From: Myxococcus dinghuensis | GTDB taxonomy: Bacteria > Myxococcota > Myxococcia > Myxococcales > Myxococcaceae | Reading direction: 5' to 3' | Length of the DNA stretch: 64,000 nucleotides | NCBI RefSeq assembly: GCF_024198235.1 | Contig: NZ_JAKCFB010000003.1 | Span: 434,001-498,000 of the forward strand | Part shown: one piece after another, positions 1 to 64,000 of the stretch | Layout of the letters: each line of letters starts with the position of its first letter | Numbering within the stretch: position 1 is the first letter of the stretch | The notes under the pieces: model-generated | What the model was told of the DNA's origin: nothing | Database searches by the model: none | Seen by the model: only the letters and a program-made list of their open reading frames with translations | Made by a program: the position numbers and the translations under genes

Positions 1-124
1 CGGACGAGGCCGGCACGGCGGCGGCAACGGGAGCAGACCTGCGCGCCGCAGGGCGAGCTCCGGTCCCGCCCGTGGACGTCCCGGAAGGAGGCCTGCGACG
101 AGCAGGAGGGGAACCGTTCGACAT
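1..124 (-). CDS. possible 5' end of a further Tad-region gene (partial)
   Basis: An open frame starts with ATG at 124 and runs off the left edge, giving about 41 residues rich in Pro, Ala, Arg, Ser and Gly (begins MSNGSPPARRR). It lies 34 bases downstream of the FHA gene on the same strand, so it could be the next gene of the Tad operon, with a disordered N-terminus. The third-position G/C bias is weaker than in the neighbours. Plus-strand frames are also open across this stretch, so the coding strand is not certain. No domain can be named from this fragment. Confidence 0.3.
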   Translation of the reverse strand, partial: MSNGSPPARRRPPSGTSTGGTGARPAARRSAPVAAAVPASS

Positions 125-158
125 GGGGAATCACCGACTTCCTGAAATGAGCACGCGC

Positions 159-3100
159 TTATAGCTCATGCTCGAACGCCTTTTCCTGGGCGAGATTGTG
201 ACAGCGATGCTCGGTCGTAGGGAAGCGCCTGCTCACTTCTTGCAGCGCAGCCCGAGCCTGTCGCGCGCTTCGGAACTGCACGCCGCGCTGGAATTCCAGC
301 ATCAACTGGGCACATTGATGGTCCAGCTCGGCTGAAACCTGGGCGAGACGGTATCGAACGTCCTGGTAGAGGTCCGGCTTGGGGTCGAGCGCCTCCAGCG
401 TAATCCAGGCGAAGCGATACTGCTGCCAGGCCCGGAACAGGCTCTCCGCCCCTACCCCCCGAGTCTCATAGTAGCGCCCCGCCGTCGAGACGTACTCACG
501 CGCCTTGCTCAGCAGCTCCTCTGGGGGAAGCTCCGGGACGGGGAAGACCTCCAGGCGGAGGTTCCAGACGCGCCACGCGTCCTGACCTGGAGGGTTGTGG
601 ACGTTGTCGAAGACGAAGTGGTTCATCACCCCGCGCTTGAGCAGTCTCGCCGGGAGGATGACCTCCAGCTCGCGCTCGGCGGTGGAGAGCGTGTCCGGGG
701 GGATCCACCCGATATTCGCCCCGTTGAGGACCATGCTCACCTCTTCCGAGGCGATGCCGCTGGCCTGGTAGTGCAGCAGCGCGACGGCCCGGGTCGGCGC
801 CACGAACTGGAAGTCGAAGGACTTCTCGTCGGCGTGGACCCACTTCACACCTTCTCCCACACCGAAGGAGTCCACCACTGGCTCGACGCCCAGGGCCATG
901 GGCTCCAGTGCCCCGGCGCCCGAGGCCACCACCTTGCGGAACGCGAGGATCAACGCGCCACTCGCGACGCCCAGCACGAAGAGCGACACGGTGATGGCCA
1001 GGAGCCGGCGCGCCAGGGGGAGCGCGCGCCAGCCCAGGAGGAGCTGTCCCCACCTCGTGCTGGCAAGCTCCCGGCGTCTCCTGGCGAGCTCCGCGGCCGT
1101 GGGCGCCGCAGGAGCCTTCGCCGCGACCAATGCCGACGAGGTCGCGAGGCGAGGGACGACCTGGTGCGCTGGCGTGGGCGCGTCATCCGGCGCGGGAAGG
1201 GCCAGCATGCGCGGGGCCTTCGCCCGGGCGGGGGCGGCGATGAAAGCAGGAGCCACCTGGGGCGTGATGGCGTAGTCGGGCACTTCGCTGGCGATGGGTG
1301 CGCCCACGGTCGGTGGAACGTGAGCGAGGGTCGGCCCCTCGTCCCCTTCGCTGACCGGCGGTCCGACGCGCGCCACGCTCGGGGCGGGAACGTCGTCGAA
1401 GTCGGAGGCTCGCAGCGCGGGCGCGGGCGGAGTGCCCCCTGCGGTGAGTCCTTCGGGCCTCGTGGTGGGCGGGGCCGCCCTGCCCGTCGCCTGCGCGGTC
1501 AGGGGCGGAACCTTGATGTGGGTCGGTTCGTCGCCGAAGTCCGGAGGTGACAGTCCCCTGGGAGGCCCTGGAGGGGCCGCGGATGGACGAGAACCTGAAG
1601 GCCCCTGCCCCACGTCGACGCCTGGAGGGAACGCCGGAGGTACGGTCGCGGCGCCGAACATCCGCGTCGGGGACACCTTCGGGGCAGCGCTGGGAAGCGA
1701 GGCAGCGGAAGGGACGTTCTCGAGGAGATCGAACGTCTTCTCGGAGTCCGCGTCCGGACCGGCTCCAGACGACGCGCCAGCGCCCGCCCGCGAGGACGCT
1801 GCGACGGGCGCATCGGGGACGAGTGAGTTCTCGTCGGCGTCGGCCTCGTCCAGCAACATCGGAGGCAACGTCTGGTCGTCCTCCTCGACCCTCGAGCGAG
1901 TGCCCATGCGCGAGGACGCACCAGAGACACCCAGGTCCTCGTCGGCGTCCGCCGCCTCCAACGACATCGGAGGCAACGTCTGGTCGTCCTCCTCGACCCT
2001 CGAGCCAGTACCCACGCGCGGGGACGCACTGGGGACAACCAGGTCTGCGTCGACGTCGGACGCCCCCATGGACATGGGCGGCAACGTCTGGTCGTCCTCC
2101 TCGATCCTCGAGCCAGTGCCCACGTGAGAGGAGGAGGCGACGGGCGCATCGGAGACGACCGGGTCCGCGTCGGCTTCGGCCCCCCCCATGGACATGGGAG
2201 GCAACGTCTGGTCGCCCTCCTCGATGCTCGAGATGGCCGAGTCCGAGAGTTCCTCGACGCCCGAGACCTCCGACACTTCCTCCTCGGAGATTCGAGGCAG
2301 ACCTATCGACTGGACGCCCCGCTCCGCCGCGTTCGTGCGCTCGGGAAAGGACGTACTCGGAGACGGGCGCTCGGCCTCACGCCGAGCGAGCGCGGGCGAT
2401 GCGCCTTCGAGCGTGGGACGACGCGGGGGCTTGTCGCTGCCCGTCATGCCTCCGGGGGACGGGCTCACGGATACTGGCGCTGCGCTCAGGATGGGCGGAC
2501 CGCGCGGCGCGGCTCCGACAATTCCCGGCGAGCCAACACCGACGGGAGCTGGCCCACCCACTGCCGAGGGGGGCCGGCCGGCCGGCGACGCCGTGGGACC
2601 GCCTGGCGAGACAGGACCGGAACGCGGAGACTCCGCCGACACGCCCTGCCCGGCAGCAACCCCCACCTGCTTCACGGGAGCCACTGTCGGCGCAGACTTC
2701 GCGAGGACAGGGGCCTGTCCCGGCACGCCCGTGGGCCTCGCGACTCCAGGTGCTTGCGCGACACCGGCGCCAGCCGAGGGCGGAGTCGACAGACCTCCTG
2801 CGACAACACCACGGGGCATGCCTGGTACGGCGGGCACAGCCCCCGTCGCACTTCGCGAGGCCACGCTGGGCATGGGAGCGCCAGCAGCGCGTCCTTCGTG
2901 AGGAAGGGTCTTCGGCTCGGAGGAAAGAACGAGAGGGACGGACTTGGGCGCGGTGGGAGGCGCTACTGGCGGAGAACCCGCGCTCGCCGACACAACGGGG
3001 ATGGCTCTCGTCAGGGACGGCGCCGCCACGAGAACAGGGAAGCTGGTCGTCAGCGAAGGCTTCGGAGGGGGCTGCGTCGGTGGGACCGGCGGCTTCGCGA

Positions 3101-4334
3101 TGCCAGGAGCTGGCGAGACCACGTCTCGGGTGGGCTCGGGACGCGCCACCGTGCCAGGGACCAGGTTCTCCGTCCGCTCATCGAGCAATGGAGCCGAGAG
3201 CCCTCTCTTCGCGGAGCCCGGCTGCAACGTCTCGGTCCGCTCCTCGGGCGGGGGCACCGCGAACGGAACCGCGGTGTTCGAGGAACCCGCCACCCCGGGA
3301 GGACGCACGGGAGACAACTGGGCCAGCACCGCGGAGGGCGAGAGCATCGCGGTGCTCTCCTCGGGGTCATCCTCCGAGAACGGAGGGAGCGTCGACTCCC
3401 CCTCATCCGCGCCTCGAGGCCCCGTCGACGACGTGCGCTCCTCGTCCGTGAAGAGTCCCGGATGCGGCGCCCTCGGCTTGGGACCCTCGGTCGTCGGTCC
3501 ACGCTCCACCGTCGGACGCTCTACGGTCCTCGTCCGAGGAGTCGAGGCACCGTCTTCGGCAACAAGCCCCCGCGCCATGTCGGGGCGCGACTGCGCGGGA
3601 GTCGACGGCACCGGAGCTGGCGGCTTCGCGGGTGCGACCTTGCCCAGTTGAGCGAGCACCACCGCGGGTGCCAGCATCGCCGTGCTCTCCTCGGGGCCAT
3701 CGTCCGCCACCGGGGGCAATGCCGCCGCAACCGAAGCCACATCGAGTTGAGCCAACACCGCCGCGGGTGCCAGCATCGCCGTGCTCTCTTCGGGGCCATC
3801 CTCAGCGACCAAGGGCATCTCGGTCGCGGTCCGCTCCTCGAGCGCCTGCGCCTCCCGCGGAGAGGGGCCCTGCGCATCGCGCGGCCGCGTGGGCTTGGGG
3901 ACGGGAAACTCCACCGTGGGGCTGTACTCCTGCGGCGCCTCCATGCCGGGAGGCGGCCCCACCGCGATTCGAGCCGAGGGCCGCGACACGCCGCCGCGCC
4001 CTGCCTGCGACGACGCGAAGAACGTGAACTCCACCGCCCCGATGCCGACGCGGTCCCCATCCCCCACGGGCCGGGAGCCCTCGACGAGCACATCGTTGAG
4101 CGTGGTGCCGTTGGCGCTCCCCAGGTCTTCGAGGAACACCTGCCCGCCCCGAACGACGAGGCGGGCATGGAGGCGGGAGACACCGTGGTCGTTCAGCACC
4201 ACGTCGTTCTCCGAGGTCCGGCCGAACTTCAGTTCGGCCTGCTCGAAGACGAGTTCCCTCCCTGCCTGGGGACCGCGGGTGATGGCGAGCCGGAATGGCA
4301 GAGGAGCCCCCTCGACGTCACCCCGCGAGATCAC
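159..4334 (-). CDS. giant FHA-domain membrane protein of the Tad pilus locus
   Basis: A 1391-residue protein. An N-terminal FHA (phosphothreonine-binding) domain spans about 14-106 with the canonical residues G38-R39, S53, H56 and N75-G76. About 1000 residues of Pro/Ala/Ser-rich, probably disordered linker follow. It carries three copies of a PEESTAML-type motif, several ERTETL/DERTENL-type motifs and four EEDDQTLPPM repeats near 710-860. One membrane helix lies near 1112-1136. The C-terminal 250 residues look folded and helical, possibly TPR-like, and would be periplasmic if the linker is cytoplasmic. The GTG start overlaps the end of tadC by 17 bases, so it is translationally linked to the Tad inner-membrane genes. 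FHA proteins often read Ser/Thr-kinase signals; a role in controlling the pilus machine is inference. The function of the C-terminal part is unknown. Confidence 0.9.
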   Translation of the reverse strand: MISRGDVEGAPLPFRLAITRGPQAGRELVFEQAELKFGRTSENDVVLNDHGVSRLHARLVVRGGQVFLEDLGSANGTTLNDVLVEGSRPVGDGDRVGIGAVEFTFFASSQAGRGGVSRPSARIAVGPPPGMEAPQEYSPTVEFPVPKPTRPRDAQGPSPREAQALEERTATEMPLVAEDGPEESTAMLAPAAVLAQLDVASVAAALPPVADDGPEESTAMLAPAVVLAQLGKVAPAKPPAPVPSTPAQSRPDMARGLVAEDGASTPRTRTVERPTVERGPTTEGPKPRAPHPGLFTDEERTSSTGPRGADEGESTLPPFSEDDPEESTAMLSPSAVLAQLSPVRPPGVAGSSNTAVPFAVPPPEERTETLQPGSAKRGLSAPLLDERTENLVPGTVARPEPTRDVVSPAPGIAKPPVPPTQPPPKPSLTTSFPVLVAAPSLTRAIPVVSASAGSPPVAPPTAPKSVPLVLSSEPKTLPHEGRAAGAPMPSVASRSATGAVPAVPGMPRGVVAGGLSTPPSAGAGVAQAPGVARPTGVPGQAPVLAKSAPTVAPVKQVGVAAGQGVSAESPRSGPVSPGGPTASPAGRPPSAVGGPAPVGVGSPGIVGAAPRGPPILSAAPVSVSPSPGGMTGSDKPPRRPTLEGASPALARREAERPSPSTSFPERTNAAERGVQSIGLPRISEEEVSEVSGVEELSDSAISSIEEGDQTLPPMSMGGAEADADPVVSDAPVASSSHVGTGSRIEEDDQTLPPMSMGASDVDADLVVPSASPRVGTGSRVEEDDQTLPPMSLEAADADEDLGVSGASSRMGTRSRVEEDDQTLPPMLLDEADADENSLVPDAPVAASSRAGAGASSGAGPDADSEKTFDLLENVPSAASLPSAAPKVSPTRMFGAATVPPAFPPGVDVGQGPSGSRPSAAPPGPPRGLSPPDFGDEPTHIKVPPLTAQATGRAAPPTTRPEGLTAGGTPPAPALRASDFDDVPAPSVARVGPPVSEGDEGPTLAHVPPTVGAPIASEVPDYAITPQVAPAFIAAPARAKAPRMLALPAPDDAPTPAHQVVPRLATSSALVAAKAPAAPTAAELARRRRELASTRWGQLLLGWRALPLARRLLAITVSLFVLGVASGALILAFRKVVASGAGALEPMALGVEPVVDSFGVGEGVKWVHADEKSFDFQFVAPTRAVALLHYQASGIASEEVSMVLNGANIGWIPPDTLSTAERELEVILPARLLKRGVMNHFVFDNVHNPPGQDAWRVWNLRLEVFPVPELPPEELLSKAREYVSTAGRYYETRGVGAESLFRAWQQYRFAWITLEALDPKPDLYQDVRYRLAQVSAELDHQCAQLMLEFQRGVQFRSARQARAALQEVSRRFPTTEHRCHNLAQEKAFEHEL
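1861..2233. repeat. four imperfect tandem repeats inside the FHA gene
   Basis: Four copies of a segment beginning GGAGGCAACG (third copy GGCGGCAACG) start at 1861, 1969, 2077 and 2197, so the periods are 108, 108 and 120 bases (36, 36 and 40 codons). They are in frame and encode the EEDDQTLPPM repeat on the minus strand. The high nucleotide identity over the roughly 30-base core suggests recent tandem duplication or ongoing homogenisation. Confidence 0.8.
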
Positions 4335-5205
4335 CGAAGAAGAACTGGAACACGATGGGTCCGAAGAGGACCATGAACACGGTGGGGAAGATGCACGCGA
4401 TGAGCGGGAAGAGCATCTTCACGGGCGCCTCGCCGGCGAGCTTCTCCGCGCGCTGCGTGCGGTCGATGCGCATCTGCGTCGACTGGATGCGGAGCACCTT
4501 GCCGAGGCTCGTACCCATCTTGTCGGCCTGGATGAGCGCCGTGACGAACGTCGTCAGCGCCGGCAGGTCCACGCGGACGATCATGCTCTTGAGGCCCTCT
4601 TCGCGCGTCTTGCCCATCTTCAACTGCTTGAGCACCAGCTGAAGCTCCTCGCGCAGCGGGCCCGCCTTGCCCTTCTCCACCACCTTCGCCAGCGCGGCCG
4701 TGAAGTCCAGACCCGCCTCCACCGACAGCGTCAGGAGGTCGAGGTTGTACGGCAGCGCGCGGCTGATCTGCAGGTGACGCTTCTTCACCTGGTCGTTCAG
4801 CCACAGCAGCGGGTAGTACATGCCGAAGAGCAGGAACAGCACCGACCAGACCAGGTTCTGACCGAGCCCGTTCAGCATGAACAGGCCCATCAACAGGCCC
4901 ACCACGGCGCTCACTTCCTGCAGCGCCATCATGTCCTCGGGCTTGTAGCCCTGGGGCTCGCCCGCCTTGATGAGGTTGCGGCGCGACTTGGCCTCGTAGC
5001 TGGGCCAGATGAAGCGACGGTTGAACGCGCCCAGCCGGCGGATGGCCACCGAGCCGAAGCCCTTCATGCCGCCCGAAGACTCGTCGCGGACCTCCGACAA
5101 GAAGGTCTCGAACAGCGTCTGGTACAGGCCGAGCCCGAGGAAGCCCACCGCGCCCGCGAACAGGAGCGCTGAGCTGCCGACCAACACTTGCGTCAGGATG
5201 TCCAC
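4318..5205 (-). CDS. tadC: TadC, Tad pilus inner-membrane platform protein
   Basis: A 295-residue type II secretion F-domain protein. There is a membrane helix near residues 8-28, a pair near 97-135, the cytoplasmic T2SF helical domain at about 145-265 (conserved region SVEAGLDFTAAL) and a C-terminal helix ending GPIVFQFFFGDLAG. With TadB it forms the inner-membrane platform of the Tad/Flp pilus assembly machine, which is worked by the TadA ATPase (not in this window). The start is GTG at 5205, just downstream of tadB (10-base gap). The FHA gene begins inside its 3' end. Length and order tadB-tadC are normal for the family. Confidence 0.92.
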   Translation of the reverse strand: MDILTQVLVGSSALLFAGAVGFLGLGLYQTLFETFLSEVRDESSGGMKGFGSVAIRRLGAFNRRFIWPSYEAKSRRNLIKAGEPQGYKPEDMMALQEVSAVVGLLMGLFMLNGLGQNLVWSVLFLLFGMYYPLLWLNDQVKKRHLQISRALPYNLDLLTLSVEAGLDFTAALAKVVEKGKAGPLREELQLVLKQLKMGKTREEGLKSMIVRVDLPALTTFVTALIQADKMGTSLGKVLRIQSTQMRIDRTQRAEKLAGEAPVKMLFPLIACIFPTVFMVLFGPIVFQFFFGDLAG

Positions 5206-5215
5206 GGCACGTCCC

Positions 5216-6061
5216 TCAGATATCGATGTTGACGATGCGGCGGATGATGAGGATGCCCATCACTTCCATGATGGCGATGATCACCACGAGGATCCACCCG
5301 AAGTAGTGGTCCATCATGGGCTCCATCAGGTCCGGTCGCATGTAGTTGAGCACCATGCCCAGCACCGCGGGCATCGCCGCCACGATCCACCCCTGCAGCT
5401 TTCCCTGCGAGGTGAGCGCGTCGATCTTGCCCTCCAGGCGGAAGCGCTCGCGAATCACCGTGGAGATGGTCTCGAACATCTCCGCCATGTTGCCGCCCAG
5501 TTGGCGCGCGATGTTGGTGGACACCACCACCAGCTCCAGGTCGTCGCTGCCCACCCGGCGGCCCATGTTGATGAGCGCCTCTTCCAGGGGAACGCCCAGC
5601 TTCACTTCCTTCACGAAGAGGCCGAACTCCTGGGACAGCGGAGCCATCGCCTCGCGCGCCACGTGCTCGATGGCCTGCGGGAAGGTCAGACCCGCCTTGA
5701 ACGCGTTGGCCATGGCCTGCAGCGCGTCCACCAACTGCACGTTGAACTTCTTGATGCGGCGCTTGCGGTAGTGCTTGACCATCAGCATCGGCAGGAAGAA
5801 GCCGAACACCGTCGCCAGCACCGCCAGGATGGGGTTGAAGATGATGTACGACAGGATGCCCAGCAAGCACATGCACGCGATGTTGAGGACCAACATCTGG
5901 CGCGCATCGATGAAGAGGAACATGTCGCTCAAGTCGTTCATCGACTTGGCGACGTAGCGCTCCTGGTACTGCTCATACGCCTTCGACAGGACGCTGAAGA
6001 TCACCAGGCTGAAGAAGAAGACCGAGCCGGTGACGAGTAGGAGAACGATACCTGCGAACAT
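5216..6061 (-). CDS. tadB: TadB, Tad pilus inner-membrane platform protein
   Basis: A 281-residue type II secretion F-domain protein, paralogous to TadC. There is an N-terminal membrane helix (about 4-25), two helices near 58-95, the T2SF domain at about 112-235 with the typical AFKAGLTFPQAIEH segment, and a C-terminal hydrophobic hairpin ending RRIVNIDI. Its known role is in the Tad pilus platform with TadC. It starts with ATG at 6061, 39 bases after cpaB and 10 bases before tadC, in one transcription unit. Confidence 0.93.
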   Translation of the reverse strand: MFAGIVLLLVTGSVFFFSLVIFSVLSKAYEQYQERYVAKSMNDLSDMFLFIDARQMLVLNIACMCLLGILSYIIFNPILAVLATVFGFFLPMLMVKHYRKRRIKKFNVQLVDALQAMANAFKAGLTFPQAIEHVAREAMAPLSQEFGLFVKEVKLGVPLEEALINMGRRVGSDDLELVVVSTNIARQLGGNMAEMFETISTVIRERFRLEGKIDALTSQGKLQGWIVAAMPAVLGMVLNYMRPDLMEPMMDHYFGWILVVIIAIMEVMGILIIRRIVNIDI

Positions 6062-6100
6062 GCGCGCGGTTCCCTCTGGGCAGCCGTGGGCGTGCGCCGG

Positions 6101-6916
6101 TTACTGAGCGCCGGCGGCGGCGGCCTTGTCGCTGCCACCCTTGATGATCTGGATGATCTCCCGGCGCTTGATCTCCAGCACGCGGGTACGCTCGCCGGAC
6201 AGCAGCGTGCTGATGGTGGCGCGGCCGCGCTCCTCGATGAGGTCCACGTCGTCCTCGTTGCGCAGGCTGAGCGTCAGCGCGCCGAGCTCCGTCGCGAGCA
6301 CCAGGATCTCCGCCTCCTCGGGCAGCACCATCAGCGACACGTTGTTGTAGTCGCGCTGGCCCTCGGGGATGAGGTTCACGTTCGTGGTGCCGGTGATCTT
6401 GCCCGTCGCCACCACGATGATGTTCTGCAGCAGCGTCACGCCGACGTTCTCGTCCGTCTGCGGATCGCGGAACGTGCCGATGATGTCCACGTGGTCGTTG
6501 GGGCGGATCCAGCCACCGACGGCCGTGGTGTTCTTGGCCTCGATGGTCATCGCGCGCATCTTCTTCTGCACCTTCGACGACAGGCGCTCGGCGGCCTTCG
6601 TCGTCTCGAACTGGCTCCACAGCAGCGGGTCACCCGCCTGCAGGGCCACGAGCACCTTCTGGTTCACCACGTACGACGCGGAGTCCGGACGGACGACCGA
6701 CGAGGTGACGAACTGCTCCGGCACGGAGCGCTGGGAGATCATCTCGAAGGTGATGACGGTCCCTTCCGGGATGTCCTGCGCGGCCACGACGACCGGCACC
6801 AGGTTCCAACCGCGACGTACGTCCGCCTCCTTCTTCTTGATGGCGGAGTACGCGATGACGCCGGCCAGAAGGCCGAGCACGAGCGCGACGACGAGCGGAG
6901 TCTTGCCCTTCAACAT
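6101..6916 (-). CDS. cpaB: CpaB/RcpC-type Flp pilus assembly protein
   Basis: A 271-residue protein. A membrane anchor at about 8-25 is followed by an SAF domain (about 40-105, including VVVAAQDIPEGTVI) and a RcpC/CpaB C-terminal domain with the family motif GGWIRPNDHVDI near 135-148. CpaB works in the periplasm with the outer-membrane secretin of the Tad system. The ATG at 6916 is preceded by GGAGG at good spacing. It is the first gene of the cpaB-tadB-tadC-FHA unit, with a likely promoter about 110-140 bases upstream. The C-terminus is Ala-rich. Confidence 0.92.
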   Translation of the reverse strand: MLKGKTPLVVALVLGLLAGVIAYSAIKKKEADVRRGWNLVPVVVAAQDIPEGTVITFEMISQRSVPEQFVTSSVVRPDSASYVVNQKVLVALQAGDPLLWSQFETTKAAERLSSKVQKKMRAMTIEAKNTTAVGGWIRPNDHVDIIGTFRDPQTDENVGVTLLQNIIVVATGKITGTTNVNLIPEGQRDYNNVSLMVLPEEAEILVLATELGALTLSLRNEDDVDLIEERGRATISTLLSGERTRVLEIKRREIIQIIKGGSDKAAAAGAQ

Positions 6917-7023
6917 GATTCAGGAACCTCCACAACGGGGGGGCGCCGTTCTGCGGCGAAGGCGGTCCGATGGGTGTAGAAATCCAAAGCCAACAAGGCG
7001 CACCTTGGCGCCAATGGCGCGCG

Positions 7024-7053
7024 ATGTTAGCCGTCCAATACAGCGGGTGTCAA
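7024..7053 (-). promoter_or_regulatory. candidate sigma-70-type promoter of the cpaB-tadBC-FHA operon
   Basis: On the minus strand a perfect -35 hexamer TTGACA (7053-7048) is followed after 18 bases by TAACAT (7029-7024, 4 of 6 match to TATAAT). It lies between a hairpin at the end of the upstream lipoprotein gene and cpaB, leaving a leader of about 100 bases. Placement supports it; transcription from it is inferred. Confidence 0.5.
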
Positions 7054-7087
7054 AAGCACCTCCCGCAGCGGCATCTCATCCCGCATC

Positions 7088-7125
7088 GTTCCAGCGCCCC
7101 GGAGCCTCCACCGGAGCGCTGGAAC
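7088..7125 (-). terminator. hairpin terminator after the lipoprotein gene
   Basis: A perfect 10-bp inverted repeat, GTTCCAGCGC (7088-7097) and GCGCTGGAAC (7116-7125), starts 8 bases after the stop of the lipoprotein gene. The 18-base loop has further GC pairing. No clear T tract follows, as is common in high-GC genomes. It would separate the minor-pilin region from the cpaB unit. Confidence 0.6.
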
Positions 7126-7133
7126 GCGACGCG

Positions 7134-7862
7134 TTAGAGGTCGTCGATGGCGTCGCGGTCTTCCTTCGTCAGACCGTTGCCCTCGGTGATGCTGTAGAGC
7201 GCGTGCTGGACGACGTCGATGGCGTCCTGGTCGTCGATGACCTTGCCCTCCAGCAGTCGGAGCAGCTCCTGGATGTCCTCGTCGGTGGAGACGGGCCCCA
7301 GGGCGTAGGGGGCATTGAGTTCGGACGGGCCGCGCTGCTCGTTGAGGCAATACAGGTGCAACGGCACCACGAAGGCGTTGGGGTCGACGCCACCATCGGT
7401 GCCGGCGTCGATGCCACCGGGGCCGCCGCCCGTGGGCGGGACGTTGACGCGGATGCGGCCAATCAACATGCCGTTCTGGATACGGCTGTCCCCGACGTGA
7501 ATCATGGTGAGCCCCGGAGGGAACGTCACCAGCACGGGGGCACCCGACAGGTTGCGCAGCGGCACGCAGATGCGCACGGCCTGGCCCGTACCCAGCGGGG
7601 ACACGCCGTTGTCACACTCACCGGTCACCTCGTCGGCGCCGTAGATGGGGCCGGCAAGCTCGACCCCCGACGGGAAGGTGAACGCCGTTCCGATGATGGT
7701 CCCGGGGTCCTCGCCGAAGCCCGGGCGCTCCTTGTTCACCCCCGCGTCGAAGCCCCCATCACTGGGCCCCGGACCGGGCTCGTCATCGTCGCTGCATGCC
7801 GCCACGCCTACGCCCACCACGGTCACCGCGACGACCATCCACTTCCAGGCCGAATGCGCCAT
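7134..7862 (-). CDS. putative lipoprotein of the Tad region, unknown function
   Basis: A 242-residue predicted lipoprotein. The ATG at 7862 is preceded by AAGGAG at 6-base spacing and begins MAHSAWKW. A hydrophobic segment leads to the lipobox VAAC with C23, followed by an acidic Asp/Pro/Gly-rich stretch (SDDDEPGPGPSDGG). The body is a beta-rich domain (ITVSF-like segments around 90-150), then a Gly/Asp-rich linker and an acidic helical C-terminus. No family was recognised. It ends the minor-pilin gene run and has a hairpin terminator, so it may be an outer-membrane component of the pilus system; that is inference from position only. Confidence 0.8.
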   Translation of the reverse strand: MAHSAWKWMVVAVTVVGVGVAACSDDDEPGPGPSDGGFDAGVNKERPGFGEDPGTIIGTAFTFPSGVELAGPIYGADEVTGECDNGVSPLGTGQAVRICVPLRNLSGAPVLVTFPPGLTMIHVGDSRIQNGMLIGRIRVNVPPTGGGPGGIDAGTDGGVDPNAFVVPLHLYCLNEQRGPSELNAPYALGPVSTDEDIQELLRLLEGKVIDDQDAIDVVQHALYSITEGNGLTKEDRDAIDDL

Positions 7863-7991
7863 CTCGCGCTCCTTGTCCTCGTCGTCCGACGCGGAACGTG
7901 GCCCCCTCCGGCCATGGGCCACCGCGTCATGAGGTGGGCAGAGACTGGCCGACTCCCGGGTCGAGGGCAACACCCACGTTTCCCGAGCGTC

Positions 7992-8738
7992 TCAGGGAAT
8001 ATTCGAAGAGGGGGTCGGAGGCGCCGCGGGCAGGTCGGGGTTGTAGAGGCCGCGCAACACCAGGTCCTGGCCCCGGTCATCCGGCAGCAGGGCGGGTTTG
8101 CCTCCCTTCAGCCCCACCATCCGCAGGCTGAAGCCGATGCCGTCCGGCGTCACGAAGGCCCAGAGGGTGCCTGGAATCATCGGCTCCGGCTTCGCCTCCT
8201 CGGACTCCAGCCACTTGAGCTGCATGGGCAGCGGCTTGAAGTCCTGCGTGCGGAAGACGTCGTCACGAGGCGTCGCGTTCGCCAGCGCCTGTTGCCAGGC
8301 GGAGGGCTCCACGGGCACCTCTCCGTGGGCCTGGAGTTCTTGAATCATGGTGAGGTGGACGCGCCGGGCGACCCGCAGGATGGCCAGGTTTCCGGACTCC
8401 TCGGAGCGGTTCTCCATCAGCCCCCGCCCGTTGCCGCCCGCCACGGTGCCCGCCACGCCCAGCAGCACGACGGCGGAGGCCCACAGCGGGGCCGAGCGTC
8501 CACGCAACAGCGCGAGGCCGATGGCCAGCCCCCCCACCGCCGCGACCACGGCCCCCGCGAGCAGCGGCACCCGGGGTGCCGCGCCCGCATGGAACGGCTG
8601 GTTCAGCGCCAGCAACAGGTGCTCCCACTCCGGCCGCGCCACCACCAGCACCCCCGCGGTCATCGCGAGGAAGATGACCGCATGAATCAGGCGCAGCGCC
8701 AGAGGCGAGCGCGCCGCGGCAACGCTTCGGGTCGTCAC
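7992..8738 (-). CDS. membrane protein of the Tad minor-pilin operon
   Basis: A 248-residue protein with three predicted membrane helices in the first 105 residues (about 17-35, 57-80 and 87-103), then a soluble domain of about 140 residues (begins RSEESGNLAIL, ends PTPSSNIP). The GTG start at 8738 overlaps the stop of the small pilin gene as GTGA, which indicates translational coupling. The soluble region contains MIPGTLWAFVTPDGIGFSLR, probably a small alpha/beta domain outside the membrane. Family not recognised; a local role in pilus assembly is inferred from the operon. Confidence 0.75.
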   Translation of the reverse strand: MTTRSVAAARSPLALRLIHAVIFLAMTAGVLVVARPEWEHLLLALNQPFHAGAAPRVPLLAGAVVAAVGGLAIGLALLRGRSAPLWASAVVLLGVAGTVAGGNGRGLMENRSEESGNLAILRVARRVHLTMIQELQAHGEVPVEPSAWQQALANATPRDDVFRTQDFKPLPMQLKWLESEEAKPEPMIPGTLWAFVTPDGIGFSLRMVGLKGGKPALLPDDRGQDLVLRGLYNPDLPAAPPTPSSNIP

Positions 8739-8962
8739 GGGAACGGCAGGTTCAGCACGAAGTAAAAGGAGTCGTAGTAGATCTGGTACGACTGCATGAA
8801 CAGGTCGATGACGTTGGACTGCACGTCATCCGTCCACCGGATCTTCACGGACGCGCCGATGATGAGCGCGACCACGAGCACCCAGTTCAGGATGGAGTAC
8901 TCGACCATGGCCTGCCCACGGGGGGCGCGGGCGCGCGAGCGCGGCGTCTTCATGGAGTTCAT
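8735..8962 (-). CDS. small Flp/TadE-type pilin-like protein
   Basis: A 75-residue protein, MNSMKTPRSRARAPRG then QAMVEYSILNWVLVVALIIG. A Gly is followed by Q-A-M-V-Glu-Tyr, so Glu is at +5 and Tyr at +6 of the would-be mature form, matching the processing motif of type IVb Flp pilins and TadE-like pseudopilins. A single helix (about 21-40) and an aromatic C-terminal tail (SYQIYYDSFYF) follow. The ATG at 8962 overlaps the upstream stop (ATGA) and its own stop overlaps the next start (GTGA). It is a candidate pilin or minor pilin cut by the TadV/CpaA prepilin peptidase; no such peptidase is in view. Confidence 0.78.
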   Translation of the reverse strand: MNSMKTPRSRARAPRGQAMVEYSILNWVLVVALIIGASVKIRWTDDVQSNVIDLFMQSYQIYYDSFYFVLNLPFP

Positions 8963-9774
8963 GGCTGCTTCTCCGGTGCTTCGGAATCCTTGGAAGGCTC
9001 CCCGGTCGGCAGGTCCGGGAAGACACGGTCCGCATACTCGAGCTGGACCTTGGGCAGGTTGGGGGGCGGCATCAGCATGCGCGGCTTGGCGTCGATACCG
9101 TACTCCGCCACCTCCATCGAGTGGGCGATGCCGGGAATCTCGATCTTCGCCAACTGGAGCAACGGAATCTCCCGGCTGAGCCACATGCGCTTGACGACGG
9201 TGCGCTTCACCATCAGCTCCAACTGCACGGCCGTCACCGTGCCCGCCAGCGTCATCAGGCGCGTCTCCTTGCCCGAGCGTAGCACGGGCTTCAGACCCGC
9301 GGGCAGCGGCGGCTCCTTGTCGTCCTCCGGGTCGGGCTTGCCGCTCTCGGCGGCTTCCTGCCCCATCTTCTTCATCACGTGCGCCAGCGCCTCGTCCGAG
9401 TACTCCTGGGGACGGCTGAACGGACCCCCGATGTAGAGACGGGTGATGGCGTCGAAGTTGATCTGCTCGCCCTCGCGCGCCACCAGCATGCGCATCTGCA
9501 TGAGCGGCGACTTCATGGCCGGGTGGGTTCCCGCCTCCATCTCGACCCATGTCGCGTCGCGGCCGAGCTTGTCCTTCTCCTCCCCCACCACCGCCATGCG
9601 CCAGTAGTACACGCGCATGCCGCCACCATCGAAGCGGTAGGTGACCCAATCCCCCGCCTTCGCGCTGCGCACACCCTTGGCGAAGTGGGACATCACCTGC
9701 GCGGCGGCGTTGTCCTGCGCCCGCGCGGGTGCCGCCACCAGGAGCAGCACGGCCGCCAGCATCAGCCCCTTCAT
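8959..9774 (-). CDS. exported protein of the minor-pilin operon, unknown
   Basis: A 271-residue protein starting with ATG at 9774 (MKGLMLAAVLLLVAAPARAQD), with a clear Sec signal peptide and AxA-type cleavage near residue 19-20. The mature part is probably beta-rich and includes GDWVTYRFDGGGMRVYYWRM, and ends in an acidic Pro/Glu tail. It lacks Cys and membrane helices and is probably periplasmic. No family recognised. It overlaps its neighbours by ATGA on both sides, so its product is likely made in step with the pilin-like proteins. Confidence 0.82.
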   Translation of the reverse strand: MKGLMLAAVLLLVAAPARAQDNAAAQVMSHFAKGVRSAKAGDWVTYRFDGGGMRVYYWRMAVVGEEKDKLGRDATWVEMEAGTHPAMKSPLMQMRMLVAREGEQINFDAITRLYIGGPFSRPQEYSDEALAHVMKKMGQEAAESGKPDPEDDKEPPLPAGLKPVLRSGKETRLMTLAGTVTAVQLELMVKRTVVKRMWLSREIPLLQLAKIEIPGIAHSMEVAEYGIDAKPRMLMPPPNLPKVQLEYADRVFPDLPTGEPSKDSEAPEKQP

Positions 9775-10586
9775 CGCCCCTTGCCCTCCGCCTTCGCCTT
9801 CGCCTTCTGCTCCTGCTCCCACGCCTCGCGGCTCTTGCGGACCGCGTCGTCGTTGGGAACGGCGTCGATGCGATCCGAGCCCACCCACGTCTGCACCACC
9901 GCCGTCATCCCCTCGTCCACCTGGGACAACGTGGTCATCACCTGCTCGCCCTTGCGCGCGTGCTCCATGGTCACCTGTGTGGTGCCTCCCAGCTTCGTCG
10001 CCGTGTGCCGCACTGGCTCGAAGCCCTGGCGCGTCAGCTCCCCGGACACCCGCTGCTGCACGTCCGACAGGTCACCCGCCACCAGCGACGTGCGGTTCTG
10101 CGAGCCACCCGGGTCGTCCCGCGTCGCCAGGTCCTGGCTGTAGACCGTGCCCTCGAGCTTCACCAGCCCCTTGGGCGCCGCCTTCGGAGGGCGCGTCCAC
10201 AAGTCCCGGAGCGCGGTGAAACCCACCGTCTTGCCCTGGTGCATGCGCAGCACGACGCCGCGCTGGAGTCCTTCGCGCGTGAAGAGCGCGGAAACCACCG
10301 CCTCCTCCTCCAGGTCCCCTTCGACGACCGTCGGATAGCCCTCGTCCCGCCACTTCTGGGCGAAGTACGCGGCCACCTTCTTCATGGGGTCCGTGGTCGT
10401 GAAGTACGCCAGGCGGTAGTACTCGCCGCCAATCACGAGGTCGCTGCCGATGCGCGTGTGGAGGGTGCCCGGGTACACGGGCAGCTCCTGCTCGGCCGCC
10501 GCTGGCGTCGCCGCCAGCAGCACGAGCAGGAGCAGGCCTCCCAGCGCGCTACTGCATGCAGCGGATCTTGTCGTCCTGCTCGTCAT
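9771..10586 (-). CDS. exported protein of the minor-pilin operon, unknown
   Basis: A 271-residue protein. ATG at 10586 (MTSRTTRSAACSS) is chosen because a signal peptide follows directly (about 14-31, ending AATPAAAEQ); upstream in-frame sequence lies inside the TadE-like gene in another frame. The mature protein contains LPVYPGTLHTRIG and YFTTTDPMKKVAAYFAQKW, the latter resembling repeats found in myxobacterial exported proteins, and ends in a Lys/Ala/Glu-rich helix. No enzymatic motif is seen. It overlaps the TadE-like gene by 38 bases and the next gene by 4. Confidence 0.78.
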   Translation of the reverse strand: MTSRTTRSAACSSALGGLLLLVLLAATPAAAEQELPVYPGTLHTRIGSDLVIGGEYYRLAYFTTTDPMKKVAAYFAQKWRDEGYPTVVEGDLEEEAVVSALFTREGLQRGVVLRMHQGKTVGFTALRDLWTRPPKAAPKGLVKLEGTVYSQDLATRDDPGGSQNRTSLVAGDLSDVQQRVSGELTRQGFEPVRHTATKLGGTTQVTMEHARKGEQVMTTLSQVDEGMTAVVQTWVGSDRIDAVPNDDAVRKSREAWEQEQKAKAKAEGKGR

Positions 10587-11724
10587 GGCTCGTGGCCTCT
10601 TGCGGGCCCGTTCCGTCAGAAGGGTCGTCCGCCATGGCCTTCTTGCAGCCCATGAAGTGCGGACCCCGTGCCTGGAACAGCTGGATGTAGGCGCTCTTCT
10701 CGTACGACATCTCGTCGCGGAAGGGGGCGGTGTCGAAGCAGTCGGGGCGGTCATGGTCCAGCAGGTCCCTCATCGCATGCAGACCGCTGCTGGCTGTCGC
10801 ATCGTAGGTGGTGAGACCGTTGCACTTACTCTTCTGCTGGGGATCGATACCGTAGTTGCGCGCCACGACAAAGGTGCCGAAGAAGTTCGGCAGGAAGCTC
10901 CCCAGGAAGTCGAGCACACCGCCGATACCCAGGCCCGACATCACGTTGCCCAGGCCGAGGAACTTCATCCGGCCCACCTGCTCGTAGATGCCGTGGGGCT
11001 GGCTGCCCGAACGGTGGTTACCCGCGCGGCGATCCCGAACCACCGCATCGCCACCGTCCGGCATGTGCCAGCCGTTCGCGTACATGGAGTACTTCGCCTT
11101 CAGCGGGATGCTGGCCAGGTTCTGACCACCGAACGTGTCCGACTTGAAGAACCCGCCGGGACCGGTGCCCTCGTCCAGGTAGCTCTTCGGGAGGATGACG
11201 TTCTCGAAGTTCATCTGGACGGCGGACTCCACCCAGCCCTTGTTGTTGAAGCCCCACGTGTTCAGCAGGGCCCCCGCGCCGCCATTGACGGCGCCGAGGA
11301 TGGCGCCAGCGAAGCCGCCGCCCTCGCTGGTGCTGCCGGGGAGCATCCCGGACTCGATGAAGGGGATCTCCTTGTTGGTGATGGTGCCCTGCACGCCGGA
11401 GTAGCGGACGATGAGGCCCGCCAGGGGCGCGTTGGGCTCCACGGAGTCCATGTCCTTGAAGCGCTCGATCAGCTCGTCGCTGGTCTCCTTGCGCGCGACC
11501 TCGAAGGCCGAGTCGTGGTTGCCCTTGGCGAAGTCGGACAGCGTGTAGCTGGTCATCTCCCAGACGGCGTAGCGCGCCATCTCCTGGAGCTTCAGCTTCG
11601 CCCTCACCAACTCCGTGAGGTACATGCTGAACATGAGGATCATCACGAGGACCGGCACGGAGAGCGCGAACTCGACCGTGGCGGCACCTCGACGGGACCT
11701 CTGGCGAATCTTCGGGGAGCTCAT
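10549..11724 (-). CDS. TadE-like minor pilin / pseudopilin
   Basis: A 391-residue protein. After a basic N-terminus (MSSPKIRQRSRRG) comes AATVEFALSVPVLVMILMF, a Gly followed by Glu at +5 and Phe at +6, the TadE processing pattern, with a membrane helix at about 18-38. The long soluble C-terminal domain has Cys residues near the end. TadE-type pseudopilins are needed for Tad pilus assembly and sit at the inner membrane. At 391 residues it is longer than typical TadE proteins (about 150-200). It lies 8 bases after the TadG-like gene. Confidence 0.82.
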   Translation of the reverse strand: MSSPKIRQRSRRGAATVEFALSVPVLVMILMFSMYLTELVRAKLKLQEMARYAVWEMTSYTLSDFAKGNHDSAFEVARKETSDELIERFKDMDSVEPNAPLAGLIVRYSGVQGTITNKEIPFIESGMLPGSTSEGGGFAGAILGAVNGGAGALLNTWGFNNKGWVESAVQMNFENVILPKSYLDEGTGPGGFFKSDTFGGQNLASIPLKAKYSMYANGWHMPDGGDAVVRDRRAGNHRSGSQPHGIYEQVGRMKFLGLGNVMSGLGIGGVLDFLGSFLPNFFGTFVVARNYGIDPQQKSKCNGLTTYDATASSGLHAMRDLLDHDRPDCFDTAPFRDEMSYEKSAYIQLFQARGPHFMGCKKAMADDPSDGTGPQEATSHDEQDDKIRCMQ

Positions 11725-11732
11725 CGCAGTCC

Positions 11733-13790
11733 TCAGTGGGTGATGATCTTGGAGCCCAGGCCCTGGATGGGACCGGGGAGCGCGTCAATCATCGGACCAA
11801 TGGCCGGCAGCTGGTTGCGCCCCTGGAACACGGAGGCCAGGCGCGGGCGCCAGTACGGGTTGAAGAAGTTCGGCTGCTCCGTCCAGTTGCCCGGGCGGTG
11901 GTAGTACGTCTGGCCGCGCGAGATGACGTTGAGGCCCTCGACGAGGCTCAGGAACTTCTTGCGGTTGTTGAGCATCTCCAGGCCCTCGGTGTCGGGCGTG
12001 AAGGCGAACTTCACCTTGCCTCCGTCGTTGAGCAGCGCGGGAGCGTTGGTCCCCGTGCCATCGACGTTGCCCTTGTTCACGATCTCGTCCGGCGACTTGT
12101 TCAGCGCCACCCAGGCGGAGGGCTGGTTGAAGTCCTTCTCACGCGTCTCCACCTTCTGGATGTTCGCGTTCGAAGTGGGGTTGCAGAACTTGTCGTTGTA
12201 CTGGCCGGGCTCGAAGTGCATGAAGGGCGTCACGCCACCCCACGGGTGGTTGCCGTCCTGGGCGGGGCGCACGTTGGCCGTGTACACGCTCACCTTGAAC
12301 CAGCAGATCAACAGCTGGAGGACGCAGACCTTCTCCTCGTGGATGCCGACCTGGCGCTCGGGGCCGCTCGGCGCGCGGTGGTTGCTCCAGCCCTCGCTGT
12401 TCTGCGGGTAGTGGATGCGCCAGTGCACGCCGCCCTTCTTCGAGCCGGAGTCCGTGTCGTTGAGCGCCCACACGCTGGGCTTCATCGTGGCCTGGAAGGG
12501 CAGCTTGGTGCTTCCCTTGTCGTTGAGGCCCTTGCGGTTGTCGCCGAAGCAGCGCGTGTACGGGTCCTTGTTGTTGCAGGACAGCGGGTTGTCCGCCTTG
12601 CCCACGCCCACGTCGATCTCCGCGGGGCCGAGCTTCAGCCAGTAGAGGTCGTCGGCGCCCATGTTGTCGCCCTGCGCCGTCATGCCCCAGGGGTAGAGGT
12701 TGTCATTCCAGTCGCGGATGTAGTTGCGCGAGTTGATGACGTTCTGGGCCCTGGGGAACGTCGCGGACAGCATGCGCGTCTGCCCCATCTTCTTGAACTC
12801 CATGATGCCGGGGGCGTTCACGCCGTTGTTGAGCATGTCGCGCAAGAACCCCAGCGCGTCCGGCAGCGGGAGGACGTCACCCAGCTCACGCGAGGTGGTG
12901 AAGCGCTCCGGGCAGATGCCACCAGAGTGGTCACACGCGTAGCGCGTGCCGTTGGTGATGCCACCCATCGAGCGCTTGGCGCGGGCGATCGGATCGTTCG
13001 CATCCTTCTTCGTCACGTCCAGCGCGCCGAAGGGGTTCTTCCACGTGCCCGGATTGAGGGGCTTGCCACCCGCGGCGCCGCTGTGCGCCTGGCTGAAGAG
13101 ACACTGGCTGTAGATACCCGTCGCCAGCTGGCTCGCCATCGAGTTCAGGTTCTTGTCGTTCGCGTCGAGCACGCCCTGCGTGGTCTGCGTCACGTGCGTG
13201 GACGCGGACATCATCACCGCCTGGGACGCGAAGTAGAGCACGCCGTTGAGCACACGGTGCGCGGGGATCAACATCCTGCCGATGATCCTGTCCGGGTTCG
13301 CCGCCTTGATGACCTGCTGGAGGGGCTGGAGGAACGCCGTCTTGTAGAGCGACATGATCTTGTTGACGGCCTTGATCACCTGCCCCACATACGGAACCAC
13401 TTCGAGGATCGGACACAGGACGATCCACAGCTTCTTGCGTTTGCCCGCGCACGGGTTGAGCGTCTTCATGAACCCGAACAGGTCCGTGAAGAACGCCTCG
13501 GCGGAGTAGATGAGCGACAGCAGCGAGTGCCACATCATCGCCGACACGTAGTGCGAGACCTGGGTGCGGTTCGCGTACGCGTAGAAGTTGAAGGCGCGCG
13601 CCTCCATGGCCGCCATGGAGTATGCGGCCGCGTCCGAGGTGTTCTGCAGACGCACGCGCTCCGTGACGGTGTGACCGATGTTGACCGTGGTCAACACCGC
13701 GATGGACATCACCAGGACCATCAAGGCGGCCAGGATGAGGGCCTGGCCTTCCTGACGGCGGAAGCTCTGTCGGAGGATCTGGGTGAACAT
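11733..13790 (-). CDS. TadG-like pilus assembly protein
   Basis: A 685-residue protein with the TadG-like N-terminal pattern RRQEGQALILAALMVLVMSIAVLTTV (helix about 15-38) followed by the typical VTERVRLQNTSDAAAYSMA segment. The large soluble part (about 60-685) contains several Cys pairs (for example CKRKK-like and CFGDNRKG regions) and no von Willebrand motif that can be seen. TadG proteins anchor or assist pilus assembly in the periplasm. It sits between two TadE-like genes, 15 bases after the upstream one. Confidence 0.85.
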   Translation of the reverse strand: MFTQILRQSFRRQEGQALILAALMVLVMSIAVLTTVNIGHTVTERVRLQNTSDAAAYSMAAMEARAFNFYAYANRTQVSHYVSAMMWHSLLSLIYSAEAFFTDLFGFMKTLNPCAGKRKKLWIVLCPILEVVPYVGQVIKAVNKIMSLYKTAFLQPLQQVIKAANPDRIIGRMLIPAHRVLNGVLYFASQAVMMSASTHVTQTTQGVLDANDKNLNSMASQLATGIYSQCLFSQAHSGAAGGKPLNPGTWKNPFGALDVTKKDANDPIARAKRSMGGITNGTRYACDHSGGICPERFTTSRELGDVLPLPDALGFLRDMLNNGVNAPGIMEFKKMGQTRMLSATFPRAQNVINSRNYIRDWNDNLYPWGMTAQGDNMGADDLYWLKLGPAEIDVGVGKADNPLSCNNKDPYTRCFGDNRKGLNDKGSTKLPFQATMKPSVWALNDTDSGSKKGGVHWRIHYPQNSEGWSNHRAPSGPERQVGIHEEKVCVLQLLICWFKVSVYTANVRPAQDGNHPWGGVTPFMHFEPGQYNDKFCNPTSNANIQKVETREKDFNQPSAWVALNKSPDEIVNKGNVDGTGTNAPALLNDGGKVKFAFTPDTEGLEMLNNRKKFLSLVEGLNVISRGQTYYHRPGNWTEQPNFFNPYWRPRLASVFQGRNQLPAIGPMIDALPGPIQGLGSKIITH

Positions 13791-13805
13791 GGTGCGGGCT
13801 TCCTC

Positions 13806-14813
13806 TTACATGCCCCAGTCGGGGTTGAGGTGCATGACCCACTTCCGGTGGAAGTTGGACTGCATGCGCATGGTGTATGTCGAAGTCAGCGGGATGAAGT
13901 AGCGCTTGCCCACGAGACTGGAGACGAGGGGGATGCTGCCGGTGGCGAGCCCCCAGAGGACCCACATCTCCGCGGGGTACATCGAGTCGTAGCCCTTCTC
14001 GTGTTCGATGCCCTTGCCCAGCGCCGCCAGGGGCGTGATGTTGCCATCCGCCATCATGTTGGCCTTGGGGACGATCGTCGCGCGGTCGATGGCGCCATGG
14101 AGCGCGACCTTCGCGTTGGAGGCGTACCACGCCGTGAAGATGATCCAGTTCGCGAACGGGATCTTCATCTCGTAGAAGTAGCGCAACCGGATGGTGAGGC
14201 GCGTGGCCTTGCGGTAGACGATCTCCGAGTCGTCCGGCTCCGGCAGGTTGAAGAACTTGCGGATCTTGTTCTCCAACGAGGGGACTTCCGGGAAGCTGTC
14301 GGCGCCGTCGAAGTCGAGCTCCTGCCAGTTGTAGCCCGAGCGCAGCTTCCAGATGGTGTCGATGGGCGTGAAGTACGCCGGGTTGATGGTGTCCACGCGG
14401 ATGAGGCCGAACAGGTTCGAGCCGTTCACCGTGCGCGGCACCACGCCACCACCGAAGTTCAGCGTGCGCATCGCCGAGTCGTAGATCTGGTGGATGGCGA
14501 AGGTCTTGGCCAGGTTGCCGATGTCGTCGGTGCGGCCCAACGTCGGCAGCAGCGCGACGATGGCCGCGTCATGCATGCGCTCGTTGTTGCCGTTCCAGAC
14601 GATACCGGCTCGCGCCGCCTGGTACGCGGCGTACTCGGTCATCAGCTTGGCGTGCTGGATCAGCGTGAGCTGGATGATCCCCAGCGTCATGAAGACGGCC
14701 AGCGGCATGATCATCGCCGCTTCCACCGCCGCCTGGCCAGATTGCCTTCCGGCCGCCCCCCGCGACCGCGAGTCTCGTTCCTGTCCCATGCCACCCATTA
14801 TCCCGATCGCCAC
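13806..14813 (-). CDS. TadE-like minor pilin, first gene of the operon
   Basis: A 335-residue TadE-family protein. The segment SGQAAVEAAMIMPLAVFMTLGI places Glu at +5 after Gly and forms the membrane helix; LTLIQHAKLMTEYAAYQAARAGIV follows, typical of TadE. A long soluble domain carries further C-terminal sequence ending HLNPDWGM. The start is uncertain: GTG at 14813, ATG at 14798 or ATG at 14789; none has a clear ribosome site. It heads the pilin operon, 78 bases downstream of the anti-sigma gene on the same strand, so control by that sigma factor is possible. Confidence 0.83.
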   Translation of the reverse strand: MAIGIMGGMGQERDSRSRGAAGRQSGQAAVEAAMIMPLAVFMTLGIIQLTLIQHAKLMTEYAAYQAARAGIVWNGNNERMHDAAIVALLPTLGRTDDIGNLAKTFAIHQIYDSAMRTLNFGGGVVPRTVNGSNLFGLIRVDTINPAYFTPIDTIWKLRSGYNWQELDFDGADSFPEVPSLENKIRKFFNLPEPDDSEIVYRKATRLTIRLRYFYEMKIPFANWIIFTAWYASNAKVALHGAIDRATIVPKANMMADGNITPLAALGKGIEHEKGYDSMYPAEMWVLWGLATGSIPLVSSLVGKRYFIPLTSTYTMRMQSNFHRKWVMHLNPDWGM

Positions 14814-14891
14814 CCCGCTTACGCATCGGTCAAATGGACAGACCTGCGCTTACCTTTCCCCTCTTTTCAATTCCTGGGAAAGCGGGCGGCG

Positions 14892-16355
14892 TTACTCCGT
14901 GGGCTGAGAAGGCGCGGCCGGTGCCTCGAGGGCGCCATCCTGCCGCATCAGCCGGGAGCGGGCCACCTGCGCCGCGCTGGAACCCGGCGCCTCCGACAGG
15001 ACCTGGTTGCAGGCGGCCTGTGCCTCCCGCCGTCGCCCCAGTGCAAACTCCGCGTCACACAACCGGTTGAGGAGGCCCAGACGCTCCGTCCCAGAGGTCT
15101 CCACGGAGAGCGCCTGGCGAAGCAGGTTCACCTCCAGCTCCCGGTTCCCCGAGCGCCTCGCGTCCTGCGCCTGGCGGGAGAGTTCCATCGAGGAGGGCCT
15201 CCCACCTTTGTCCGCATCCTGCGGAGGAGTCGCAGGGGCACCGCCCAACCGGTCATCATCCAGCTTCTTCGCGGGCAACGGGAGCGACCGGGACCTGGAC
15301 GCGGTGGGCGGCAACCGGCCCCCCTTCGTCTCCACCCCACCCTGCCCCGGGATGGCCGCGGCAGGAGCACTGGGGGCCGGGCGCTGGACCGCGGCATCCC
15401 TGCGTGGAGCCTCGGCCGCCAGGGCAGGCGCGGCGGGCGGAGGTGCCATGTCGTCCGTGTCCTTCTCCATCCCGGCGAGATCGTCGAACGAGGACTCGGC
15501 CTCCTCGCGCGAGGTCGAGCCCCCCAGCCGCAAGGGCTCCCGCCGCGCCTCGGCCACGGCCACCTGGTTATCCAGGGCACCGCCTTCCACGGATTCAGGC
15601 TTCCTCGGAACGCTCTTCTCCTTCTGCCCGAGAGCGGGCGGGTCCGAGACCGACTGCCCCGAAGCCTTGGACTTCGCCGCGGCGCCACCACGAGGCCCCT
15701 GGGCCACCGCCCCACTCAGTCCTCCGCCGCTCCCAGCGCTCTCCCAGCCCTCGGCCCGGCCAGACTCGAGCTCCGCCTTCGCCCGCGTCGACGAAGCCTT
15801 CTTCGCATACGACTCCTTGGGGGCTTCGCCGTCGAACGGCTCGGCATGCGCCGGGGCTGGCGCCATGGCCATCGCCATGGGTGCCTCAGCCGGGGCCGGG
15901 GGCGCCGCGGAGGACGTCGGGTGGCGCGCTTCGGGGGGAACGGCCTCGGCGACCTGGCGGCTCAGGTCCGCGTTGGTGCGGAGCGCGAGCGGAGCCTCGG
16001 CGACCGGCGCCACGCTGCGCAGGGCGAAGACACCGACCATCGCCACCGACGCGAGCCCCATGACGGGAAGCAGCCACCGGCGCCAACGCGAGGGCGCTGG
16101 AGCCGGCCCCTCCGCGGCGCGACGCGCGGCCTGCTGCGCATAGGCCAGCAGCGAGTCGAGTCCCGCGTCGGGGGCACTCTCCGTCGACAGGTGGGCCATG
16201 GTGACGCGCACCCCCCGGATGTCGGCGAGCGCCTGGGTGCAGCGGGTGCAGCCCTGCAGGTGTGCCTCGACGGCCTGCGCGTCCGGTGCGGCCAGTTCGC
16301 CGTAGGCGAAGTCGAGGAGCCGGTCCTCGTGCGCATGGAGGTTCTGCGGCTTCAT
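14892..16355 (-). CDS. zinc-binding anti-sigma factor with long extracytoplasmic region
   Basis: A 487-residue protein. The N-terminal zinc-binding anti-sigma domain has H32-x3-C36-x2-C39 (AHLQGCTRC). One membrane helix is at about 94-112. The periplasmic part is an Ala/Pro-rich linker of some 250 residues, then a C-terminal helical, TPR-like segment (RQALSVETSGTERLGLLNRL, RREAQAACNQVL). ATG at 16355 overlaps the sigma-factor stop as ATGA. It would hold the partner sigma factor at the membrane. Such a long periplasmic part with a possible protein-binding tail is larger than usual for this class. The inducing signal is unknown. Confidence 0.87.
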   Translation of the reverse strand: MKPQNLHAHEDRLLDFAYGELAAPDAQAVEAHLQGCTRCTQALADIRGVRVTMAHLSTESAPDAGLDSLLAYAQQAARRAAEGPAPAPSRWRRWLLPVMGLASVAMVGVFALRSVAPVAEAPLALRTNADLSRQVAEAVPPEARHPTSSAAPPAPAEAPMAMAMAPAPAHAEPFDGEAPKESYAKKASSTRAKAELESGRAEGWESAGSGGGLSGAVAQGPRGGAAAKSKASGQSVSDPPALGQKEKSVPRKPESVEGGALDNQVAVAEARREPLRLGGSTSREEAESSFDDLAGMEKDTDDMAPPPAAPALAAEAPRRDAAVQRPAPSAPAAAIPGQGGVETKGGRLPPTASRSRSLPLPAKKLDDDRLGGAPATPPQDADKGGRPSSMELSRQAQDARRSGNRELEVNLLRQALSVETSGTERLGLLNRLCDAEFALGRRREAQAACNQVLSEAPGSSAAQVARSRLMRQDGALEAPAAPSQPTE

Positions 16356-17029
16356 CCCACCACCGTCCTTCCATCCTCGGCCAGGTCGCCGTCCACGCCC
16401 AGCTCCGCCAGGCGCCGGCGCAAGCCATCGAGCGCGTACCGCATGCGGCTCTTCACCGTGTTCTCCGAGACGCCCGTCACCTCGGCGATGTCCTTGAACG
16501 GGATGCCGCTGTACTCGCGGAGGATGAAGACCTCGCGCTGCTCGTCCGGCAGCGACGCCAGGGCCCGCTCCAGCAGGGGGCGCAGGCGCGCGTTGTGGGC
16601 GCCACGCTCGGGGCTCGCCCCCGCGTCCGGCAGCGCCTCGCCCAGCGCCCGGCCCTCGTCGCCGTCCGCCCCGTTCACCGGGGCCTCCAGCGACGCGGCC
16701 TGGCGGTAGCTCTCTTTGCGCGCGCTGTCCACACAGAGGTTCCTCGCGATTGTGTAGACCCACGTCGTGAAGCGGGCCTTCGCCTGGTATTCGCCGGCGC
16801 TGCGTACCACCTTCAGCCACGTCTCCTGCAGGACGTCCTCGGCCCGTGCGCGGTGCCCGACGAAGCGAAGGATGAAGTTGAACACCGGTGTCCGATGCCT
16901 TCGCACCAGCACCTCGAAGGCACGAGCATCCCCCGCCTGGAAGGCGAGCATCAGCCGCTCGTCTGAGGTTTCCGGTCCCAACACTCCCCCATCGCTCGTG
17001 GAGCCACGCTCACTTCGGCCCACCCTCAA
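16352..17029 (-). CDS. ECF-type RNA polymerase sigma factor
   Basis: A 225-residue sigma-70 family protein of group 4. Region 2 is at about 25-100 (FEVLVRRHRTPVFNFILRF, EDVLQETWLKV, FTTWVYTIARNLCVDSAR), then a linker, and region 4 at about 150-205 (LPDEQREVFILREYSGIPFKDIAEVTGVSE as a helix-turn-helix). The start is probably TTG at 17029, with AGAGGG 7 bases upstream; GTG at 17023 is an alternative. It is coupled to its anti-sigma gene by ATGA. The regulated promoters were not identified. Confidence 0.92.
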   Translation of the reverse strand: MRVGRSERGSTSDGGVLGPETSDERLMLAFQAGDARAFEVLVRRHRTPVFNFILRFVGHRARAEDVLQETWLKVVRSAGEYQAKARFTTWVYTIARNLCVDSARKESYRQAASLEAPVNGADGDEGRALGEALPDAGASPERGAHNARLRPLLERALASLPDEQREVFILREYSGIPFKDIAEVTGVSENTVKSRMRYALDGLRRRLAELGVDGDLAEDGRTVVG

Positions 17030-17065
17030 CCCGTGCCCTCTTAACGGGCGACGGCTCGCGGCGGT

Positions 17066-17473
17066 CTATCCAGGACGTGGCCTCTGGTAAGTGGCGAGAA
17101 TGACAGGGAGCGCGACCGCTGTCACCAGCCCCGCCTGCGCCAGGAGCACGACGGGCAGCGGCCGCTGGAGGTGGACGTGGAGCGAACGGCCGAGCGCCAG
17201 ACCCAGCAGGACACCCGTCGCCGTGCGCACCGCGTTGGAACCCGAGACCGGACGGAAGCGTCCCACCGCCCAGTCGACGAGCGCCGGCAACGTGAGCAGG
17301 AGCACCGCGGGCACGTCGAACGCCCAGTGGAGCGGCGCCCGCGCGGCGAAGAGGCCCACCATCGCGGCCAGCATCACCGGGTAGGTGCCCAGACACCGCG
17401 CGCACACCCGCAGCCCTCCGAGCAGGTACGTGCGGTTGTACTCATCCGGGTGATGGTGACTGAGCCAGAACAC
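17066..17473 (-). CDS. DUF2085-type small membrane protein
   Basis: A protein of about 135 residues with a Cys motif ([13 protein letters not shown]) near 18-32 typical of the DUF2085 family, and three or four membrane helices. GTG at 17473 (reads [13 protein letters not shown]) is chosen because AGGAGG lies 8 bases upstream; a longer upstream frame would be inside the ABC ATPase gene. It overlaps the 3' end of that gene by 32 bases. The family has no known function; the His/Cys cluster suggests metal or redox chemistry, which is inference. Confidence 0.75.
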
Positions 17474-18497
17474 CGTCGACACCTCCTGCGGACAACGGGG
17501 CGGGCGCGGCCTGTCGAGACTCCGCCTCCGCCAGGAAGCAGGCCGCGGCGTGGCCTCCCCCCAGGGGATACAACGGCGGCGACTCGTGACGACAGCGCTC
17601 CATCGCCTGGGGACAGCGCGGATGGAAGGCACACCCAGGCGGCGGGGCCAGGGGCGACGGAGGCTCTCCCGGCACCAACAACCGGGGACGGGAATGGCCG
17701 GGGTCCGGCACCGGCACCGCGGACAGGAGCGCCTGCGTGTACGGGTGGTGAGGACGGCGGTAGAGCGCCGCGGACGGCGCCAGCTCCACGATGCGGCCCA
17801 GGTACATCACCGCCACGCGCGTGGACACGTGCTCCACGATGTTCAGGTCGTGCGCGATGAAGACATAGGTGAGCCCGCGCTCGCGCTGCAGGTCCACCAG
17901 CAGGTTGACGATCTGCGCCTGGATGGACACGTCCAGCGCGCTGATGGGCTCGTCCGCCACCACGAGGTCCGGACGCAGGGCGATGGCCCTCGCGATGCAG
18001 AGCCGCTGTCGCTGCCCGCCGGAGAACTCGTGCGGCTGGCGCCCCATCGCCTCGCGCGGCAGCCCCATCGCGTCCAGCAGCGCCGCCACCTCGCGCTCGC
18101 GCTCACCGGGGCCTCGGGCCAGGCCATGGATGTCGAACGGCTCCCCCAGGATGTCTCGAACCGTCATGCGCGGGTTGAGCGACGCGTAGGGGTCCTGGAA
18201 GACGAGCTGCATCCGCCGGCGCAGCGGACGCAGCGCGCGCTGGGACATCCGGGTGAGGTCCTGCCCGTCGAAGCGGACATGGCCTTCCGTGGACGGGACG
18301 AGCCGCAGCAGGGCACGCCCCAACGTGCTCTTGCCACAGCCGCTCTCCCCCACCAGCCCCAGCGTCTCGCCTCGCGCCACGTCGAACGACACGCCGTCCA
18401 CGGCGCGCACCGCGCCGCGCACCCGCCCCAGCAGCCCTCCGCGGACCGGGAAGTGGACCTTCAATCCCTCCACCTGGAGCAGCGGTCCTTCCGTCAT
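17442..18497 (-). CDS. oligopeptide-type ABC transporter ATPase (OppF/DppF-like)
   Basis: A 351-residue ABC ATPase. It has Walker A GESGCGKS near residue 45-52, signature FSGGQRQRL, Walker [12 protein letters not shown] and the oligopeptide/dipeptide C-terminal extension with a Cys cluster ([14 protein letters not shown]). It would power uptake of peptides or similar solutes with a partner ATPase. ATG at 18497 overlaps the stop of the OppD-like gene as ATGA. No permease or binding protein gene is nearby in the window. Confidence 0.9.
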
Positions 18498-19519
18498 GAC
18501 GCGGGCACCGGGTGGTGGCAGGCCGCCAGTTGGGCGCCCCGCTTGGGTTCGAGGACCGGCGCCACCCGCGCGCAGAGCTCCTGCGCGCGGTCGCACCGCT
18601 CCCGGAAGGCGCATCCGGTGGGCAGCCGCCCCAACGAGGGCACCATGCCGGGGATCGCCCGGAGCCTGCGCCGCGCCCCCGGAGCGCCCTCCTCCTGCCC
18701 CCGGGCCAACGCCGGCAACGAGCGCAAGAGCCCCGCGGTGTACGGGTGCGCGGGCCGCGCGAACAGCTCCCGCACCGGGGCGTGCTCGACCACCCGGCCC
18801 GCGTACATCACCACCACCGTGTCACAGCTCTCCGCCACCACGCCCAGGTCATGGGTGATGAGCATCACCGCCATGCCCCGCTCGGCCTGCAGCCGCTTGA
18901 GCAGCTCGAGGATCTGCGCCTGGATGGTGACGTCCAGCGCGGTGGTCGGCTCGTCGGCGATGAGCAGCGCCGGGTCGCACGCGAGCGCCATGGCGATCAT
19001 CACCCGCTGCCGCATGCCTCCCGACAGTTGGTGGGGCCACGCGTCCACGCGCTCGCCCGGAGCGGGGATGCCCACCTGCCGGAGCATCTCCACCGCGCGC
19101 TCGCGCGCCTGCGAGCGCGACGCGCCCAGGTGAAGCCGGACGCCCTCGGCGATCTGCTCTCCCACCGTGAAGACGGGATTGAGCGACGTCATCGGCTCCT
19201 GGAACACCATGGCCGCGTGGCGACCGCGCACCCGGCGCAGCGCGTCCTGGGGCAGCGCGAGCAGGTCCTGCCCCTGGAAGAGCACCTGCCCCGCCGCGAC
19301 GCGCACCGGAGGTTCCGGCGCCAGGCGCAGCACGGACAACGCGGTGAGGCTCTTGCCACAGCCGCTCTCGCCCACCACGCCGAGTGTCCCTCCCGGCGCC
19401 ACGCTGAAGGACACGCCGTCCACCGCGCGCACGGGCCCTGAATCCCGAGCCAACTCCACGACGAGCCCCCGGACGTCCAGGAGGGGGCCGTCCCCGGAAG
19501 GCCGCGCCGCGCCCGTCAC
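18494..19519 (-). CDS. oligopeptide-type ABC transporter ATPase (OppD/DppD-like)
   Basis: A 341-residue ABC ATPase with Walker A GESGCGKS near 52-59, signature LSGGMRQRV, Walker [12 protein letters not shown] and a C-terminal oligopeptide domain containing the [14 protein letters not shown] Cys cluster. It pairs with the OppF-like gene downstream (ATGA overlap). Its ATG at 19519 overlaps the stop of the MshEN-type gene upstream. Permease genes are missing here, so the pair may serve a transporter encoded elsewhere. Confidence 0.9.
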
Positions 19520-20520
19520 TTCTTGGCCAGCTCCTCCAGGAACTCCACCTCCTGGATGAGCCCCTTGCGGATGAGCAACCGGATGAGGCTGGCCACCATG
19601 CGCGCGGGCTTCACCTTCTCCGTGTCCAGCACCGCCTCGTCCCCGCGCGACATGCGCTCCAGGTCGTCGAGGATGGCCAGGTCGTCATCGGAGAAATCCG
19701 GCGTGGGCGTCAGCGCCAACGCCGGCCGCGAGCCCTTCGCCGCGCCGCCGAACATCACCACCGGGACGCGGGGCTTGTCGGCGGACGCCTCTTCCTCCTC
19801 CTCGTCCGCCTCCAGGATGGGCGGCGGGGGCGGAGGACGGGCCGCCGCGGCGCGGACGCCGAGCAGGTCGTCGAGGGCATCTCCCCCCTGCCCCGACAAC
19901 GCCTCGGCGGGCGGCGGCGGGGGCGTCCCGGGACGGCGAGCGGGAGCGGCGGGGGCTGCGGGCTTCGCTGGGGGCTTCGGTGTCTCGGGCATGTCCCACT
20001 CCAACGGCGTACCAGCGGCGACCGGCGGGGGCGCGCCTGCGGCGTCGTCCTCCTCCAGCGCCATGGCCTCCACGATGTCCAACGGCTCCCCCCGGGCACG
20101 TGCCAGCGCGGCGTCCAGGTCATCCGACGCGACGACGAACACGCGAACCTGCTTGCGCAACTGGAAGCGCAGCTCGTCCACGAGGGTGAGGTCCCCCGGG
20201 TCCTCCACCGCGAGGTGGATGCGCTCGCTGCGGCCCTCCACCTCGCTGCGGAACAGCAGGACGCGGTGCTCGGACTGGAAGTCCAGCGACACGAGCGACG
20301 ACACCTCGGACGGAATCTCCTCCGGCAGCTCCACGAAGGGCAGCGCGTGCTGGACCGCCAGCGCTCGTGCCACGTGGATGGGCGCGCACACGCCCTGCGC
20401 CACCAGCACCTCACCCAGCCGCTGCGTCCCCGGAGCACCCCGGCGCCCGAGCGCCACCCGCACCTGCTCCGCCGTCACGACTCCCGCCTCGACGAGCAGC
20501 TCGCCAATCTTCTTGCGCAT
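19516..20520 (-). CDS. stand-alone MshEN-type (PilB/GspE N-terminal) protein, first paralogue
   Basis: A 334-residue protein. Residues 1-150 match the MshEN / GspE N-terminal fold: [21 protein letters not shown] then [21 protein letters not shown]. This is the domain that binds c-di-GMP in some PilB/GspE ATPases. No ATPase domain follows; instead there is an acidic, Pro/Ala-rich linker (about 170-290) and a short helical C-terminus. The first motif has Lys-Ile where the c-di-GMP consensus has Arg-Leu; the second keeps RLG. It lies next to a paralogue and to ABC ATPase genes, with ATGA overlap to the latter. A sensor or adaptor role is inferred. Confidence 0.78.
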
Positions 20521-20529
20521 GGGGCCGGA

Positions 20530-21294
20530 CTACCGCTTGACCTTCGCGAGGTACTCGTCGCGAGAGAAGACACCCTTCTCGATGAGCAGCTCCACCATGG
20601 CCTTGAGCGCCGCGACCTCCTTGCGCTGGACCTCCTCCACGCTGCGCAGGAGGTCCGCCGGGCTGCCTCCTGGGGCGCTGCGGGACGGGACCTCCATGAC
20701 CGGCGGCGCGGGACGGGCCGCGACGGGGGGTGGCGCGGGCTTGGGCGCGGAGGCCACCGCCGCGGCCGCCGGGTCCAGGTCCTTCAGGTTCTTCACCACC
20801 GTGCGGCCCTGGGCGTCCACCACCTTGAAGTTGGTGTCCGCGTCCTCCAGCTCCATGTTCTCTTCGTAGATGCGCGCGAAGGCCCGGGCGATGGAGGTGC
20901 GGCCCGCCACGTTGGGGACGATGCGGCACTTGGTGACGGCGCGCAGTTCGTCCAGCATGCGGACATTGAGTGGGTCCGACATCGCCACCACGAGCGTCTT
21001 GCCCTCGTCGCGAAGCTGCAACGGCAGCACGGAGAAGTCCCGCGCCGTCTGTGACGGAATCTTGGCCTTCACGTGGGCCGGCACCATCTGCACCGCGTCC
21101 AGGTTCACCGCCGGCATGCCGAGCTGCTTGGAGAGCGCTCGCACCAGGATGTCCTCGGACACGAGGCTCATCCGGACCAGGATCTCCCCCAGCTTCCCGC
21201 CCCACTTCGCCTGTTCGGCGAGCGCGGCCTTCAGCTGGCTCTCCTGGAGCACGTTCGCCTTGATCAGCAGTTCTCCGAGCTTGATCTGTGCCAT
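20530..21294 (-). CDS. stand-alone MshEN-type protein, second paralogue
   Basis: A 254-residue protein paralogous to its downstream neighbour. Motifs KLGELLIKANVLQESQLKAAL and KLGEILVRMSLVSEDILVRAL give two tandem half-motifs, both with Lys in place of the usual Arg. A further alpha/beta region (about 60-150) resembles the GspE N-terminal half (VVAMSDPLNVRMLDEL). A Pro/Ala linker and a short helical tail follow; no Walker motif is present, so it is not an ATPase. The gap to the next MshEN gene is 9 bases. It could act with type IV pilus, type II secretion or Tad ATPases; this is inference. Confidence 0.78.
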   Translation of the reverse strand: MAQIKLGELLIKANVLQESQLKAALAEQAKWGGKLGEILVRMSLVSEDILVRALSKQLGMPAVNLDAVQMVPAHVKAKIPSQTARDFSVLPLQLRDEGKTLVVAMSDPLNVRMLDELRAVTKCRIVPNVAGRTSIARAFARIYEENMELEDADTNFKVVDAQGRTVVKNLKDLDPAAAAVASAPKPAPPPVAARPAPPVMEVPSRSAPGGSPADLLRSVEEVQRKEVAALKAMVELLIEKGVFSRDEYLAKVKR

Positions 21295-21354
21295 GTCGTG
21301 GGGGCCACTCTACCCGACTCCGGCGTCCGCGCTCCTTCTTCCGTGCCTGCCAGG

Positions 21355-22185
21355 TCAGGAACCCGGCGCCGGGGGCGGAGTCGACTCGGGGGGCGGCGCG
21401 GCCAGTTCGCGCCCCGCGTCATCCACCTCCACCACCTTCGCCCCCTCCGGGGGAGCGAGGTCGTAGAGCGTCAGGTCCGGGCGCCCGTTCAGCTTCACCT
21501 GCTGGTAGCGCAGCTGGATCTTCGTCTTCGCCTGCGAGGCGATGAGCTCCACGCGCCCGGGGAAGATGAGGTTGCCGCGCTCGAGGAAGTCGTCGAAGGC
21601 CAGGTCGTAGCCCGGCACGCCGCGCACCTGGCTCTTCACCACGCGCAGGTACTTGGGGTGAACCTGTAGCACCTGGGTGGCGGGGCCGCGGAAGAGCGTC
21701 AGCACGTAGACCCCTTCCTTCATGTCCATCTCGAGCGTCATCCGCTCCGGCGGGAGCAGCGGCACCTGGCCGAGCATGATGGCCACCAGTTCCTCGCCCG
21801 GCAGCACCACCGGCAGGAACCGCGACACGTTCTGCGGGCTCGCGGGTCCCTGGTAGTAGGTATTCGTCTGGGCCTGATACAGGCCGAAGCGCGTGCCGTC
21901 CGCCACCAGGGAGGCGAGCGGCCGGTTGAAGAAGTCGAAGGTCTCCAGGTGGAGCAGCCCCGGCCGCGTCACGGACAGAAACATTCCGAGGGTGCCGCTC
22001 TGCTGGGGCGAGTCGACGTGGAGCTTGGCGTCGCCCTCCAGGGACGCGACGTTGTCCTGGTTCTGTCGGACGCGTTGGAAGACCTGCTCGGCGTCGGTGA
22101 GCTGGCCTTCCGGACCGAACTCGATGCGCTTGGGGCAGGCCGAACAGAGCACTGCCAGGAAGATTGCGGCGGCTGCGCGGTTCAT
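21355..22185 (-). CDS. putative outer-membrane lipoprotein (DUF4292/LolB-like)
   Basis: A 276-residue protein with a lipoprotein signal (MNRAAAAIFLAVLCSAC, C17). The mature part resembles the beta-half-barrel of LolB/DUF4292-type proteins: SLEGDAKLHVDSPQQSGTL near 50-68, then alternating strands. The C-terminus is Pro-rich (ESTPPPAPGS). These lipoproteins sit on the inner face of the outer membrane and may carry lipid or sugar cargo; the exact job is unknown. ATG at 22185 is only 43 bases from the divergent TolQ-like gene. Confidence 0.72.
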   Translation of the reverse strand: MNRAAAAIFLAVLCSACPKRIEFGPEGQLTDAEQVFQRVRQNQDNVASLEGDAKLHVDSPQQSGTLGMFLSVTRPGLLHLETFDFFNRPLASLVADGTRFGLYQAQTNTYYQGPASPQNVSRFLPVVLPGEELVAIMLGQVPLLPPERMTLEMDMKEGVYVLTLFRGPATQVLQVHPKYLRVVKSQVRGVPGYDLAFDDFLERGNLIFPGRVELIASQAKTKIQLRYQQVKLNGRPDLTLYDLAPPEGAKVVEVDDAGRELAAPPPESTPPPAPGS

Positions 22186-22228
22186 ATCATCTAGTCTGGG
22201 CCATGGCGCCCTGCCAGGTCACCCACCA

Positions 22229-22960
22229 ATGAGCCTGAACGACATCCTCCATTACCTCCGCCTCGGCGGCGTCACCCTGGCCCTGCTGCTGCTCGCCTCC
22301 GTGGGCGCCCTCATCGTCGCCGTCGAGCGCTTCATCGCCCTGTGGGGCGTGAGCGAGCGCTCCCGCCTCCTGGGCGAGGCAGTCAACAAGCACCTGCTGC
22401 GCGGCGACGTCGCGGCAGCCCGCACCGCGGCCGAGCGCTCCGACGCCGTCGCCGCCGACATCTTCCTGGCGGGCTTCGACCGCTGGGAGCGCACGCGCAC
22501 GTCCGGTGGCGCGGGCGTGGAGGCCGCCGTCGAGCGCGAGCGGGCCCAGGTGGGCCTGCGGCTGCGACGCAACCTGTGGATCCTCGCCACCATCGGGTCC
22601 ATCACCCCGTTCGTGGGCCTGTTCGGCACCGTGGCGGGCATCATGCGCTCGTTCAAGGACCTGGGCCTCGACGTGTCGTCCGGCGGCACCGGCGGCACCG
22701 GCGCGGTGATGACCGGCATCTCCGAGGCGCTCGTCGCCACCGCGGTGGGCATCCTCGTCGCCGTGCAGGCGATGGTCTTCTACAACTACTTCCAGGCCCG
22801 GCTGTCGCGCGTGCAGGTGGAGCTGCGGCTGTTGGGCGACGAGTTCGCGGAGCTGCTCAAGGAGCGCGCCAGCAGCCCCCCGCCTCCGCCGGAGCCCGTC
22901 ATCTCCCGGGACTCGCAGCCGCCGGCCACCGCGACCCGCGTGGACACGCAGCCCGCCTAG
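22229..22960 (+). CDS. TolQ/ExbB/MotA-family proton-channel protein
   Basis: A 243-residue protein starting MSLNDILHYLRLGG. There are three membrane segments, about 12-33, 120-142 and 163-185, with the family motif TPFVGLFGTVAGIMRSF and TGISEALVATAVGI. It forms the pentameric channel that, with a TolR/ExbD dimer, converts proton flow into force across the envelope. The partner gene follows after 18 bases. A Pro-rich cytoplasmic tail is unusual but mild. TolQ versus ExbB versus a gliding-type motor cannot be told from sequence alone. Confidence 0.9.
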   Translation: MSLNDILHYLRLGGVTLALLLLASVGALIVAVERFIALWGVSERSRLLGEAVNKHLLRGDVAAARTAAERSDAVAADIFLAGFDRWERTRTSGGAGVEAAVERERAQVGLRLRRNLWILATIGSITPFVGLFGTVAGIMRSFKDLGLDVSSGGTGGTGAVMTGISEALVATAVGILVAVQAMVFYNYFQARLSRVQVELRLLGDEFAELLKERASSPPPPPEPVISRDSQPPATATRVDTQPA

Positions 22961-22978
22961 GGCCAGGGAGCACGCACC

Positions 22979-23431
22979 ATGGGCATGGGCAAGACACCGG
23001 GGTCCAACGAGGACGGCGACGAGGGCGTCTTCGCGGAGATCAACATCACCCCGCTCACCGACATCTTCCTCGTGCTGCTCATCATCTTCATGGTGACCAG
23101 CTCCGTCATCGTGCAGCAGGGCCCGGGGGGCGGCGCCAAGTCCGGCCTCAAGGTGAACCTGCCCAAGGGCGGCGCCGCGGACGTCACCGCCCGCACCACG
23201 GACATGTCCGTGGCGGTGCTCGCGGACGGACGCTTCATGGTCGCCGGCAACGTCGTCAGCGAGGAGGAGCTGAAGAAGTCCTTCGAGGACGCCAAGCAGA
23301 AGGACCCGGACACCGTGGTCATCGTCCAGGCGGACGAGGGGGTCCCCCACGGCACCGTGGTGCAAGTGATGGAGCTGGCCAAGAAGGCCGGCCTCGCCCA
23401 GCTCGCCATCGGCGTGCGCGAGGGCGAATAG
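22979..23431 (+). CDS. TolR/ExbD-family protein
   Basis: A 150-residue protein with one membrane helix (about 26-46) that carries the conserved acidic residue D28 in ITPLTDIFLVLL, the proton-path Asp of the family, and a periplasmic domain. Starts are ATG at 22979 (GGGAG 8 bases upstream) or ATG at 22985. It partners the TolQ/ExbB-like protein upstream. No TolB, Pal or TonB gene is adjacent, so the output is unknown. Confidence 0.9.
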   Translation: MGMGKTPGSNEDGDEGVFAEINITPLTDIFLVLLIIFMVTSSVIVQQGPGGGAKSGLKVNLPKGGAADVTARTTDMSVAVLADGRFMVAGNVVSEEELKKSFEDAKQKDPDTVVIVQADEGVPHGTVVQVMELAKKAGLAQLAIGVREGE

Positions 23432-23469
23432 CCCGCCACGCCGAAGCCACACCGACCTCCTGGAAACAC

Positions 23470-23504
23470 GAAGGCCACCGCGGGCACTCGCCCCGGTGGC
23501 CTTC
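23470..23504. terminator. bidirectional hairpin terminator between convergent genes
   Basis: A perfect 11-bp inverted repeat, GAAGGCCACCG (23470-23480) and CGGTGGCCTTC (23494-23504), with a 13-base loop, lies between the TolR-like gene (plus) and the acyl-CoA dehydrogenase gene (minus). It can serve both directions. Confidence 0.7.
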
Positions 23505-23563
23505 TCCGCGTCTGGCCCGGGAGGGGAACCCGCGCGGGCGCTCCCCTCCGGCCGACGCCGACC

Positions 23564-25408
23564 TCAGACGGACGCGAACATCCCGTCGGTGATGTCCATG
23601 GGCGACGTGTCCTCGATGGCGATGAGGCGCGCGGCCTGCTCCACGCCGGGCAGCACGTTGCGGGCGTAGAAGAGGGCGCTGAACTTCTTGCCCTCGTAGA
23701 AGGCGCGGTCCGGGTGGTCCGCGGACAGGTCCGCCTTGGCCTTCTCCGCGATGAGCGCCGCGTCGAGCAGCAGCCAGCCCACGGCGACCTCGGACATCAT
23801 CGTGAGGAAGCGGTTGGCGGACAGCGGGATCAGCGGGAACTTGGCGCCGTCCTGCGACCAGCCGAACACCGTCATCGCGCTGGACATCAGCGCCTCCTGG
23901 GCGCTGGCGAGCGTCTTCACCGCGTCGCCGTACACGGGGTGCTCGCGGTACGATTCGATGAACGCGCCCACGTCGCCCATGAACTGCTGGAAGTGCGAGC
24001 CGCCGGCCTGCCCCAGCTTGCGGCCCACCAGGTCCATGGCCTGGATGTGGTTGGTGCCCTCGTAGATGGAGAAGATCTTCGAGTCACGCGTGTACTGCTC
24101 CACCGGGTAGTCCTGGATGTAGCCCGCGCCGCCGTAGACCTGGATGGCCTGCGCGCAGAGGCGGAAGGCCTGGTCGGAGCCGTACGACTTCACCAGCGGG
24201 GTGAGCAGCTCCACCTGGCCCTTGTGGTAGGTGGCCGCCTCGTCGTCCTTGCCGGCCAGTTGCCGCGCCTTGTCCGTGTGCATGGCCAGCTTGATGACCA
24301 GCGCGCGGATGCCCTCCACGTGGGACTTGATGTCCAGCAGCATGCGCCGGACGTCCGGGTGCTCGATGATGGCGGCGCGCGGCGCGGTGGGGTCCTTCCA
24401 CTTGGTGAAGTGGGAGCCCTGCTTGCGGTCCTTCGCGTAGTCCAGCGCGTTGAAGTAGGCGGCCGCCGCCAGCGCGACACCCTGGATGCCCACGGCGATG
24501 CGCGCGCCGTTCATCATCTTGAACATCTGGCTCATGCCGACGTGCTCGACGGTGCCGACGAGCTCGCCCAGACAGCCGTCGTTCTCACCGAAGTTCAGCA
24601 CACACGTCGCCGAACCGTTGATGCCCATCTTGTGCTCGATGGAGCCCACGGTGACGTCGTTGGCCTGGCCGGACGAGCCGTCCTTGTTGATGCGCAGCTT
24701 GGGGACGATGAAGAGCGACAGGCCCTTGGTGCCGGGGGACGCGCCGTCGATGCGCGCGAGGACCAGGTGGATGACGTTCTCCGCCATGTCGTGGTCGCCG
24801 CCGGAGATGAAGATCTTCGTCCCCTTGATGTTGTACGTCCCGTCGCCGTTGCGGCGCGCGGTGGACTTGGCCGCGCCCACGTCCGAGCCGGCGTGCGGCT
24901 CCGTGAGGCACATGGTTCCGCCCCACGTGCCGTTGAGCATGCGCTCCACGAACAGGTGCTGCTGGTCCTTCGTGCCGCACTCGGCGATGACCTCGGCCGC
25001 GCCGAACGACAGGCCCGGGTACATGTTGAAGGCCGTGTTGGCGCCCGACAGCAGCTCCTCCACCGTCACCTGCAGCATCATCGGCGCGCCCTGGCCGCCG
25101 TGCTCCGGGCTCACCGACACCGTCTTGAAGCCCTGCTCGTAGAGCTTCTTCCACGCGTCCTTGAAGCCCGTCGGCGTGAGGACGGAGCCGTTCTCCACCC
25201 GGCAGCCCTCGCGATCGCCCACCGAGTTGAGGGGCCCGAGGACCTCGCGCGCGAAGCGGTAGGTCTCCGTCAAGACGGCCTTCGCCTCGTCGGAGCCCCA
25301 GGCGTCATAGGGCGCCTGACCGGCCACCTGGCCGAAGCCGAACTGCTCGAACAACGTGAAGAAGATCTCTCGAAGGTCGGTCTTGTAGGTGTTGATGCCG
25401 GCGGACAT
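23564..25408 (-). CDS. acyl-CoA dehydrogenase with C-terminal extension
   Basis: A 614-residue FAD-dependent acyl-CoA dehydrogenase. It has N-terminal and middle domains with CLTEPHAGSDVGAAKS, and a C-terminal domain with the catalytic-Glu motif IFSIYEGTNHIQAMDL. A further helical extension of about 120 residues places it with the long FadE/DmdC-like branch. It oxidises an acyl-CoA to the 2-enoyl-CoA, the first step of beta-oxidation-type cycles. ATG at 25408 has GCAGGAG upstream and is preferred over a longer GC-rich frame. Substrate is not predictable. Two hot-dog dehydratase genes lie upstream on the same strand. Confidence 0.92.
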   Translation of the reverse strand: MSAGINTYKTDLREIFFTLFEQFGFGQVAGQAPYDAWGSDEAKAVLTETYRFAREVLGPLNSVGDREGCRVENGSVLTPTGFKDAWKKLYEQGFKTVSVSPEHGGQGAPMMLQVTVEELLSGANTAFNMYPGLSFGAAEVIAECGTKDQQHLFVERMLNGTWGGTMCLTEPHAGSDVGAAKSTARRNGDGTYNIKGTKIFISGGDHDMAENVIHLVLARIDGASPGTKGLSLFIVPKLRINKDGSSGQANDVTVGSIEHKMGINGSATCVLNFGENDGCLGELVGTVEHVGMSQMFKMMNGARIAVGIQGVALAAAAYFNALDYAKDRKQGSHFTKWKDPTAPRAAIIEHPDVRRMLLDIKSHVEGIRALVIKLAMHTDKARQLAGKDDEAATYHKGQVELLTPLVKSYGSDQAFRLCAQAIQVYGGAGYIQDYPVEQYTRDSKIFSIYEGTNHIQAMDLVGRKLGQAGGSHFQQFMGDVGAFIESYREHPVYGDAVKTLASAQEALMSSAMTVFGWSQDGAKFPLIPLSANRFLTMMSEVAVGWLLLDAALIAEKAKADLSADHPDRAFYEGKKFSALFYARNVLPGVEQAARLIAIEDTSPMDITDGMFASV

Positions 25409-25592
25409 GGCCACTCCTGCGTGACGGCTCGCTGCCCACCCCCACGCAGGAGGGTCCCGGGTCAGCGGCGCGAATGAGACACAGGAAGTGTGGCGGCGGC
25501 TGATTTTTGAGTCAACCCTGAATGACACCCCGCGTTGAGGGGGCCGGATGAGCCGCCCTCCCCACGGGGCAAGGGACCGCCATGGCCAACCG

Positions 25593-26288
25593 CTATTTCT
25601 TGGCCTTCCGGGCCGAGGGCAGCGTCGCCGTCTTCGCGGCGGGCTTCTCCCGAGGCGCGGTCTTCTTGGACGTGGCGCCGCCGCGGCGCTCGTCCGACGC
25701 CTCGTCGTCCTCGTCATCCTCGTCGGAGGCGGAGGGCACGTCGCCCGGAGAGGAGGCGGGCGAGGAGGCGGTCGTGGGAGCAGGCGGGGCGAGGCTCTCG
25801 CGGGGGACCTCGATGACGAGCGGGGCCTGTCCCGAGCGCTGCCGGTTCTCGTCCTCCAGCGAATAGAACAACTGGATCTGCGCGGAGCCCTTCATCACCA
25901 GCTCGCCGCGCTGGTTCTCCGCCCACAGGTCGATCTCCACGTAGTAGCGGCCGCCGGTGCCGTGGCGGTTGCTCACCCGCCCCTTGCAGACCACGGTGTC
26001 GCCGGGCCAGACCATCTTGATGAAGCGCACGTTGTAGCGCCGCATCTGGCCGCCGCGGGCCCAGTCGCTGATGAGCTGGCCGAGCATGCCCATGACCAGC
26101 ATGCCCGGGGCATACACGCTCGGCATGCCCACGCTCTTGGCGTAGATCTCGTCGACGTGGACGGGGTTGAAGTCGCCGGAGGCGCCCGCGTAGCGCGAGA
26201 GCTGGACGCGGTCCACGGGGGCCTTGGCCAGTGCCGGCAGCTCGTCGCCGACACGGATGGACTCGAAGTAGAGCTTGCGCGCGGGCAT
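25593..26288 (-). CDS. MaoC-type dehydratase, catalytic subunit (HadB-like)
   Basis: A 231-residue protein. A hot-dog fold covers about 1-145 with the hydratase-2 motif GASGDFNPVHVDE, keeping the catalytic Asp and His. It acts on 3-hydroxyacyl-CoA or -ACP. The C-terminal 80 residues are a low-complexity acidic then Lys/Ala-rich tail, unusual for the family. ATG at 26288 overlaps the stop of its partner gene (ATGA). By analogy with mycobacterial HadAB/HadBC, it probably forms a heterodimer with the upstream product. Confidence 0.85.
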   Translation of the reverse strand: MPARKLYFESIRVGDELPALAKAPVDRVQLSRYAGASGDFNPVHVDEIYAKSVGMPSVYAPGMLVMGMLGQLISDWARGGQMRRYNVRFIKMVWPGDTVVCKGRVSNRHGTGGRYYVEIDLWAENQRGELVMKGSAQIQLFYSLEDENRQRSGQAPLVIEVPRESLAPPAPTTASSPASSPGDVPSASDEDDEDDEASDERRGGATSKKTAPREKPAAKTATLPSARKAKK

Positions 26289-26737
26289 CACGGCGTCTCC
26301 TTGGCGGCGCGGACCACCAGCGTCCGGCGCGCGCGGAACACGAGATTGCCTTCCTCGTCGCGGCCCTCGTCCTCGATGACCGCGATGTCCATCTTCCCGG
26401 ACATCCCCTGCCGCTCGGACACGTCCGCGACGCGGGTGGAGACGTAGATGCGGTCCCCGGCGAAGATGGGCCGCTCGTAGTCGAACCCCTGCTCGGCGTG
26501 CAGCAGGCTCTTGATGCCTACGCCCAGGAGCTCCCGCAGGTCCGCCGCCGAATGGAACGAGGCAGGGAACGTGGGAGGCGCGATGATGGTGGGATAGCCC
26601 GAGGCGCGCGCGTACTCCTCATCGTAGTAGATCGGGTTGTAGTCGCCGATGGCCTCCGCGAAGCGGCGGATGGCACCCTTCTCCACTTCGTTGAGCGTCG
26701 GCGGCGAGGCGCGGCCGATCGCGTTCTTGTCCAGCAT
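26288..26737 (-). CDS. FAS1-type dehydratase N-domain protein (HadA/HadC-like)
   Basis: A 149-residue hot-dog protein of the MaoC_dehydrat_N type. The motif AIGDYNPIYYDEEY matches the hydratase motif, but the catalytic His position holds Tyr (IYYD), so it is probably a non-catalytic partner that helps bind the acyl chain. The stop overlaps the start of the catalytic subunit gene. The paired layout matches HadAB-like (3R)-hydroxyacyl dehydratases; substrate is unknown. Confidence 0.85.
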   Translation of the reverse strand: MLDKNAIGRASPPTLNEVEKGAIRRFAEAIGDYNPIYYDEEYARASGYPTIIAPPTFPASFHSAADLRELLGVGIKSLLHAEQGFDYERPIFAGDRIYVSTRVADVSERQGMSGKMDIAVIEDEGRDEEGNLVFRARRTLVVRAAKETP

Positions 26738-26753
26738 TATCCCTCTCCTGACT

Positions 26754-27755
26754 CTAACGTCCGGCCGGAAGCTCGAGCACTGTGAGGAGCCCTGCTTCGG
26801 CGGCCGTCAAGCGTGGCGCGGCATTCACCAGCGCATTCGCGGTGGCCCGGTCGCCCGCCACTCCCCCCGGGATTTCCAACACCAGTCGAGGATCCGCGTC
26901 GATTTCGATGCGGTCCTTCGGTTCATCCGCCCCCACGGCGATGGTCAGCTCCAGTCGCACCCGCTCCTGCCCGTCCTCCAACCCCACGACCGACTGGAAC
27001 ATGCCCGCCACACGTCCCTTCTTCACGGCAAACGCGCCGCCGGAGATGTCCTCCTCCGCGAAGACAGGGGCTACCTCTTCCTCGTAGTCGTCGCAATCCA
27101 ACCCGAGGCCCAGGGCCGCGAGTGCCGCGGACTCCACCAGGCCCACGTGCCCGAGCTGCTCACCATCCACCAACTCGAAGAATTCCTCTTCCGTCAGGCC
27201 CGCGCCCACCTTGCGCTGCAGGGCCTCTCGGCGCGTGCGCGCGTCCACCACCCGCGTCACCGTCACCCGCCGCACCGGGCCGCAGACCTGTCCGGCGGTG
27301 GCCACCAGCCGGTCCAGCACGAACCCCGGGTTGACGCCCGCGCCCACCACGGACACCTCGGCGCGCTCGGCCGCGCGGTCCAGCTTGTCCGCCAGCTCCG
27401 GGTACTTCAGGTAGGGGAAGGCCAATTCCTCACAGGTGCTCGCGACGGACAGGCCCAGCTTCACCGCGGACAACAGCTGCTCCATCACCTGCGGGAGCCG
27501 CGAACCGGTGGCGTGCAGCAGCACCGCGCCCTTGCGGCGGCCCACGGCCTTCTCCAGCGAGTCCACCACCTTCACACGTGGCGCGGGACCTCCCAGCACG
27601 TCGCCCAGCGGGCGACCAACCAGGGAAGCGTGTGTATCCACGGCCCCGATGAGCTCCACCTCGGGACTGGAAAGCGCCGCCCTGGCGATCTCCTGCCCGA
27701 TGAATCCCAGCCCCATCACCACCACCGGCACCGGCCCTGCTGGGGCTCTAGCCAT
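26754..27755 (-). CDS. NAD(P)-binding dehydrogenase, 2,4-diaminopentanoate dehydrogenase-like
   Basis: A 333-residue protein with an N-terminal Rossmann fold (VVMGLGFIGQEIARAAL, dinucleotide motif GLGFIG) and a dihydrodipicolinate-reductase-like body (STCEELAFPYLKYP, VVGAGVNPGFVLD). It fits the 2,4-diaminopentanoate dehydrogenase-like family. The real substrate may differ in this organism. It sits 16 bases upstream of the HadA-like gene and probably shares its transcript, although a biochemical link is not obvious. Confidence 0.75.
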   Translation of the reverse strand: MARAPAGPVPVVVMGLGFIGQEIARAALSSPEVELIGAVDTHASLVGRPLGDVLGGPAPRVKVVDSLEKAVGRRKGAVLLHATGSRLPQVMEQLLSAVKLGLSVASTCEELAFPYLKYPELADKLDRAAERAEVSVVGAGVNPGFVLDRLVATAGQVCGPVRRVTVTRVVDARTRREALQRKVGAGLTEEEFFELVDGEQLGHVGLVESAALAALGLGLDCDDYEEEVAPVFAEEDISGGAFAVKKGRVAGMFQSVVGLEDGQERVRLELTIAVGADEPKDRIEIDADPRLVLEIPGGVAGDRATANALVNAAPRLTAAEAGLLTVLELPAGR

Positions 27756-27951
27756 CGGAGATTGCTCCAGGATTACAAGGGGTTAGCGTTGAAGTTCGGC
27801 GATGCCGCCCACCATAAATCACACCTTGGCGGGCAGGCAAGCACACTTGGTTCCCCGCATCTTGCGGACAGGGAGAACCTCCAAGGATTTCCGGGGCTTG
27901 CAAGCGCGGATGGGTCGTTTGGGCCTCTGTTTGGGGCCGACAGAAGGCGTG

Positions 27952-27957
27952 TATAAC
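27952..27957 (+). promoter_or_regulatory. possible -10 element for the HD-GYP regulator gene
   Basis: TATAAC lies 37 bases before the ATG of the response-regulator gene in a rare AT-rich spot of an otherwise GC-rich leader. No good -35 hexamer is seen at the usual spacing, so this is only a candidate. Confidence 0.3.
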
Positions 27958-27993
27958 GACCCGAAGCCCGCCTCTGCCGGAGACCTCCTCAGC

Positions 27994-29109
27994 ATGGACC
28001 GCATCCTCGTGGTGGATGACGACGTTCTCATCCTCGCCGCGCTCTCCCGGATCCTCCAGACGGAGGGCTACGAAGTGGTCAGCCACAGCGACCCTGCCCT
28101 GGCCGCTCGGGAGACAGGCTTCCACGTCGTGCTCACGGACTTCATGATGCCGTACCTCAACGGCATCGAGCTGTTGGGCGTGCTGCGCGAGAAGAACCCC
28201 AGGGCGGTGCGGCTGATGCTGACGGCGGCGGCGGACTTCCGCACCGCGTCCGAGGCCGTCAACCGGGGCGAGGTCTTCCGGCTGCTGGGCAAGCCGTGGT
28301 CGCTCAGCGACCTGACCAGCAGCGTGCGCCAGGCCTTCGAGCACTTCCGGCTGGTGGAGGCCAACGAGCGGCTCACGGCCGAGGTGGCCCAGAAGAACGC
28401 GGAGCTGGTGGCCATCAACCAGGACCTGGAGCGGCGGGTCGTGGAGCGCACCACGGGCCTGCTGGACGGGCTCATCAGCGCGCTGGACTACCGCGACACG
28501 GAGACGCAGTGGCACTCGCGTCGCGTGTCGCTCTATTCGCGGCGGCTGGCGGAGGAGGTGGGGCTGACGGGCGCGGCGCTGGACGTGGTGGAGCAGGGCG
28601 CGCTCCTGCACGACATCGGCAAGATTGGCGTGCGGGACTCCATCCTGCTCAAGCCCGGGCCGCTCACGCCGGACGAATGGGTGGAGATGCGCAAGCACCC
28701 GGAGTTCGGCTACCGGATGATGGCGAAGATGCCGTACCTGCACGAGGCGGCGACCATCGTCCTGCAGCACCAGGAGCGCTGGGACGGCAAGGGCTACCCC
28801 CAGGGGCTGGCCGGCGAGGACATCGGCATCGGCGCGCGCATCTTCTCCATCGCGGACACCGTGGACGCCATCACCTCCGACCGCCCCTACCGCAAGGGAC
28901 GGCCCATGAGCGTGGCCCGGGAGGAGATCCGCCGGTGCGCCGGGACGCAGTTCGACCCGACCCTGGCCGAGGCCTTCCTCAACGTCCCGGAGACGGAGTG
29001 GCAGCGCATCCGCCACCAGGTGGAGTCCATGGAAGCGGACGAGTTGGAGCGGTGGCACCGCCATCCGCTCGGCCCGCCCGCGCCGCTGGCCCGCGCCAGC
29101 GGCGGGTGA
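27994..29109 (+). CDS. response regulator with HD-GYP phosphodiesterase domain
   Basis: A 371-residue RpfG-like protein. The receiver domain (1-118) has acidic residues D8-D10, phospho-acceptor D49 (TDFMMP) and K100. A coiled linker (about 119-155) leads to the HD-GYP domain with H206-D207 (LLHDIGKIG), H235 and the signature HQERWDGKGYP at 259-269. The second His of the usual HHE motif is Gln260, a variant common in binuclear enzymes that cut c-di-GMP to pGpG. ATG at 27994 is the only start that gives a full receiver. No kinase gene is adjacent. Confidence 0.92.
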   Translation: MDRILVVDDDVLILAALSRILQTEGYEVVSHSDPALAARETGFHVVLTDFMMPYLNGIELLGVLREKNPRAVRLMLTAAADFRTASEAVNRGEVFRLLGKPWSLSDLTSSVRQAFEHFRLVEANERLTAEVAQKNAELVAINQDLERRVVERTTGLLDGLISALDYRDTETQWHSRRVSLYSRRLAEEVGLTGAALDVVEQGALLHDIGKIGVRDSILLKPGPLTPDEWVEMRKHPEFGYRMMAKMPYLHEAATIVLQHQERWDGKGYPQGLAGEDIGIGARIFSIADTVDAITSDRPYRKGRPMSVAREEIRRCAGTQFDPTLAEAFLNVPETEWQRIRHQVESMEADELERWHRHPLGPPAPLARASGG

Positions 29110-29128
29110 CGCGCCCCGCCCCGCGTCA
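29107..29128. terminator. short inverted repeat spanning the two convergent stop codons
   Basis: TGACGCG (29107-29113) and CGCGTCA (29122-29128) form a 7-bp stem with an 8-base loop. The left arm includes the TGA of the HD-GYP gene and the right arm the TCA of the opposing HEAT-cyclophilin gene. Weak as a terminator. Confidence 0.35.
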
Positions 29129-31279
29129 GCGCGTGAGCGTCACGGCCCGCGCCTCGCGGATGACGTCGCCCTCGAGGAGCGCGTCCACCACGTCCAGGCC
29201 GGACACCACCTCGCCGAAGGCCGTGTAGCGGCCATCGAGGTGTGGCTGGGGCGCGTGCGTGAAGAAGAACTGGCTGCCGCCGGTGTCCTTGCCCGACAAC
29301 GCCATGCCGAGCGTGCCCCGGGTGTACGGCCGCCGCGTCATCTCGCAGCGGAGGGCGTGCCCGGGCCCGCCCTCCCCGTCCCCTCGGGGGTCTCCGCCCT
29401 GCGCGACGAAGTCCGGCACCACGCGGTGGAAGGTGACGCCGTTGAAGTACCCCTTGCGCGCCAGCGCGAACAGGTTGCCCGAGGTGAGGGGCGCCTGCGC
29501 GTCGTCGAGCCGCACGGTGATGTCGCCCTTGTCGGTGCGCAGCACGAGCGCGGCTCCCGCCGGCGCGGGCTCCGGGCGGAAGGCGTAGGGCGGGAGCTCC
29601 ACGCGCGACGAGCGCACCGGCTGTCCGGTGAGTTGCGTGAGCGCCTGGGCCGCGACGCGGCGCACGTTGGCATGGGGCAACGACAGCCACTGCCGCAGGC
29701 GCGGTTCCGCGGCCGGCCCCTGGAGCGCGACGAGCGCGCCCGCCACCGGGTCCGCCAGGTCCGGCTCGGACGGCACGCGGTCCGCGAGCGCCTCCACGCC
29801 GGGCAAGGCCCCCTCGTCCTTCAACCGCCCGAGCGTCGCGGCGGCGGCGCCCGCCACCACCAGGTCCTCACCGCCCAGCAGGGGCCGCACGGCGGTCGCG
29901 GTCCGGGGCGCGGGGCGTTCGGCGAGCACCTCCATCGCGGTGAGCCGCACGCTGGGAGACGGGTGATTGAGGTAGCCCACCGCGAACGCCGCGGGCGTCT
30001 TCACCGGGGACTGGGCCACCTCGCGGAGCCCCAGCGCCAGCCGCCGCGCCTCGGACACCCGACCGAAGCCGCAGTGGCCCGTGTCCGCGACCACCCCGCG
30101 CTGTCGGTCCAGCGCCGCCGCCAGCCGGCAGTCCAGCCAACCCAGGTCCGCGCGCGCCAGCTCGGAGGCGGCCCCACGCTCCGCGTCCGCCAGCGCCAGC
30201 CGCAGGGCGTTGAGCAACGGCGCGCCGAAGTCGGGCAGCCCCTGCTGCGCCAGGGCGAGCAGCGGATGGCCCTCCGCCGAGCGCGCCAGCGTCTCCACCG
30301 GAGAGGACGCCCCCGTCGCCGTCGACTCGGGCGGGGGCAGCCCGCGCGCCACGCGCTTCGCCCGCGCCGCCAGGGGCTCCAGGGCCTCCACCGCCGTGCA
30401 CGGGCCGCTGCACGTCGCCGCCAGCTTCGCCAGCGAGCGCGCCGCCTCCGCCGCCACGCGTGGGACGGTGTCGTCCAGCAGCCGTCCGAGCACCATCGCG
30501 TCCTCGGGCCCACCCACGTCCCCGAACGCCTTCGCGCACAGGCCGCGCACGTCGGCCTCGTCATCCGCCAGGCACGCGCGCAGCGTGGGAAGCGACTCGG
30601 TCCGCTTCGCGGTCGCGAGCAGATAGGCACCGGCATATCGGACCTCCACGGGGTTGTTCGCCGCGAGCAGCCCGCGCACGGGCGCCAGGGGCACGGTCTT
30701 CACGACCGCCGCCCCACCCCGCCTCGCGGCGACCCCCAGCGCGAGCGCCGCGTGGCCCGCGACGTCCACGTCCCTGTCCCCGAGCCGCTCGACCAGGCGC
30801 TCCAACGCTGGCGGCGTCGCGAGCCGACCGAGCGCCTCCCACTGCGCCGCCCGCGCCGACGCGTCCTCCTCCTTGGCCTCCACGTCGAGCAGCGGGCCCG
30901 CCAGGGCCGCCCGCTCGTCCTCCGTCAGGGGCTCCCAGGCGAGCGCCAGCTCGCCCGCCGCGAACGCCGCCTCGCCACGCACCCGCGCATCGGCGTCCCG
31001 CAGCGCCGCGATGACCGCCGGGGAGGTGGTCACGTCCTGGATGCGAGCCAGCGCGCGCAGCGCCCGGGCGCGGACACGCGGGTCCTCGGCCCCGCCCACC
31101 CACGCCGACAACTGGCCGTCCCCGAGCGAGCGGCGGTCCTCCCAGTCCTGGATGCGGGCCAGGGCCTGAGGATCCGGGGGATTCGCGTCTCGCCCCGGCA
31201 CCGCGCGGACACAACCGGAGGCGGCGACGAGGAGGGCCAGGGACAGACTCGGGAGACGACGGAGACGTGCGCGGCGCAT
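29126..31279 (-). CDS. HEAT-repeat lipoprotein fused to cyclophilin prolyl isomerase
   Basis: A 717-residue protein. The signal ends in a lipobox-like VAASGC with C23. About 40-560 is a chain of HEAT-like repeats (for example ADARVRGEAAFAAGELA, SVRLTAMEVLAERP). The C-terminal 150 residues are a complete cyclophilin domain: GKGDI-type strand, FHRVVPDFVAQGGDP and GSQFFFTHAPQPHLDGRYTAFG, with the active-site Arg kept. It would act on proline bonds of envelope proteins, with the repeats binding the client. HEAT-cyclophilin fusions are seen mainly in myxobacteria, to my knowledge. The gene stands alone, divergent from a zinc-ribbon gene. Confidence 0.9.
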   Translation of the reverse strand: MRRARLRRLPSLSLALLVAASGCVRAVPGRDANPPDPQALARIQDWEDRRSLGDGQLSAWVGGAEDPRVRARALRALARIQDVTTSPAVIAALRDADARVRGEAAFAAGELALAWEPLTEDERAALAGPLLDVEAKEEDASARAAQWEALGRLATPPALERLVERLGDRDVDVAGHAALALGVAARRGGAAVVKTVPLAPVRGLLAANNPVEVRYAGAYLLATAKRTESLPTLRACLADDEADVRGLCAKAFGDVGGPEDAMVLGRLLDDTVPRVAAEAARSLAKLAATCSGPCTAVEALEPLAARAKRVARGLPPPESTATGASSPVETLARSAEGHPLLALAQQGLPDFGAPLLNALRLALADAERGAASELARADLGWLDCRLAAALDRQRGVVADTGHCGFGRVSEARRLALGLREVAQSPVKTPAAFAVGYLNHPSPSVRLTAMEVLAERPAPRTATAVRPLLGGEDLVVAGAAAATLGRLKDEGALPGVEALADRVPSEPDLADPVAGALVALQGPAAEPRLRQWLSLPHANVRRVAAQALTQLTGQPVRSSRVELPPYAFRPEPAPAGAALVLRTDKGDITVRLDDAQAPLTSGNLFALARKGYFNGVTFHRVVPDFVAQGGDPRGDGEGGPGHALRCEMTRRPYTRGTLGMALSGKDTGGSQFFFTHAPQPHLDGRYTAFGEVVSGLDVVDALLEGDVIREARAVTLTR

Positions 31280-31397
31280 GCGGTGGGCCTAGGCCAAATC
31301 TCCGTGAGAATCCAGGGGTTAGGGCGCATGGCGTTTGACACGTGCGCCCCCGCGCTCCGAGGATGCGCGTTCGCATCTCTCAGCAGGAGCGCCGGTC

Positions 31398-32270
31398 CTG
31401 AACTGCCCTGGCTGCGGCTCGAAGGTAGCCGCCAACACGTCCATCTGTCCCGTCTGCGACTACATCATCGACGGCTCGTTCCTCTCGGACGCGCCGCCCG
31501 CGGACAACGACGAGGAGTCCACCGACGCGCGCGCCGCGCCCGTCCCGGCCCCCAAGCCTCCGGCCCGCCCGCGCCCGGCGAAGTCCGGCGCGCGGCCCGC
31601 TCCGTCCAACCCGGACGCCACCAACATCCGCGACATGAACGACGTCGTCCGCAACGCGCCTCCCCGGGCGTCGCGGCCCGCCGCGCCCTCCCGGGGTGGC
31701 TCGGGCCCGGCGCCCCGGCGCGCCGCGCCCCAGCAGGTCGAGGACCCGGGGTCCGACCCGTGGGATCGCAGCCTGCGCGAGGAGGAAGCGGCGAGGAACC
31801 AGCCCATCGCCGACCCGGACGAGCTCATCCAGGACGCCAAGGAGCTCCTGGGGGCGATGAACACCGGCGACAAGGTGGCCTTCTACGGCGCCGCCGCCAT
31901 CATCGTGTCGGCCTTCGTGCCGTGGAAGGAGACGGCGGCGGACGGAGACGTGCTCGGATTGATGAGCACCGGCGTGGTCGCGGTCGTCCTCGCGCTGTTC
32001 GTGATGTCCGCCATCGGCGTGCGGGTGCGCCAGACGTTCCCGAACATCAATCAGGTGGTGCCGTGGATGGCGCAGTTGCTCGGCACCTTCCTGTGCCTCA
32101 TCTGGTGCATCGTCTTCATCAAGGTCTCCTCGGACACGACGCTGGTGCCCAACGACATCGGCAACGAGGAGATCATGAACTCGTCACCCAGCTTCGGGGT
32201 GTTCATCGCGCTGCTCGGCGCGGTGGCCTCGCTCGTGGGCGCCTTCCTCGGCTTGCGCCGCAACGACTGA
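31398..32270 (+). CDS. zinc-ribbon membrane protein, unknown function
   Basis: About 290 residues. The very N-terminus is a zinc ribbon (NCPGCGSKV, then SICPVCDY), two CxxC pairs 12 residues apart. A disordered Pro/Arg/Ala linker follows to about residue 145, then four membrane helices (near 165-183, 195-215, 225-250 and 267-285). The start is uncertain: AGGAGC is 7 bases upstream of CTG 31398, which begins directly at the ribbon; TTG 31335 in the same frame, with AGGG upstream, would add 21 residues. It precedes moxR by 25 bases and may share its transcript. No family recognised. Confidence 0.72.
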
Positions 32271-32295
32271 CCCCACCTTCCGCTCCCCACGCGCC

Positions 32296-33231
32296 ATGTC
32301 CGACGCCTCTCCCCTCTCCCGACTCACCGCGGCGCTCGGCGGCACCGTCTTCGGTCAGCCCCGCGTGCTCGCGGACCTGGTCACCGCCTTCCTCGCGCGC
32401 GGCCATGTGCTCCTGGAAGGCGTGCCGGGCGTGGCCAAGACGCTCACCGCGCGCAGCATGGCGGGCGCCCTGGGCCTGCTGTTCACCCGCATCCAGTTCA
32501 CGCCGGACCTGATGCCGGCGGACATCCTCGGCACCAACGTCTTCCAGCCGCAGGACAACGCGTTCCGCCTGGTGAAGGGCCCCATCTTCACGGAAGTGCT
32601 GGTGGCGGACGAAATCAACCGCACGCCCCCCAAGGCCCAGGCCGCGCTGCTGGAGGCCATGGAGGAGCGGCAGGTCACCATCGACGGCGTCACCCACGCG
32701 CTGCCGCCGCACTTCTTCGTGGTGGCCACACAGAACCCGCTGGAGCTGGAGGGCACCTACCCGCTCCCGGAGGCCCAACTGGACCGCTTCCTGATGCGCG
32801 TGCGCGTGGGCTACCCGGACGTCGACGCGGAGACGACCATGCTGCGCACCTTCCACCAGCGCGAGGGGCGCCCGCCCTCCGTGGACCGGGTGCTGGACGC
32901 GCCCACGCTCATGGAGCTGCAGGCCCGCGCCGCGCGCGTCACGTGCGACGACTCCATCCTCCAGTACGTGGTGGCCGTGGTGCGCGACACCCGCGCCAAC
33001 CCGCGCGTGAAGCTGGGCGCGAGCCCCCGCGCGGCCCAGGCCCTGCTCGCCGCGTCCAAGGCCCGCGCCGCGCTCATGGGCAACGACTTCGTCACGCCCG
33101 ACGACGTGAAGGGCGTGGCCTCCAGCGTCCTCAACCACCGGCTGCTGCTCAAGGCGGAGGCCGAGGTGGAGGGCGTCACCGCCGACGACGTCCTCAAGCA
33201 GACGCTCGAGCGGGTGAAGGTCCCCCGGTGA
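32296..33231 (+). CDS. MoxR-family AAA+ ATPase
   Basis: A 311-residue MoxR protein. It has Walker [15 protein letters not shown] near 38-51, Walker [25 protein letters not shown] and sensor 1 [20 protein letters not shown]. MoxR ATPases act as chaperones that insert cofactors or remodel complexes, often with DUF58/vWA proteins. The stop overlaps the GTG start of the DUF58 gene (GTGA), so the two are made together. Confidence 0.92.
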
Positions 33232-34577
33232 GCCAGGGCCGTCCCGTCCCCACGGGGCTCGCGGTGGCGCTGCTGGCCGTGGGACTCGTCCCGGCCGCGC
33301 TGACCGTGGCGAGCCCCGCGTTCGGTTGGCTCGCCCTCGCCCTGGACGTGGCCGTCCTCGTCCTGTGTGGAGTGGACTTCCTGCGAGCCCCGCGCGCCTC
33401 GGACGTGGCCGTGCGGCGCGACGTCGAGGCCATCCTGTCCTCCGGCGTGAGAAACCCCGTCCACCTCACGCTGGAGCGGCTCGACGCGGGCGCCTCGCCG
33501 CTGCGCCTGGAGGTGCGCGACGAGCCCCCGCTGGACGTCACGAGCGCCGGACACCGGCAGGCCGTGACGCTGCCCGCGCGGAGCCCCGGCCCCGCGGCCC
33601 CGCCCGCGCGGCTCACCTACTTCATCACCCCGCCCGCTCGCGGCGACGCGCACTTCGGGGACCTCCACCTGCGGCTGACGGGCCCGCTGGGGCTGAGCAT
33701 GCGCCAGGTGCGCGTCCCCTCCGCCTGCCAGGTGAAGGTGTACCCGGACCTCACCGCGCTCTCCAGCGAGGCCCTGGCGCTGGCGCGCGCCGCGGACGCC
33801 CCCTCCGCCCGGACGGTGCGGCGGCGCGTGTCCGAGGGGCGTGAGTTCGAGTCGCTGCGCGAGTACCGCCCCGGAGACGACTACCGCCACATCGACTGGA
33901 AGGCCTCCGCGCGCCACGCCAACACGCTCGTGCGCACGTGGCAGCCGGAGCGACACCAGCCGGTGCTGCTGCTGTTGGATTGTGGACGCCACATGGCGGG
34001 CCAGGTCCACGGCCGGCGCAAGCTGGACCACGCGGTGGACGCGGCGCTGCGACTGGCCAAGGTGGGCCTCGACGCCGGGGACGTCGTGGGCGTCATGGCC
34101 TTCGCCAGCGACGTGACGGCCTTCCTCCCGCCGCGCAAGGGCCACGAGCACCTGCGGCTCATCACCGAATCGCTCTACCGCGTCGAGGCGGCGCTGGAGG
34201 AGAGCGACTACGGCCGCGCCTACGACTTCGCCTTCGCCCGCCAGTCGCGCAGGACGCTGGTGGTGCTGTTCACGGACCTGGTGGACCCGGACGCCTCCGC
34301 GGGCCTGCTCACCCGCACGCTGGCCCTGAGGCCCCGGCACCTGCCCGTCGTCGCGTCGCTGCTCGACGAGGACGTGCGCGACGCGGCCATGGACGTCCCC
34401 CTCGAGGCCCAGGACGCGTACGCGCGCCAGGCCGCCACGCGGCTGGAATCCGAGTACCGCCGGACGGCGTCCACGCTGCGCGACGCCGGAGCGCTCGTCG
34501 TGCGCGCGCCGGCCACCGGCTTCGGCGCGGCCGCGCTCAACACGTACCTGGACGTCAAGGCCCGCGGACTGCTGTAG
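33228..34577 (+). CDS. DUF58-domain protein, MoxR partner
   Basis: A 449-residue protein. Two membrane helices lie near 9-28 and 32-50. The DUF58 motif [20 protein letters not shown] is near 200-222, and a vWA-like fold follows ([16 protein letters not shown]). GTG at 33228 overlaps the moxR stop. MoxR-DUF58 pairs are widespread; the clients here are unknown, and no transglutaminase or extra vWA gene accompanies them. Confidence 0.9.
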
Positions 34578-34626
34578 CCCTCTCGAGCCATGTCCAGTGG
34601 AAAGTTCGTGCATCGCGCACGCACGC

Positions 34627-34688
34627 CGCGAGCGCGCATCGCTCGCGAGATCGCGTGCCAATCGCGCGGAGGCCGATTTTTCGGCCTC
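34627..34688. repeat. two adjacent hairpin repeats between DUF58 and SNF2 genes
   Basis: Two perfect stems lie in the 202-base gap. The first is CGCGAGCG (34627-34634) with CGCTCGCG (34640-34647). The second is GAGGCCGA (34669-34676) with TCGGCCTC (34681-34688) around a TTTT loop. They could end the moxR transcript or act in the leader of the SNF2 gene. Neither is followed by a T run. Confidence 0.5.
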
Positions 34689-34779
34689 GGAGACGACCCC
34701 CTTTACAGCGCCGGCTCCGTCAACAAAATGGCCGGTCTCTCTCGCCTGCCGCATCGGTGGGCACCCCGAAACAGCACGG

Positions 34780-37542
34780 ATGGAGATGGACTTGGCGGAG
34801 GTCGCGAGGGGACTCAGGGTGGAGGTGGAGGCGGACGCGGCGGCGGTCGCGGCCCGGGCGATGGAGGCCCAGGAGCCGGCGCGCACGCTGACGCCGTTCC
34901 ACGAGCGACTGCTGGCCGAGGAGCTGCTCGCACGCAGTGGTGACACGCAGCAGCGTCTGGCCGGCGCGTTGTCGGAAGCGAAGGTGGACCTCAACCCGCA
35001 CCAGGTCGAGGGCGCCATGTTCGCGCTCGACTCGCTGTCGCGCGGCGGCTGCATGCTGGGCGACGAGGTGGGGCTCGGGAAGACGATCGAAGCGGGGCTC
35101 GTCATCGCCCAGCTCATGGCGGAGGGGAAGACGCGCATCCTCATCCTCGCGCCCGCCACGCTGCGCGCGCAGTGGAACAGCGAGCTGCGCGAGAAGTTCG
35201 ACCTGGACAGCGTGCTGGTGGACGGCCGCACCGTCCGGGCCACGGGCAACTGCTTCGACCAGCCCTTCCCCGTCATCTGCTCGCACCCGTTCGCGGCCAA
35301 CAAGGCGCACCTGACGTCGGAGATTCCCTGGGACCTCATCGTCATCGACGAGGCCCACCGCCTGCGCAACGCGCACCGGGCCAACAACAAGATGGGCCAG
35401 GCGCTGCGCGCGTCCCTGGCCGGCAAGCCCAAGCTGCTGCTCACCGCCACCCCGCTCCAGAACGACCTGATGGAGCTGTTCGGGCTGATGTCGCTCCTGG
35501 ACGAGCAGATCCTCGGCCCCGAGCACGCCTTCCGCACCCGCTACCGGGTGGACGAGGGCGGCGGCATGTCGGAGGCGGCCGCGTGCGAGTTGAAGGAGCG
35601 ACTGGCCCCCGTGGTGCAGCGCACGCTGCGCCGGCAGGTGCGCGAGTACGTGCGGTACACCAACCGCCGCTCCATCGTGGAGGACTTCACGCCCTCGCCT
35701 GAGGAGCACGACCTCTACGAGAAGGTCAGCGAGTACCTGCAGCGCTCGGAGGCCGCGGCCATCGAGCCGGGCAAGAAGACGCTGCTCACGCTGTGCTACC
35801 GCAAGCTGCTGGCGTCCTCGACGTACGCCATCGCCCCCACCCTGCGCCGGCTCTCCGACAACCTGGATAAGCGGCTGGCCGCGGCGAAGCTGGGCCAGCA
35901 GGCCCTGGCCATGTTCGAGCCGGAGGAGGCCAAGCAGTTCGTCGAGGAGGGCGAGGAGTGGTCGGACGACCCGGCCAAGGCGCCCAACATCCGCGTGCTG
36001 GAGCAGGAGGTCTGGGAGCTGCGGCAGTACGCGGACCTGGCGGACTCCATCAAGGTCAACGCCAAGGGCGAGGCGCTCAAGCGCGGCCTGGACCGCACCT
36101 TCACGGTGATGAAGGCGCACGGTTGGCCGGAGAAGGCCCTCATCTTCACCGAGTCCAAGCGCACGCAGCAGTACCTGTTCAACCTGCTGTCGGACAACGG
36201 CTACCGGGGGAAGATCTCCCTCCTGTCCGGTGACATGGCCGGCACGCCCGAGGAGCGCCGGGCGCTGGTGGACGAGTTCCGCAACAAGACGCAGATCCTC
36301 ATCTGCACCGAGGCCGGCGCGGAGGGCCTCAACCTCCAGTTCTGCAACCTGGTGGTGAACTACGACCTGCCGTGGAACCCGCAGCGGGTGGAGCAGCGCA
36401 TCGGCCGCTGCCACCGGTACGGACAGCAGCGGGACGTGCTGGTCATCAACTTCCTCAACCGCTCCAACGCGGCGGACGCGCGGCTGTTCGAGCTGCTCGA
36501 GAAGAAGCTGAACCTGTTCGACGGCGTCTTCGGGGCGTCGGACGAAATCCTGGGCGCGCTGGAGAGCGGCGTGGACTTCGAGCGCCGGGTGCTCGACATC
36601 TACCAGTCCTGCCGCAAGGTCGAGGACATCAACGCCGCCTTCGACCGGCTGCGCTCGGAGATGGAGCAGCGCATCAGCAAGCGCATGACGGAGATGCGCT
36701 CGGTGGTGCTGGAGCGCTTCGACGGGGACGTGCGCCGCCGGCTGCGCGGCCAGAACGACTCCACGAAGGAGGCGCTCGCCAAGCGGCAGCAGGAGGCGCG
36801 CGCGCTCACCAACTCCGTGCTGGGCAGCCGCACGTCGGGGCGGCTGGAGGTGGCCAAGGCCGCCTACGCCGTCAAGGAGCGCAAGCAGGACGCGGTCAGC
36901 TACCTCCAGCTCGACGCCGCGGGCCTGCCCTCACGACTGGCCCGGCTGGCCGGCAGCGAGGGCTGGTGGTTCTGCTACAAGTTCGAGACGACGGGCCTGA
37001 AGCCGGAGGAGAAGCTCGTCCACCTGGTGCTGGTGAAGGACCGCGAGGGCAACTTCCGCGCCCTGCCCCTCCAGGACGGCTCGCACTTCGTGAAGCTGGC
37101 CGCGAAGGAGGAGAAGCGCCGCCAGCCCGCGCCGGTGTCCGTGCAGCTCATGCAGGAGCAGTCGCTCGTCGCGGCGAAGGACGAGATCCTCCGCGCCGCC
37201 GAGCGCCGCAACGCCCTGGAGCTGGACAAGGCCAAGGAGCGCGCGGACCGCTACGTGGAGGACTGCCTGATGGAGTCCCGCGAGGGCGTGGACGCGGCCC
37301 GGCAGGCCTGGGCCGACGCGCGCAAGCTGGTGTCCGCGGAGGAGGACGTGGCCGAGCGCGCCAAGGCCCGCGCCAACGCGGACCGGATGGAGCGCGAGTA
37401 CCGCCGCAAGCTGTCCTCGCTGCGCAACGAGGAGGAGAAGCGCTACGCCTCCAAGGACCGCCAGCTGGCCGAGCTCGCCCAGAAGGCGAAGGTCGCCGAG
37501 AAGCGCGCGCTCATCGCGTCCGCCTACTTCTGGCTCTCCTGA
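34780..37542 (+). CDS. RapA/HepA-like SNF2-family ATPase
   Basis: A 920-residue SNF2 protein. The first RecA lobe has GLGKT at 98-102 and DEAH at 190-193. The second lobe has the helicase motifs LICTEAGAEGLNLQFCNLVV and RIGRCHRYGQQRDV. A long charged, coiled-coil C-terminus follows (about 640-920). RapA enzymes help recycle RNA polymerase; other bacterial SNF2 proteins act in DNA transactions or defence. No nuclease or methylase gene is adjacent, so a housekeeping role is more likely. ATG at 34780 is chosen because the upstream frame is low-complexity; no strong ribosome site is seen. Confidence 0.88.
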   Translation: MEMDLAEVARGLRVEVEADAAAVAARAMEAQEPARTLTPFHERLLAEELLARSGDTQQRLAGALSEAKVDLNPHQVEGAMFALDSLSRGGCMLGDEVGLGKTIEAGLVIAQLMAEGKTRILILAPATLRAQWNSELREKFDLDSVLVDGRTVRATGNCFDQPFPVICSHPFAANKAHLTSEIPWDLIVIDEAHRLRNAHRANNKMGQALRASLAGKPKLLLTATPLQNDLMELFGLMSLLDEQILGPEHAFRTRYRVDEGGGMSEAAACELKERLAPVVQRTLRRQVREYVRYTNRRSIVEDFTPSPEEHDLYEKVSEYLQRSEAAAIEPGKKTLLTLCYRKLLASSTYAIAPTLRRLSDNLDKRLAAAKLGQQALAMFEPEEAKQFVEEGEEWSDDPAKAPNIRVLEQEVWELRQYADLADSIKVNAKGEALKRGLDRTFTVMKAHGWPEKALIFTESKRTQQYLFNLLSDNGYRGKISLLSGDMAGTPEERRALVDEFRNKTQILICTEAGAEGLNLQFCNLVVNYDLPWNPQRVEQRIGRCHRYGQQRDVLVINFLNRSNAADARLFELLEKKLNLFDGVFGASDEILGALESGVDFERRVLDIYQSCRKVEDINAAFDRLRSEMEQRISKRMTEMRSVVLERFDGDVRRRLRGQNDSTKEALAKRQQEARALTNSVLGSRTSGRLEVAKAAYAVKERKQDAVSYLQLDAAGLPSRLARLAGSEGWWFCYKFETTGLKPEEKLVHLVLVKDREGNFRALPLQDGSHFVKLAAKEEKRRQPAPVSVQLMQEQSLVAAKDEILRAAERRNALELDKAKERADRYVEDCLMESREGVDAARQAWADARKLVSAEEDVAERAKARANADRMEREYRRKLSSLRNEEEKRYASKDRQLAELAQKAKVAEKRALIASAYFWLS

Positions 37543-37895
37543 GGCTCCGGCGGGCGCAGGCGCACCCACGTCGCGCCCCACCCGCCGTCCCGCTCGGAGG
37601 CGGAGTGGAACGACTCCACCTCCGGCAGCCTCGGCAGCAGCGCCTGCACCGTGCGCCGCAGCGCGCCGGTGCCCTTGCCGTGGATGATGCGCACGTCGAG
37701 CAGGCCCTTCTGGCGACACGCCCAGAGGTACTCGACGACCAGGTCCTTCACGTCCTGGGGGCGGAACGGGTGCAGGTCCAGCGTGCCGTCGATCGGCAGC
37801 TCGACGACCTCGTCCTCACCGGGCGGAGGGGCGTCCCCCTCCGGAGGGAGTGGCGGCTCGTCCGTCCGTTGCGGCGGCAGGCGCCTGGGGCTCAT
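37524..37895 (-). CDS. Smr-domain protein
   Basis: A 123-residue protein with a Pro-rich N-terminus and an Smr domain (about 35-115): LDLHPFRPQDVKDLV, DVRIIHGKGTGALRRTV. The LDLH and HGKG motifs are those of Smr nucleases (MutS2 tail, SmrA). It may nick or cut branched DNA or RNA. ATG at 37895 has GGGGGAG 8 bases upstream. Its 3' end overlaps the convergent SNF2 gene by 19 bases, and its 5' end overlaps the small coiled-coil gene by 80. Confidence 0.88.
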   Translation of the reverse strand: MSPRRLPPQRTDEPPLPPEGDAPPPGEDEVVELPIDGTLDLHPFRPQDVKDLVVEYLWACRQKGLLDVRIIHGKGTGALRRTVQALLPRLPEVESFHSASERDGGWGATWVRLRPPEPQESQK

Positions 37896-38130
37896 TCGTC
37901 CACTCCCCCGATTCGCGCTTGAGCCGCTCCGCCTCCAGCCGGCGCCGCTCCCGGGCCTGCTGATACTGCGAGCGCAGGGCGGCGACCTCGTTCTTCAGCG
38001 CCGACAGGTGCTTGCCCGTGTCGTCCGCCGACGCCGAGTCACGACGCTCGTCCGCACGCTCACCGCGCGCACCAGCCCCGCCGGCTGTCATCATCTGGAC
38101 CATCAGCGCTGCCACGGTGACGGACATCAT
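37816..38130 (-). CDS. small membrane-anchored coiled-coil protein
   Basis: About 104 residues. It starts at ATG 38130 (or ATG 38127; a TTG lies at 38148). One N-terminal hydrophobic helix (MMSVTVAALMVQMM), then a charged coiled-coil segment (HLSALKNEVAALRSQYQQARERRRLEAERLKRES) and a low-complexity tail. The tail overlaps the smr gene in another frame for 80 bases, which is long for this genome. No family recognised; coding potential is moderate. Confidence 0.55.
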   Translation of the reverse strand: MMSVTVAALMVQMMTAGGAGARGERADERRDSASADDTGKHLSALKNEVAALRSQYQQARERRRLEAERLKRESGEWTNEPQAPAAATDGRAATPSGGGRPSAR

Positions 38131-38174
38131 GCCCAAACAGGTAAGCAAGACTCATGCACGGAGGCAAGCCCCGT

Positions 38175-39227
38175 TCACGATGAGACGCTCCCCTGGTGCC
38201 CCTCCGTCGTTCTGCTCGTGACAATGCGCTCCGCCAGTCTGACGGCGGACAGCGGCGCGCTCCCCTCCGCTTTGTTGTTGATGGTGACGAAGATGGGGCG
38301 CTCGCGCCGCACGGCGGCGAGACACGCGCGTGACAGCAGGTCCCGCGTGGGGAGGTCCTCGTCCACCAGCTTGTCGAAAGGCGCGTAGCGGGCGCGCGCC
38401 TCCTCGTAGCCGAGGTTCGGGGGGAGCATCCACCGCACCACCAGCGCCCGCGCCTCCAGCGCCCGGGTCCGCTTCGCCTGGATGCCCATGGAGGGCATGT
38501 GCGCCCACACCGCCAGCACGGGGCAGGCGCCCACGTCCGCGAGCGCCTGCGCGAAGCCCTCCGTCAGCAGCTCCTCGTTGCGCACCTCGACGGCGTACAG
38601 CGGCCCCTTGGGGAGCGCGGCGAGGAAGGCATGGAGGCGCTCCACGAAGCGCGCGACGCCGCCCAGCACCTGCGGGTCCTGCGGTGGGAACTGGAAGACG
38701 AGCGGCCCGCCCTTGTCGCCCAGTCCCTCGACGAAGGGGCGCACCACGGCCTCCTCCGCGTAGGCCGCGTGGAGGAAGCGGTCGTTGGACTGCCCCCGCT
38801 GGGCGCCGTAGCGCTCGTGCATGGGGAAGCGCGCCAGGGTGCAGGCCTCGTGGGCCTTCACGAGGAAGCGGAAGTCCTCCGGCACCTGCTCCGCGTACTC
38901 CGCGAAGGCGCTCGCGGAGATGGGGCCGTAGAACGTCCGGTCGATGCCCACCGTGCGCAGCACGGGGTGGCGCGCGTACGCGGCCAGGCCCTCGCGCGCG
39001 AGCTGGGACGCGCTGGCCTCGTGGTCGTACACGAGCCCCGTCCAACCCGGGAAGGTCCAGGACGACGTCCCCAGGTAGATGCCGGAGGGCAGCTCACGCC
39101 CGAGCGTGACGAGCGCCTCCGGGTGGGAAGCGGACTCCACAGGTTGGGCACGCGAGCGCCCCCGGGTCGGTGCCTCCACGGGCGCGCCCGTGAAGAGGTC
39201 GAGCTGTGAAGGTCCGCGCTGGCCCAT
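38175..39227 (-). CDS. DUF72-family (YecE-like) TIM-barrel protein
   Basis: A 350-residue DUF72 protein. The barrel begins at about residue 45 with IYLGTSSWTFPGWTG and contains IDRTFYGPISASAF, EDFRFLVKAHE and VFQFPPQ, all typical of the family; it ends with FVTINNKAEG. ATG at 39227 (MGQRGPSQLD) has GGGAG 8 bases upstream; GTG at 39254 is an alternative. Family members are suspected nucleic-acid or tRNA enzymes but have no firm activity. It stands alone between the small coiled-coil gene and the two-component pair. Confidence 0.9.
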   Translation of the reverse strand: MGQRGPSQLDLFTGAPVEAPTRGRSRAQPVESASHPEALVTLGRELPSGIYLGTSSWTFPGWTGLVYDHEASASQLAREGLAAYARHPVLRTVGIDRTFYGPISASAFAEYAEQVPEDFRFLVKAHEACTLARFPMHERYGAQRGQSNDRFLHAAYAEEAVVRPFVEGLGDKGGPLVFQFPPQDPQVLGGVARFVERLHAFLAALPKGPLYAVEVRNEELLTEGFAQALADVGACPVLAVWAHMPSMGIQAKRTRALEARALVVRWMLPPNLGYEEARARYAPFDKLVDEDLPTRDLLSRACLAAVRRERPIFVTINNKAEGSAPLSAVRLAERIVTSRTTEGHQGSVSS

Positions 39228-39353
39228 CGGACATCTCCCGAGTCCTGACGACACCTCCCGTGGGTGCCGCCCCCCCGGCGGGCATAACGCCTGGCCGGAC
39301 AGGATTCAGGAGGTTGCCCCAGAACACGGGGTGACCCAAGCGGGATGTCTCCC

Positions 39354-39995
39354 CTACAGGCAGCCGAGCTCCATGCCCCGGAGGACGGCGCGCGTGCGGT
39401 CGCGGACGCCCAGCTTGGACAGGATGCTGGAGGTCTGGTTCTTCACCGTGCCCTCGGCCGTGCCGAGCGCCTCGGCGATTTCACGGTTGCTCAAGCCCCG
39501 GGCGATGAGCCGCAGCACCTCCACCTCGCGGCGGGTGAGGCCCTCCGGCAACTGCGCGTGGGGGAAGTCCCGGGGCACCTCCGCCATGCCGCGCGCCACC
39601 CGCTCCGCCACGCCGGGCGGCAGCAGCGTCTGGCCCGCGTGCACGCGGCGGATGGCGTCCGCGAGTTCGTCCAGGGACACGTCCTTGAGGAGGAAGCCCT
39701 GCACGCCCGCGCGCAGCGCCTCGATGATGGCGGCGTCCTCGTCGAAGGTGGTGAGCAGCACCACGCGGCGGTGGGGCGAGTCGCCGCGCAGCGCGCGCAG
39801 CGCCTCCAGGCCCGTCATCCGAGGCATGCGCACATCCATCAGCACCACGTCCGGGTCCAGCTCCGCGACCTTGCGCAGCGCGTCCTCTCCATCCACGGCC
39901 TCGCCCACCACCCGCAGGTCCGGGGTGAGGTCCAGGAGGCTCCTCAGTCCCTGTCGGACGAGGGCGTGGTCATCCGCCAGCACGAGTCGAATCAT
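39354..39995 (-). CDS. NarL/LuxR-family response regulator
   Basis: A 213-residue regulator. The receiver domain (1-118) has D8-D9, phospho-acceptor D54 (LMDVRMPRM) and the Lys of LLKD. The helix-turn-helix (about 150-205) has LTRREVEVLRLIARGLSNREIAEAL and TVKNQTSSILSKL. The upstream kinase gene overlaps its start by 4 bases, so they form a pair. It may bind the palindrome at 41184-41212. Confidence 0.93.
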   Translation of the reverse strand: MIRLVLADDHALVRQGLRSLLDLTPDLRVVGEAVDGEDALRKVAELDPDVVLMDVRMPRMTGLEALRALRGDSPHRRVVLLTTFDEDAAIIEALRAGVQGFLLKDVSLDELADAIRRVHAGQTLLPPGVAERVARGMAEVPRDFPHAQLPEGLTRREVEVLRLIARGLSNREIAEALGTAEGTVKNQTSSILSKLGVRDRTRAVLRGMELGCL

Positions 39996-41152
39996 GATTC
40001 ACCCCTCGCCGTCGCCGGCAACCACGCCTCCAGCTCCCAGCCCCGCCCGGCCTCCGCGCGCCAGGCCACGTCGCCACCCAACCGGGTGAAGCGCTCGCGC
40101 ATGCCCGTGAGCCCGGCGCCCGGAACGGGGGCTTCGGCGCCCAGCCCGTCATCCCGCGTGACGACGCGCACCCCACCGGCCTCCGAGGACTCGATGCGGA
40201 CCCACAGCTGCGTGGCGCGCGCGTGGCGCAGCGTGTTCGTGAGGACCTCCTGCACGCAGCGGATGAGCGAATGCGCCGCCTCCGACGACGCGACCTCGAG
40301 GTCCTCCGGCACGTCGAGGTGGACCGTCAGGCCGGGCGTGTTGGCCACGAGCGCGCGCAGCGAATCGCGCAGGGGCGGCGGCGTGTCGCGCAGGGCCGAC
40401 ACCGTCTCGCGGACCTCGGACAGCAACGTCCGCGCGGCCTCGCGGGCGCGCCGCAGGTGTTCGGCGGAGGGCGTGTCCTTCGCGGTGTACACGGCGGCCT
40501 CCAGGTTGAGGGACAGGGCGGTGAGGTGGTGGCCCAACGAGTCGTGCAGTTCGCGCGCGATGCGCAGCCGCTCCCCTTCCCGCTCCCGGGCCGCCAGCAG
40601 CATCTGCGTGGACTGAAGCTGCGCGTGGAGCCGCGCCAGCTCCCTGCGCGCCTGGGCCTCGCGCACCATGACGATGGCCGACGCGAGCGTGAACCCCTGG
40701 AAGCCGAAAAAGATGAGCCCCTGGATGAGCGCACCCGCGAGCGGATGGAAGCAGAGGTAGACGCCCACCAGGGCCGCGGACTGCGCGGCCACCCAGAGCA
40801 CCGCACGGCGCTGCGAGAGCAGCTCGGGGGCCTGGGCCGCGACGATGGCCAGCAGCGCGCCATCCACCCCGGTGCGGCCCGTCGCCACGACGACCAGCGC
40901 CGACAGCGTCTCGAGCGCCAGCAGGGGAACACTGCCGACATCGTCGGCGGCCGCGTTGCGGAAGTAGGCCACGCCGAAGACGAGGAACGCCGCGAGCCAC
41001 GGCAGTGCCTCGGACGTCGGCCCTGCACGCAGGAGGTCTCCCGCGTGCGTCGAGCCGACGACGCCCCAGGTGAGCAACCCGGCCGCCAGGAACAGTCGCC
41101 GGGTGGCGGGGGATTTCGTCGCGCCGTGCCGCTGGGCCATGCGTCGCAGCAT
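39992..41152 (-). CDS. sensor histidine kinase, HisKA_3 type (DesK/NarX-like)
   Basis: A 386-residue kinase. The N-terminal 190 residues hold five or six membrane helices without a large outer domain, as in DesK-type sensors of the membrane. The phospho-acceptor His is in RIARELHDSLGHHLTALS. The ATPase domain has EVLTNTLRHA, RDDGLG and GAGLTGMRERF. ATG at 41152; ATG at 41140 is an alternative. It lies just upstream of its response-regulator gene (ATGA overlap). The signal is unknown; membrane state is a guess from the architecture. Confidence 0.92.
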   Translation of the reverse strand: MLRRMAQRHGATKSPATRRLFLAAGLLTWGVVGSTHAGDLLRAGPTSEALPWLAAFLVFGVAYFRNAAADDVGSVPLLALETLSALVVVATGRTGVDGALLAIVAAQAPELLSQRRAVLWVAAQSAALVGVYLCFHPLAGALIQGLIFFGFQGFTLASAIVMVREAQARRELARLHAQLQSTQMLLAAREREGERLRIARELHDSLGHHLTALSLNLEAAVYTAKDTPSAEHLRRAREAARTLLSEVRETVSALRDTPPPLRDSLRALVANTPGLTVHLDVPEDLEVASSEAAHSLIRCVQEVLTNTLRHARATQLWVRIESSEAGGVRVVTRDDGLGAEAPVPGAGLTGMRERFTRLGGDVAWRAEAGRGWELEAWLPATARGES

Positions 41153-41183
41153 AGGGCGTCCACCGCGCCCCGGGGCATGTGCC

Positions 41184-41212
41184 GGAAGTCACATGCGCGC
41201 GGTGTGACTTCC
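41184..41212. promoter_or_regulatory. palindromic operator candidate in the kinase/DUF2306 divergent region
   Basis: A perfect 10-bp inverted repeat, GGAAGTCACA (41184-41193) and TGTGACTTCC (41203-41212), with a 9-base spacer. It lies 31 bases from the kinase start and 66 bases before the divergent membrane-protein start. The arms are in the opposite order to a CRP box (TGTGA-N6-TCACA). A dimeric regulator such as the neighbouring NarL-type protein is the natural candidate ligand. Confidence 0.65.
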
Positions 41213-41278
41213 CGCAGATGTGGGCCCTGGAGCGCTTGCGTACCTTGACTCCCGACTCGCCGTTCGTCGGAGACACCC

Positions 41279-42001
41279 ATGACGCTCTTCTCGCTCGCCC
41301 GCTCCATCCACATCGCCGCGGGCGTCGTCGGCTTCATCTCGCTCTGGTTGCCGCTGGTGGCCAGGAAGGGAGGCACGCTGCACCGCCGCGTGGGCTGGGT
41401 GTACGTGGGCGCCATGGGCGTCGTCGCCGCGTCGGCGCTGGTGCTCTCCGGGTCGCGGTTCGTCCTGGAGCCGGCCGCGCGCTCCACCGCCCTCTTCTTC
41501 ATCTACCTGAGCGCGCAGAGCGCGGCGGCCTCCTCGCTGGGCGTGCGGGTGCTGCGCGCCAGGCACCGCACCGGCGCGCACCGGAGCCTGCTCGACCTGG
41601 CCATGGCGGGGCTCCTCCTGGGCCTGGGGCTCTTCACGGCGGGCTGGGGCGTGGTGATGCACGTGCCGCTGCTGTGGGGCTTCGCGCCCGTGGGCATCTA
41701 CACGGGCGCGACGACGCTGCACTACTGGCTCAACCCGCCCAAGGAGCGCATGCACTGGTGGTTCCAGCACATGGGCGCCATGGTGACCTCGGGCATCGGC
41801 ACGCTGACGGCGGTCCTCGTGGTGAACGCGCGGCACCTGGGCATCAGCGGCATGCAGCTCGCGGTGTTCCTCGCGCCCACGGTGGTGGGCGTCACGGGGC
41901 TGCGCATCTGGAAGCGCTACTACCGCCAGAAGTTCTCGCCCCGCCCGACCGCGACGAGCACGCCGTCCGACGCCGTGCCACCCGCACTCTCCGGGGAGTG
42001 A
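41279..42001 (+). CDS. multi-pass membrane protein (DUF2306-like)
   Basis: A 240-residue protein with seven or so membrane helices and conserved His residues (SIHIAAGVVGFI, TLHRRVGWVYVG, TGAHRSLLD, MHWWFQHMGAM). This His pattern recalls DUF2306/cytochrome-b-like membrane proteins that may bind haem or metal. ATG at 41279. It is divergent from a sensor kinase pair and shares a palindromic intergenic region with it, so it may be a target of that system. Confidence 0.75.
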   Translation: MTLFSLARSIHIAAGVVGFISLWLPLVARKGGTLHRRVGWVYVGAMGVVAASALVLSGSRFVLEPAARSTALFFIYLSAQSAAASSLGVRVLRARHRTGAHRSLLDLAMAGLLLGLGLFTAGWGVVMHVPLLWGFAPVGIYTGATTLHYWLNPPKERMHWWFQHMGAMVTSGIGTLTAVLVVNARHLGISGMQLAVFLAPTVVGVTGLRIWKRYYRQKFSPRPTATSTPSDAVPPALSGE

Positions 42002-42003
42002 GC

Positions 42004-42031
42004 CCCCAGGCCCCCCTACTCGGGCCTGGGG
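42004..42031. terminator. bidirectional hairpin between convergent genes
   Basis: CCCCAGGCCC (42004-42013) and GGGCCTGGGG (42022-42031), a perfect 10-bp stem with an 8-base loop, starts 2 bases after the stop of the plus-strand membrane-protein gene and includes the end of the opposing 786-residue gene. Confidence 0.65.
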
Positions 42032-44376
42032 AGGACGCCGAGGTACACGGCGAGCCAGAGCGGGAGCAGGTAGTCGACCCCGGCAGCCTCGGTATCAGGC
42101 TGGCCCGGGTCGATGGCGATCCGCGCCGGGTCATGCGGCAGCATGGGGGGCCAGGGAGGCAAGGGCGCGAGGAACCCGGTCTCGAAGGGATGCCGCTGCC
42201 ACACGAACTCCATGTGGCTCCCGGGCCGCTTGTGGACCGGCAGCGCCCAGACGCTGCACCACGAGACCGGCGTCTTCCGTCCCTGCGGCGCATAGGGTGC
42301 GACGCGGTCGGGATAGAGGGACTGGAGATAGGCCGGGTCGGGCGTCTTCAGGGTCGGCATCCCCGTGGGCGAGGCAACCTGCTGGAGTCGCAGGAGCCAC
42401 TCGTGGAGGAGCGCGCGAATCTCTTCCGCGAGCGTCACCGTCGGGTCGTAGCCCCCGGGACCGTCGAGCAGCGCCTGTCGCTGCTCGGGGAGCGCCACGA
42501 GGACGCTCACGAGGTCGAAGTACGCGTTGCGGTGGTGCGCGACGCCGTGGCGCAGCAGCTCGAACATGCGGACATATCCGTCCCGCGGCGCGGGCGCGTC
42601 CTCGAGGAGGAGCAGCAACGACGCCGAGGCATGCCCGAGGTTGAACTTCCACGGCTCTTCCAGCGGCTCCGCCGCCGCGCCCCACGTCGTGAGCCACGAG
42701 GCCCCCGCGGCCGCCGCGACACTGTCGTAGAGCGCGCCGAACGCCGTCGGGTTCACCGTCTTCCCCACGCGGAGGAAGGCGAGCTGGTGGGTGAACTGGT
42801 TGAAGAAGGTGGTGACGATGGGCTGGGACTCCTCCGGCTCCAAGGGGCCGCCCGCGGTCGCGGCGCTCCATTCGGACAGCTCGCGCCTGGGCGTCACCAC
42901 GTTCCAGTGGTGGCTCAGCAGATGCTGGAGCATCGCGGTCACCAGGGAGGCCGACGCGGCCCTCACCTCCGCGTCCTCCACGAAGCGGAAGGCGTACGCC
43001 AACCCCAACAGCACCCCGAGGTACGTGTCTCGACTCGGCGGTTTGTCTCCGCGCCCGAAGCCGTGCCAGTCCCGGCCGTCCAACGTCACCGGCCCGTAGT
43101 ACCGGTCCAGATGGTCCTGGGGATGGGCGAAGGGAGGCTCTGTCTGGATGGGAGCGTCGTCGGGGAGCGCGGCGCGGGCCACGAGCCCGGGAACACCTGT
43201 CACCTCGAACAGCTTGCGCAGTCCCTCCATGGTCTGCCGGACGCGGGCCAGGGCCGCGGCACGTCCCTCGGCGGTCGTCGCCACGGCATGGCGCAGGGAC
43301 TCCGCCGCCAGGTAGTGACCGGTCCAGATGGCCGAGTCGACGTAGCCCTCGTACACGGGCTGCTTCGGAGGAGGGCTTCGCTTGATTTCGAAGAGGGCGC
43401 CATGCGGAAGGTGCGCCGCGATGCCCTCCTCCAGCACCCACGCGGGCGCGAGGAAGTCCGTCCCCGGAGGCACCGGCGCGAGGTCGTCGAGCGGGGGCCC
43501 GCCCCAGTCCCGAGGCAGGGGGCCTCGGAGCATCGCCGCCAGCTCGTCGACCAGGGGGACCGGGAGCCCGGTGTCCATCGACCACGAGAACGGCACCCGC
43601 GTCCGGCCCAGCACGGGGAGGTCGAAGAGCAGCTCGCCGACCAGTTGGAAGGTCAGCGTCGGCAGGGGCCTCACCACCACCACCCCGGAGAAGAGGGCCT
43701 CTCCGAGGGGAGGGATTTCGAGCAGGGGGAACGCGCCGAGCGGGTATTCGAAGCGCAGCCCCCCCTCCGGGTCGATGACGGGCCGGAAGACATCCAACGG
43801 CAGCGAGAGGAAGCTCAGGGCGGACAGCTCCAAGCGCCCCTGGGGCCTGATTCGGAGGCGCGAGAGCCGGGGAAGCCCTCCCGCCTCGGGGGAAGGCTCG
43901 AGGTGCGCCGCGCCCACCAGACGGAAGCCCCTCAGCTCCAGGTCCAGCGTGGCGTGGGCATCCAGCCCCGCGCCCTTCTTCGTCCACCACACCCAGAGCC
44001 GCCCTCGGAGGATGGTCTTCAGGCGCACGAGCCACGAGGTCTCGAGTGGGACGGCGAGCCGGACCTCCTCCTCGGAGAGCGCCTCGTAGCCCGGTGGACT
44101 GGCGATGGAGGTGTGGAGCCGCGCGGAGTCGACCCAAAGACAGACTTGATAGGACCCGAGGGGTAGCCGCTTCAGGAAGGACGGCCCCGCCCGGCGCGGT
44201 CCCGAGTCATACCGCCATTGCAGTTGCCTGACGACCTCCTCCGCGTTGCGAGTGTACTGCGTATGCAGCAGCGTCCACGGGTCGGCGACGAGCACATTGA
44301 CGGAGCGGACCCGGAGGTCCGCGGAGGATGAGGCCGGGACGACACCACTTTCGACGAGCGCGTCATCGGGTGCCAT
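42016..44376 (-). CDS. large protein of unknown function
   Basis: A 786-residue protein with no signal peptide or membrane helix. The N-terminal 320 residues look beta-rich, with paired strands (LDLELRGFRLVGAAHL, LPTLTFQLVGELLFDL). From about 340 a helical region begins with YVDSAIWTGHYLAAESLRHA, then GFGRGDKPPSRDTYLGVLLGLAYAF, and continues with regular helices to the end. These motifs recall (alpha/alpha)-toroid enzymes of the six-hairpin glycosidase type, but no catalytic pair is certain. It ends in a Trp/Pro-rich tail. No neighbour explains its role. Confidence 0.85.
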   Translation of the reverse strand: MAPDDALVESGVVPASSSADLRVRSVNVLVADPWTLLHTQYTRNAEEVVRQLQWRYDSGPRRAGPSFLKRLPLGSYQVCLWVDSARLHTSIASPPGYEALSEEEVRLAVPLETSWLVRLKTILRGRLWVWWTKKGAGLDAHATLDLELRGFRLVGAAHLEPSPEAGGLPRLSRLRIRPQGRLELSALSFLSLPLDVFRPVIDPEGGLRFEYPLGAFPLLEIPPLGEALFSGVVVVRPLPTLTFQLVGELLFDLPVLGRTRVPFSWSMDTGLPVPLVDELAAMLRGPLPRDWGGPPLDDLAPVPPGTDFLAPAWVLEEGIAAHLPHGALFEIKRSPPPKQPVYEGYVDSAIWTGHYLAAESLRHAVATTAEGRAAALARVRQTMEGLRKLFEVTGVPGLVARAALPDDAPIQTEPPFAHPQDHLDRYYGPVTLDGRDWHGFGRGDKPPSRDTYLGVLLGLAYAFRFVEDAEVRAASASLVTAMLQHLLSHHWNVVTPRRELSEWSAATAGGPLEPEESQPIVTTFFNQFTHQLAFLRVGKTVNPTAFGALYDSVAAAAGASWLTTWGAAAEPLEEPWKFNLGHASASLLLLLEDAPAPRDGYVRMFELLRHGVAHHRNAYFDLVSVLVALPEQRQALLDGPGGYDPTVTLAEEIRALLHEWLLRLQQVASPTGMPTLKTPDPAYLQSLYPDRVAPYAPQGRKTPVSWCSVWALPVHKRPGSHMEFVWQRHPFETGFLAPLPPWPPMLPHDPARIAIDPGQPDTEAAGVDYLLPLWLAVYLGVLPRPE

Positions 44377-44597
44377 GCGCCCGAAGATAGCGTGGCGCTA
44401 CGAGCGGAAAGTCCCCGCGCGAGCGGGGAGCGCGGTGAGTTGTCTTCTAGTCTGCGCAGGAAGGCCGAACGTCTGCCCCGCAGGGCCCGGTCAGTCCATC
44501 CGCGACCACGCCTGGAGCTTCGACCCATGGGAGCTGCATCGGCGGGCCCCAGCCCGGACAAGGCCTGGCACAGGGCGCACATTACCCATCAGGGCGC

Positions 44598-44620
44598 AAG
44601 CATCTGCCACCCAGATGCTT
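44598..44620. promoter_or_regulatory. inverted repeat upstream of the Cys-rich exported peptide gene
   Basis: AAGCATCTG (44598-44606) and CAGATGCTT (44612-44620), a perfect 9-bp inverted repeat with a 5-base spacer, lies 51 bases before the ATG at 44671. The next 14 bases (GAGACATGATATTG) are AT-rich for this genome and may hold a -10 element. It could be an operator or an RNA hairpin in the leader. Confidence 0.45.
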
Positions 44621-44670
44621 GAGACATGATATTGCAACAAGCCCCCGCAGTCCCCTCCGAGGCATGCACC

Positions 44671-44952
44671 ATGAGACTACCAATGGCGGTGATGATGTGC
44701 GCGGCGCTCTCCTTCCTGGGTTGTGGCGCCCCCGAGGCCGACGAGTCCTCCGAGCCCGTCACCGAGGACACCCGGACGGTGTCCGAATTCGCGACGTGCT
44801 CCACCAGCGGCCTGCCCGCGTGCTCCCTGTACTCCGGGAAGAGCTGCTCGCCGCTCTACAGCCGCCTGGCCTGCTGCAACGGGACGAACACGGACGAGCT
44901 CGTCTGCTCGACCAACGGCGTCACCACCGCGCTGACGTGGCAGTTCTGGTGA
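44671..44952 (+). CDS. small Cys-rich exported peptide or lipoprotein
   Basis: A 93-residue protein. ATG at 44671 follows a GAGG. The signal sequence MRLPMAVMMCAALSFLGC gives C18, close to a lipobox, followed by an acidic stretch (EADESSEPVTEDT). The mature C-terminal domain has six Cys (ATC, PAC, KSC, ACC pair, VC), enough for three disulfides, in about 40 residues. It may be a secreted or surface-tethered disulfide-rich peptide. No family recognised. Confidence 0.65.
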   Translation: MRLPMAVMMCAALSFLGCGAPEADESSEPVTEDTRTVSEFATCSTSGLPACSLYSGKSCSPLYSRLACCNGTNTDELVCSTNGVTTALTWQFW

Positions 44953-44974
44953 GCTGTCGTAGCCGGTGAGCCCG

Positions 44975-45382
44975 CTACTCGGCCGTGGTACGCGCCAGCT
45001 CCGAGCCTGCCGTCGTCGGAGCTGGTGGCTGCACCCGACACAGCCGCCACAGGCTGAAGGCATAAGCGACCGCCAGGACACCGAACGCGATCACCGTCGG
45101 GAGGATCATCTCCTCGTGGCGCAGCTCCGAGCCGTGATACGCGCCCTCCACGCAGAGCATCAACATCCCCACGGCGGGCACGACACAGAGCAGCAGCACG
45201 ACCAACCAGATGTTCGCGGCCCTGTGGCCCCGGACGATGATCCCGACGAGGACCGCGACCAGGGCCAGCAGATAACTCGGGGGGATGAAGACGAACACGA
45301 CCATCGGGCACATGTCGCTGGCCCAGGCCGGGGTCGACAACAAGAGCGCCAGGACTCCCCACACCCGCGTCTGGATACGCAT
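44975..45382 (-). CDS. small membrane protein, unknown
   Basis: A 135-residue protein from ATG 45382 (MRIQTRVWGVLALLLSTPAWAS), with a signal-like N-terminus and then three hydrophobic helices (near 26-48, 54-75 and 93-112). There are four Cys, and His residues in the loop near 80 (YHGSELRHEE). No family recognised. It converges with the Cys-rich peptide gene (22-base gap) and is divergent from the zinc-ribbon/pilin gene. Confidence 0.62.
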   Translation of the reverse strand: MRIQTRVWGVLALLLSTPAWASDMCPMVVFVFIPPSYLLALVAVLVGIIVRGHRAANIWLVVLLLCVVPAVGMLMLCVEGAYHGSELRHEEMILPTVIAFGVLAVAYAFSLWRLCRVQPPAPTTAGSELARTTAE

Positions 45383-45600
45383 TGCGACTTCCTCATCCGC
45401 CAGGCACGACTTCCCGTTGAACGGAGCGGCGCTACCGAGTGTCGCACACCTCGAGGCGGATTCCTGGCAGGCCAGACACGTCACCCGCCCCACGTGAGAG
45501 GGTATAGTCCAACCCTCCCCCGACACGACTCCCCGCTGGCACCGTCCCCTGGGTGTCGGCTATCGAGATGGATGTCGGGCCCGCTCGAGGAGGAGATTCG

Positions 45601-46263
45601 ATGCCGAAGATGACGTGTCCCCGGTGCAAGAACCCCATCGACCTCCAAGGCGTCGCAGCCGGAGCCACCGTCGCATGTCAGACCTGCGGGAACATCGCGA
45701 CCGCGACCAAGCCACTCAGCCGCAAGTGGATCGCCGCCATCATCGGCGCGGTGGCCCTGGTCTTGTGCTGTCCGCTCACCGGCATCATGGCGGCCATCGC
45801 CATCCCCAACTTCATCCGCTTCCAGCTTCGCGCCAAGCAGGCCGAGTGCAAGACCTACCTGAAGAGCTGGTACCTGGCGCAGCAGGCGTATCGCGCCCAG
45901 CACGACCGATACGAGCCCCGCTTCGCCGAGGTCGGCTTCGCCCCGGAGCCCGGCAACCGCTACGCGTACTTCGCGGCGAAGCCCGTCCCCGGAGAGGACA
46001 CCGGCACCTTCATCGACGCGGACCCGAAGCGCTTCCCGCCGCTGACACCGGACGCGCTCCCACCGGCCGCCGCGGCGGTCGTCGGCCTGTCGGGGACCTG
46101 CCCCGATTGTGAAATCACGGCGGCCTGCGTGGGCGACCTCGTCAAGGGCGACTCGTTCGACGTGTGGGTCATCTCCACCGGAGCCCTGCCCTTGACCGGC
46201 GAAGACGGAGAGCCCACGCCCCCCGGTCAGCCCGTGCACCTCGAGAAGGACCTGCAGCACTGA
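45601..46263 (+). CDS. zinc-ribbon / type IV pilin-like chimera
   Basis: A 220-residue protein. The N-terminus is a zinc ribbon (C6-P-R-C9 and C26-Q-T-C29). A membrane helix at about 43-68 runs into MAAIAIPNFIRFQLRAKQAE at 63-82, the hallmark C-terminal half of the N-terminal helix of type IV pilins, then KTYLKSWYLAQQAYRAQHDRY, as in PilA. The prepilin cleavage motif (GFTLIE) is absent, so it is not a processed pilin but keeps the pilin body behind a cytoplasmic zinc ribbon. ATG at 45601 follows AGGAGGAG. The C-terminal domain has two Cys and a PilA-like beta part. Its role is unknown. Confidence 0.82.
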   Translation: MPKMTCPRCKNPIDLQGVAAGATVACQTCGNIATATKPLSRKWIAAIIGAVALVLCCPLTGIMAAIAIPNFIRFQLRAKQAECKTYLKSWYLAQQAYRAQHDRYEPRFAEVGFAPEPGNRYAYFAAKPVPGEDTGTFIDADPKRFPPLTPDALPPAAAAVVGLSGTCPDCEITAACVGDLVKGDSFDVWVISTGALPLTGEDGEPTPPGQPVHLEKDLQH

Positions 46264-46270
46264 GTGACGA

Positions 46271-46326
46271 CCGCGGCTGGAAGGACGGCCCGAGCCTGCA
46301 CTCCAGCGGGCTCCGTGCAGCCGCGG
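46271..46326. terminator. large bidirectional hairpin between convergent genes
   Basis: CCGCGGCTG (46271-46279) pairs with CAGCCGCGG (46318-46326). Inside, GAGCC and GGCTC can pair again. It fills the gap between the zinc-ribbon/pilin gene and the lipid-kinase gene. Confidence 0.6.
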
Positions 46327-46331
46327 ACGTG

Positions 46332-47261
46332 TCAGACCTTGAGGCGGATGGCGCCGGGCAGCAACCTGAAGGTCGCGGGCAGCTTGCCCGGTGTCTCGCC
46401 ATCCACGTCCAGGTAGACGTCCTGCCCATCCACGGACTCGGCGTGGACCGTGCGGCAGCGCAGCCGGCGCGTGCCCTTCCACGTGACGTGGGCGCCGCTG
46501 TAGACGCCCTTCGACTTGAGCAGGAAGTCACTCAGGCCGTAGCCGGACCAGATGGTGACGTCGAACAAGCCGTCATGGGTGAGCGCGTCCGGCGCCACGA
46601 ACATGCCGCTGCCGAAGTAGCGCCCGTTGGCCACGGCCACGGCGGTGACGTCGAGGGGCTGCGCCGGGTTGTCGTCGGTGGACATGAGGACCTTGCGCTC
46701 GGAGTACTTCACCAGCCCCTTGAGCGTGCCCCACACGAAGCTGAAGTTGCCGCCGAGCGCCTTGCTGCCGCTGTTCACCTCGCGGGCCACCACCGCGCTC
46801 ACGCCGAACGAGGCGATGTTCGCGAAGTAGCGCGTCGCCGGCCGCCCCTCGTTGTCGATGAAGTCCAGCCGCCCCACGTCGAAGGGCTCGGTGGTGTCCG
46901 TGCGCAGCCGCTCCAGGGAGGACTCCAGGTCCAGCGCCCAGCCGAAGGTGCGGCGGAAGTCTCCCCCCGTGCCGCGAGGGATGAGGCCCAGGGCCGCGTC
47001 CGGGTTGATGACCTTGCCGTCGCGGAAGAAGCCGTTGGTGACCTCGTTGAGGGTGCCGTCACCGCCCACGGCGACGATGCACTCGTAGCCCTGTTCGATG
47101 GCCTCGCGCGCGAGGCGCGCCGCATCCATCCCGCCCTGGGTGAAGCCATGCCCGAACTCCCCGAGCACCTTCCCCACCTGCGCGGCAATCTCGACCCAGC
47201 GCTTCCCCGTCTGCCCACTGGCGCTGCGCGGATTGACCACCAGGAACGTCTTCTTCGGCAC
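46332..47261 (-). CDS. diacylglycerol/sphingosine kinase-like lipid kinase (YegS family)
   Basis: A 309-residue protein with the DAGK catalytic domain: N-terminal VVNPRSASGQTG and the ATP-binding GGDGTLNEV motif near residue 68. The C-terminal beta domain follows, ending RLLPGAIRLKV. It would phosphorylate diacylglycerol or a related lipid. The start is GTG at 47261 with GGAGGGG 6 bases upstream. It is not in an operon with lipid genes here. Confidence 0.88.
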   Translation of the reverse strand: MPKKTFLVVNPRSASGQTGKRWVEIAAQVGKVLGEFGHGFTQGGMDAARLAREAIEQGYECIVAVGGDGTLNEVTNGFFRDGKVINPDAALGLIPRGTGGDFRRTFGWALDLESSLERLRTDTTEPFDVGRLDFIDNEGRPATRYFANIASFGVSAVVAREVNSGSKALGGNFSFVWGTLKGLVKYSERKVLMSTDDNPAQPLDVTAVAVANGRYFGSGMFVAPDALTHDGLFDVTIWSGYGLSDFLLKSKGVYSGAHVTWKGTRRLRCRTVHAESVDGQDVYLDVDGETPGKLPATFRLLPGAIRLKV

Positions 47262-47648
47262 CGATGCCCCTCCGTGTAGCGCCCCTGTTTACGCGGTTGT
47301 GGCTCGGTACTCCACTCCCCGACACGCGTCCGGAGGTCGGAAGGTCCCCATTCACCCCACCTGCGACGTCGGGGCTGACGCACCGCATAGCGAGCCAGGA
47401 CGTCACGGCCCTGTCCAGGCGGTGGCCTCGGCCCCCGAGCGAGCCCCACCTCGACCGCCCTGCGCGGGGCCACGCTCCAGGTCGTGGGCGGCTCCGCGGC
47501 GCGGAAACACGCAGACGAGCCAGCCCTCCTTCACGAGGTTGGCCTGGGAACATGTGACGCAGCGGCGGAAGCACCTGGCGGCGGTGAACCCCTCCGCTGC
47601 GTGGAGACGGGCCAGGCCCCCCGCCGACGGACGGGGGGCAGACGACGG
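47262..47648. other. intergenic stretch with no recognised feature
   Basis: 387 bases between the lipid-kinase start and the PhzF-like stop. It is GC-rich and open frames through it have no family-like sequence or ribosome site. It probably holds the promoter of the lipid-kinase gene (minus strand). No repeat or hairpin stands out. Confidence 0.4.
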
Positions 47649-48536
47649 TTACGGCCGCAGCGTCCCTTCGAAGACGGTGACGGCGACGCCACCGATGCGC
47701 GCCCGCTCGGGAGCCCCGGCACGACCGGAGACCTCGACCTCGATGCGTCCCGGCTTGCCCATGGCATCGCCTTGCTCGATGCGCGCGCGCACGACACCGC
47801 CCTCGGAGGGCAGCACGATGACGCCCTGCTTCGCGAGGTACATGCCGAGCGGTCCCGCCGCCGAGCCCGTGACGGGGTCCTCGGCGATGCCCAATCCAGG
47901 AACGAAGTAGCGCGAGTGCGCCACGCTCCCGGCCTCGCGCGTGTCACGGGTGAAGACGTAGACGCCGCTCACGCCATGGGGACGCAGCAGCTCCGCGAGC
48001 GCGCCCGAACGCGGCGCCAGGCTCCAGACATCCTCCCTGCGACGGAACGGCACCACCAGCCGGTGCGCGTTGCGATGGACCGGGAGCGACGTGTCCACCA
48101 TGTCCACCGTCCCGCCCACCAGCGGGAGCACCTGGGACAGCGGGACGGGCGTCTCCAGCCAGGGGTGTCTCGGCGTGACGATCCACACCCGACTGCCACG
48201 CGCTCCCGCCGTCTCCAGCTCCACCTCCAGCGTCCCCGCCGCGCACTCCAACCGGGTGGCACCCGAGCGAGGAAGGAGGCCCCGCTCCGCGAGCAGGTGG
48301 AACGTCGCCACCGTGGCGTGGCCGCAGAAGTCGATCTCGTCCACGGGCGTGAAGTAGCGCAGCCGCACCCCCTCCTCGCTCGGACCGGACAGCACGAACG
48401 CCGTCTCCGAGGCGCCCACCGCCGCCGCGATTCGCTGCATCACCTCTTCGTCCAACCCCGCGGCATCCAGCACCACCCCCGCGCGGTTCCCCGCCCCGGG
48501 TGTCTGCGTGAAGGCGTCGACGATGCTCACCTGCAT
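47649..48536 (-). CDS. PhzF-family isomerase-like protein
   Basis: A 295-residue PhzF-like protein with two similar halves. The N-terminal motif is VDAFTQTPGAGNRAGVVLD, where the usual GNP is GNR, and the catalytic Glu is E44 in GASETAFVL. The second half holds FCGHATVATFHLL (near 92-104) and VTGSAAGPLGMYL. Members isomerise or rearrange small acids, and most are not in phenazine synthesis. ATG at 48536. Divergent from a MocR-type regulator with repeat operators between, so it is the likely target. Confidence 0.88.
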   Translation of the reverse strand: MQVSIVDAFTQTPGAGNRAGVVLDAAGLDEEVMQRIAAAVGASETAFVLSGPSEEGVRLRYFTPVDEIDFCGHATVATFHLLAERGLLPRSGATRLECAAGTLEVELETAGARGSRVWIVTPRHPWLETPVPLSQVLPLVGGTVDMVDTSLPVHRNAHRLVVPFRRREDVWSLAPRSGALAELLRPHGVSGVYVFTRDTREAGSVAHSRYFVPGLGIAEDPVTGSAAGPLGMYLAKQGVIVLPSEGGVVRARIEQGDAMGKPGRIEVEVSGRAGAPERARIGGVAVTVFEGTLRP

Positions 48537-48582
48537 GGCGTTGCTCCCTTCCGTCGCGCCGCGGCTCCCACCGCGCGACCGG

Positions 48583-48620
48583 ATTGTGTCGATACAATTC
48601 GACGGCGAACTGGATACAAT
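48583..48620. promoter_or_regulatory. GATACAAT repeat array, candidate MocR operator
   Basis: GATACAAT occurs twice in direct orientation (48591-48598 and 48613-48620; 22 bases start to start, two helical turns). An inverted near-copy ATTGTGTC (48583-48590, one mismatch) makes a 16-base near-palindrome with the first copy. It lies between the divergent PhzF-like and MocR-like starts. Direct repeats at two-turn spacing are typical of MocR/GabR/PdxR operators. TACAAT may also be a -10 element. Confidence 0.65.
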
Positions 48621-48665
48621 GGATGCATTGCGCCGCGACGCGCGTCAACCGTGGGGATTGTCACC

Positions 48666-50069
48666 ATGACAAGCTGGAAGCCGGACCTCCGAGGCCGTGA
48701 CGGCCCGCTCTATCGGGTCATCGCGGACGCGCTCGGGGCGGACATCGAGACCGGGCGCCTCTCGGCGGGAACCCGCCTGCCCACCCACCGGGAGCTGGCG
48801 GAGAAGGTCGGCGTCACGGTGGGCACGGTGACGCGCGCCTACGCCGAGGCCGAGCGCCGGGGCCTCATCGGCGGAGAGGTGGGCCGGGGCACCTTCGTGC
48901 GCCACCGCGAGACACCGCGACACCTGCCCGCGCCCTCCGTGCCCGTCGATGACGACAAGCTCGTCGAGCTGGGCCTCAACTGGCCCGCCACGCCTCCCGG
49001 AGACCCGGCCACCACCGCGCTGCGGGCGGCCCTGGAGGCGCTCGCGCGCTCGCCGCGGCTCTCCGAGCAGCTCGACTACGCGCCGCAGGCGGGCCACGAG
49101 GCACACCGGGAAGCCGGCGCCGCGTGGTTGTCCCGCTTCGGCGTGGAGGTGTCACCCGCCCAGGTGGTGGTGTGCTCCGGAGGTCAGCACGCCATGGACG
49201 TCGCGCTGAGCGCCCTCACCCGCCCGGGCGACACCGTGCTCTGCGAGGCGCTCACGTATCCCGGCCTCAAGGTGCTCGCCAGCAGGCTCCACCTGCGCCT
49301 GCATGGCGTGGCGCTGGATGAACACGGCCTCGTGCCGGACGCGCTGGACGCCGCGTGCCGCACGGGCGCGAAGGTCCTCTTCTGTCTGCCCAATCTCCAG
49401 AACCCCACGGGCGGCGTCATGCCCGAGGAGCGCCGCCGCCGCATCGCCGCGGTGGCCCGCAAGCACGGCCTCACCGTCATCGAGGATGACGCCTACGGGC
49501 TGCTGCTCGAGCGACGTCCACCCCCGCTCCACGCGCTCCTCCCGGAGTCGTGCTGGTTCATCGCGGGGGTGTCCAAGCTGCTCGCGCCGGGCCTGCGCAT
49601 CGGCTACCTGGCGCCCCCCGTCGGCGGGAGCGTGGAGCGGCTGGCGGAGGAGTCCGCGCTCGCCACGCGCATGACGCCCTCGCTGACGGCGGAGGTGGCC
49701 TCGCGGTGGATCCACGACGGCACCGCCGACGCGTTGGTCGCCAGCCGGAGTCGCGAGGCGCGGGAGCGGATGGTGTTGGCGCGCGAGCTGCTCGGCGCCC
49801 ACCTGCCCCGCCCGGACGAGCGGGCCGGGTACCACCTCTGGCTGAAGCTGCCCGAGGGCTGGCGCGCCGAGGGCTTCGCCGCGAACGCGCGACGGCGAGG
49901 CGTCTCCCTCATCCCCTCGGAGGTCTTCGCCGTGGGGCCCTCCGCCGCGCCGGCCGCGGTGCGCGTGTGCCTGGGGACACCGCGCACCCGCGCCTCGCTG
50001 ACGAAGGGCCTCGGGCGGCTCGTGGAGACGCTGGAGGCGGGACCGGAGCCCCTCGCCTCCATCGTCTGA
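48666..50069 (+). CDS. MocR-family regulator (GntR helix-turn-helix plus aminotransferase fold)
   Basis: A 467-residue protein. The GntR winged helix (about 10-80: LYRVIADALGADIETGRL, THRELAEKVGVTVGTVTRAY) is linked to a fold-type I aminotransferase-like domain (about 115-455) that keeps the PLP-binding Lys in GVSKLLAPGLRIGYL, and YDD-type Asp in IEDDAYGLL. MocR proteins sense PLP or amino compounds and control neighbouring genes. ATG at 48666; GTG at 48651 is an alternative. It converges with aspS (7-base gap). Effector unknown. Confidence 0.92.
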   Translation: MTSWKPDLRGRDGPLYRVIADALGADIETGRLSAGTRLPTHRELAEKVGVTVGTVTRAYAEAERRGLIGGEVGRGTFVRHRETPRHLPAPSVPVDDDKLVELGLNWPATPPGDPATTALRAALEALARSPRLSEQLDYAPQAGHEAHREAGAAWLSRFGVEVSPAQVVVCSGGQHAMDVALSALTRPGDTVLCEALTYPGLKVLASRLHLRLHGVALDEHGLVPDALDAACRTGAKVLFCLPNLQNPTGGVMPEERRRRIAAVARKHGLTVIEDDAYGLLLERRPPPLHALLPESCWFIAGVSKLLAPGLRIGYLAPPVGGSVERLAEESALATRMTPSLTAEVASRWIHDGTADALVASRSREARERMVLARELLGAHLPRPDERAGYHLWLKLPEGWRAEGFAANARRRGVSLIPSEVFAVGPSAAPAAVRVCLGTPRTRASLTKGLGRLVETLEAGPEPLASIV

Positions 50070-50076
50070 CGCCGGA

Positions 50077-51894
<1,818 letters not shown>

Positions 51895-52073
51895 GGAGAC
51901 CGCCTGCGTTTGTTCGTAGAGGGGAAAGGCGCGGCACCATACGGATCGTGGAAACGATGCGTCAAGGAGTCCGCACAGTCATGACCGCTCTCAGACGGTC
52001 GGTATCGGGGGTGTTTCCTGACGGTCGCCACGGGGCCGCGCAACCTCCGCCCCGCTCGCGGGTTCTCACCGGC

Positions 52074-53204
52074 ATGCAGGGGGAGCCCGCCAGCGCGCAC
52101 CGCCCGAAAGCCCGGGGACGGGGCTGGCCCCCGCTCGTGCTTTGCGTCCTGCTCGTGACCCCGCTGTGCGTCCGGGCCGAGCCCGGGGACGCCACCGTCG
52201 CCATGGAGGCCACCGGCGGCCGCGACTACCGCGCCTGGAGCCTGCTGGGGGACGTCGAATTGCGCGCCGACAGCACCTTCCTCACGCTCGGCTACCTGGG
52301 CACCCGCCCGGAGCCCGGCACGCCCCCCTCCCACGTCCTCACCGTGGGCGTCGACCAGTCGCTCGGGCTGCACGCCCTGCTGTCGGCCGCCCTCCAGGTG
52401 GGCCTGCCCAAGTCCACGCGCGTCGAGCTGTTCCGCGAACAGCCGCCGCGCCGGCCGGCCCCCGTGGACGCGACCACCGGCTACGCCAGCCAGGGCGCGC
52501 AGGTGACGGCCGCCTGGGACTCCGCGGGCCTGTCGGACGTGGAGTTCGGCGGCGACGCCAGCGTGGCCGTCACCCGCTACCCGCTGAGTCGCGAGCTGAC
52601 CACCACCACCGCCACGGGCGCCCCCGTCCGGTACACGCGCGAGGACGTGCTCTGGGCCGCGCGCCCCGCCGTGGGAGGTCGCCTCCTGCTCGGCACGCAC
52701 TGGGAGCTTGGCGCCCGAGGCGGCCTCACGCTGTACAGCGAGGATCCGCTCTCCGCCGGCCAGTTCACCTCGGAGGAGGAGGCCACGCTCTCCCGCCGCC
52801 TCGAGAACGCCGTGGAGGCCCGCCGCCTCCTGCGCCGCTTCCAGTCGCGCATCAACCGCGACCTGGGCGCCGCGCTCTCCCGCCGGCTGGCGGACGTCAA
52901 CGCCACGGCCGGCATCCCCACCGCCCCCGCCCGCTTCGACCTCCGCCCCAGCCTCACCTGGAAGCCTGGACCCGGCGTGCGGGGCCAGCTCGCCTACGCC
53001 TTCACGCGGTACGTGGCCGGCGAGGGCCACTCACACCTCGTCTCCACGCGCTGGACGGTGCGCCTGGGAGCGCCTCTGCGCGTGTGGGCCGCGGTGGCAC
53101 TCCAGCAGGACGTCCGGGAGGAGTCCTCCGGGGAGGACGCCGGGGACACCCCGCCCCGGAACCGCTCCGGGATGGTGACACTCGGAGGGGAATACACGTT
53201 CTGA
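52074..53204 (+). CDS. outer-membrane barrel-like protein (first of envelope operon)
   Basis: A 376-residue protein. ATG at 52074 precedes a signal peptide (RGWPPLVLCVLLVTPLCVRA) with cleavage near residue 35. The rest is built of alternating beta strands with aromatic ends and finishes with Phe (MVTLGGEYTF), the pattern of an outer-membrane barrel. A region near 240-290 is helical (LSRRLENAVEARRLLRRF). Upstream in-frame starts (to 51948) exist but would put the signal internal. No named family. Confidence 0.75.
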   Translation: MQGEPASAHRPKARGRGWPPLVLCVLLVTPLCVRAEPGDATVAMEATGGRDYRAWSLLGDVELRADSTFLTLGYLGTRPEPGTPPSHVLTVGVDQSLGLHALLSAALQVGLPKSTRVELFREQPPRRPAPVDATTGYASQGAQVTAAWDSAGLSDVEFGGDASVAVTRYPLSRELTTTTATGAPVRYTREDVLWAARPAVGGRLLLGTHWELGARGGLTLYSEDPLSAGQFTSEEEATLSRRLENAVEARRLLRRFQSRINRDLGAALSRRLADVNATAGIPTAPARFDLRPSLTWKPGPGVRGQLAYAFTRYVAGEGHSHLVSTRWTVRLGAPLRVWAAVALQQDVREESSGEDAGDTPPRNRSGMVTLGGEYTF

Positions 53205-53228
53205 GCGGTCCGGAGTAAAACGGGCCCC

Positions 53229-54518
53229 ATGCTCCGAACAGTCATCGCCACCACCGCCGTGCTCGGCCTGGCCACCGGCTGTGCGCCCGACACGAGCGCC
53301 CCGGTCAAGGTTCGCGCCCTGGTGCTCTCCAGCAACGGGGAGTACACACCCCAGGAGGTCGAGCTCAAGACCATCTCCGACATCGTCGGCCTCAGCGGAA
53401 ACGTGGCCGACCTGCATGGCGGGGCGCGCATCGTCCTCGACTTCAACGACCCGGACCTCCAGAACGCCACCACGCCGGAGTCCTTCGCCAACGCCCTGCT
53501 CAAGGAGTCCGGGCGGGACGTGACGGCCAACTACATCACCCAGGATGGGGTGCTGTGGCCGGCGGACTTCCACACCTGGAACATGGTGACGACGTACTAC
53601 AACCTCGAGCGCGCGTTCGACTACTTCCACGACGTCACCAACATCCCCACGGCGGACTTCAAGGAGCCCGTGCGGACGTACTACTTCCCGGAGTTCGTCC
53701 TCCCGGACGTGGACAAGGATCCGCTCAAGGACAACGCGCTGTACTTCTCCGCGAACGAGTCCTTCCTCATCCTCCCGTTCGACCAGCTCCAGCGCGCGCC
53801 GCTCTCCATCAACGCCGGCATCCTCGCCCACGAGTACTCGCACCGCGTCTTCAACCTGAAGACCTATGACGCCCAGCCGTTCCCGGTGGCGCTCAGCACC
53901 TGGGCCGCGGGGGGCTCCAGCCCGGGCGCCAACATCCTCAAGTCCTTCGACGAGGGCCTGGCGGACCTGCACGCCTACGGCAGCACCTGCCGCTCGGCGC
54001 ACGGCTGCGACACGCGGTTCCTCTCCACGTCCTTCCACGGCGGCAAGTTCGGCTCGGTCACCGACGACCGCGACCTGGCGCGCACCGACCGCTGCATGAC
54101 GCAGTCCCTGCGCGACAACCTCCGGAACATGAGCCTGGACCAGTTCAGCGGCTACGAGTACGTGGTCGGCACCCTGCTGGCGAGCGCGCTGTACCAGGCC
54201 GGCGAGGCCACCGGTCAGCGCGACGTGCTGCTGCGCTCCATCGTCGCCGCGTACGACGACGAGACGGTGGCCACGCCCGGCCTCCAGCAGCTCACCCGCC
54301 AGTACCTGACGGACCAGGGCAAGTTCACGCTCGCCGTCGCCGCCGGCGCCATCATCACCCACGTCACCGACCTGCGGCTGAAGGAAGCCGTGTGCAACGA
54401 GCTGATGGACCACCTCCAGATTCCCAGGGACCTGCTCGTCGGCACCAACAACCCCAACCTCTGCCCGGCCAGCGCCGCGGGCGGCACCACCTGCCCGCCC
54501 CTGGGCAACGAAGGATGA
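53229..54518 (+). CDS. lipoprotein with HEXXH metallopeptidase motif
   Basis: A 429-residue protein with lipobox LATGC (C18). The zinc motif HEYSH is at 201-205, and a downstream E242 lies in DEGLADLHAY, the pattern HEXXH plus ExxxD of gluzincin (thermolysin/fungalysin-like) peptidases. There are two Cys pairs later in the chain (CRSAHGC near 254-260). It would be a surface or periplasmic protease. It sits between two barrel genes and overlaps the next start (ATGA). Activity is inferred from motif only. Confidence 0.85.
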   Translation: MLRTVIATTAVLGLATGCAPDTSAPVKVRALVLSSNGEYTPQEVELKTISDIVGLSGNVADLHGGARIVLDFNDPDLQNATTPESFANALLKESGRDVTANYITQDGVLWPADFHTWNMVTTYYNLERAFDYFHDVTNIPTADFKEPVRTYYFPEFVLPDVDKDPLKDNALYFSANESFLILPFDQLQRAPLSINAGILAHEYSHRVFNLKTYDAQPFPVALSTWAAGGSSPGANILKSFDEGLADLHAYGSTCRSAHGCDTRFLSTSFHGGKFGSVTDDRDLARTDRCMTQSLRDNLRNMSLDQFSGYEYVVGTLLASALYQAGEATGQRDVLLRSIVAAYDDETVATPGLQQLTRQYLTDQGKFTLAVAAGAIITHVTDLRLKEAVCNELMDHLQIPRDLLVGTNNPNLCPASAAGGTTCPPLGNEG

Positions 54519-55288
54519 GGACCGCCCCCGTGAAGACCTGGCTCACCCGCTGCCTCGTTGGCGGCCTCCTCGCGGCCTCCCCCGCCCTGGCACAAGACGA
54601 CGCCCCCTACGAGTACCCGGACGACGAACCCGCCCGCGACGAGCAGCGGGAGGCGGACGACGACGCCTACGAGCGCCGCCGCCGTCAGGTCGACGAGACC
54701 GACGACTTCCGCCGCGTGTCCGAGGAGGAAGGCGAGGAAGGCGACTTCAAGTCCCTCGCCAACATGGACGACCCGAACTACGGCTTCGCCGTGGAGCTCA
54801 TCGGCGGCGCGCTCATGCTCGACAGCTCCGAGGGCAACTTCGCCAAGACGGTGGCCGGAATGGGCGTGCGCGCGACGTGGGAGTACGGCCGCACCTTCAA
54901 CCTCGAGCCGCTGCGCGAGAACCTCTGGGCCGACCTGCGCTGGACGTACGGCAGCTACAGCGACGGCACGGACTTCATCAACACCAGCACCGGCGTGCAC
55001 TACTTCACCATCGCGCCCGCGTACGAGCTGAAGCTGGGCAAGTCGCCCTTCGGCTTCTACGGCCAGCTGGGCGGCGGTCTCGGCTACCAGACGTCGTCGC
55101 TCATGATCGACGCCGACGAGACGAAGGTGAACGGCATGAAGCCCGTCTTCCAGTACGGCGTGGGCTTCCGTGGCAGGCCCCGCCTGACCAACAAGATGAG
55201 CCTGTCCTTCCGCGTGGAGTTCATGGGTTTCCGCCGCGGCTACCTGAACGACATGTTCCTGGGTGGCAGCCTCGGCGCCGCCTTCTGA
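54515..55288 (+). CDS. outer-membrane barrel-like protein (last of envelope operon)
   Basis: A 257-residue protein. The signal peptide WLTRCLVGGLLAASPALAQ is followed by a highly acidic segment (DDAPYEYPDDEPARDEQREADDDAYERR). An eight-strand-like barrel part comes next (FAVELIGGALML, FGFYGQLGGGLGYQ), ending LGGSLGAAF. ATG at 54515 overlaps the upstream stop; GTG at 54530, with a GAGG before it, is an alternative that gives a better signal. A strong terminator follows. Confidence 0.78.
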   Translation: MRTAPVKTWLTRCLVGGLLAASPALAQDDAPYEYPDDEPARDEQREADDDAYERRRRQVDETDDFRRVSEEEGEEGDFKSLANMDDPNYGFAVELIGGALMLDSSEGNFAKTVAGMGVRATWEYGRTFNLEPLRENLWADLRWTYGSYSDGTDFINTSTGVHYFTIAPAYELKLGKSPFGFYGQLGGGLGYQTSSLMIDADETKVNGMKPVFQYGVGFRGRPRLTNKMSLSFRVEFMGFRRGYLNDMFLGGSLGAAF

Positions 55289-55300
55289 AGTCCGCCGGAC

Positions 55301-55341
55301 ACTTCCACGGGCCCGGCCTCTGGCCGCCCGTGGAAGTTTTT
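55301..55341 (+). terminator. strong intrinsic terminator of the envelope operon
   Basis: A perfect 12-bp stem, ACTTCCACGGGC (55301-55312) and GCCCGTGGAAGT (55326-55337), with a 13-base loop is followed by TTTTT (55337-55341). It starts 12 bases after the barrel gene stop. The best classical terminator in the window. Confidence 0.88.
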
Positions 55342-55396
55342 CACCCTCCAGCCATCCGTGCCCTCCACCGCCCCTCGGTTTCCAAGGGGTTGGGGG

Positions 55397-55413
55397 TTGG
55401 CACATGCCCTGCT
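55397..55413 (+). promoter_or_regulatory. sigma-54-type promoter of the YHS gene
   Basis: TTGGCACATGCCCTGCT matches the sigma-54 consensus YTGGCACG-N4-TTGCW: GG at 55399-55400 and GC at 55411-55412, with exactly 10 bases between. The -24 part TTGGCAC is perfect and the -12 part CTGCT has one mismatch. Predicted start of transcription is about 55424, some 44 bases before the ATG. It would need a bacterial enhancer-binding protein; none is encoded nearby. Confidence 0.72.
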
Positions 55414-55467
55414 TATCCCCACCGTCGGGAGTGGGCGGTGGGGCCCCCACGGGCGGGGAGAGGGCGC

Positions 55468-55701
55468 ATGAAGGGCGTGCAGGGGCAGGGACAGGGCAAG
55501 CATTGGGATCCGGTCTGCGGCAAGCAGCTGGACACCCCCGAGTACCAACCATCCTCCGAGTACAAGAAGCGGCGGTACTTCTTCTGCTCGGAGCGCTGCC
55601 GCCACGCGTTCGAGCGACAGGCGGAGCGCTTCCGTCTCAACGAGCTGGCCCGGGTGGGCGCATTGATGACGCCGGGCCGGGTGCGCTGGGGCATCGCCTG
55701 A
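55468..55701 (+). CDS. small YHS-domain protein
   Basis: A 77-residue protein with the YHS (TRASH-like) metal-binding domain: HWDPVCGKQL (C17), then RYFFCSERCRHAFERQ (C40, C44). YHS domains bind metals and occur in transporters and sensors. ATG at 55468 is preceded by GGGGAGAGGG. It is preceded by a sigma-54-type promoter and converges with recJ. The basic tail (ALMTPGRVRWGIA) is not part of the domain. Partner unknown. Confidence 0.82.
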   Translation: MKGVQGQGQGKHWDPVCGKQLDTPEYQPSSEYKKRRYFFCSERCRHAFERQAERFRLNELARVGALMTPGRVRWGIA

Positions 55702-55746
55702 GGCGCGGCGTGGGCCCGCGACCCGCGGGCCCACGCGCCGCGCACG

Positions 55747-57459
55747 TCACGCGGCGATGCGGACGTCCTTGAGGCGCAGCGACAGCTTGCGCTGACCGCG
55801 GAAGGTGTCGAAGCCGGCCTGGAAGGCCAGGTCCACGGGCCCCGCCACCAACTGGGCGCGGTCCGCCATGCCGAAGCCGATGGCGTCCAGCTCCGGCGCG
55901 TCCGCCAGGGCCAGCTTGAGGTGCCCGCTGACGCCGCCGGCCTTCGCCGGGAGCACGCGCGGGCGGGCCATCTGGTGACGCAGCACCAGCACCGGCTCCG
56001 GGTTGCCCTGACCGAAGGGCCCCAGCCGCTGGAGCGCCTCCACCGCCGTCGCGTCCAGCTCGCGCGGACTCACCACCGCGTCCACGCGGCAGCGCGGGAT
56101 GAGGTCCTCGGGCGTGAGCCGCTGCAGGGCGATCCGCTCGAACGCGTCGCGCAGCTCGGGCAGCTTGTCCGCGTCCACCGTCAGGCCCGCGGCGTGCTTG
56201 TGGCCACCGAACTTGGTGAGCAGGTGCGAGCAGCCGCTGAGCGCGTCGTACAGGTGGAACGCCTCGATGCTGCGCGCCGAGCCCTTCCCCACCCCGTCCT
56301 TCACGCCCACCATGACGGTGGGCCGGTGGAAGCGCTCCACCACGCGCGAGGCGACGATGCCGATGACGCCCGGGTGCCAACCCTCGTCGAAGAGCACGAA
56401 GCCACGCGCGTCCTTGCGCGACTCGGCCTGGGCCAGCGCCTGCGTGAGGATGTGGCTCTCGATGCCCTGGCGCTCCGCGTTGGCCCGGTCCAACACGGAC
56501 GCCAGCGCGCGCGCCGACTCCAGCGTCTCCGAGCACAGCAACTGCAACCCCAGGGACGCGTCGTGCAGACGCCCGGCCGCGTTGATGCGGGGCCCCAGCC
56601 GGAAGCCCACCTGGCCCGCGGTGATGGGCGTGTCCGGGTCCATGCCCGCCGCCTCCTTCAGCGCGCGGACGCCGGGCCTGCGGGCCGCCGTCAGCTCCTG
56701 GAGGCCATGCGACACGAGGATGCGGTTGGCGCCCGTCAGCGGCACCACGTCCGCCACCGTGGCCAGCGCCACCAGGTCCATCATCGTGCGCAGGTTGGGC
56801 TCCTTGCGCGTGGCGAAGAAGCCGTCGTCCCGCAGCCGCTTGCGCAGGCCCATGCAGAGGTTGAACGCCACGCCCGCGGCGCAGAGCGCCTTGGTGGGGT
56901 ACTCGCAGCCGGGCTGGTGCGGGTTGAGCACCGCGACCGCCGGCGGCAGCGTGGGCGGCACCGTGTGGTGGTCCACCACCACCACGTCCAGCCCCAGCTC
57001 CTTCGCACGGGTGATCTCCGCCACGGAGGTGATGCCGCAGTCCAACGTCACCAGCACGCGCGTGCCGTCCGCGGCGATGCGCTCCACCGCGCCCATGTTG
57101 AGGCCGTAGCCCTCGTCCAGGCGGTGGGGGATGTACGTGGCCGGCGGAACGCCCAGCTCACGCAGGAACAGGTACAGCAGCGACGTGGAGCACACCCCGT
57201 CCACGTCGTAGTCGCCGTAGAGCGTCACCTTCTCCCGCGCGTGCAGCGCGCGGACCAGCCGCTCCACGCCCGCCGCCATCCCCTTCATCCGGAACGGGTC
57301 CGGCAGGTCCGCCAGCCGGTCCGACAGGAACGCCGACGCGGACTCCGGCGTGCGGTAACCTCGGTGCAACAGCACCCTCGCTGCGAGCGGATGGAGCGAC
57401 AGCTCCCCGGCCAGCGACCCCACCTCCTCCTCGACCACGTCTGGAAGCAACCACCGCAC
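55747..57459 (-). CDS. recJ: single-strand-specific exonuclease RecJ
   Basis: A 570-residue DHH-family nuclease. Motifs are YGDYDVDGVCS (near 80-90), VVVVDHHTV (DHH), GPRINAAGRLHDAS and the DHHA1 motif FGGHKHAAGLTVD. It degrades 5'-ended single-stranded DNA in recombination and mismatch repair. GTG at 57459 is chosen because GGGGAG lies 6 bases upstream and the protein then begins RWLLPDVVEEEV; a longer frame to 57774 is low-complexity. Normal length. Confidence 0.95.
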   Translation of the reverse strand: MRWLLPDVVEEEVGSLAGELSLHPLAARVLLHRGYRTPESASAFLSDRLADLPDPFRMKGMAAGVERLVRALHAREKVTLYGDYDVDGVCSTSLLYLFLRELGVPPATYIPHRLDEGYGLNMGAVERIAADGTRVLVTLDCGITSVAEITRAKELGLDVVVVDHHTVPPTLPPAVAVLNPHQPGCEYPTKALCAAGVAFNLCMGLRKRLRDDGFFATRKEPNLRTMMDLVALATVADVVPLTGANRILVSHGLQELTAARRPGVRALKEAAGMDPDTPITAGQVGFRLGPRINAAGRLHDASLGLQLLCSETLESARALASVLDRANAERQGIESHILTQALAQAESRKDARGFVLFDEGWHPGVIGIVASRVVERFHRPTVMVGVKDGVGKGSARSIEAFHLYDALSGCSHLLTKFGGHKHAAGLTVDADKLPELRDAFERIALQRLTPEDLIPRCRVDAVVSPRELDATAVEALQRLGPFGQGNPEPVLVLRHQMARPRVLPAKAGGVSGHLKLALADAPELDAIGFGMADRAQLVAGPVDLAFQAGFDTFRGQRKLSLRLKDVRIAA

Positions 57460-57685
57460 TTGCAGCTCCCCTCCTCGGCCTACCGACGACACCCGGCGGC
57501 CGGGACGAAATCTTGACACGCGGACAGTACCCCAGACGTCTGACGAGGAAAGTCCAACCTGGGGCACGACATTTCCCTTCCTGCACACGCGTTCAGCCGT
57601 GCGCTCGACTCCCCGTCTGCCTCTGGGGAGCGCGCCATGCGCGCGATGCCCAGCTTGTCTGCACAGAACCTGACAGGGAGGAAAC

Positions 57686-58285
57686 ATGACTGCGAACGGA
57701 CGCTGGGTCGCCGTGGCGGCCCTCGCGCTGGTGGCCACGGATTCGGCCTCGGCGCAGGAACGCAAGGACGCCAAGCGGGGGGACGTGAACGTCTTCCTGC
57801 GCGGCGGACTCGGTGACTACACGGGCAACCTGGGGGATTTCACCGACACCGGCCCCTCGTGGGGACTCACACTCAACGTGCAGCCCACGACATTCCTGGG
57901 CATCGAGCTCGGCTACGAGGGCTCGCGCAACGGCATCGCCGACGACCGCCTGCTGGGGGACGGCCCGGCGCTCGTGCGCCAGGGCGGCAGCGCCCTGGTG
58001 AAGCTCTCCCCGCCCCTGCTGACGGCCGTGCGGCCCTTCGTCGGGGCGGGCCTGGGCATCTCCTACGTGGACGTCCGGGGCGCGGGCGAGGGCCTGTGGG
58101 CCTCCGACACCATGCAGGAGCTGCCCCTGGCGGCCGGCCTGGAGTTCAACAGCGGGGCGCTCACCGCGGGCGTGCGCGCCACCTGGCGCCTGCTGCTCAA
58201 CGACGGCTTCGCCGACGGCGCCCTCGACGAGGACACCGACGGCGGCCTGCTCGACGCCTCGCTGACGCTGGGCGCGCGCTTCTAG
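57686..58285 (+). CDS. small outer-membrane barrel-like protein
   Basis: A 199-residue protein. The signal peptide WVAVAALALVATDSASAQ (cleavage after SAQ near 23-24) is followed by alternating strands (VNVFLRGGLGDYTGN, FLGIELGYEGSRN, RPFVGAGLGISYVDV), ending LTLGARF, as in OmpW/OmpA-like small barrels. ATG at 57686 has GGAGG 5 bases upstream. No partner in the same operon. Divergent from recJ. Confidence 0.82.
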   Translation: MTANGRWVAVAALALVATDSASAQERKDAKRGDVNVFLRGGLGDYTGNLGDFTDTGPSWGLTLNVQPTTFLGIELGYEGSRNGIADDRLLGDGPALVRQGGSALVKLSPPLLTAVRPFVGAGLGISYVDVRGAGEGLWASDTMQELPLAAGLEFNSGALTAGVRATWRLLLNDGFADGALDEDTDGGLLDASLTLGARF

Positions 58286-58303
58286 CGGCGCCCCGAAAAA
58301 CAC

Positions 58304-58346
58304 CGAGGGCCCTGCCCCCCGTGCATCCGGGAGTCCAGGGCCCTCG
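58304..58346. terminator. bidirectional hairpin between barrel gene and secF
   Basis: A perfect 11-bp inverted repeat, CGAGGGCCCTG (58304-58314) and CAGGGCCCTCG (58336-58346), with a 21-base loop, lies between the plus-strand barrel gene and the minus-strand secF gene. Confidence 0.65.
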
Positions 58347-58408
58347 AGTGGGTCCGCCGCGAGCGTCCGGCACGGTGACGTGCCGGGCGGACGCGGTGGA
58401 CAGGCGGC

Positions 58409-59581
58409 TCACGCCGTCTTCGGCTCGTGCTTGATGTCACCGCCGCGGTGACGGGCATCCTTGGCCGCGGCGCGCTCATCCAGCCAGATGGTGAGCGGGC
58501 TGGCGATGTACACCGACGAGTACGTGCCCACGACGATGCCCACGAGCATCGCCATGGCGAAGTCGAAGATCTCGCCCACGCCGAACACCAGCAGACCGAT
58601 GAGCGACAGCGCCGTGGTGCCGGAGGTGAGGATGGTGCGGCCCAGGGTGTCGTTGATGGCGATGTTGATGACCTCCGCCAGCGGCTTGCCCTTGTACTTG
58701 GCCATGTCCTCGCGGATGCGGTCGTAGATGACGATGGTGTCGTTCACCGAGTAGCCGACGATGGTCAGCAGCGCGGCGATGGCCGTCAGGCCGAACTCGC
58801 GCCGGCTCACCAGGTAGTAGCCGGCGACCATGATGACGTCGTGGAGCATGGCCAGCAGCGCGCCCGGGCCGAACTTGAAGTCGAACCGGAACGCCACGTA
58901 GATGAGGATGGCCACCATCGCGTAGAGCAGCGCCATGACGCCGCGGTTGCGCAGCTGCTTGCCCACCTGCGGACCCACGTAGTCCACGCGGCGCTGCTCG
59001 AAGTCCGGCTTCTCCAGGCCTGCGCTCAGCGCGGAGTAGACCTTGTCCGCCATGCCGCTGGCGACGACCTGGTAGTCGACGCCGGCGCCACCCTGGTTCT
59101 CGCCCAGGACGCGGACCTCCTGCACACCCGTGCCGGAGTCCTCCACGGCCTTCTTGATGGTCTGCACGTCCAGCGGGGTGGCCGAGCGGAAGTTCACGAT
59201 GCCGTTGGCCAGGTCCGCGTACACGTTGCGCACGTTGCCCAGGCCCTGGATGGCCGCCTTCGCCTTCTCCGCGTTCGCCTCGTTCAGCTGCGTGACGCCG
59301 CCCAGGCGCAGCAGGAACGAGTTGTCCGCCTCGCTGCCGATGTTCTGCACGCTCACGTCGTGCAGGCCACCCTTCTCCGCGCGCTCACGCACCTCCGCCG
59401 CGCTCACCGGGTGGTCGAACTTCAGCTCCACCACCGTGCCGCCGGCGAAGTCGACGCCGAAGTTGAACCCCACCGTGGCGATGCCCACGATGATGGCCAG
59501 GTTGACCAGCGTGGAGATGAACACGGCGGGCTTGCGCTTGCCGATGAAGTCGATGTTCGTCTTGTTCTTGAGGATCTGCAT
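58409..59581 (-). CDS. secF: SecF, Sec translocase accessory subunit
   Basis: A 390-residue SecF with the N-terminal helix (VFISTLVNLAIIVGIATVGFN), FGVDFAGGTVVELKFD, a large periplasmic loop and five further helices. Family motifs IYVAFRFDFKFGPGALLAMLHDV and VGYSVNDTIVIYDRIRE are present. With SecD it uses the proton gradient to help proteins leave SecYEG. It follows secD by 24 bases. The periplasmic loop is longer than in E. coli SecF, as often in myxobacteria and relatives. Confidence 0.96.
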   Translation of the reverse strand: MQILKNKTNIDFIGKRKPAVFISTLVNLAIIVGIATVGFNFGVDFAGGTVVELKFDHPVSAAEVRERAEKGGLHDVSVQNIGSEADNSFLLRLGGVTQLNEANAEKAKAAIQGLGNVRNVYADLANGIVNFRSATPLDVQTIKKAVEDSGTGVQEVRVLGENQGGAGVDYQVVASGMADKVYSALSAGLEKPDFEQRRVDYVGPQVGKQLRNRGVMALLYAMVAILIYVAFRFDFKFGPGALLAMLHDVIMVAGYYLVSRREFGLTAIAALLTIVGYSVNDTIVIYDRIREDMAKYKGKPLAEVINIAINDTLGRTILTSGTTALSLIGLLVFGVGEIFDFAMAMLVGIVVGTYSSVYIASPLTIWLDERAAAKDARHRGGDIKHEPKTA

Positions 59582-59605
59582 GGCAGTTTCCCGTGCTCCC
59601 GCCGG

Positions 59606-61378
59606 TCAGACCGACACCGACTGCGCGTTCTTACCGTGGACGAAGTAGGTCATGATGACGCGCGTCACGACGATGGACGTGAACAGCGACGCCAACAGTC
59701 CGACGATGAGCGTCGTGGCGAAGCCTCGCACCGGCCCGGTTCCCGTGAAGAACAGGATGAAGCCGGCGATGAGCGCCGTCACGTGCGCGTCGAAGATGGT
59801 CCAGAAGGCGCGATCATACCCCTGGTCCACCGCCGCCTTGGCGCTCTTGCCGTGGCTGAGCTCCTCGCGGATGCGCTCGTTGATGAGCACGTTGGCATCC
59901 ACCGCGATGCCCAGCGTCAGCACGAAGCCGGCGATGCCCGGCAGGGTCAGCGTCGCGTTGAAGAACGCCAGACCCGCGAGGATGAGCAGGCCGTTGAGGA
60001 TGAGGGCGATGTCCGCGATGAGGCCCGCCTTGCGGTAGTAGAGGGCCATGAAGGCCACCACCAGGCCCAGGCCCATCAGCGCCGCCAGGCTGCCCTTCTT
60101 GATGAGCTCGTCACCCAGGCTCGCGCCCACCTGACGAATCTCGCCCACCGTCACCGGCGCGGGCAGCGCGCCCGCCTTGAGCACCAGCGCCAGCGTCTGC
60201 GCCTCGCCCAGCCACTCGTTGAAGCTGCGAGCGCCCATGCGGCCCATGGTGATGCGGGCCCGGCCGCCAGCGATCTTCTCGTTGATGTTCGGCGCGGTGT
60301 GGACGTTGTCGTCCAGCACGATGGCCATGCGCTTGCCCACGCCCGCCTCGGTCAGCTTCTCGAACTCACGCGCGCCCGCGGCGTCGAACGCGATGTTCAC
60401 CTCGGGCTCGTTCATCTGGCTCACGGACGCGTCCGCGCCCGCCAGGCTCTCGCCGGTCAACGGGACGTTCTTGTCCAGGAGGAACGTGCGGTAGGAGGTG
60501 CACTCGTTCTTCTTCATCGGGTTGGCGATGCACTCGGTGAGGACGACGCGGTTCTCCGGCACCTTGCCCTTGGTGTAGTCCAGCAGCGCCTCGCGCGTGG
60601 GCGCCTGCAACTGCGGGAAGCCACCCTCGTCGGCCAGGGTGATGTTGCTGCCGGCCGGCGGCGGGTTGCTCTGGAACATCTGCGCGAAGAACTGGGGGTT
60701 GGAGTCATCCACCATCCGGAACTCGAGCTGCGCGGTGGTGCCCACCAGCTCCTTCGCCTGCTCCGGGTTGCTGCGGCCCGGCAGGGAGATCTGGATGGAG
60801 TCCGTGCCCAGCTTGCGCACGTCGACTTCCGCCACGCCCCACTTGTCGATGCGGCGGCGGATGACGAGCATCGCCTGGTCCACGGCCTCCTCGCGGAAGC
60901 GGTTGGTCTGCGACTCGTCCGGTGCAAGCACCAGCGTCGCGCCGTCGCGGCGGACCTGCTTGAAGTCCCCGTAGGTGGCCAGGACGTCCTTCTCGATGGC
61001 GTCCATGGTCGCCGGGTCCTTCGCGGTCAGGGTGAGCTGGAGCTTCTCCGGATCCGTATCCGCCGTGACCTCGCCGAGCTTCTTGTCGGCGATGTACGTG
61101 GCGATCTGCTGGCCCCGGCGCTCGGTCCGCTTCTGGAGCGCCGTCTTCGTGTCCACGCGCATCACCATGTGGATGCCGCCCTGGAGGTCCAGGCCCAGGT
61201 TGAGCCTGTACTTCGCGGGGGGCGCCCACGCCGGCAGCCGCTCCTGCAGCAGCGCCAGGTTGTTGCGCTGGTCACGATCCATGACCACCAGCGAGTAATA
61301 CGTCGGGATGAGGAACCAGAAGGTCCCCAGCGTCACCGCGACAATCATTCCGAACTTCCACCACCAGCCGCGGTCCAT
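59606..61378 (-). CDS. secD: SecD, Sec translocase accessory subunit
   Basis: A 590-residue SecD. The N-terminal helix is followed by LNLGLDLQGGIHMVMRVD, the large periplasmic P1 region (with ISLPGRSNPEQAKELVG and the P1-head region ANPMKKNECTSY), and the C-terminal RND helices with TLTLPGIAGFVLTLGIAVDANVLINERIREE. Acts with SecF and YajC. ATG at 61378 overlaps the yajC stop by one base. Confidence 0.96.
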   Translation of the reverse strand: MDRGWWWKFGMIVAVTLGTFWFLIPTYYSLVVMDRDQRNNLALLQERLPAWAPPAKYRLNLGLDLQGGIHMVMRVDTKTALQKRTERRGQQIATYIADKKLGEVTADTDPEKLQLTLTAKDPATMDAIEKDVLATYGDFKQVRRDGATLVLAPDESQTNRFREEAVDQAMLVIRRRIDKWGVAEVDVRKLGTDSIQISLPGRSNPEQAKELVGTTAQLEFRMVDDSNPQFFAQMFQSNPPPAGSNITLADEGGFPQLQAPTREALLDYTKGKVPENRVVLTECIANPMKKNECTSYRTFLLDKNVPLTGESLAGADASVSQMNEPEVNIAFDAAGAREFEKLTEAGVGKRMAIVLDDNVHTAPNINEKIAGGRARITMGRMGARSFNEWLGEAQTLALVLKAGALPAPVTVGEIRQVGASLGDELIKKGSLAALMGLGLVVAFMALYYRKAGLIADIALILNGLLILAGLAFFNATLTLPGIAGFVLTLGIAVDANVLINERIREELSHGKSAKAAVDQGYDRAFWTIFDAHVTALIAGFILFFTGTGPVRGFATTLIVGLLASLFTSIVVTRVIMTYFVHGKNAQSVSV

Positions 61379-61743
61379 TACTTCTCCTCCTTCTTCTTCT
61401 CGTCCTTCTTCTCTTCGGCGGGCGCCGCCTGGGCGCCTTCGGCCACCGTGCCCTTGGCACTGATGGACGTCTTCAGCACGCGGATGCGCACGCCGCTGGC
61501 GATCTCCAGCAGCACCGCCCGCTCCTCGACGAGGTGGATCTTCCCGAGGATTCCTCCCGCGGTGACGACCTCATCCCCCTTCTTGAGCGAAGCGAGCAGG
61601 TTGCGGTGTTCCTTCATCTGCTTCTGCTGGGGGCGGATCATGACGAAGTACATGACCGCCACCACACCTACGCCCAGCAACAGGGGCTGAATCGGGCTGG
61701 ACCCGCCCCCGGCCTGCGCCAGCATCAAAAAGCTCTCAAACAC
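61378..61743 (-). CDS. yajC: YajC, Sec translocase accessory subunit
   Basis: A 121-residue protein with one helix (about 18-37, LLLGVGVVAVMYFVMIRPQQK) and the family motif KEHRNLLASLKKGDEVVTAGG near 44-64; the C-terminus is Glu/Lys-rich. GTG at 61743 has GAGG upstream. It is the first of the three Sec genes, and the stop overlaps the secD start (TAATG). Membrane subunit of the SecDF-YajC complex. Confidence 0.95.
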   Translation of the reverse strand: MFESFLMLAQAGGGSSPIQPLLLGVGVVAVMYFVMIRPQQKQMKEHRNLLASLKKGDEVVTAGGILGKIHLVEERAVLLEIASGVRIRVLKTSISAKGTVAEGAQAAPAEEKKDEKKKEEK

Positions 61744-61888
61744 TGACTGCCTCGTGTCGGTTGAGGAAGGCTTGGGATGGGAGACCCCCCACGGTAGCCG
61801 AGGAACCCATCCTGAAAGGGGGCCCTCTTAGCAAGGGGGGCCCATGTGAGCAAGTGAACGAGGGAAGCCCGGCTTTCCATCCGGTCGC
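61744..61888. other. tgt-yajC spacer with inverted repeats
   Basis: A 145-base spacer with GGGCCC palindromes flanking CTCTTAGCAAGGG, and an imperfect hairpin GGAAGCC/GGCTTTCC just after tgt (minus strand). The latter may end the queA-tgt transcript. No promoter hexamers are clear. Confidence 0.35.
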
Positions 61889-63112
<1,224 letters not shown>

Positions 63113-64000
63113 TCACTCCGACACCAGCATGGCGTCGCCGTAGCTGAAGAACCGATAGCCGGCCCGCACCGCTTCCGCGTACGTGGCCAGCGTCCGCTCT
63201 CGCCCCAGCAGCGCGCTCACCAGCACCACCAGCGTGGAGCGCGGCAGGTGGAAGTTGGTCAGCAGCACGTCCACCTGGCGGAACGTGAAGCCGGGCCGGA
63301 TGAAGAGCGTCGTCTCGCCGGGGCCCTCGCGCAGCCGGCCCGTGGTCGGGTCCGTGGCGGACTCCAGCGTGCGCACCACCGTGGTGCCCACCGCGACCAC
63401 CCGGCGGCCCTCCGCGCGGGCGGCGTTGACCTCGCGCGCGGTGGCCTCCGGCACGGTGAAGCGCTCCGGGTGCATGTGGTGCCGGTCCAGGTCGTCCTCG
63501 CGCACGGGGAGGAAGGTGCCCGGCCCCACGTCCAGCGTCACGTGGACGCGGCGCACGCCCTGGGCCTCCAGCGCCGCCAGGGTGGCCTCGGTGAAGTGCA
63601 GGCCCGCGGTGGGAGCGGCCACGGCGCCGGACGCGCGCGCGTACACCGTCTGGTAGCGCTCGGCGTCGGCCGCGTCGGGTTCGCGGGTGATGTAGGGCGG
63701 CAGGGGCAGCCTCCCCGCCGCGTCGAGCAGCGACGCGAGCGAGGCCCCTGCCGGCGCGTGGAAACGCACGCGGTACTCGCCGCCGCCCATGGCCTCCAGC
63801 ACCTCGGCCTCCAGGCCGCTGGCGAACGCGAGGCGCTGGCCGGGCTTGAGCCCCTTGGAGGCCTGGCCCAGGCAGATCCAGTCGAGCGACTCCGGCGCGC
63901 CGCCGAGCGCCGCCGAGGTCAGCGTGGAGGCGGCGGGGCGCACCACCAGCAACTCCACGCGGCCCCCGGTGCCCGCCTTCTGGCCCAGCAGGCGCGCGGG
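63113..64000 (-). CDS. queA: S-adenosylmethionine:tRNA ribosyltransferase-isomerase (partial, 5' end off window)
   Basis: A 295-residue C-terminal portion of QueA; the frame stays open to the window edge (reads PARLLGQKAGTGGRVELLVVRP), so the true start lies to the right. Motifs include GAVAAPTAGLHFTEATLAAL, ITLDVGPGTFLPVREDDL-like sequence, and the C-terminal LTNFHLPRSTLVVLVSA and GYRFFSYGDAMLV. It transfers the ribosyl part of SAM to preQ1-tRNA to make epoxyqueuosine. It forms an operon with tgt downstream. Confidence 0.96.
   Translation of the reverse strand, partial: PARLLGQKAGTGGRVELLVVRPAASTLTSAALGGAPESLDWICLGQASKGLKPGQRLAFASGLEAEVLEAMGGGEYRVRFHAPAGASLASLLDAAGRLPLPPYITREPDAADAERYQTVYARASGAVAAPTAGLHFTEATLAALEAQGVRRVHVTLDVGPGTFLPVREDDLDRHHMHPERFTVPEATAREVNAARAEGRRVVAVGTTVVRTLESATDPTTGRLREGPGETTLFIRPGFTFRQVDVLLTNFHLPRSTLVVLVSALLGRERTLATYAEAVRAGYRFFSYGDAMLVSE

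Follow-up and report, generated by a model that had tools for sequence, protein, structure and literature searches.

A giant membrane-anchored FHA protein encoded with the Kil predation pilus genes of Myxococcus dinghuensis, a candidate phosphothreonine scaffold

Myxococcus must sense its prey and build the Kil pilus precisely at the site of contact, and a locus of Myxococcus dinghuensis in which genes of a Tad-like pilus adjoin the gene of a giant FHA protein may bear on how it does so. The window, that is, the whole 64,000-nucleotide stretch analysed here, lies on contig C48 of the 10.4-Mb genome. On its minus strand, kilB (cpaB/rcpC, 6101–6916) is followed by the genes of the inner-membrane platform, kilG (tadB, 5216–6061) and kilH (tadC, 4318–5205), and then by the giant FHA gene, whose longest open reading frame starts at a GTG and encodes 1391 residues (159–4334). 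This order, already described in the earlier note, was confirmed by profile matches. Indeed, kilB matched RcpC, SAF and TIGR03177 (the latter with 194 bits against a cut-off of 71 bits) and is the sole RcpC match in the genome, while kilG and kilH matched T2SSF with 62 and 67 bits, respectively. Large open reading frames over 159–4376 on the other strand and in other frames were interpreted as shadows of the giant gene, which is GC-rich. The minus strand also carries a second FHA gene (1–124), which begins at position 124, extends past the window edge to C48:432380 and encodes a 581-aa protein with an FHA domain, a helix and TPR. Further upstream of kilB, we called a Flp-like small pilin gene (8735–8962, minus strand; RGQAMVEYSI), by position the kilK equivalent, from sequence inspection and gene order; it had no Pfam match at E 0.001. 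Beyond it lie genes of TadE/TadG/TadF-like minor pilins (10549–14813, minus strand) with TadE, Tad and TadE domains, which are the equivalents of kilM4, kilN4 and kilL4 and follow the same kilM4-N4-L4 order as in Kil (PMC12075869).

Judged from gene content and order, the kilB-kilG-kilH-FHA genes correspond to cluster II of Kil, the Tad-like pilus system that Myxococcus directs against prey. In M. xanthus, Kil is split in two (MXAN_3102-3108 and MXAN_4648-4661), and the core Kil genes and kilD were shown to be needed for contact-dependent prey killing (PMC8460266). The same split was found here. None of the T2SSE (ATPase) matches of the genome lies on C48, so that the "Tad core genes" of the earlier note are present as kilB, kilG and kilH but form an incomplete set. 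The missing parts lie together on contig C80, which carries an FHA-fused T2SSE ATPase (KilF), a secretin, a Peptidase_A24 protein (type IV leader peptidase) and a KilD-like protein with two FHA domains and TPR; cluster I (kilA, kilC, FHA-kilF and kilD) is thus located on C80. A further FHA fragment sits at the end of this contig beside kilA, and the FHA domains of KilF, KilD and this fragment are all intact. Since gene set and split both match Kil, a generic adhesion Tad pilus was ruled out, and the adhesion phenotype that had been expected of a deletion is probably the wrong one because this pilus serves predation. In locus L133 (M. xanthus AM003), the gene order is identical, with an FHA open frame of 486 aa. 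From this order we infer that the giant FHA gene is the positional equivalent of MXAN_4649, the next gene of MXAN_4648. MXAN_4648 is given as the cluster boundary in three papers, and these do not name MXAN_4649. The main text of the eLife study on Kil describes deletions of predicted Tad components and of KilD, and a search of that main text found no test of this FHA gene.

Three side observations concern Kil proteins and records elsewhere. The KilD-like protein at L078 8117–10351 (two FHA domains, TPR) carries a hydrophobic stretch, KKLFVVGGAVVGLLVVAGIAK, that resembles a transmembrane helix, and KilD has been described as predicted cytoplasmic. Outside both Kil clusters, a 105-aa frame of the window's genome has a weak Flp_Fap match (C103:100504-100614) and might encode the major pilin KilP. 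Lastly, a Myxococcus-type Kil cluster also appears under the name Comamonas sp. KCTC 72670 (L129), in a genome record that is probably mislabelled or mixed.

The proposal that the pilus genes and the giant FHA gene form one operon holds in that the genes adjoin, but the unit continues into the 581-aa FHA gene at position 124. A putative promoter of the kilB-kilG-kilH-FHA-FHA unit (TTGACA, 18 bp, TAACAT; 7024–7053, minus strand) lies in the gap before kilB, and no other sigma70-like match occurs in 15.5 kb. As 0.8 such matches are expected by chance, its weight rests on conservation: a TTGACAC + (T)AACAT-like box was found upstream of kilB in 14 relatives that span Myxococcus and Archangium-type loci and whose flanks diverge. 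In the relatives L087 and L090, the minor pilin genes are oppositely oriented and the genes from kilB through the second FHA gene are still together, which argues that this set is a natural unit.

The 17-base overlap of the GTG with tadC, as reported before, is true for the longest open reading frame, but a start further downstream appears likelier. The GTG at 4334 has no Shine-Dalgarno sequence, whereas a CTG codon (4301–4299) is preceded, five bases upstream, by a Shine-Dalgarno-like GAGGGGG (4313–4307; the whole element at 4299–4313, minus strand). Of 22 distinct relatives, 17 have CTG at the homologous codon and three have GTG, the latter being M. xanthus-type genomes; two, which represent the paralogue, have ATG. 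An in-frame ATG, GTG or TTG start is absent in 11 of the 22. The giant FHA gene therefore probably starts at the CTG at 4301, which would give a product of 1380 aa. A non-standard CTG start with a Shine-Dalgarno sequence appears to be kept for this gene in many Myxococcaceae.

A check for the FHA gene beside tadC across Myxococcota, as suggested in the earlier note, was positive: it directly follows kilG-kilH in 32 of 40 loci from many Myxococcota families and lies 7 kb apart in one. The remaining seven loci comprise five extra copies (in the window's own family), one locus near a contig end and one without tad genes. For the genome-contig scan, a closer nine-row alignment was used instead of the too-diverse 40-row one. 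A single query detected the C-terminal periplasmic domain in 131 of 195 Myxococcota genomes, and a search with an alignment raised this number to 136. Counting by hand, with a Kil-type KilB defined by a match of E 1e-25 or better and the domain by 1e-10 or better, we found both in 133 genomes, KilB only in 3, the domain only in 2 and neither in 57, so that the domain is present in 133 of the 136 genomes with a Kil-type KilB (Fisher p 6e-43 with genomes treated as independent, a statistic that kinship inflates). Phylum-wide synteny and co-occurrence rule out a chance gene neighbour and, taken at the level of gene content, make the giant protein a conserved part of the Kil machine. In one family of the same order (G031-G054), CpaB matches were weak at most and the periplasmic domain of the FHA protein was not found; this family appears to be without Kil.

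The extra copies in the window's family adjoin unrelated genes in the cases examined, or minor-pilin genes in L093 and L096. In these two loci (L093 10042–11856 and L096 6726–8591), the copy stands beside TadE/TadG/TadF-like (Tip) genes, as if there were one scaffold per Tip set. A paralogue with the same periplasmic domain (~530 aa in relatives) and without tad genes nearby was seen at L117 8788–10359 and, in the window's genome, at C36:177664-178377; it adjoins open reading frames that, named from sequence inspection, are WYL-type regulator, phospholipase D-like and aconitase-like.

The FHA domain of the giant protein (residues 36–99; 4038–4229, minus strand) matched PF00498 with 60.4 bits (cut-off 20.7), and the region scored slightly higher, with 61.8 bits, against PF16697, the YscD cytoplasmic domain. 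The nearest solved FHA domains are those of GarA (E 1.3e-13) and OdhI, in a range of E values from 1e-13 to 4e-11. The phosphothreonine-contact residues that the earlier note had listed (G38-R39, S53, H56 and N75) are indeed present and near-invariant: G38, R39, S53 and N75 are found in 38/38 family members and H56 in 37/38. All five are likewise kept in 27/27 of the second FHA proteins. The phosphothreonine pocket is, by its residues, intact, and phosphothreonine binding is predicted.

A single predicted transmembrane helix (residues ~1111–1130; 945–1004, minus strand) follows a conserved basic juxtamembrane segment, with eight Arg/Lys before and two after it, and more Arg/Lys before than after the helix were counted in 37 of 40 family members. 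One hydrophobic helix and this positive-inside pattern support the previously proposed topology, in which the N-terminus would be cytoplasmic and the C-terminal ~260 residues periplasmic. For the C-terminal 239 residues, AlphaFold2 predicted with a mean pLDDT of 90 a fold of eight strands followed by five helices, that is, an 8-strand beta-sandwich and a helical part (162–878, minus strand). No Pfam family reached its cut-off with this domain of the window's protein, and among solved structures a profile search found nothing beyond weak matches to helical repeats. In structure comparisons of the model, the helical half is TPR-like, while the beta-sandwich half resembles BcsB (VIA Z 9.2, rmsd 3.4 over 109 residues) and CBM35/36 (Z 7–8 over ~100 residues), with several beta-sandwich families nearly tied; neither BcsB nor CBM35/36 matched the domain at the sequence level in Pfam or PDB searches. 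The modelled fold leads us to suggest that the periplasmic end might bind sugar or peptidoglycan.

Between the FHA domain and the helix lies a Pro/Ala/Ser-rich linker of ~1000 residues (1023–4016, minus strand). Across relatives this segment varies from ~40 to ~1040 residues, being ~40–300 in most and 650–710 in some lineages, and a length of ~1000 was seen in the window's species and its closest relative; with an M. xanthus open frame of 486 aa, the giant size is, as far as these comparisons go, the result of recent linker expansion. The window's linker contains 11 [DE][DE]xT motifs, at T169, 185, 218, 301, 328, 367, 388, 750, 786, 822 and 938. Three of these sites are supplied by a tandem repeat with a 108-bp (36-aa) unit in 3.6 copies (1830–2232, minus strand), each copy of which carries (E/G)DQTLPPM or DDQTLPPM and of which the closest relative has one clear copy. 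In the linkers of the family, [DE][DE]xT occurred 58 times versus 4.8 expected (500 composition shuffles, maximum 12), and the Ser version of the motif 14 times versus 7.4 expected. Because the motif had been picked after viewing the linkers, we retested it on held-out relatives, which are related sequences, and found 45 versus 2.4 expected (Ser: 2 versus 3.0). The excess was absent in the controls, namely the other genes of the window (8 versus 10.8 expected) and genes at eight further FHA loci (3 versus 4.0 expected).

The array is not universal, since [DE][DE]xT is missing from many distant orthologues, and most relatives have one or two sites or none. Many relatives do carry a DEDATRPIRR-like or STRIV-like site behind the FHA domain; DEDATRPIRR directly after the domain is kept in Myxococcus and Pyxidicoccus relatives, and the downstream FHA protein has a Thr site, NSTMMV, close behind its own. 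In the window's protein, the juxta-FHA site has decayed to VSRPSARI and the array has grown. The linker looks disordered, is probably cytoplasmic and is studded with likely phosphate-acceptor Thr sites. Together, the phosphothreonine-contact residues and the Thr-specific acidic motifs fit phosphothreonine signalling.

As for the kinase, a local one was ruled out at either Kil cluster: the nearest PF00069 matches on C48 lie ~46 and ~57 kb from cluster II, and none was found on C80, the cluster I contig. The "local kinases" that had been proposed as binding partners to try are therefore not there. Among the papers listed by a literature search for the M. xanthus phosphoproteome, no dataset on the giant FHA protein was found.

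With middling confidence, we propose that the giant protein is an inner-membrane phosphothreonine scaffold of the Kil pilus, the phosphorylated linker of which would be bound by FHA partners after prey contact. Prey contact would activate a Ser/Thr kinase, which would phosphorylate linker threonines; these could then be bound by the FHA domains of the KilF ATPase, KilD or the second FHA protein, or alternatively, in cis or trans, by the FHA domain of the giant protein itself. Binding would gather the ATPase at the KilG/KilH platform, and the periplasmic domain would tether the complex to a part of the envelope (KilB/KilC or peptidoglycan). In M. xanthus, the place of prey contact is where NG-KilF, KilG-NG and NG-KilD collect. 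NG-KilD still forms foci when the Tad apparatus is not functional, an observation that its authors interpreted as upstream signalling (PMC8460266) and that leads one to expect such a signal. Against the scaffold reading count the finding that neither cluster has a linked kinase gene, the many distant orthologues free of [DE][DE]xT, the tandem origin of three of the 11 sites, and the paralogue that stands apart from tad genes. The window's species has multiplied the sites into a long array. More tentatively, the linker might act as a multivalent membrane array, in which prey contact leads to phosphorylation of the repeated sites, several copies of KilF, KilD and the other FHA protein dock through their FHA domains, the machine concentrates, and the number of sites tunes sensitivity by species. 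As the same authors proposed FHA-based signalling in Kil in 2021 (PMC8460266), the general idea is not new; the specific handles added here are the Thr array, the linkage across the phylum and the periplasmic domain. One conserved membrane protein pairs an intact phosphothreonine reader with a Thr-specific, acceptor-like array and offers testable residues, and its periplasmic domain co-occurs with Kil-type KilB throughout Myxococcota.

The same layout of a single helix, a cytoplasmic FHA domain and a folded periplasmic domain, the strict linkage to kilB-kilG-kilH and the slightly better fit of the FHA region to PF16697 than to PF00498 would also be explained if the protein were an SctD-like structural adaptor that takes part in assembling the Kil envelope complex and whose FHA domain holds a fixed partner without gating. 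We regard this as possible, if rather doubtful: phylum-wide retention of the phosphothreonine-contact residues would be unexpected were phospho-binding dispensable, the motif enrichment is Thr-specific, and the SctD/YscD model of type III secretion (TIGR02500) was not reached (20.4 versus 86 bits). That the best solved-structure relatives are GarA and OdhI, and that many relatives, like the downstream FHA protein with its NSTMMV, have a Thr site close to the FHA domain, brings to mind a self-switch, in which the FHA domain binds the adjacent phosphothreonine (DATRPIRR or STRIV) and closes the protein without recruiting a partner. This is unlikely for the window's protein, in which just that site decayed (VSRPSARI) while the distant array grew, and such a switch needs no array of 11 sites.

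Even less probable is a neutral origin of the linker through slippage and tandem duplications within a GC-rich gene, with acidic-Thr motifs that serve no function. The 108-bp repeat and the wide range of linker lengths would be expected from such a process, but the motif threonines are better kept than others when compared with the closest relative (9/11 versus 16/53), identity is 65% in motif windows and 47% in the remainder, distinct motif variants recur in several lineages, and no such enrichment was seen for Ser, for other genes or for other FHA loci. The reading of the protein as a phosphothreonine scaffold is the one we keep.

Several known systems were compared with the giant protein. 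GarA and OdhI are small soluble metabolic regulators of mycobacteria and corynebacteria; they share with it the closest solved FHA domain and a Thr motif near that domain, whereas its FHA domain is membrane-anchored and joined to a periplasmic domain. Scores against specific models stayed below their thresholds, with 47.2 versus 200 bits for the OdhI equivalog (NCBIfam), 44.8 versus 120.25 bits for TagH of type VI secretion (TIGR03354) and 27 versus 650 bits for the gliding protein GltG (NF033760). Fha/TagH, which acts with PpkA in type VI secretion, is likewise the FHA protein of a contact weapon, and Agrobacterium Fha is described as binding phospho-TssL and activating secretion (PMC3953482); Kil, however, is a different machine, with no kinase in the cluster. 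SctD/YscD of type III secretion has the same succession of a cytoplasmic FHA-like domain, one helix and a periplasmic domain, but in the giant protein the FHA pocket is intact and the periplasmic part is predicted to be a beta-sandwich with helices. The closest counterpart is Kil of M. xanthus, which, like the window, has kilB-G-H, minor pilins and FHA genes in one cluster and kilA, kilC, FHA-kilF and kilD in the other; the difference lies in the linker, which measures 111 residues there and ~1000 here, an approximately ninefold expansion that carries the acidic-Thr array.

What the first reader, a model, noticed from the sequence alone, without database searches (positions are those of the whole stretch)
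39354..42001. DesK/NarL-type pair with a perfect palindrome facing a divergent membrane protein
GGAAGTCACA-N9-TGTGACTTCC lies in the shared 126-base promoter region. The kinase is nearly all membrane, like DesK, and the divergent gene encodes a His-rich multi-pass protein. A membrane or redox state circuit with one target gene is likely.
Basis: partly seen in the sequence, partly recalled or inferred. Interest (0 to 1): 0.55.

Follow-up and report, generated by a model that had tools for sequence, protein, structure and literature searches.

The report
Two-component switch with back-to-back operator units
A predatory soil bacterium carries a membrane sensor and its DNA-binding partner that most likely switch on themselves and a neighbouring seven-helix membrane protein through two mirror-image DNA sites; some relatives put the same site before a carotenoid-oxygenase-type operon, which hints at what the sensor responds to.

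Summary
The palindrome is real (41184-41212), unique in the 10.4-Mb genome, and conserved at a fixed place in 21 of 22 family loci with kinase and intact membrane gene. It is better read as two 20-bp units, 5 bp apart: CATGTGCCGGAAGTCACATG (41176-41195), facing the kinase, and a mirror copy (41201-41220), facing the membrane gene. Each resembles a NarL-type 7-2-7 site. In 65 of 69 promoter sequences a TA, as in a -10, lies 18-22 bp after the unit, which puts the unit near -42.5, an activator's place. In 96 family genomes the kinase is in 37, all with a unit (two of them diverged) upstream of the kinase operon; all 10 genomes with a close DUF2141 gene have a unit before it, followed by an RPE65 (carotenoid-oxygenase) type gene in the 7 opened. 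Where the membrane gene is lost (8 of 30), the kinase-side unit stays (0-1 changes), the other decays in 6, and DUF2141 is present in 8. So an autoregulated circuit with one further target here is well supported by comparison. 'Redox' is not supported. The membrane protein is a distant DUF2306 relative; its function and the signal are inferred. No binding or expression data exist.

The parts
39354..39995 (-). NarL/DesR-type response regulator, 213 aa
   Evidence: Response_reg and GerE; closest solved sequences VraR, DevR, NarL, DesR; full-length copies 88-96% identical beside the kinase in 10 genus relatives, 67% (partial) in G090
39992..41140 (-). DesK-type histidine kinase, 382 aa from the conserved start (41152 is an upstream in-frame ATG)
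   Evidence: HisKA_3 and HATPase_c; DesK is the best solved match; start conserved in orthologues; six N-terminal helices in the model
41148..41153 (-). predicted -10 (TATGCT) of the kinase promoter, 22 bp from the unit; the ATG follows 7 nt later (leaderless)
   Evidence: TA at 19-22 nt from the unit in 23 of 23 kinase promoters used
41176..41195 (-). operator unit facing the kinase, CATGTGACTTCCGGCACATG read towards the gene
   Evidence: kept with 0-1 mismatches in 8 of 8 genomes that lost the membrane gene
41201..41220 (+). operator unit facing the membrane-protein gene (mirror copy, GGTGTGACTTCCCGCAGATG)
   Evidence: decayed or gone in 6 of 8 genomes that lost the membrane gene
41241..41246 (+). 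predicted -10 (TACCTT) of the membrane-protein promoter, 20 bp from the unit
   Evidence: TA at 20 nt in 21 of 23 membrane-gene promoters used
41279..42001 (+). seven-helix membrane protein, 240 aa, distant relative of DUF2306
   Evidence: AlphaFold2 model with seven helices, mean pLDDT 93.4; DUF2306 below the curated cut-off here (18.1 of 31.6 bits), above it for two of five homologues

Best explanation
A DesK-type kinase with a six-helix membrane sensor phosphorylates its NarL-type regulator, which binds a 20-bp unit (core TGTGCCG-GA-AGTCACA, a 7-2-7 inverted repeat) centred near -42.5 and activates transcription in place of a -35 element. In this window two such units stand back to back (cores 9 bp apart): one drives the kinase-regulator operon (positive autoregulation, leaderless mRNA), the other the divergent seven-helix DUF2306-like gene. 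The palindrome is the sum of two directional sites, not one site. Shown by comparison: conservation, orientation, spacing, unlinked copies mostly in kinase-carrying genomes, separate decay of the two units. Inferred: that this regulator is the binder, that the effect is activation, and that the signal is hydrophobic or membrane-borne, possibly a polyene, since the alternative target is a DUF2141 + carotenoid-oxygenase-type operon.
For: Palindrome unique in the genome. Core GTCA-N13-TGAC at -91 to -94 from the membrane-gene ATG in 21 of 22 family loci with kinase and intact membrane gene (L182-L202); the 22nd, G090, keeps the kinase-side unit exactly and has N14. An acidobacterial locus, L126 (kinase 41%, regulator 54% over 83 residues, membrane protein 42% identical), has the same N13. 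Eight loci with a membrane-gene homologue but no kinase in the DNA fetched (L203, L205, L206, L208-L211, L125) show no such element. In 96 family genomes the kinase (E<=1e-75) is in 37; a unit with up to 2 mismatches is upstream of the kinase operon in 35 of these, the other two (G004, G143) have 3 and 4 mismatches; 1 of 59 kinase-less genomes has a hit. Kinase-side units are linked to the kinase, so the telling hits are the other 22: 21 in kinase carriers, against 7 hits of the reversed-pattern control in all 96 genomes. Ten of them lie about 57-63 bp before a DUF2141 gene, which at E<=1e-30 is found in exactly these 10 genomes. TA falls at 18-22 nt after the unit in 65 of 69 promoters. NarL 7-2-7 sites at napF and yeaR lie at -40/-49 and -38/-47 (PMC4549865, passages).
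Against: No binding, expression or start-site data; activation is inferred from position alone. 4 of 69 promoters lack TA at 18-22 (G090 and L126 membrane genes, DUF2141 of G002 and G012), and in the other five DUF2141 promoters the TA lies inside CATATT. Four units were left out of that count: G152 (TA present), G121:C9 (inside a coding frame, no TA) and the upstream second copies in G010 and G019 (no TA); with them 66 of 73. One hit lies in a kinase-less genome (G152). At the level of the whole palindrome with up to 3 mismatches, kinase-less G013 (2 mismatches) and G025 (3) also have a hit, and kinase carrier G020 has none. Genera g21 and g22 have the kinase but no membrane gene, so that gene is not an obligatory output. 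The regulator of L126 is cut by the contig end, so its DNA-binding domain could not be compared.
Confidence: 0.8

Rival explanations
1. The palindrome is a single operator for one dimer or tetramer that represses both divergent promoters, released on signal.
For: Near-perfect inverted repeat with a fixed spacer in 21 of 22 family loci.
Against: Single units occur before DUF2141 and other genes, and a second copy of the kinase-side unit stands alone in G010 and G019; the kinase-side unit is kept without its partner in G020, G022, G110, G112, G113, G115; the units sit upstream of the predicted -10, not over the start site.
Confidence: 0.1
2. Another regulator, for example of the CRP/FNR family with TGTGA/TCACA half-sites (recalled motif), binds here and the adjacent pair is incidental.
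For: TGTGAC/GTCACA resembles such half-sites by eye.
Against: Of 22 units away from the kinase, 21 are in kinase-carrying genomes; the element is shared with a divergent acidobacterial locus that also has kinase, regulator and membrane gene.
Confidence: 0.06
3. The repeat acts as an RNA hairpin or bidirectional terminator.
For: Perfect inverted repeat.
Against: No T run beside it, it lies upstream of both starts, and single units with the same orientation occur elsewhere.
Confidence: 0.02
4. As to the membrane protein: it is not an effector enzyme but an accessory sensor or transporter that feeds back on the kinase (compatible with the regulatory reading above).
For: Divergent, with the same kind of promoter, seven helices.
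Against: Kinase and regulator persist without an intact copy in 8 of 30 genomes and in g21/g22; a fungal DUF2306 protein is needed for an epoxidation (PMC12895699, passages).
Confidence: 0.3

Closest known systems
DesK/DesR of Bacillus subtilis
   Same: the kinase domain's best solved match by sequence is DesK (E 5.8e-16); the regulator matches DesR among others; no extracytoplasmic domain visible in the model; a very small regulon with a membrane-related target (recalled for DesKR)
   Different: six rather than five membrane helices (model; five for DesK is recalled); the target is a DUF2306-like protein, not a desaturase; operator sequence differs (recalled)
NarL (E. coli) 7-2-7 sites at napF and yeaR
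   Same: inverted heptamers separated by 2 bp; position near -42 to -45 (PMC4549865, passages)
   Different: heptamers of the type TGTGNCN instead of the NarL heptamer; two sites back to back for divergent promoters
VraSR / LiaSR envelope-stress systems
   Same: VraR is the closest solved regulator (E 4.8e-44); the kinase matches a LiaS model far below its cut-off (47.4 of 450 bits)
   Different: no third membrane partner gene in the kinase operon of this locus; targets differ (those of VraSR/LiaSR are recalled)
DUF2306 protein PraC (Macrophomina phaseolina)
   Same: membrane protein; two of five homologues of the window protein pass the DUF2306 cut-off
   Different: 393 aa with 5 predicted helices, needed for epoxidation in a fungal pathway (PMC12895699, passages); the window protein itself scores below the cut-off
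DUF2141 genes next to crtG in Sphingomonadales
   Same: DUF2141 gene adjacent to a carotenoid-related gene (PMC5989583 and PMC9241875, passages)
   Different: here DUF2141 precedes an RPE65-family gene and carries the operator unit, in relatives only; no DUF2141 match in the window genome at E<=0.001

Membership tests
DesK-type histidine kinases | HisKA_3 dimerisation domain plus HATPase_c | tested here: met
   PF07730 70 bits, PF02518 34 bits, both above cut-off
DesK-type histidine kinases | sensor made of membrane helices only | tested here: met
   six helices in residues 11-176, then the kinase; model of moderate confidence, mean pLDDT 73
DesK (the cold/membrane-thickness sensor itself) | five membrane helices and control of a fatty-acid desaturase | tested here: not met
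   six N-terminal helices in the model; adjacent target is DUF2306-like. The count of five for DesK is recalled
NarL-type response regulators | receiver domain plus GerE/LuxR helix-turn-helix | tested here: met
   PF00072 100 bits, PF00196 61.2 bits
NarL 7-2-7 operators | inverted heptamers separated by 2 bp | tested here: met
   TGTGCCG-GA-AGTCACA reads as such by sequence (5 of 7 heptamer positions symmetric); definition from PMC4549865
NarL 7-2-7 operators | bound as a dimer by the regulator | not testable with these tools
   needs gel shift or footprint
DUF2306 (PF10067) | score above the curated cut-off | tested here: not met
   window protein 18.1 bits against 31.6; of five homologues two pass, 45.6 and 33.3 bits; so a distant relative, not a filed member
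solved membrane-protein folds | significant structural match in the PDB | tested here: inconclusive
   Foldseek best E 0.17; VIA-align best Z 9.3 over 82 residues, rmsd 2.5, to a designed helical protein

The most novel reading that the evidence does not exclude
A new signalling family, shared by Myxococcaceae and at least one acidobacterium, in which a six-helix kinase senses a polyene- or isoprenoid-type lipid in the membrane and switches on one of two interchangeable oxygen chemistries: a seven-helix DUF2306-like membrane enzyme, or an exported DUF2141 + carotenoid-oxygenase pair. The two outputs replace each other in evolution while the kinase-side operator unit stays intact.
Probability: 0.2. 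Interest if true: 0.75.

Novelty: new member of a known kind. Interest (0 to 1): 0.5.

Why it matters
Regulons of DesK/NarL pairs are hard to predict from sequence. Here the operator, its direction, its spacing to the -10 and a small set of targets can be read off by comparison, so one gel shift and one reporter would test the circuit. It also gives a functional lead for two families of unknown function, DUF2306-like and DUF2141, by tying them to the same switch and to an RPE65-family gene. I saw no paper on this pair, motif or pairing in the listings (12 of 85 and 12 of 153 papers listed) or (15 of 258 papers listed, none with the 20-base unit).

Tried and rejected
Redox or haem sensing by the kinase: no invariant or nearly invariant Cys or His in its membrane part among 13 sequences. 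A single symmetric operator: disfavoured because single units occur elsewhere. Hairpin or terminator: no T run. More targets in the window genome: the degenerate half pattern gave 48 hits at up to 3 mismatches against 64 for the reversed control, with only the two known at 0 mismatches and two others at 2. Fold of the membrane protein: no match worth naming in the PDB; that shows neither a new fold nor its absence. Neighbours of distant membrane-protein homologues: no shared neighbour was seen by eye in the nine loci listed; a kinase or regulator match appeared in 12 of the 72 loci (10 Myxococcaceae, of which Pyxidicoccus fallax L133 shows the kinase only; L126; and L179, a DesK/NarL pair downstream on the same strand, 29% and 50% identical). 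A weight-matrix scan scored the true elements of G090 and L126 below zero (-14.6 and -2.9) and the loci without an element at -22.5 or lower; the first two were recognised by place and by eye. In one search my column labels for the left unit were shifted by 4; the values were read with that shift. That every genome of g1, g16, g19 and g20 with the kinase but without an intact membrane gene has DUF2141 (8 of 8, against 2 of 22; Fisher 7.7e-6) is not corrected for shared descent, and a regulator without any target may be lost, so part of the pattern may be survivorship. The sorting of the 59 hits into promoter classes was done by reading the coordinates, not by a script. More distant DUF2141 homologues in four other-family genomes (G025, G026, G030, G039) were not examined for units.

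Full report
WHAT IS THERE. On the minus strand lie a DesK-type kinase and a NarL-type regulator, overlapping by 4 bp; on the plus strand a 240-aa membrane protein. The kinase start conserved in orthologues is 41140. The model of the membrane protein has seven helices at mean pLDDT 93.4; that of the kinase has six N-terminal helices before the cytosolic part, at moderate confidence (mean pLDDT 73).

CONSERVATION. In a first set of 41 genomes (own and relatives) the membrane gene is in 12, of which one is truncated (G012) and two are distant; the kinase is in 12 at E<=1e-50. The palindrome at up to 3 mismatches is in 13: at the kinase locus in 11 (10 with 0-1 mismatch, G022 with 3), and elsewhere in G013 and G025, which lack the kinase; G008 and G019 have an additional 3-mismatch hit; kinase carrier G020 has none. 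Ten loci aligned show the same block, longer than the palindrome. In a phylum search, 31 of 195 genomes have a membrane-gene homologue. Of the 30 loci returned, 22 carry an intact gene beside the kinase; 21 have GTCA-N13-TGAC at -91 to -94 from its ATG, and G090 has N14 with the left unit exact. G012 has the operator but a truncated gene. Seven loci without a kinase in the roughly 1.5 kb fetched on each side, and L125 (5 kb), show no such element. One acidobacterial locus (L126, 'Candidatus Sulfopaludibacter') has kinase, regulator, membrane gene and GGTGCCGGAAGTCA-N13-TGACGTGTGGCACATG. In 21 rows laid without gaps, 15 of the first 16 positions of the left unit and 13 of 20 of the right unit are invariant, against 0 of 5 between the units and 2 of 20 between right unit and -10.

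TWO UNITS, NOT ONE SITE. Each half is itself a near-palindrome (left: CATGTG-N8-CACATG) and fits a NarL-like 7-2-7 layout (TGTGCCG-GA-AGTCACA). Three observations separate the halves. (a) G010 and G019 carry an extra copy of the left unit alone. (b) Where the membrane gene is lost, the kinase-side unit is kept with 0-1 mismatches in 8 of 8 genomes, while the other unit is decayed or gone in G020, G022, G110, G112, G113 and G115 and still present in G012 and G111, whose genes are shortened. (c) Single units occur before other genes (below).

REGULON. In 25 genus genomes the 20-bp unit at up to 2 mismatches has 17 hits, all in kinase carriers (11 of 12; the twelfth, G004, has 3 mismatches) and all at kinase or DUF2141 promoters; the 13 non-carriers have none at that level and only 3-mismatch hits, which the reversed control also gives. 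In 96 family genomes there are 59 hits in 36 genomes: 37 upstream of the kinase operon in 35 genomes, 10 before DUF2141 genes, 4 in genus g22, 6 in g21 (before RCC1-repeat and CARDB proteins and a 217-aa protein), 1 inside a coding frame (G121:C9), and 1 in a kinase-less genome (G152). The reversed-pattern control gives 7 hits. In g21 the unit lies 260-840 bp before the kinase, in G123 with a 219-aa gene between. The kinase is in 37 of the 96 at E<=1e-75, DUF2141 in 10 at E<=1e-30, all 10 with the kinase and with a unit about 57-63 bp upstream. In the seven loci opened DUF2141 is followed by an RPE65-type gene: by Pfam in G002, G020, G022, by similarity in G012 (91%), by the look of its first residues in G108, G111, G113; the other three were not opened. 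In g22 the frame right after the unit has 62 codons in G125 and G127, followed by an RCC1-repeat gene, and is broken in G126 and G128, followed by an esterase gene, so the g22 target is unclear.

PROMOTER GEOMETRY. Read towards the gene the unit is CAYGTGACTTCCGGCACATG or close to it at kinase, membrane-gene, DUF2141 and g21/g22 promoters. In 65 of 69 promoter sequences a TA lies at 18-22 nt after the unit (kinase 23 of 23, membrane gene 21 of 23, DUF2141 5 of 7, g22 6 of 6, g21 10 of 10); 68 of the 72 TA dinucleotides in the first 33 nt fall there. Four units were left out: G152 (TA present), G121:C9 and the distal copies in G010 and G019 (no TA); with them 66 of 73. The kinase group peaks at 21, the membrane-gene group at 20. 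The seven DUF2141 promoters have CATATT, CATCTT or CATCCT starting at 20. If this is the -10, the unit centre lies at about -42.5 (kinase in this window about -44.5), near the places of NarL at napF and yeaR (PMC4549865). From this I infer activation in place of a -35. The kinase ATG follows its -10 by 7-8 nt in most orthologues and by 9-10 in three, i.e. a leaderless message.

WHAT THE OUTPUT MAY DO. The membrane protein is a distant DUF2306 relative with conserved H11, K30, H35, H164 and M168. The one DUF2306 protein with a reported role that my search returned, fungal PraC, is required for an epoxidation (PMC12895699). DUF2141 genes lie beside crtG in Sphingomonadales (PMC5989583, PMC9241875). 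Among the 30 kinase carriers of g1, g16, g19 and g20, DUF2141 is present in 8 of 8 that lack an intact membrane gene and in 2 of 22 that have one. This suggests alternative outputs and, weakly, polyene or isoprenoid chemistry; survivorship and shared descent may explain part of it. The seven kinase carriers of g21 and g22 have neither gene at the thresholds used.

VERDICT. Observation confirmed and sharpened; the DesK/NarL reading is right in kind; 'one target' fits this genome; 'redox' is unsupported. A new, testable member of a known kind of system, with a functional lead for two unknown families. For all papers cited I saw passages only.

Noticed in passing
42016-44376 (-): 786-aa reading frame next to the membrane gene with no Pfam or NCBIfam match and no tblastn match in the 13 other loci fetched; not searched genome-wide.
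   Followed up: partly
L319 (G152), 2702-3962: A unit in a genome without a detected kinase lies just downstream of a fatty-acid desaturase gene and points at a small gene, with TAC at 20 nt; a more diverged kinase may have been missed.
   Followed up: partly
L312, L316, L318 (g21): In this genus a unit precedes a 217-219-aa protein with a signal-like start, which in G123 stands directly before the kinase; further units precede CARDB and RCC1-repeat proteins.
   Followed up: partly
L322 (G121:C5:555629-556717): A second, 50% identical kinase paralogue in the same genome, with no unit at up to 4 mismatches in the 8.5 kb fetched around it.
   Followed up: partly
L179 (Anaerolineales MAG): A DUF2306-like gene is followed on the same strand by a DesK/NarL-type pair (29% and 50% identical), a possible independent or ancient pairing.
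   Followed up: partly
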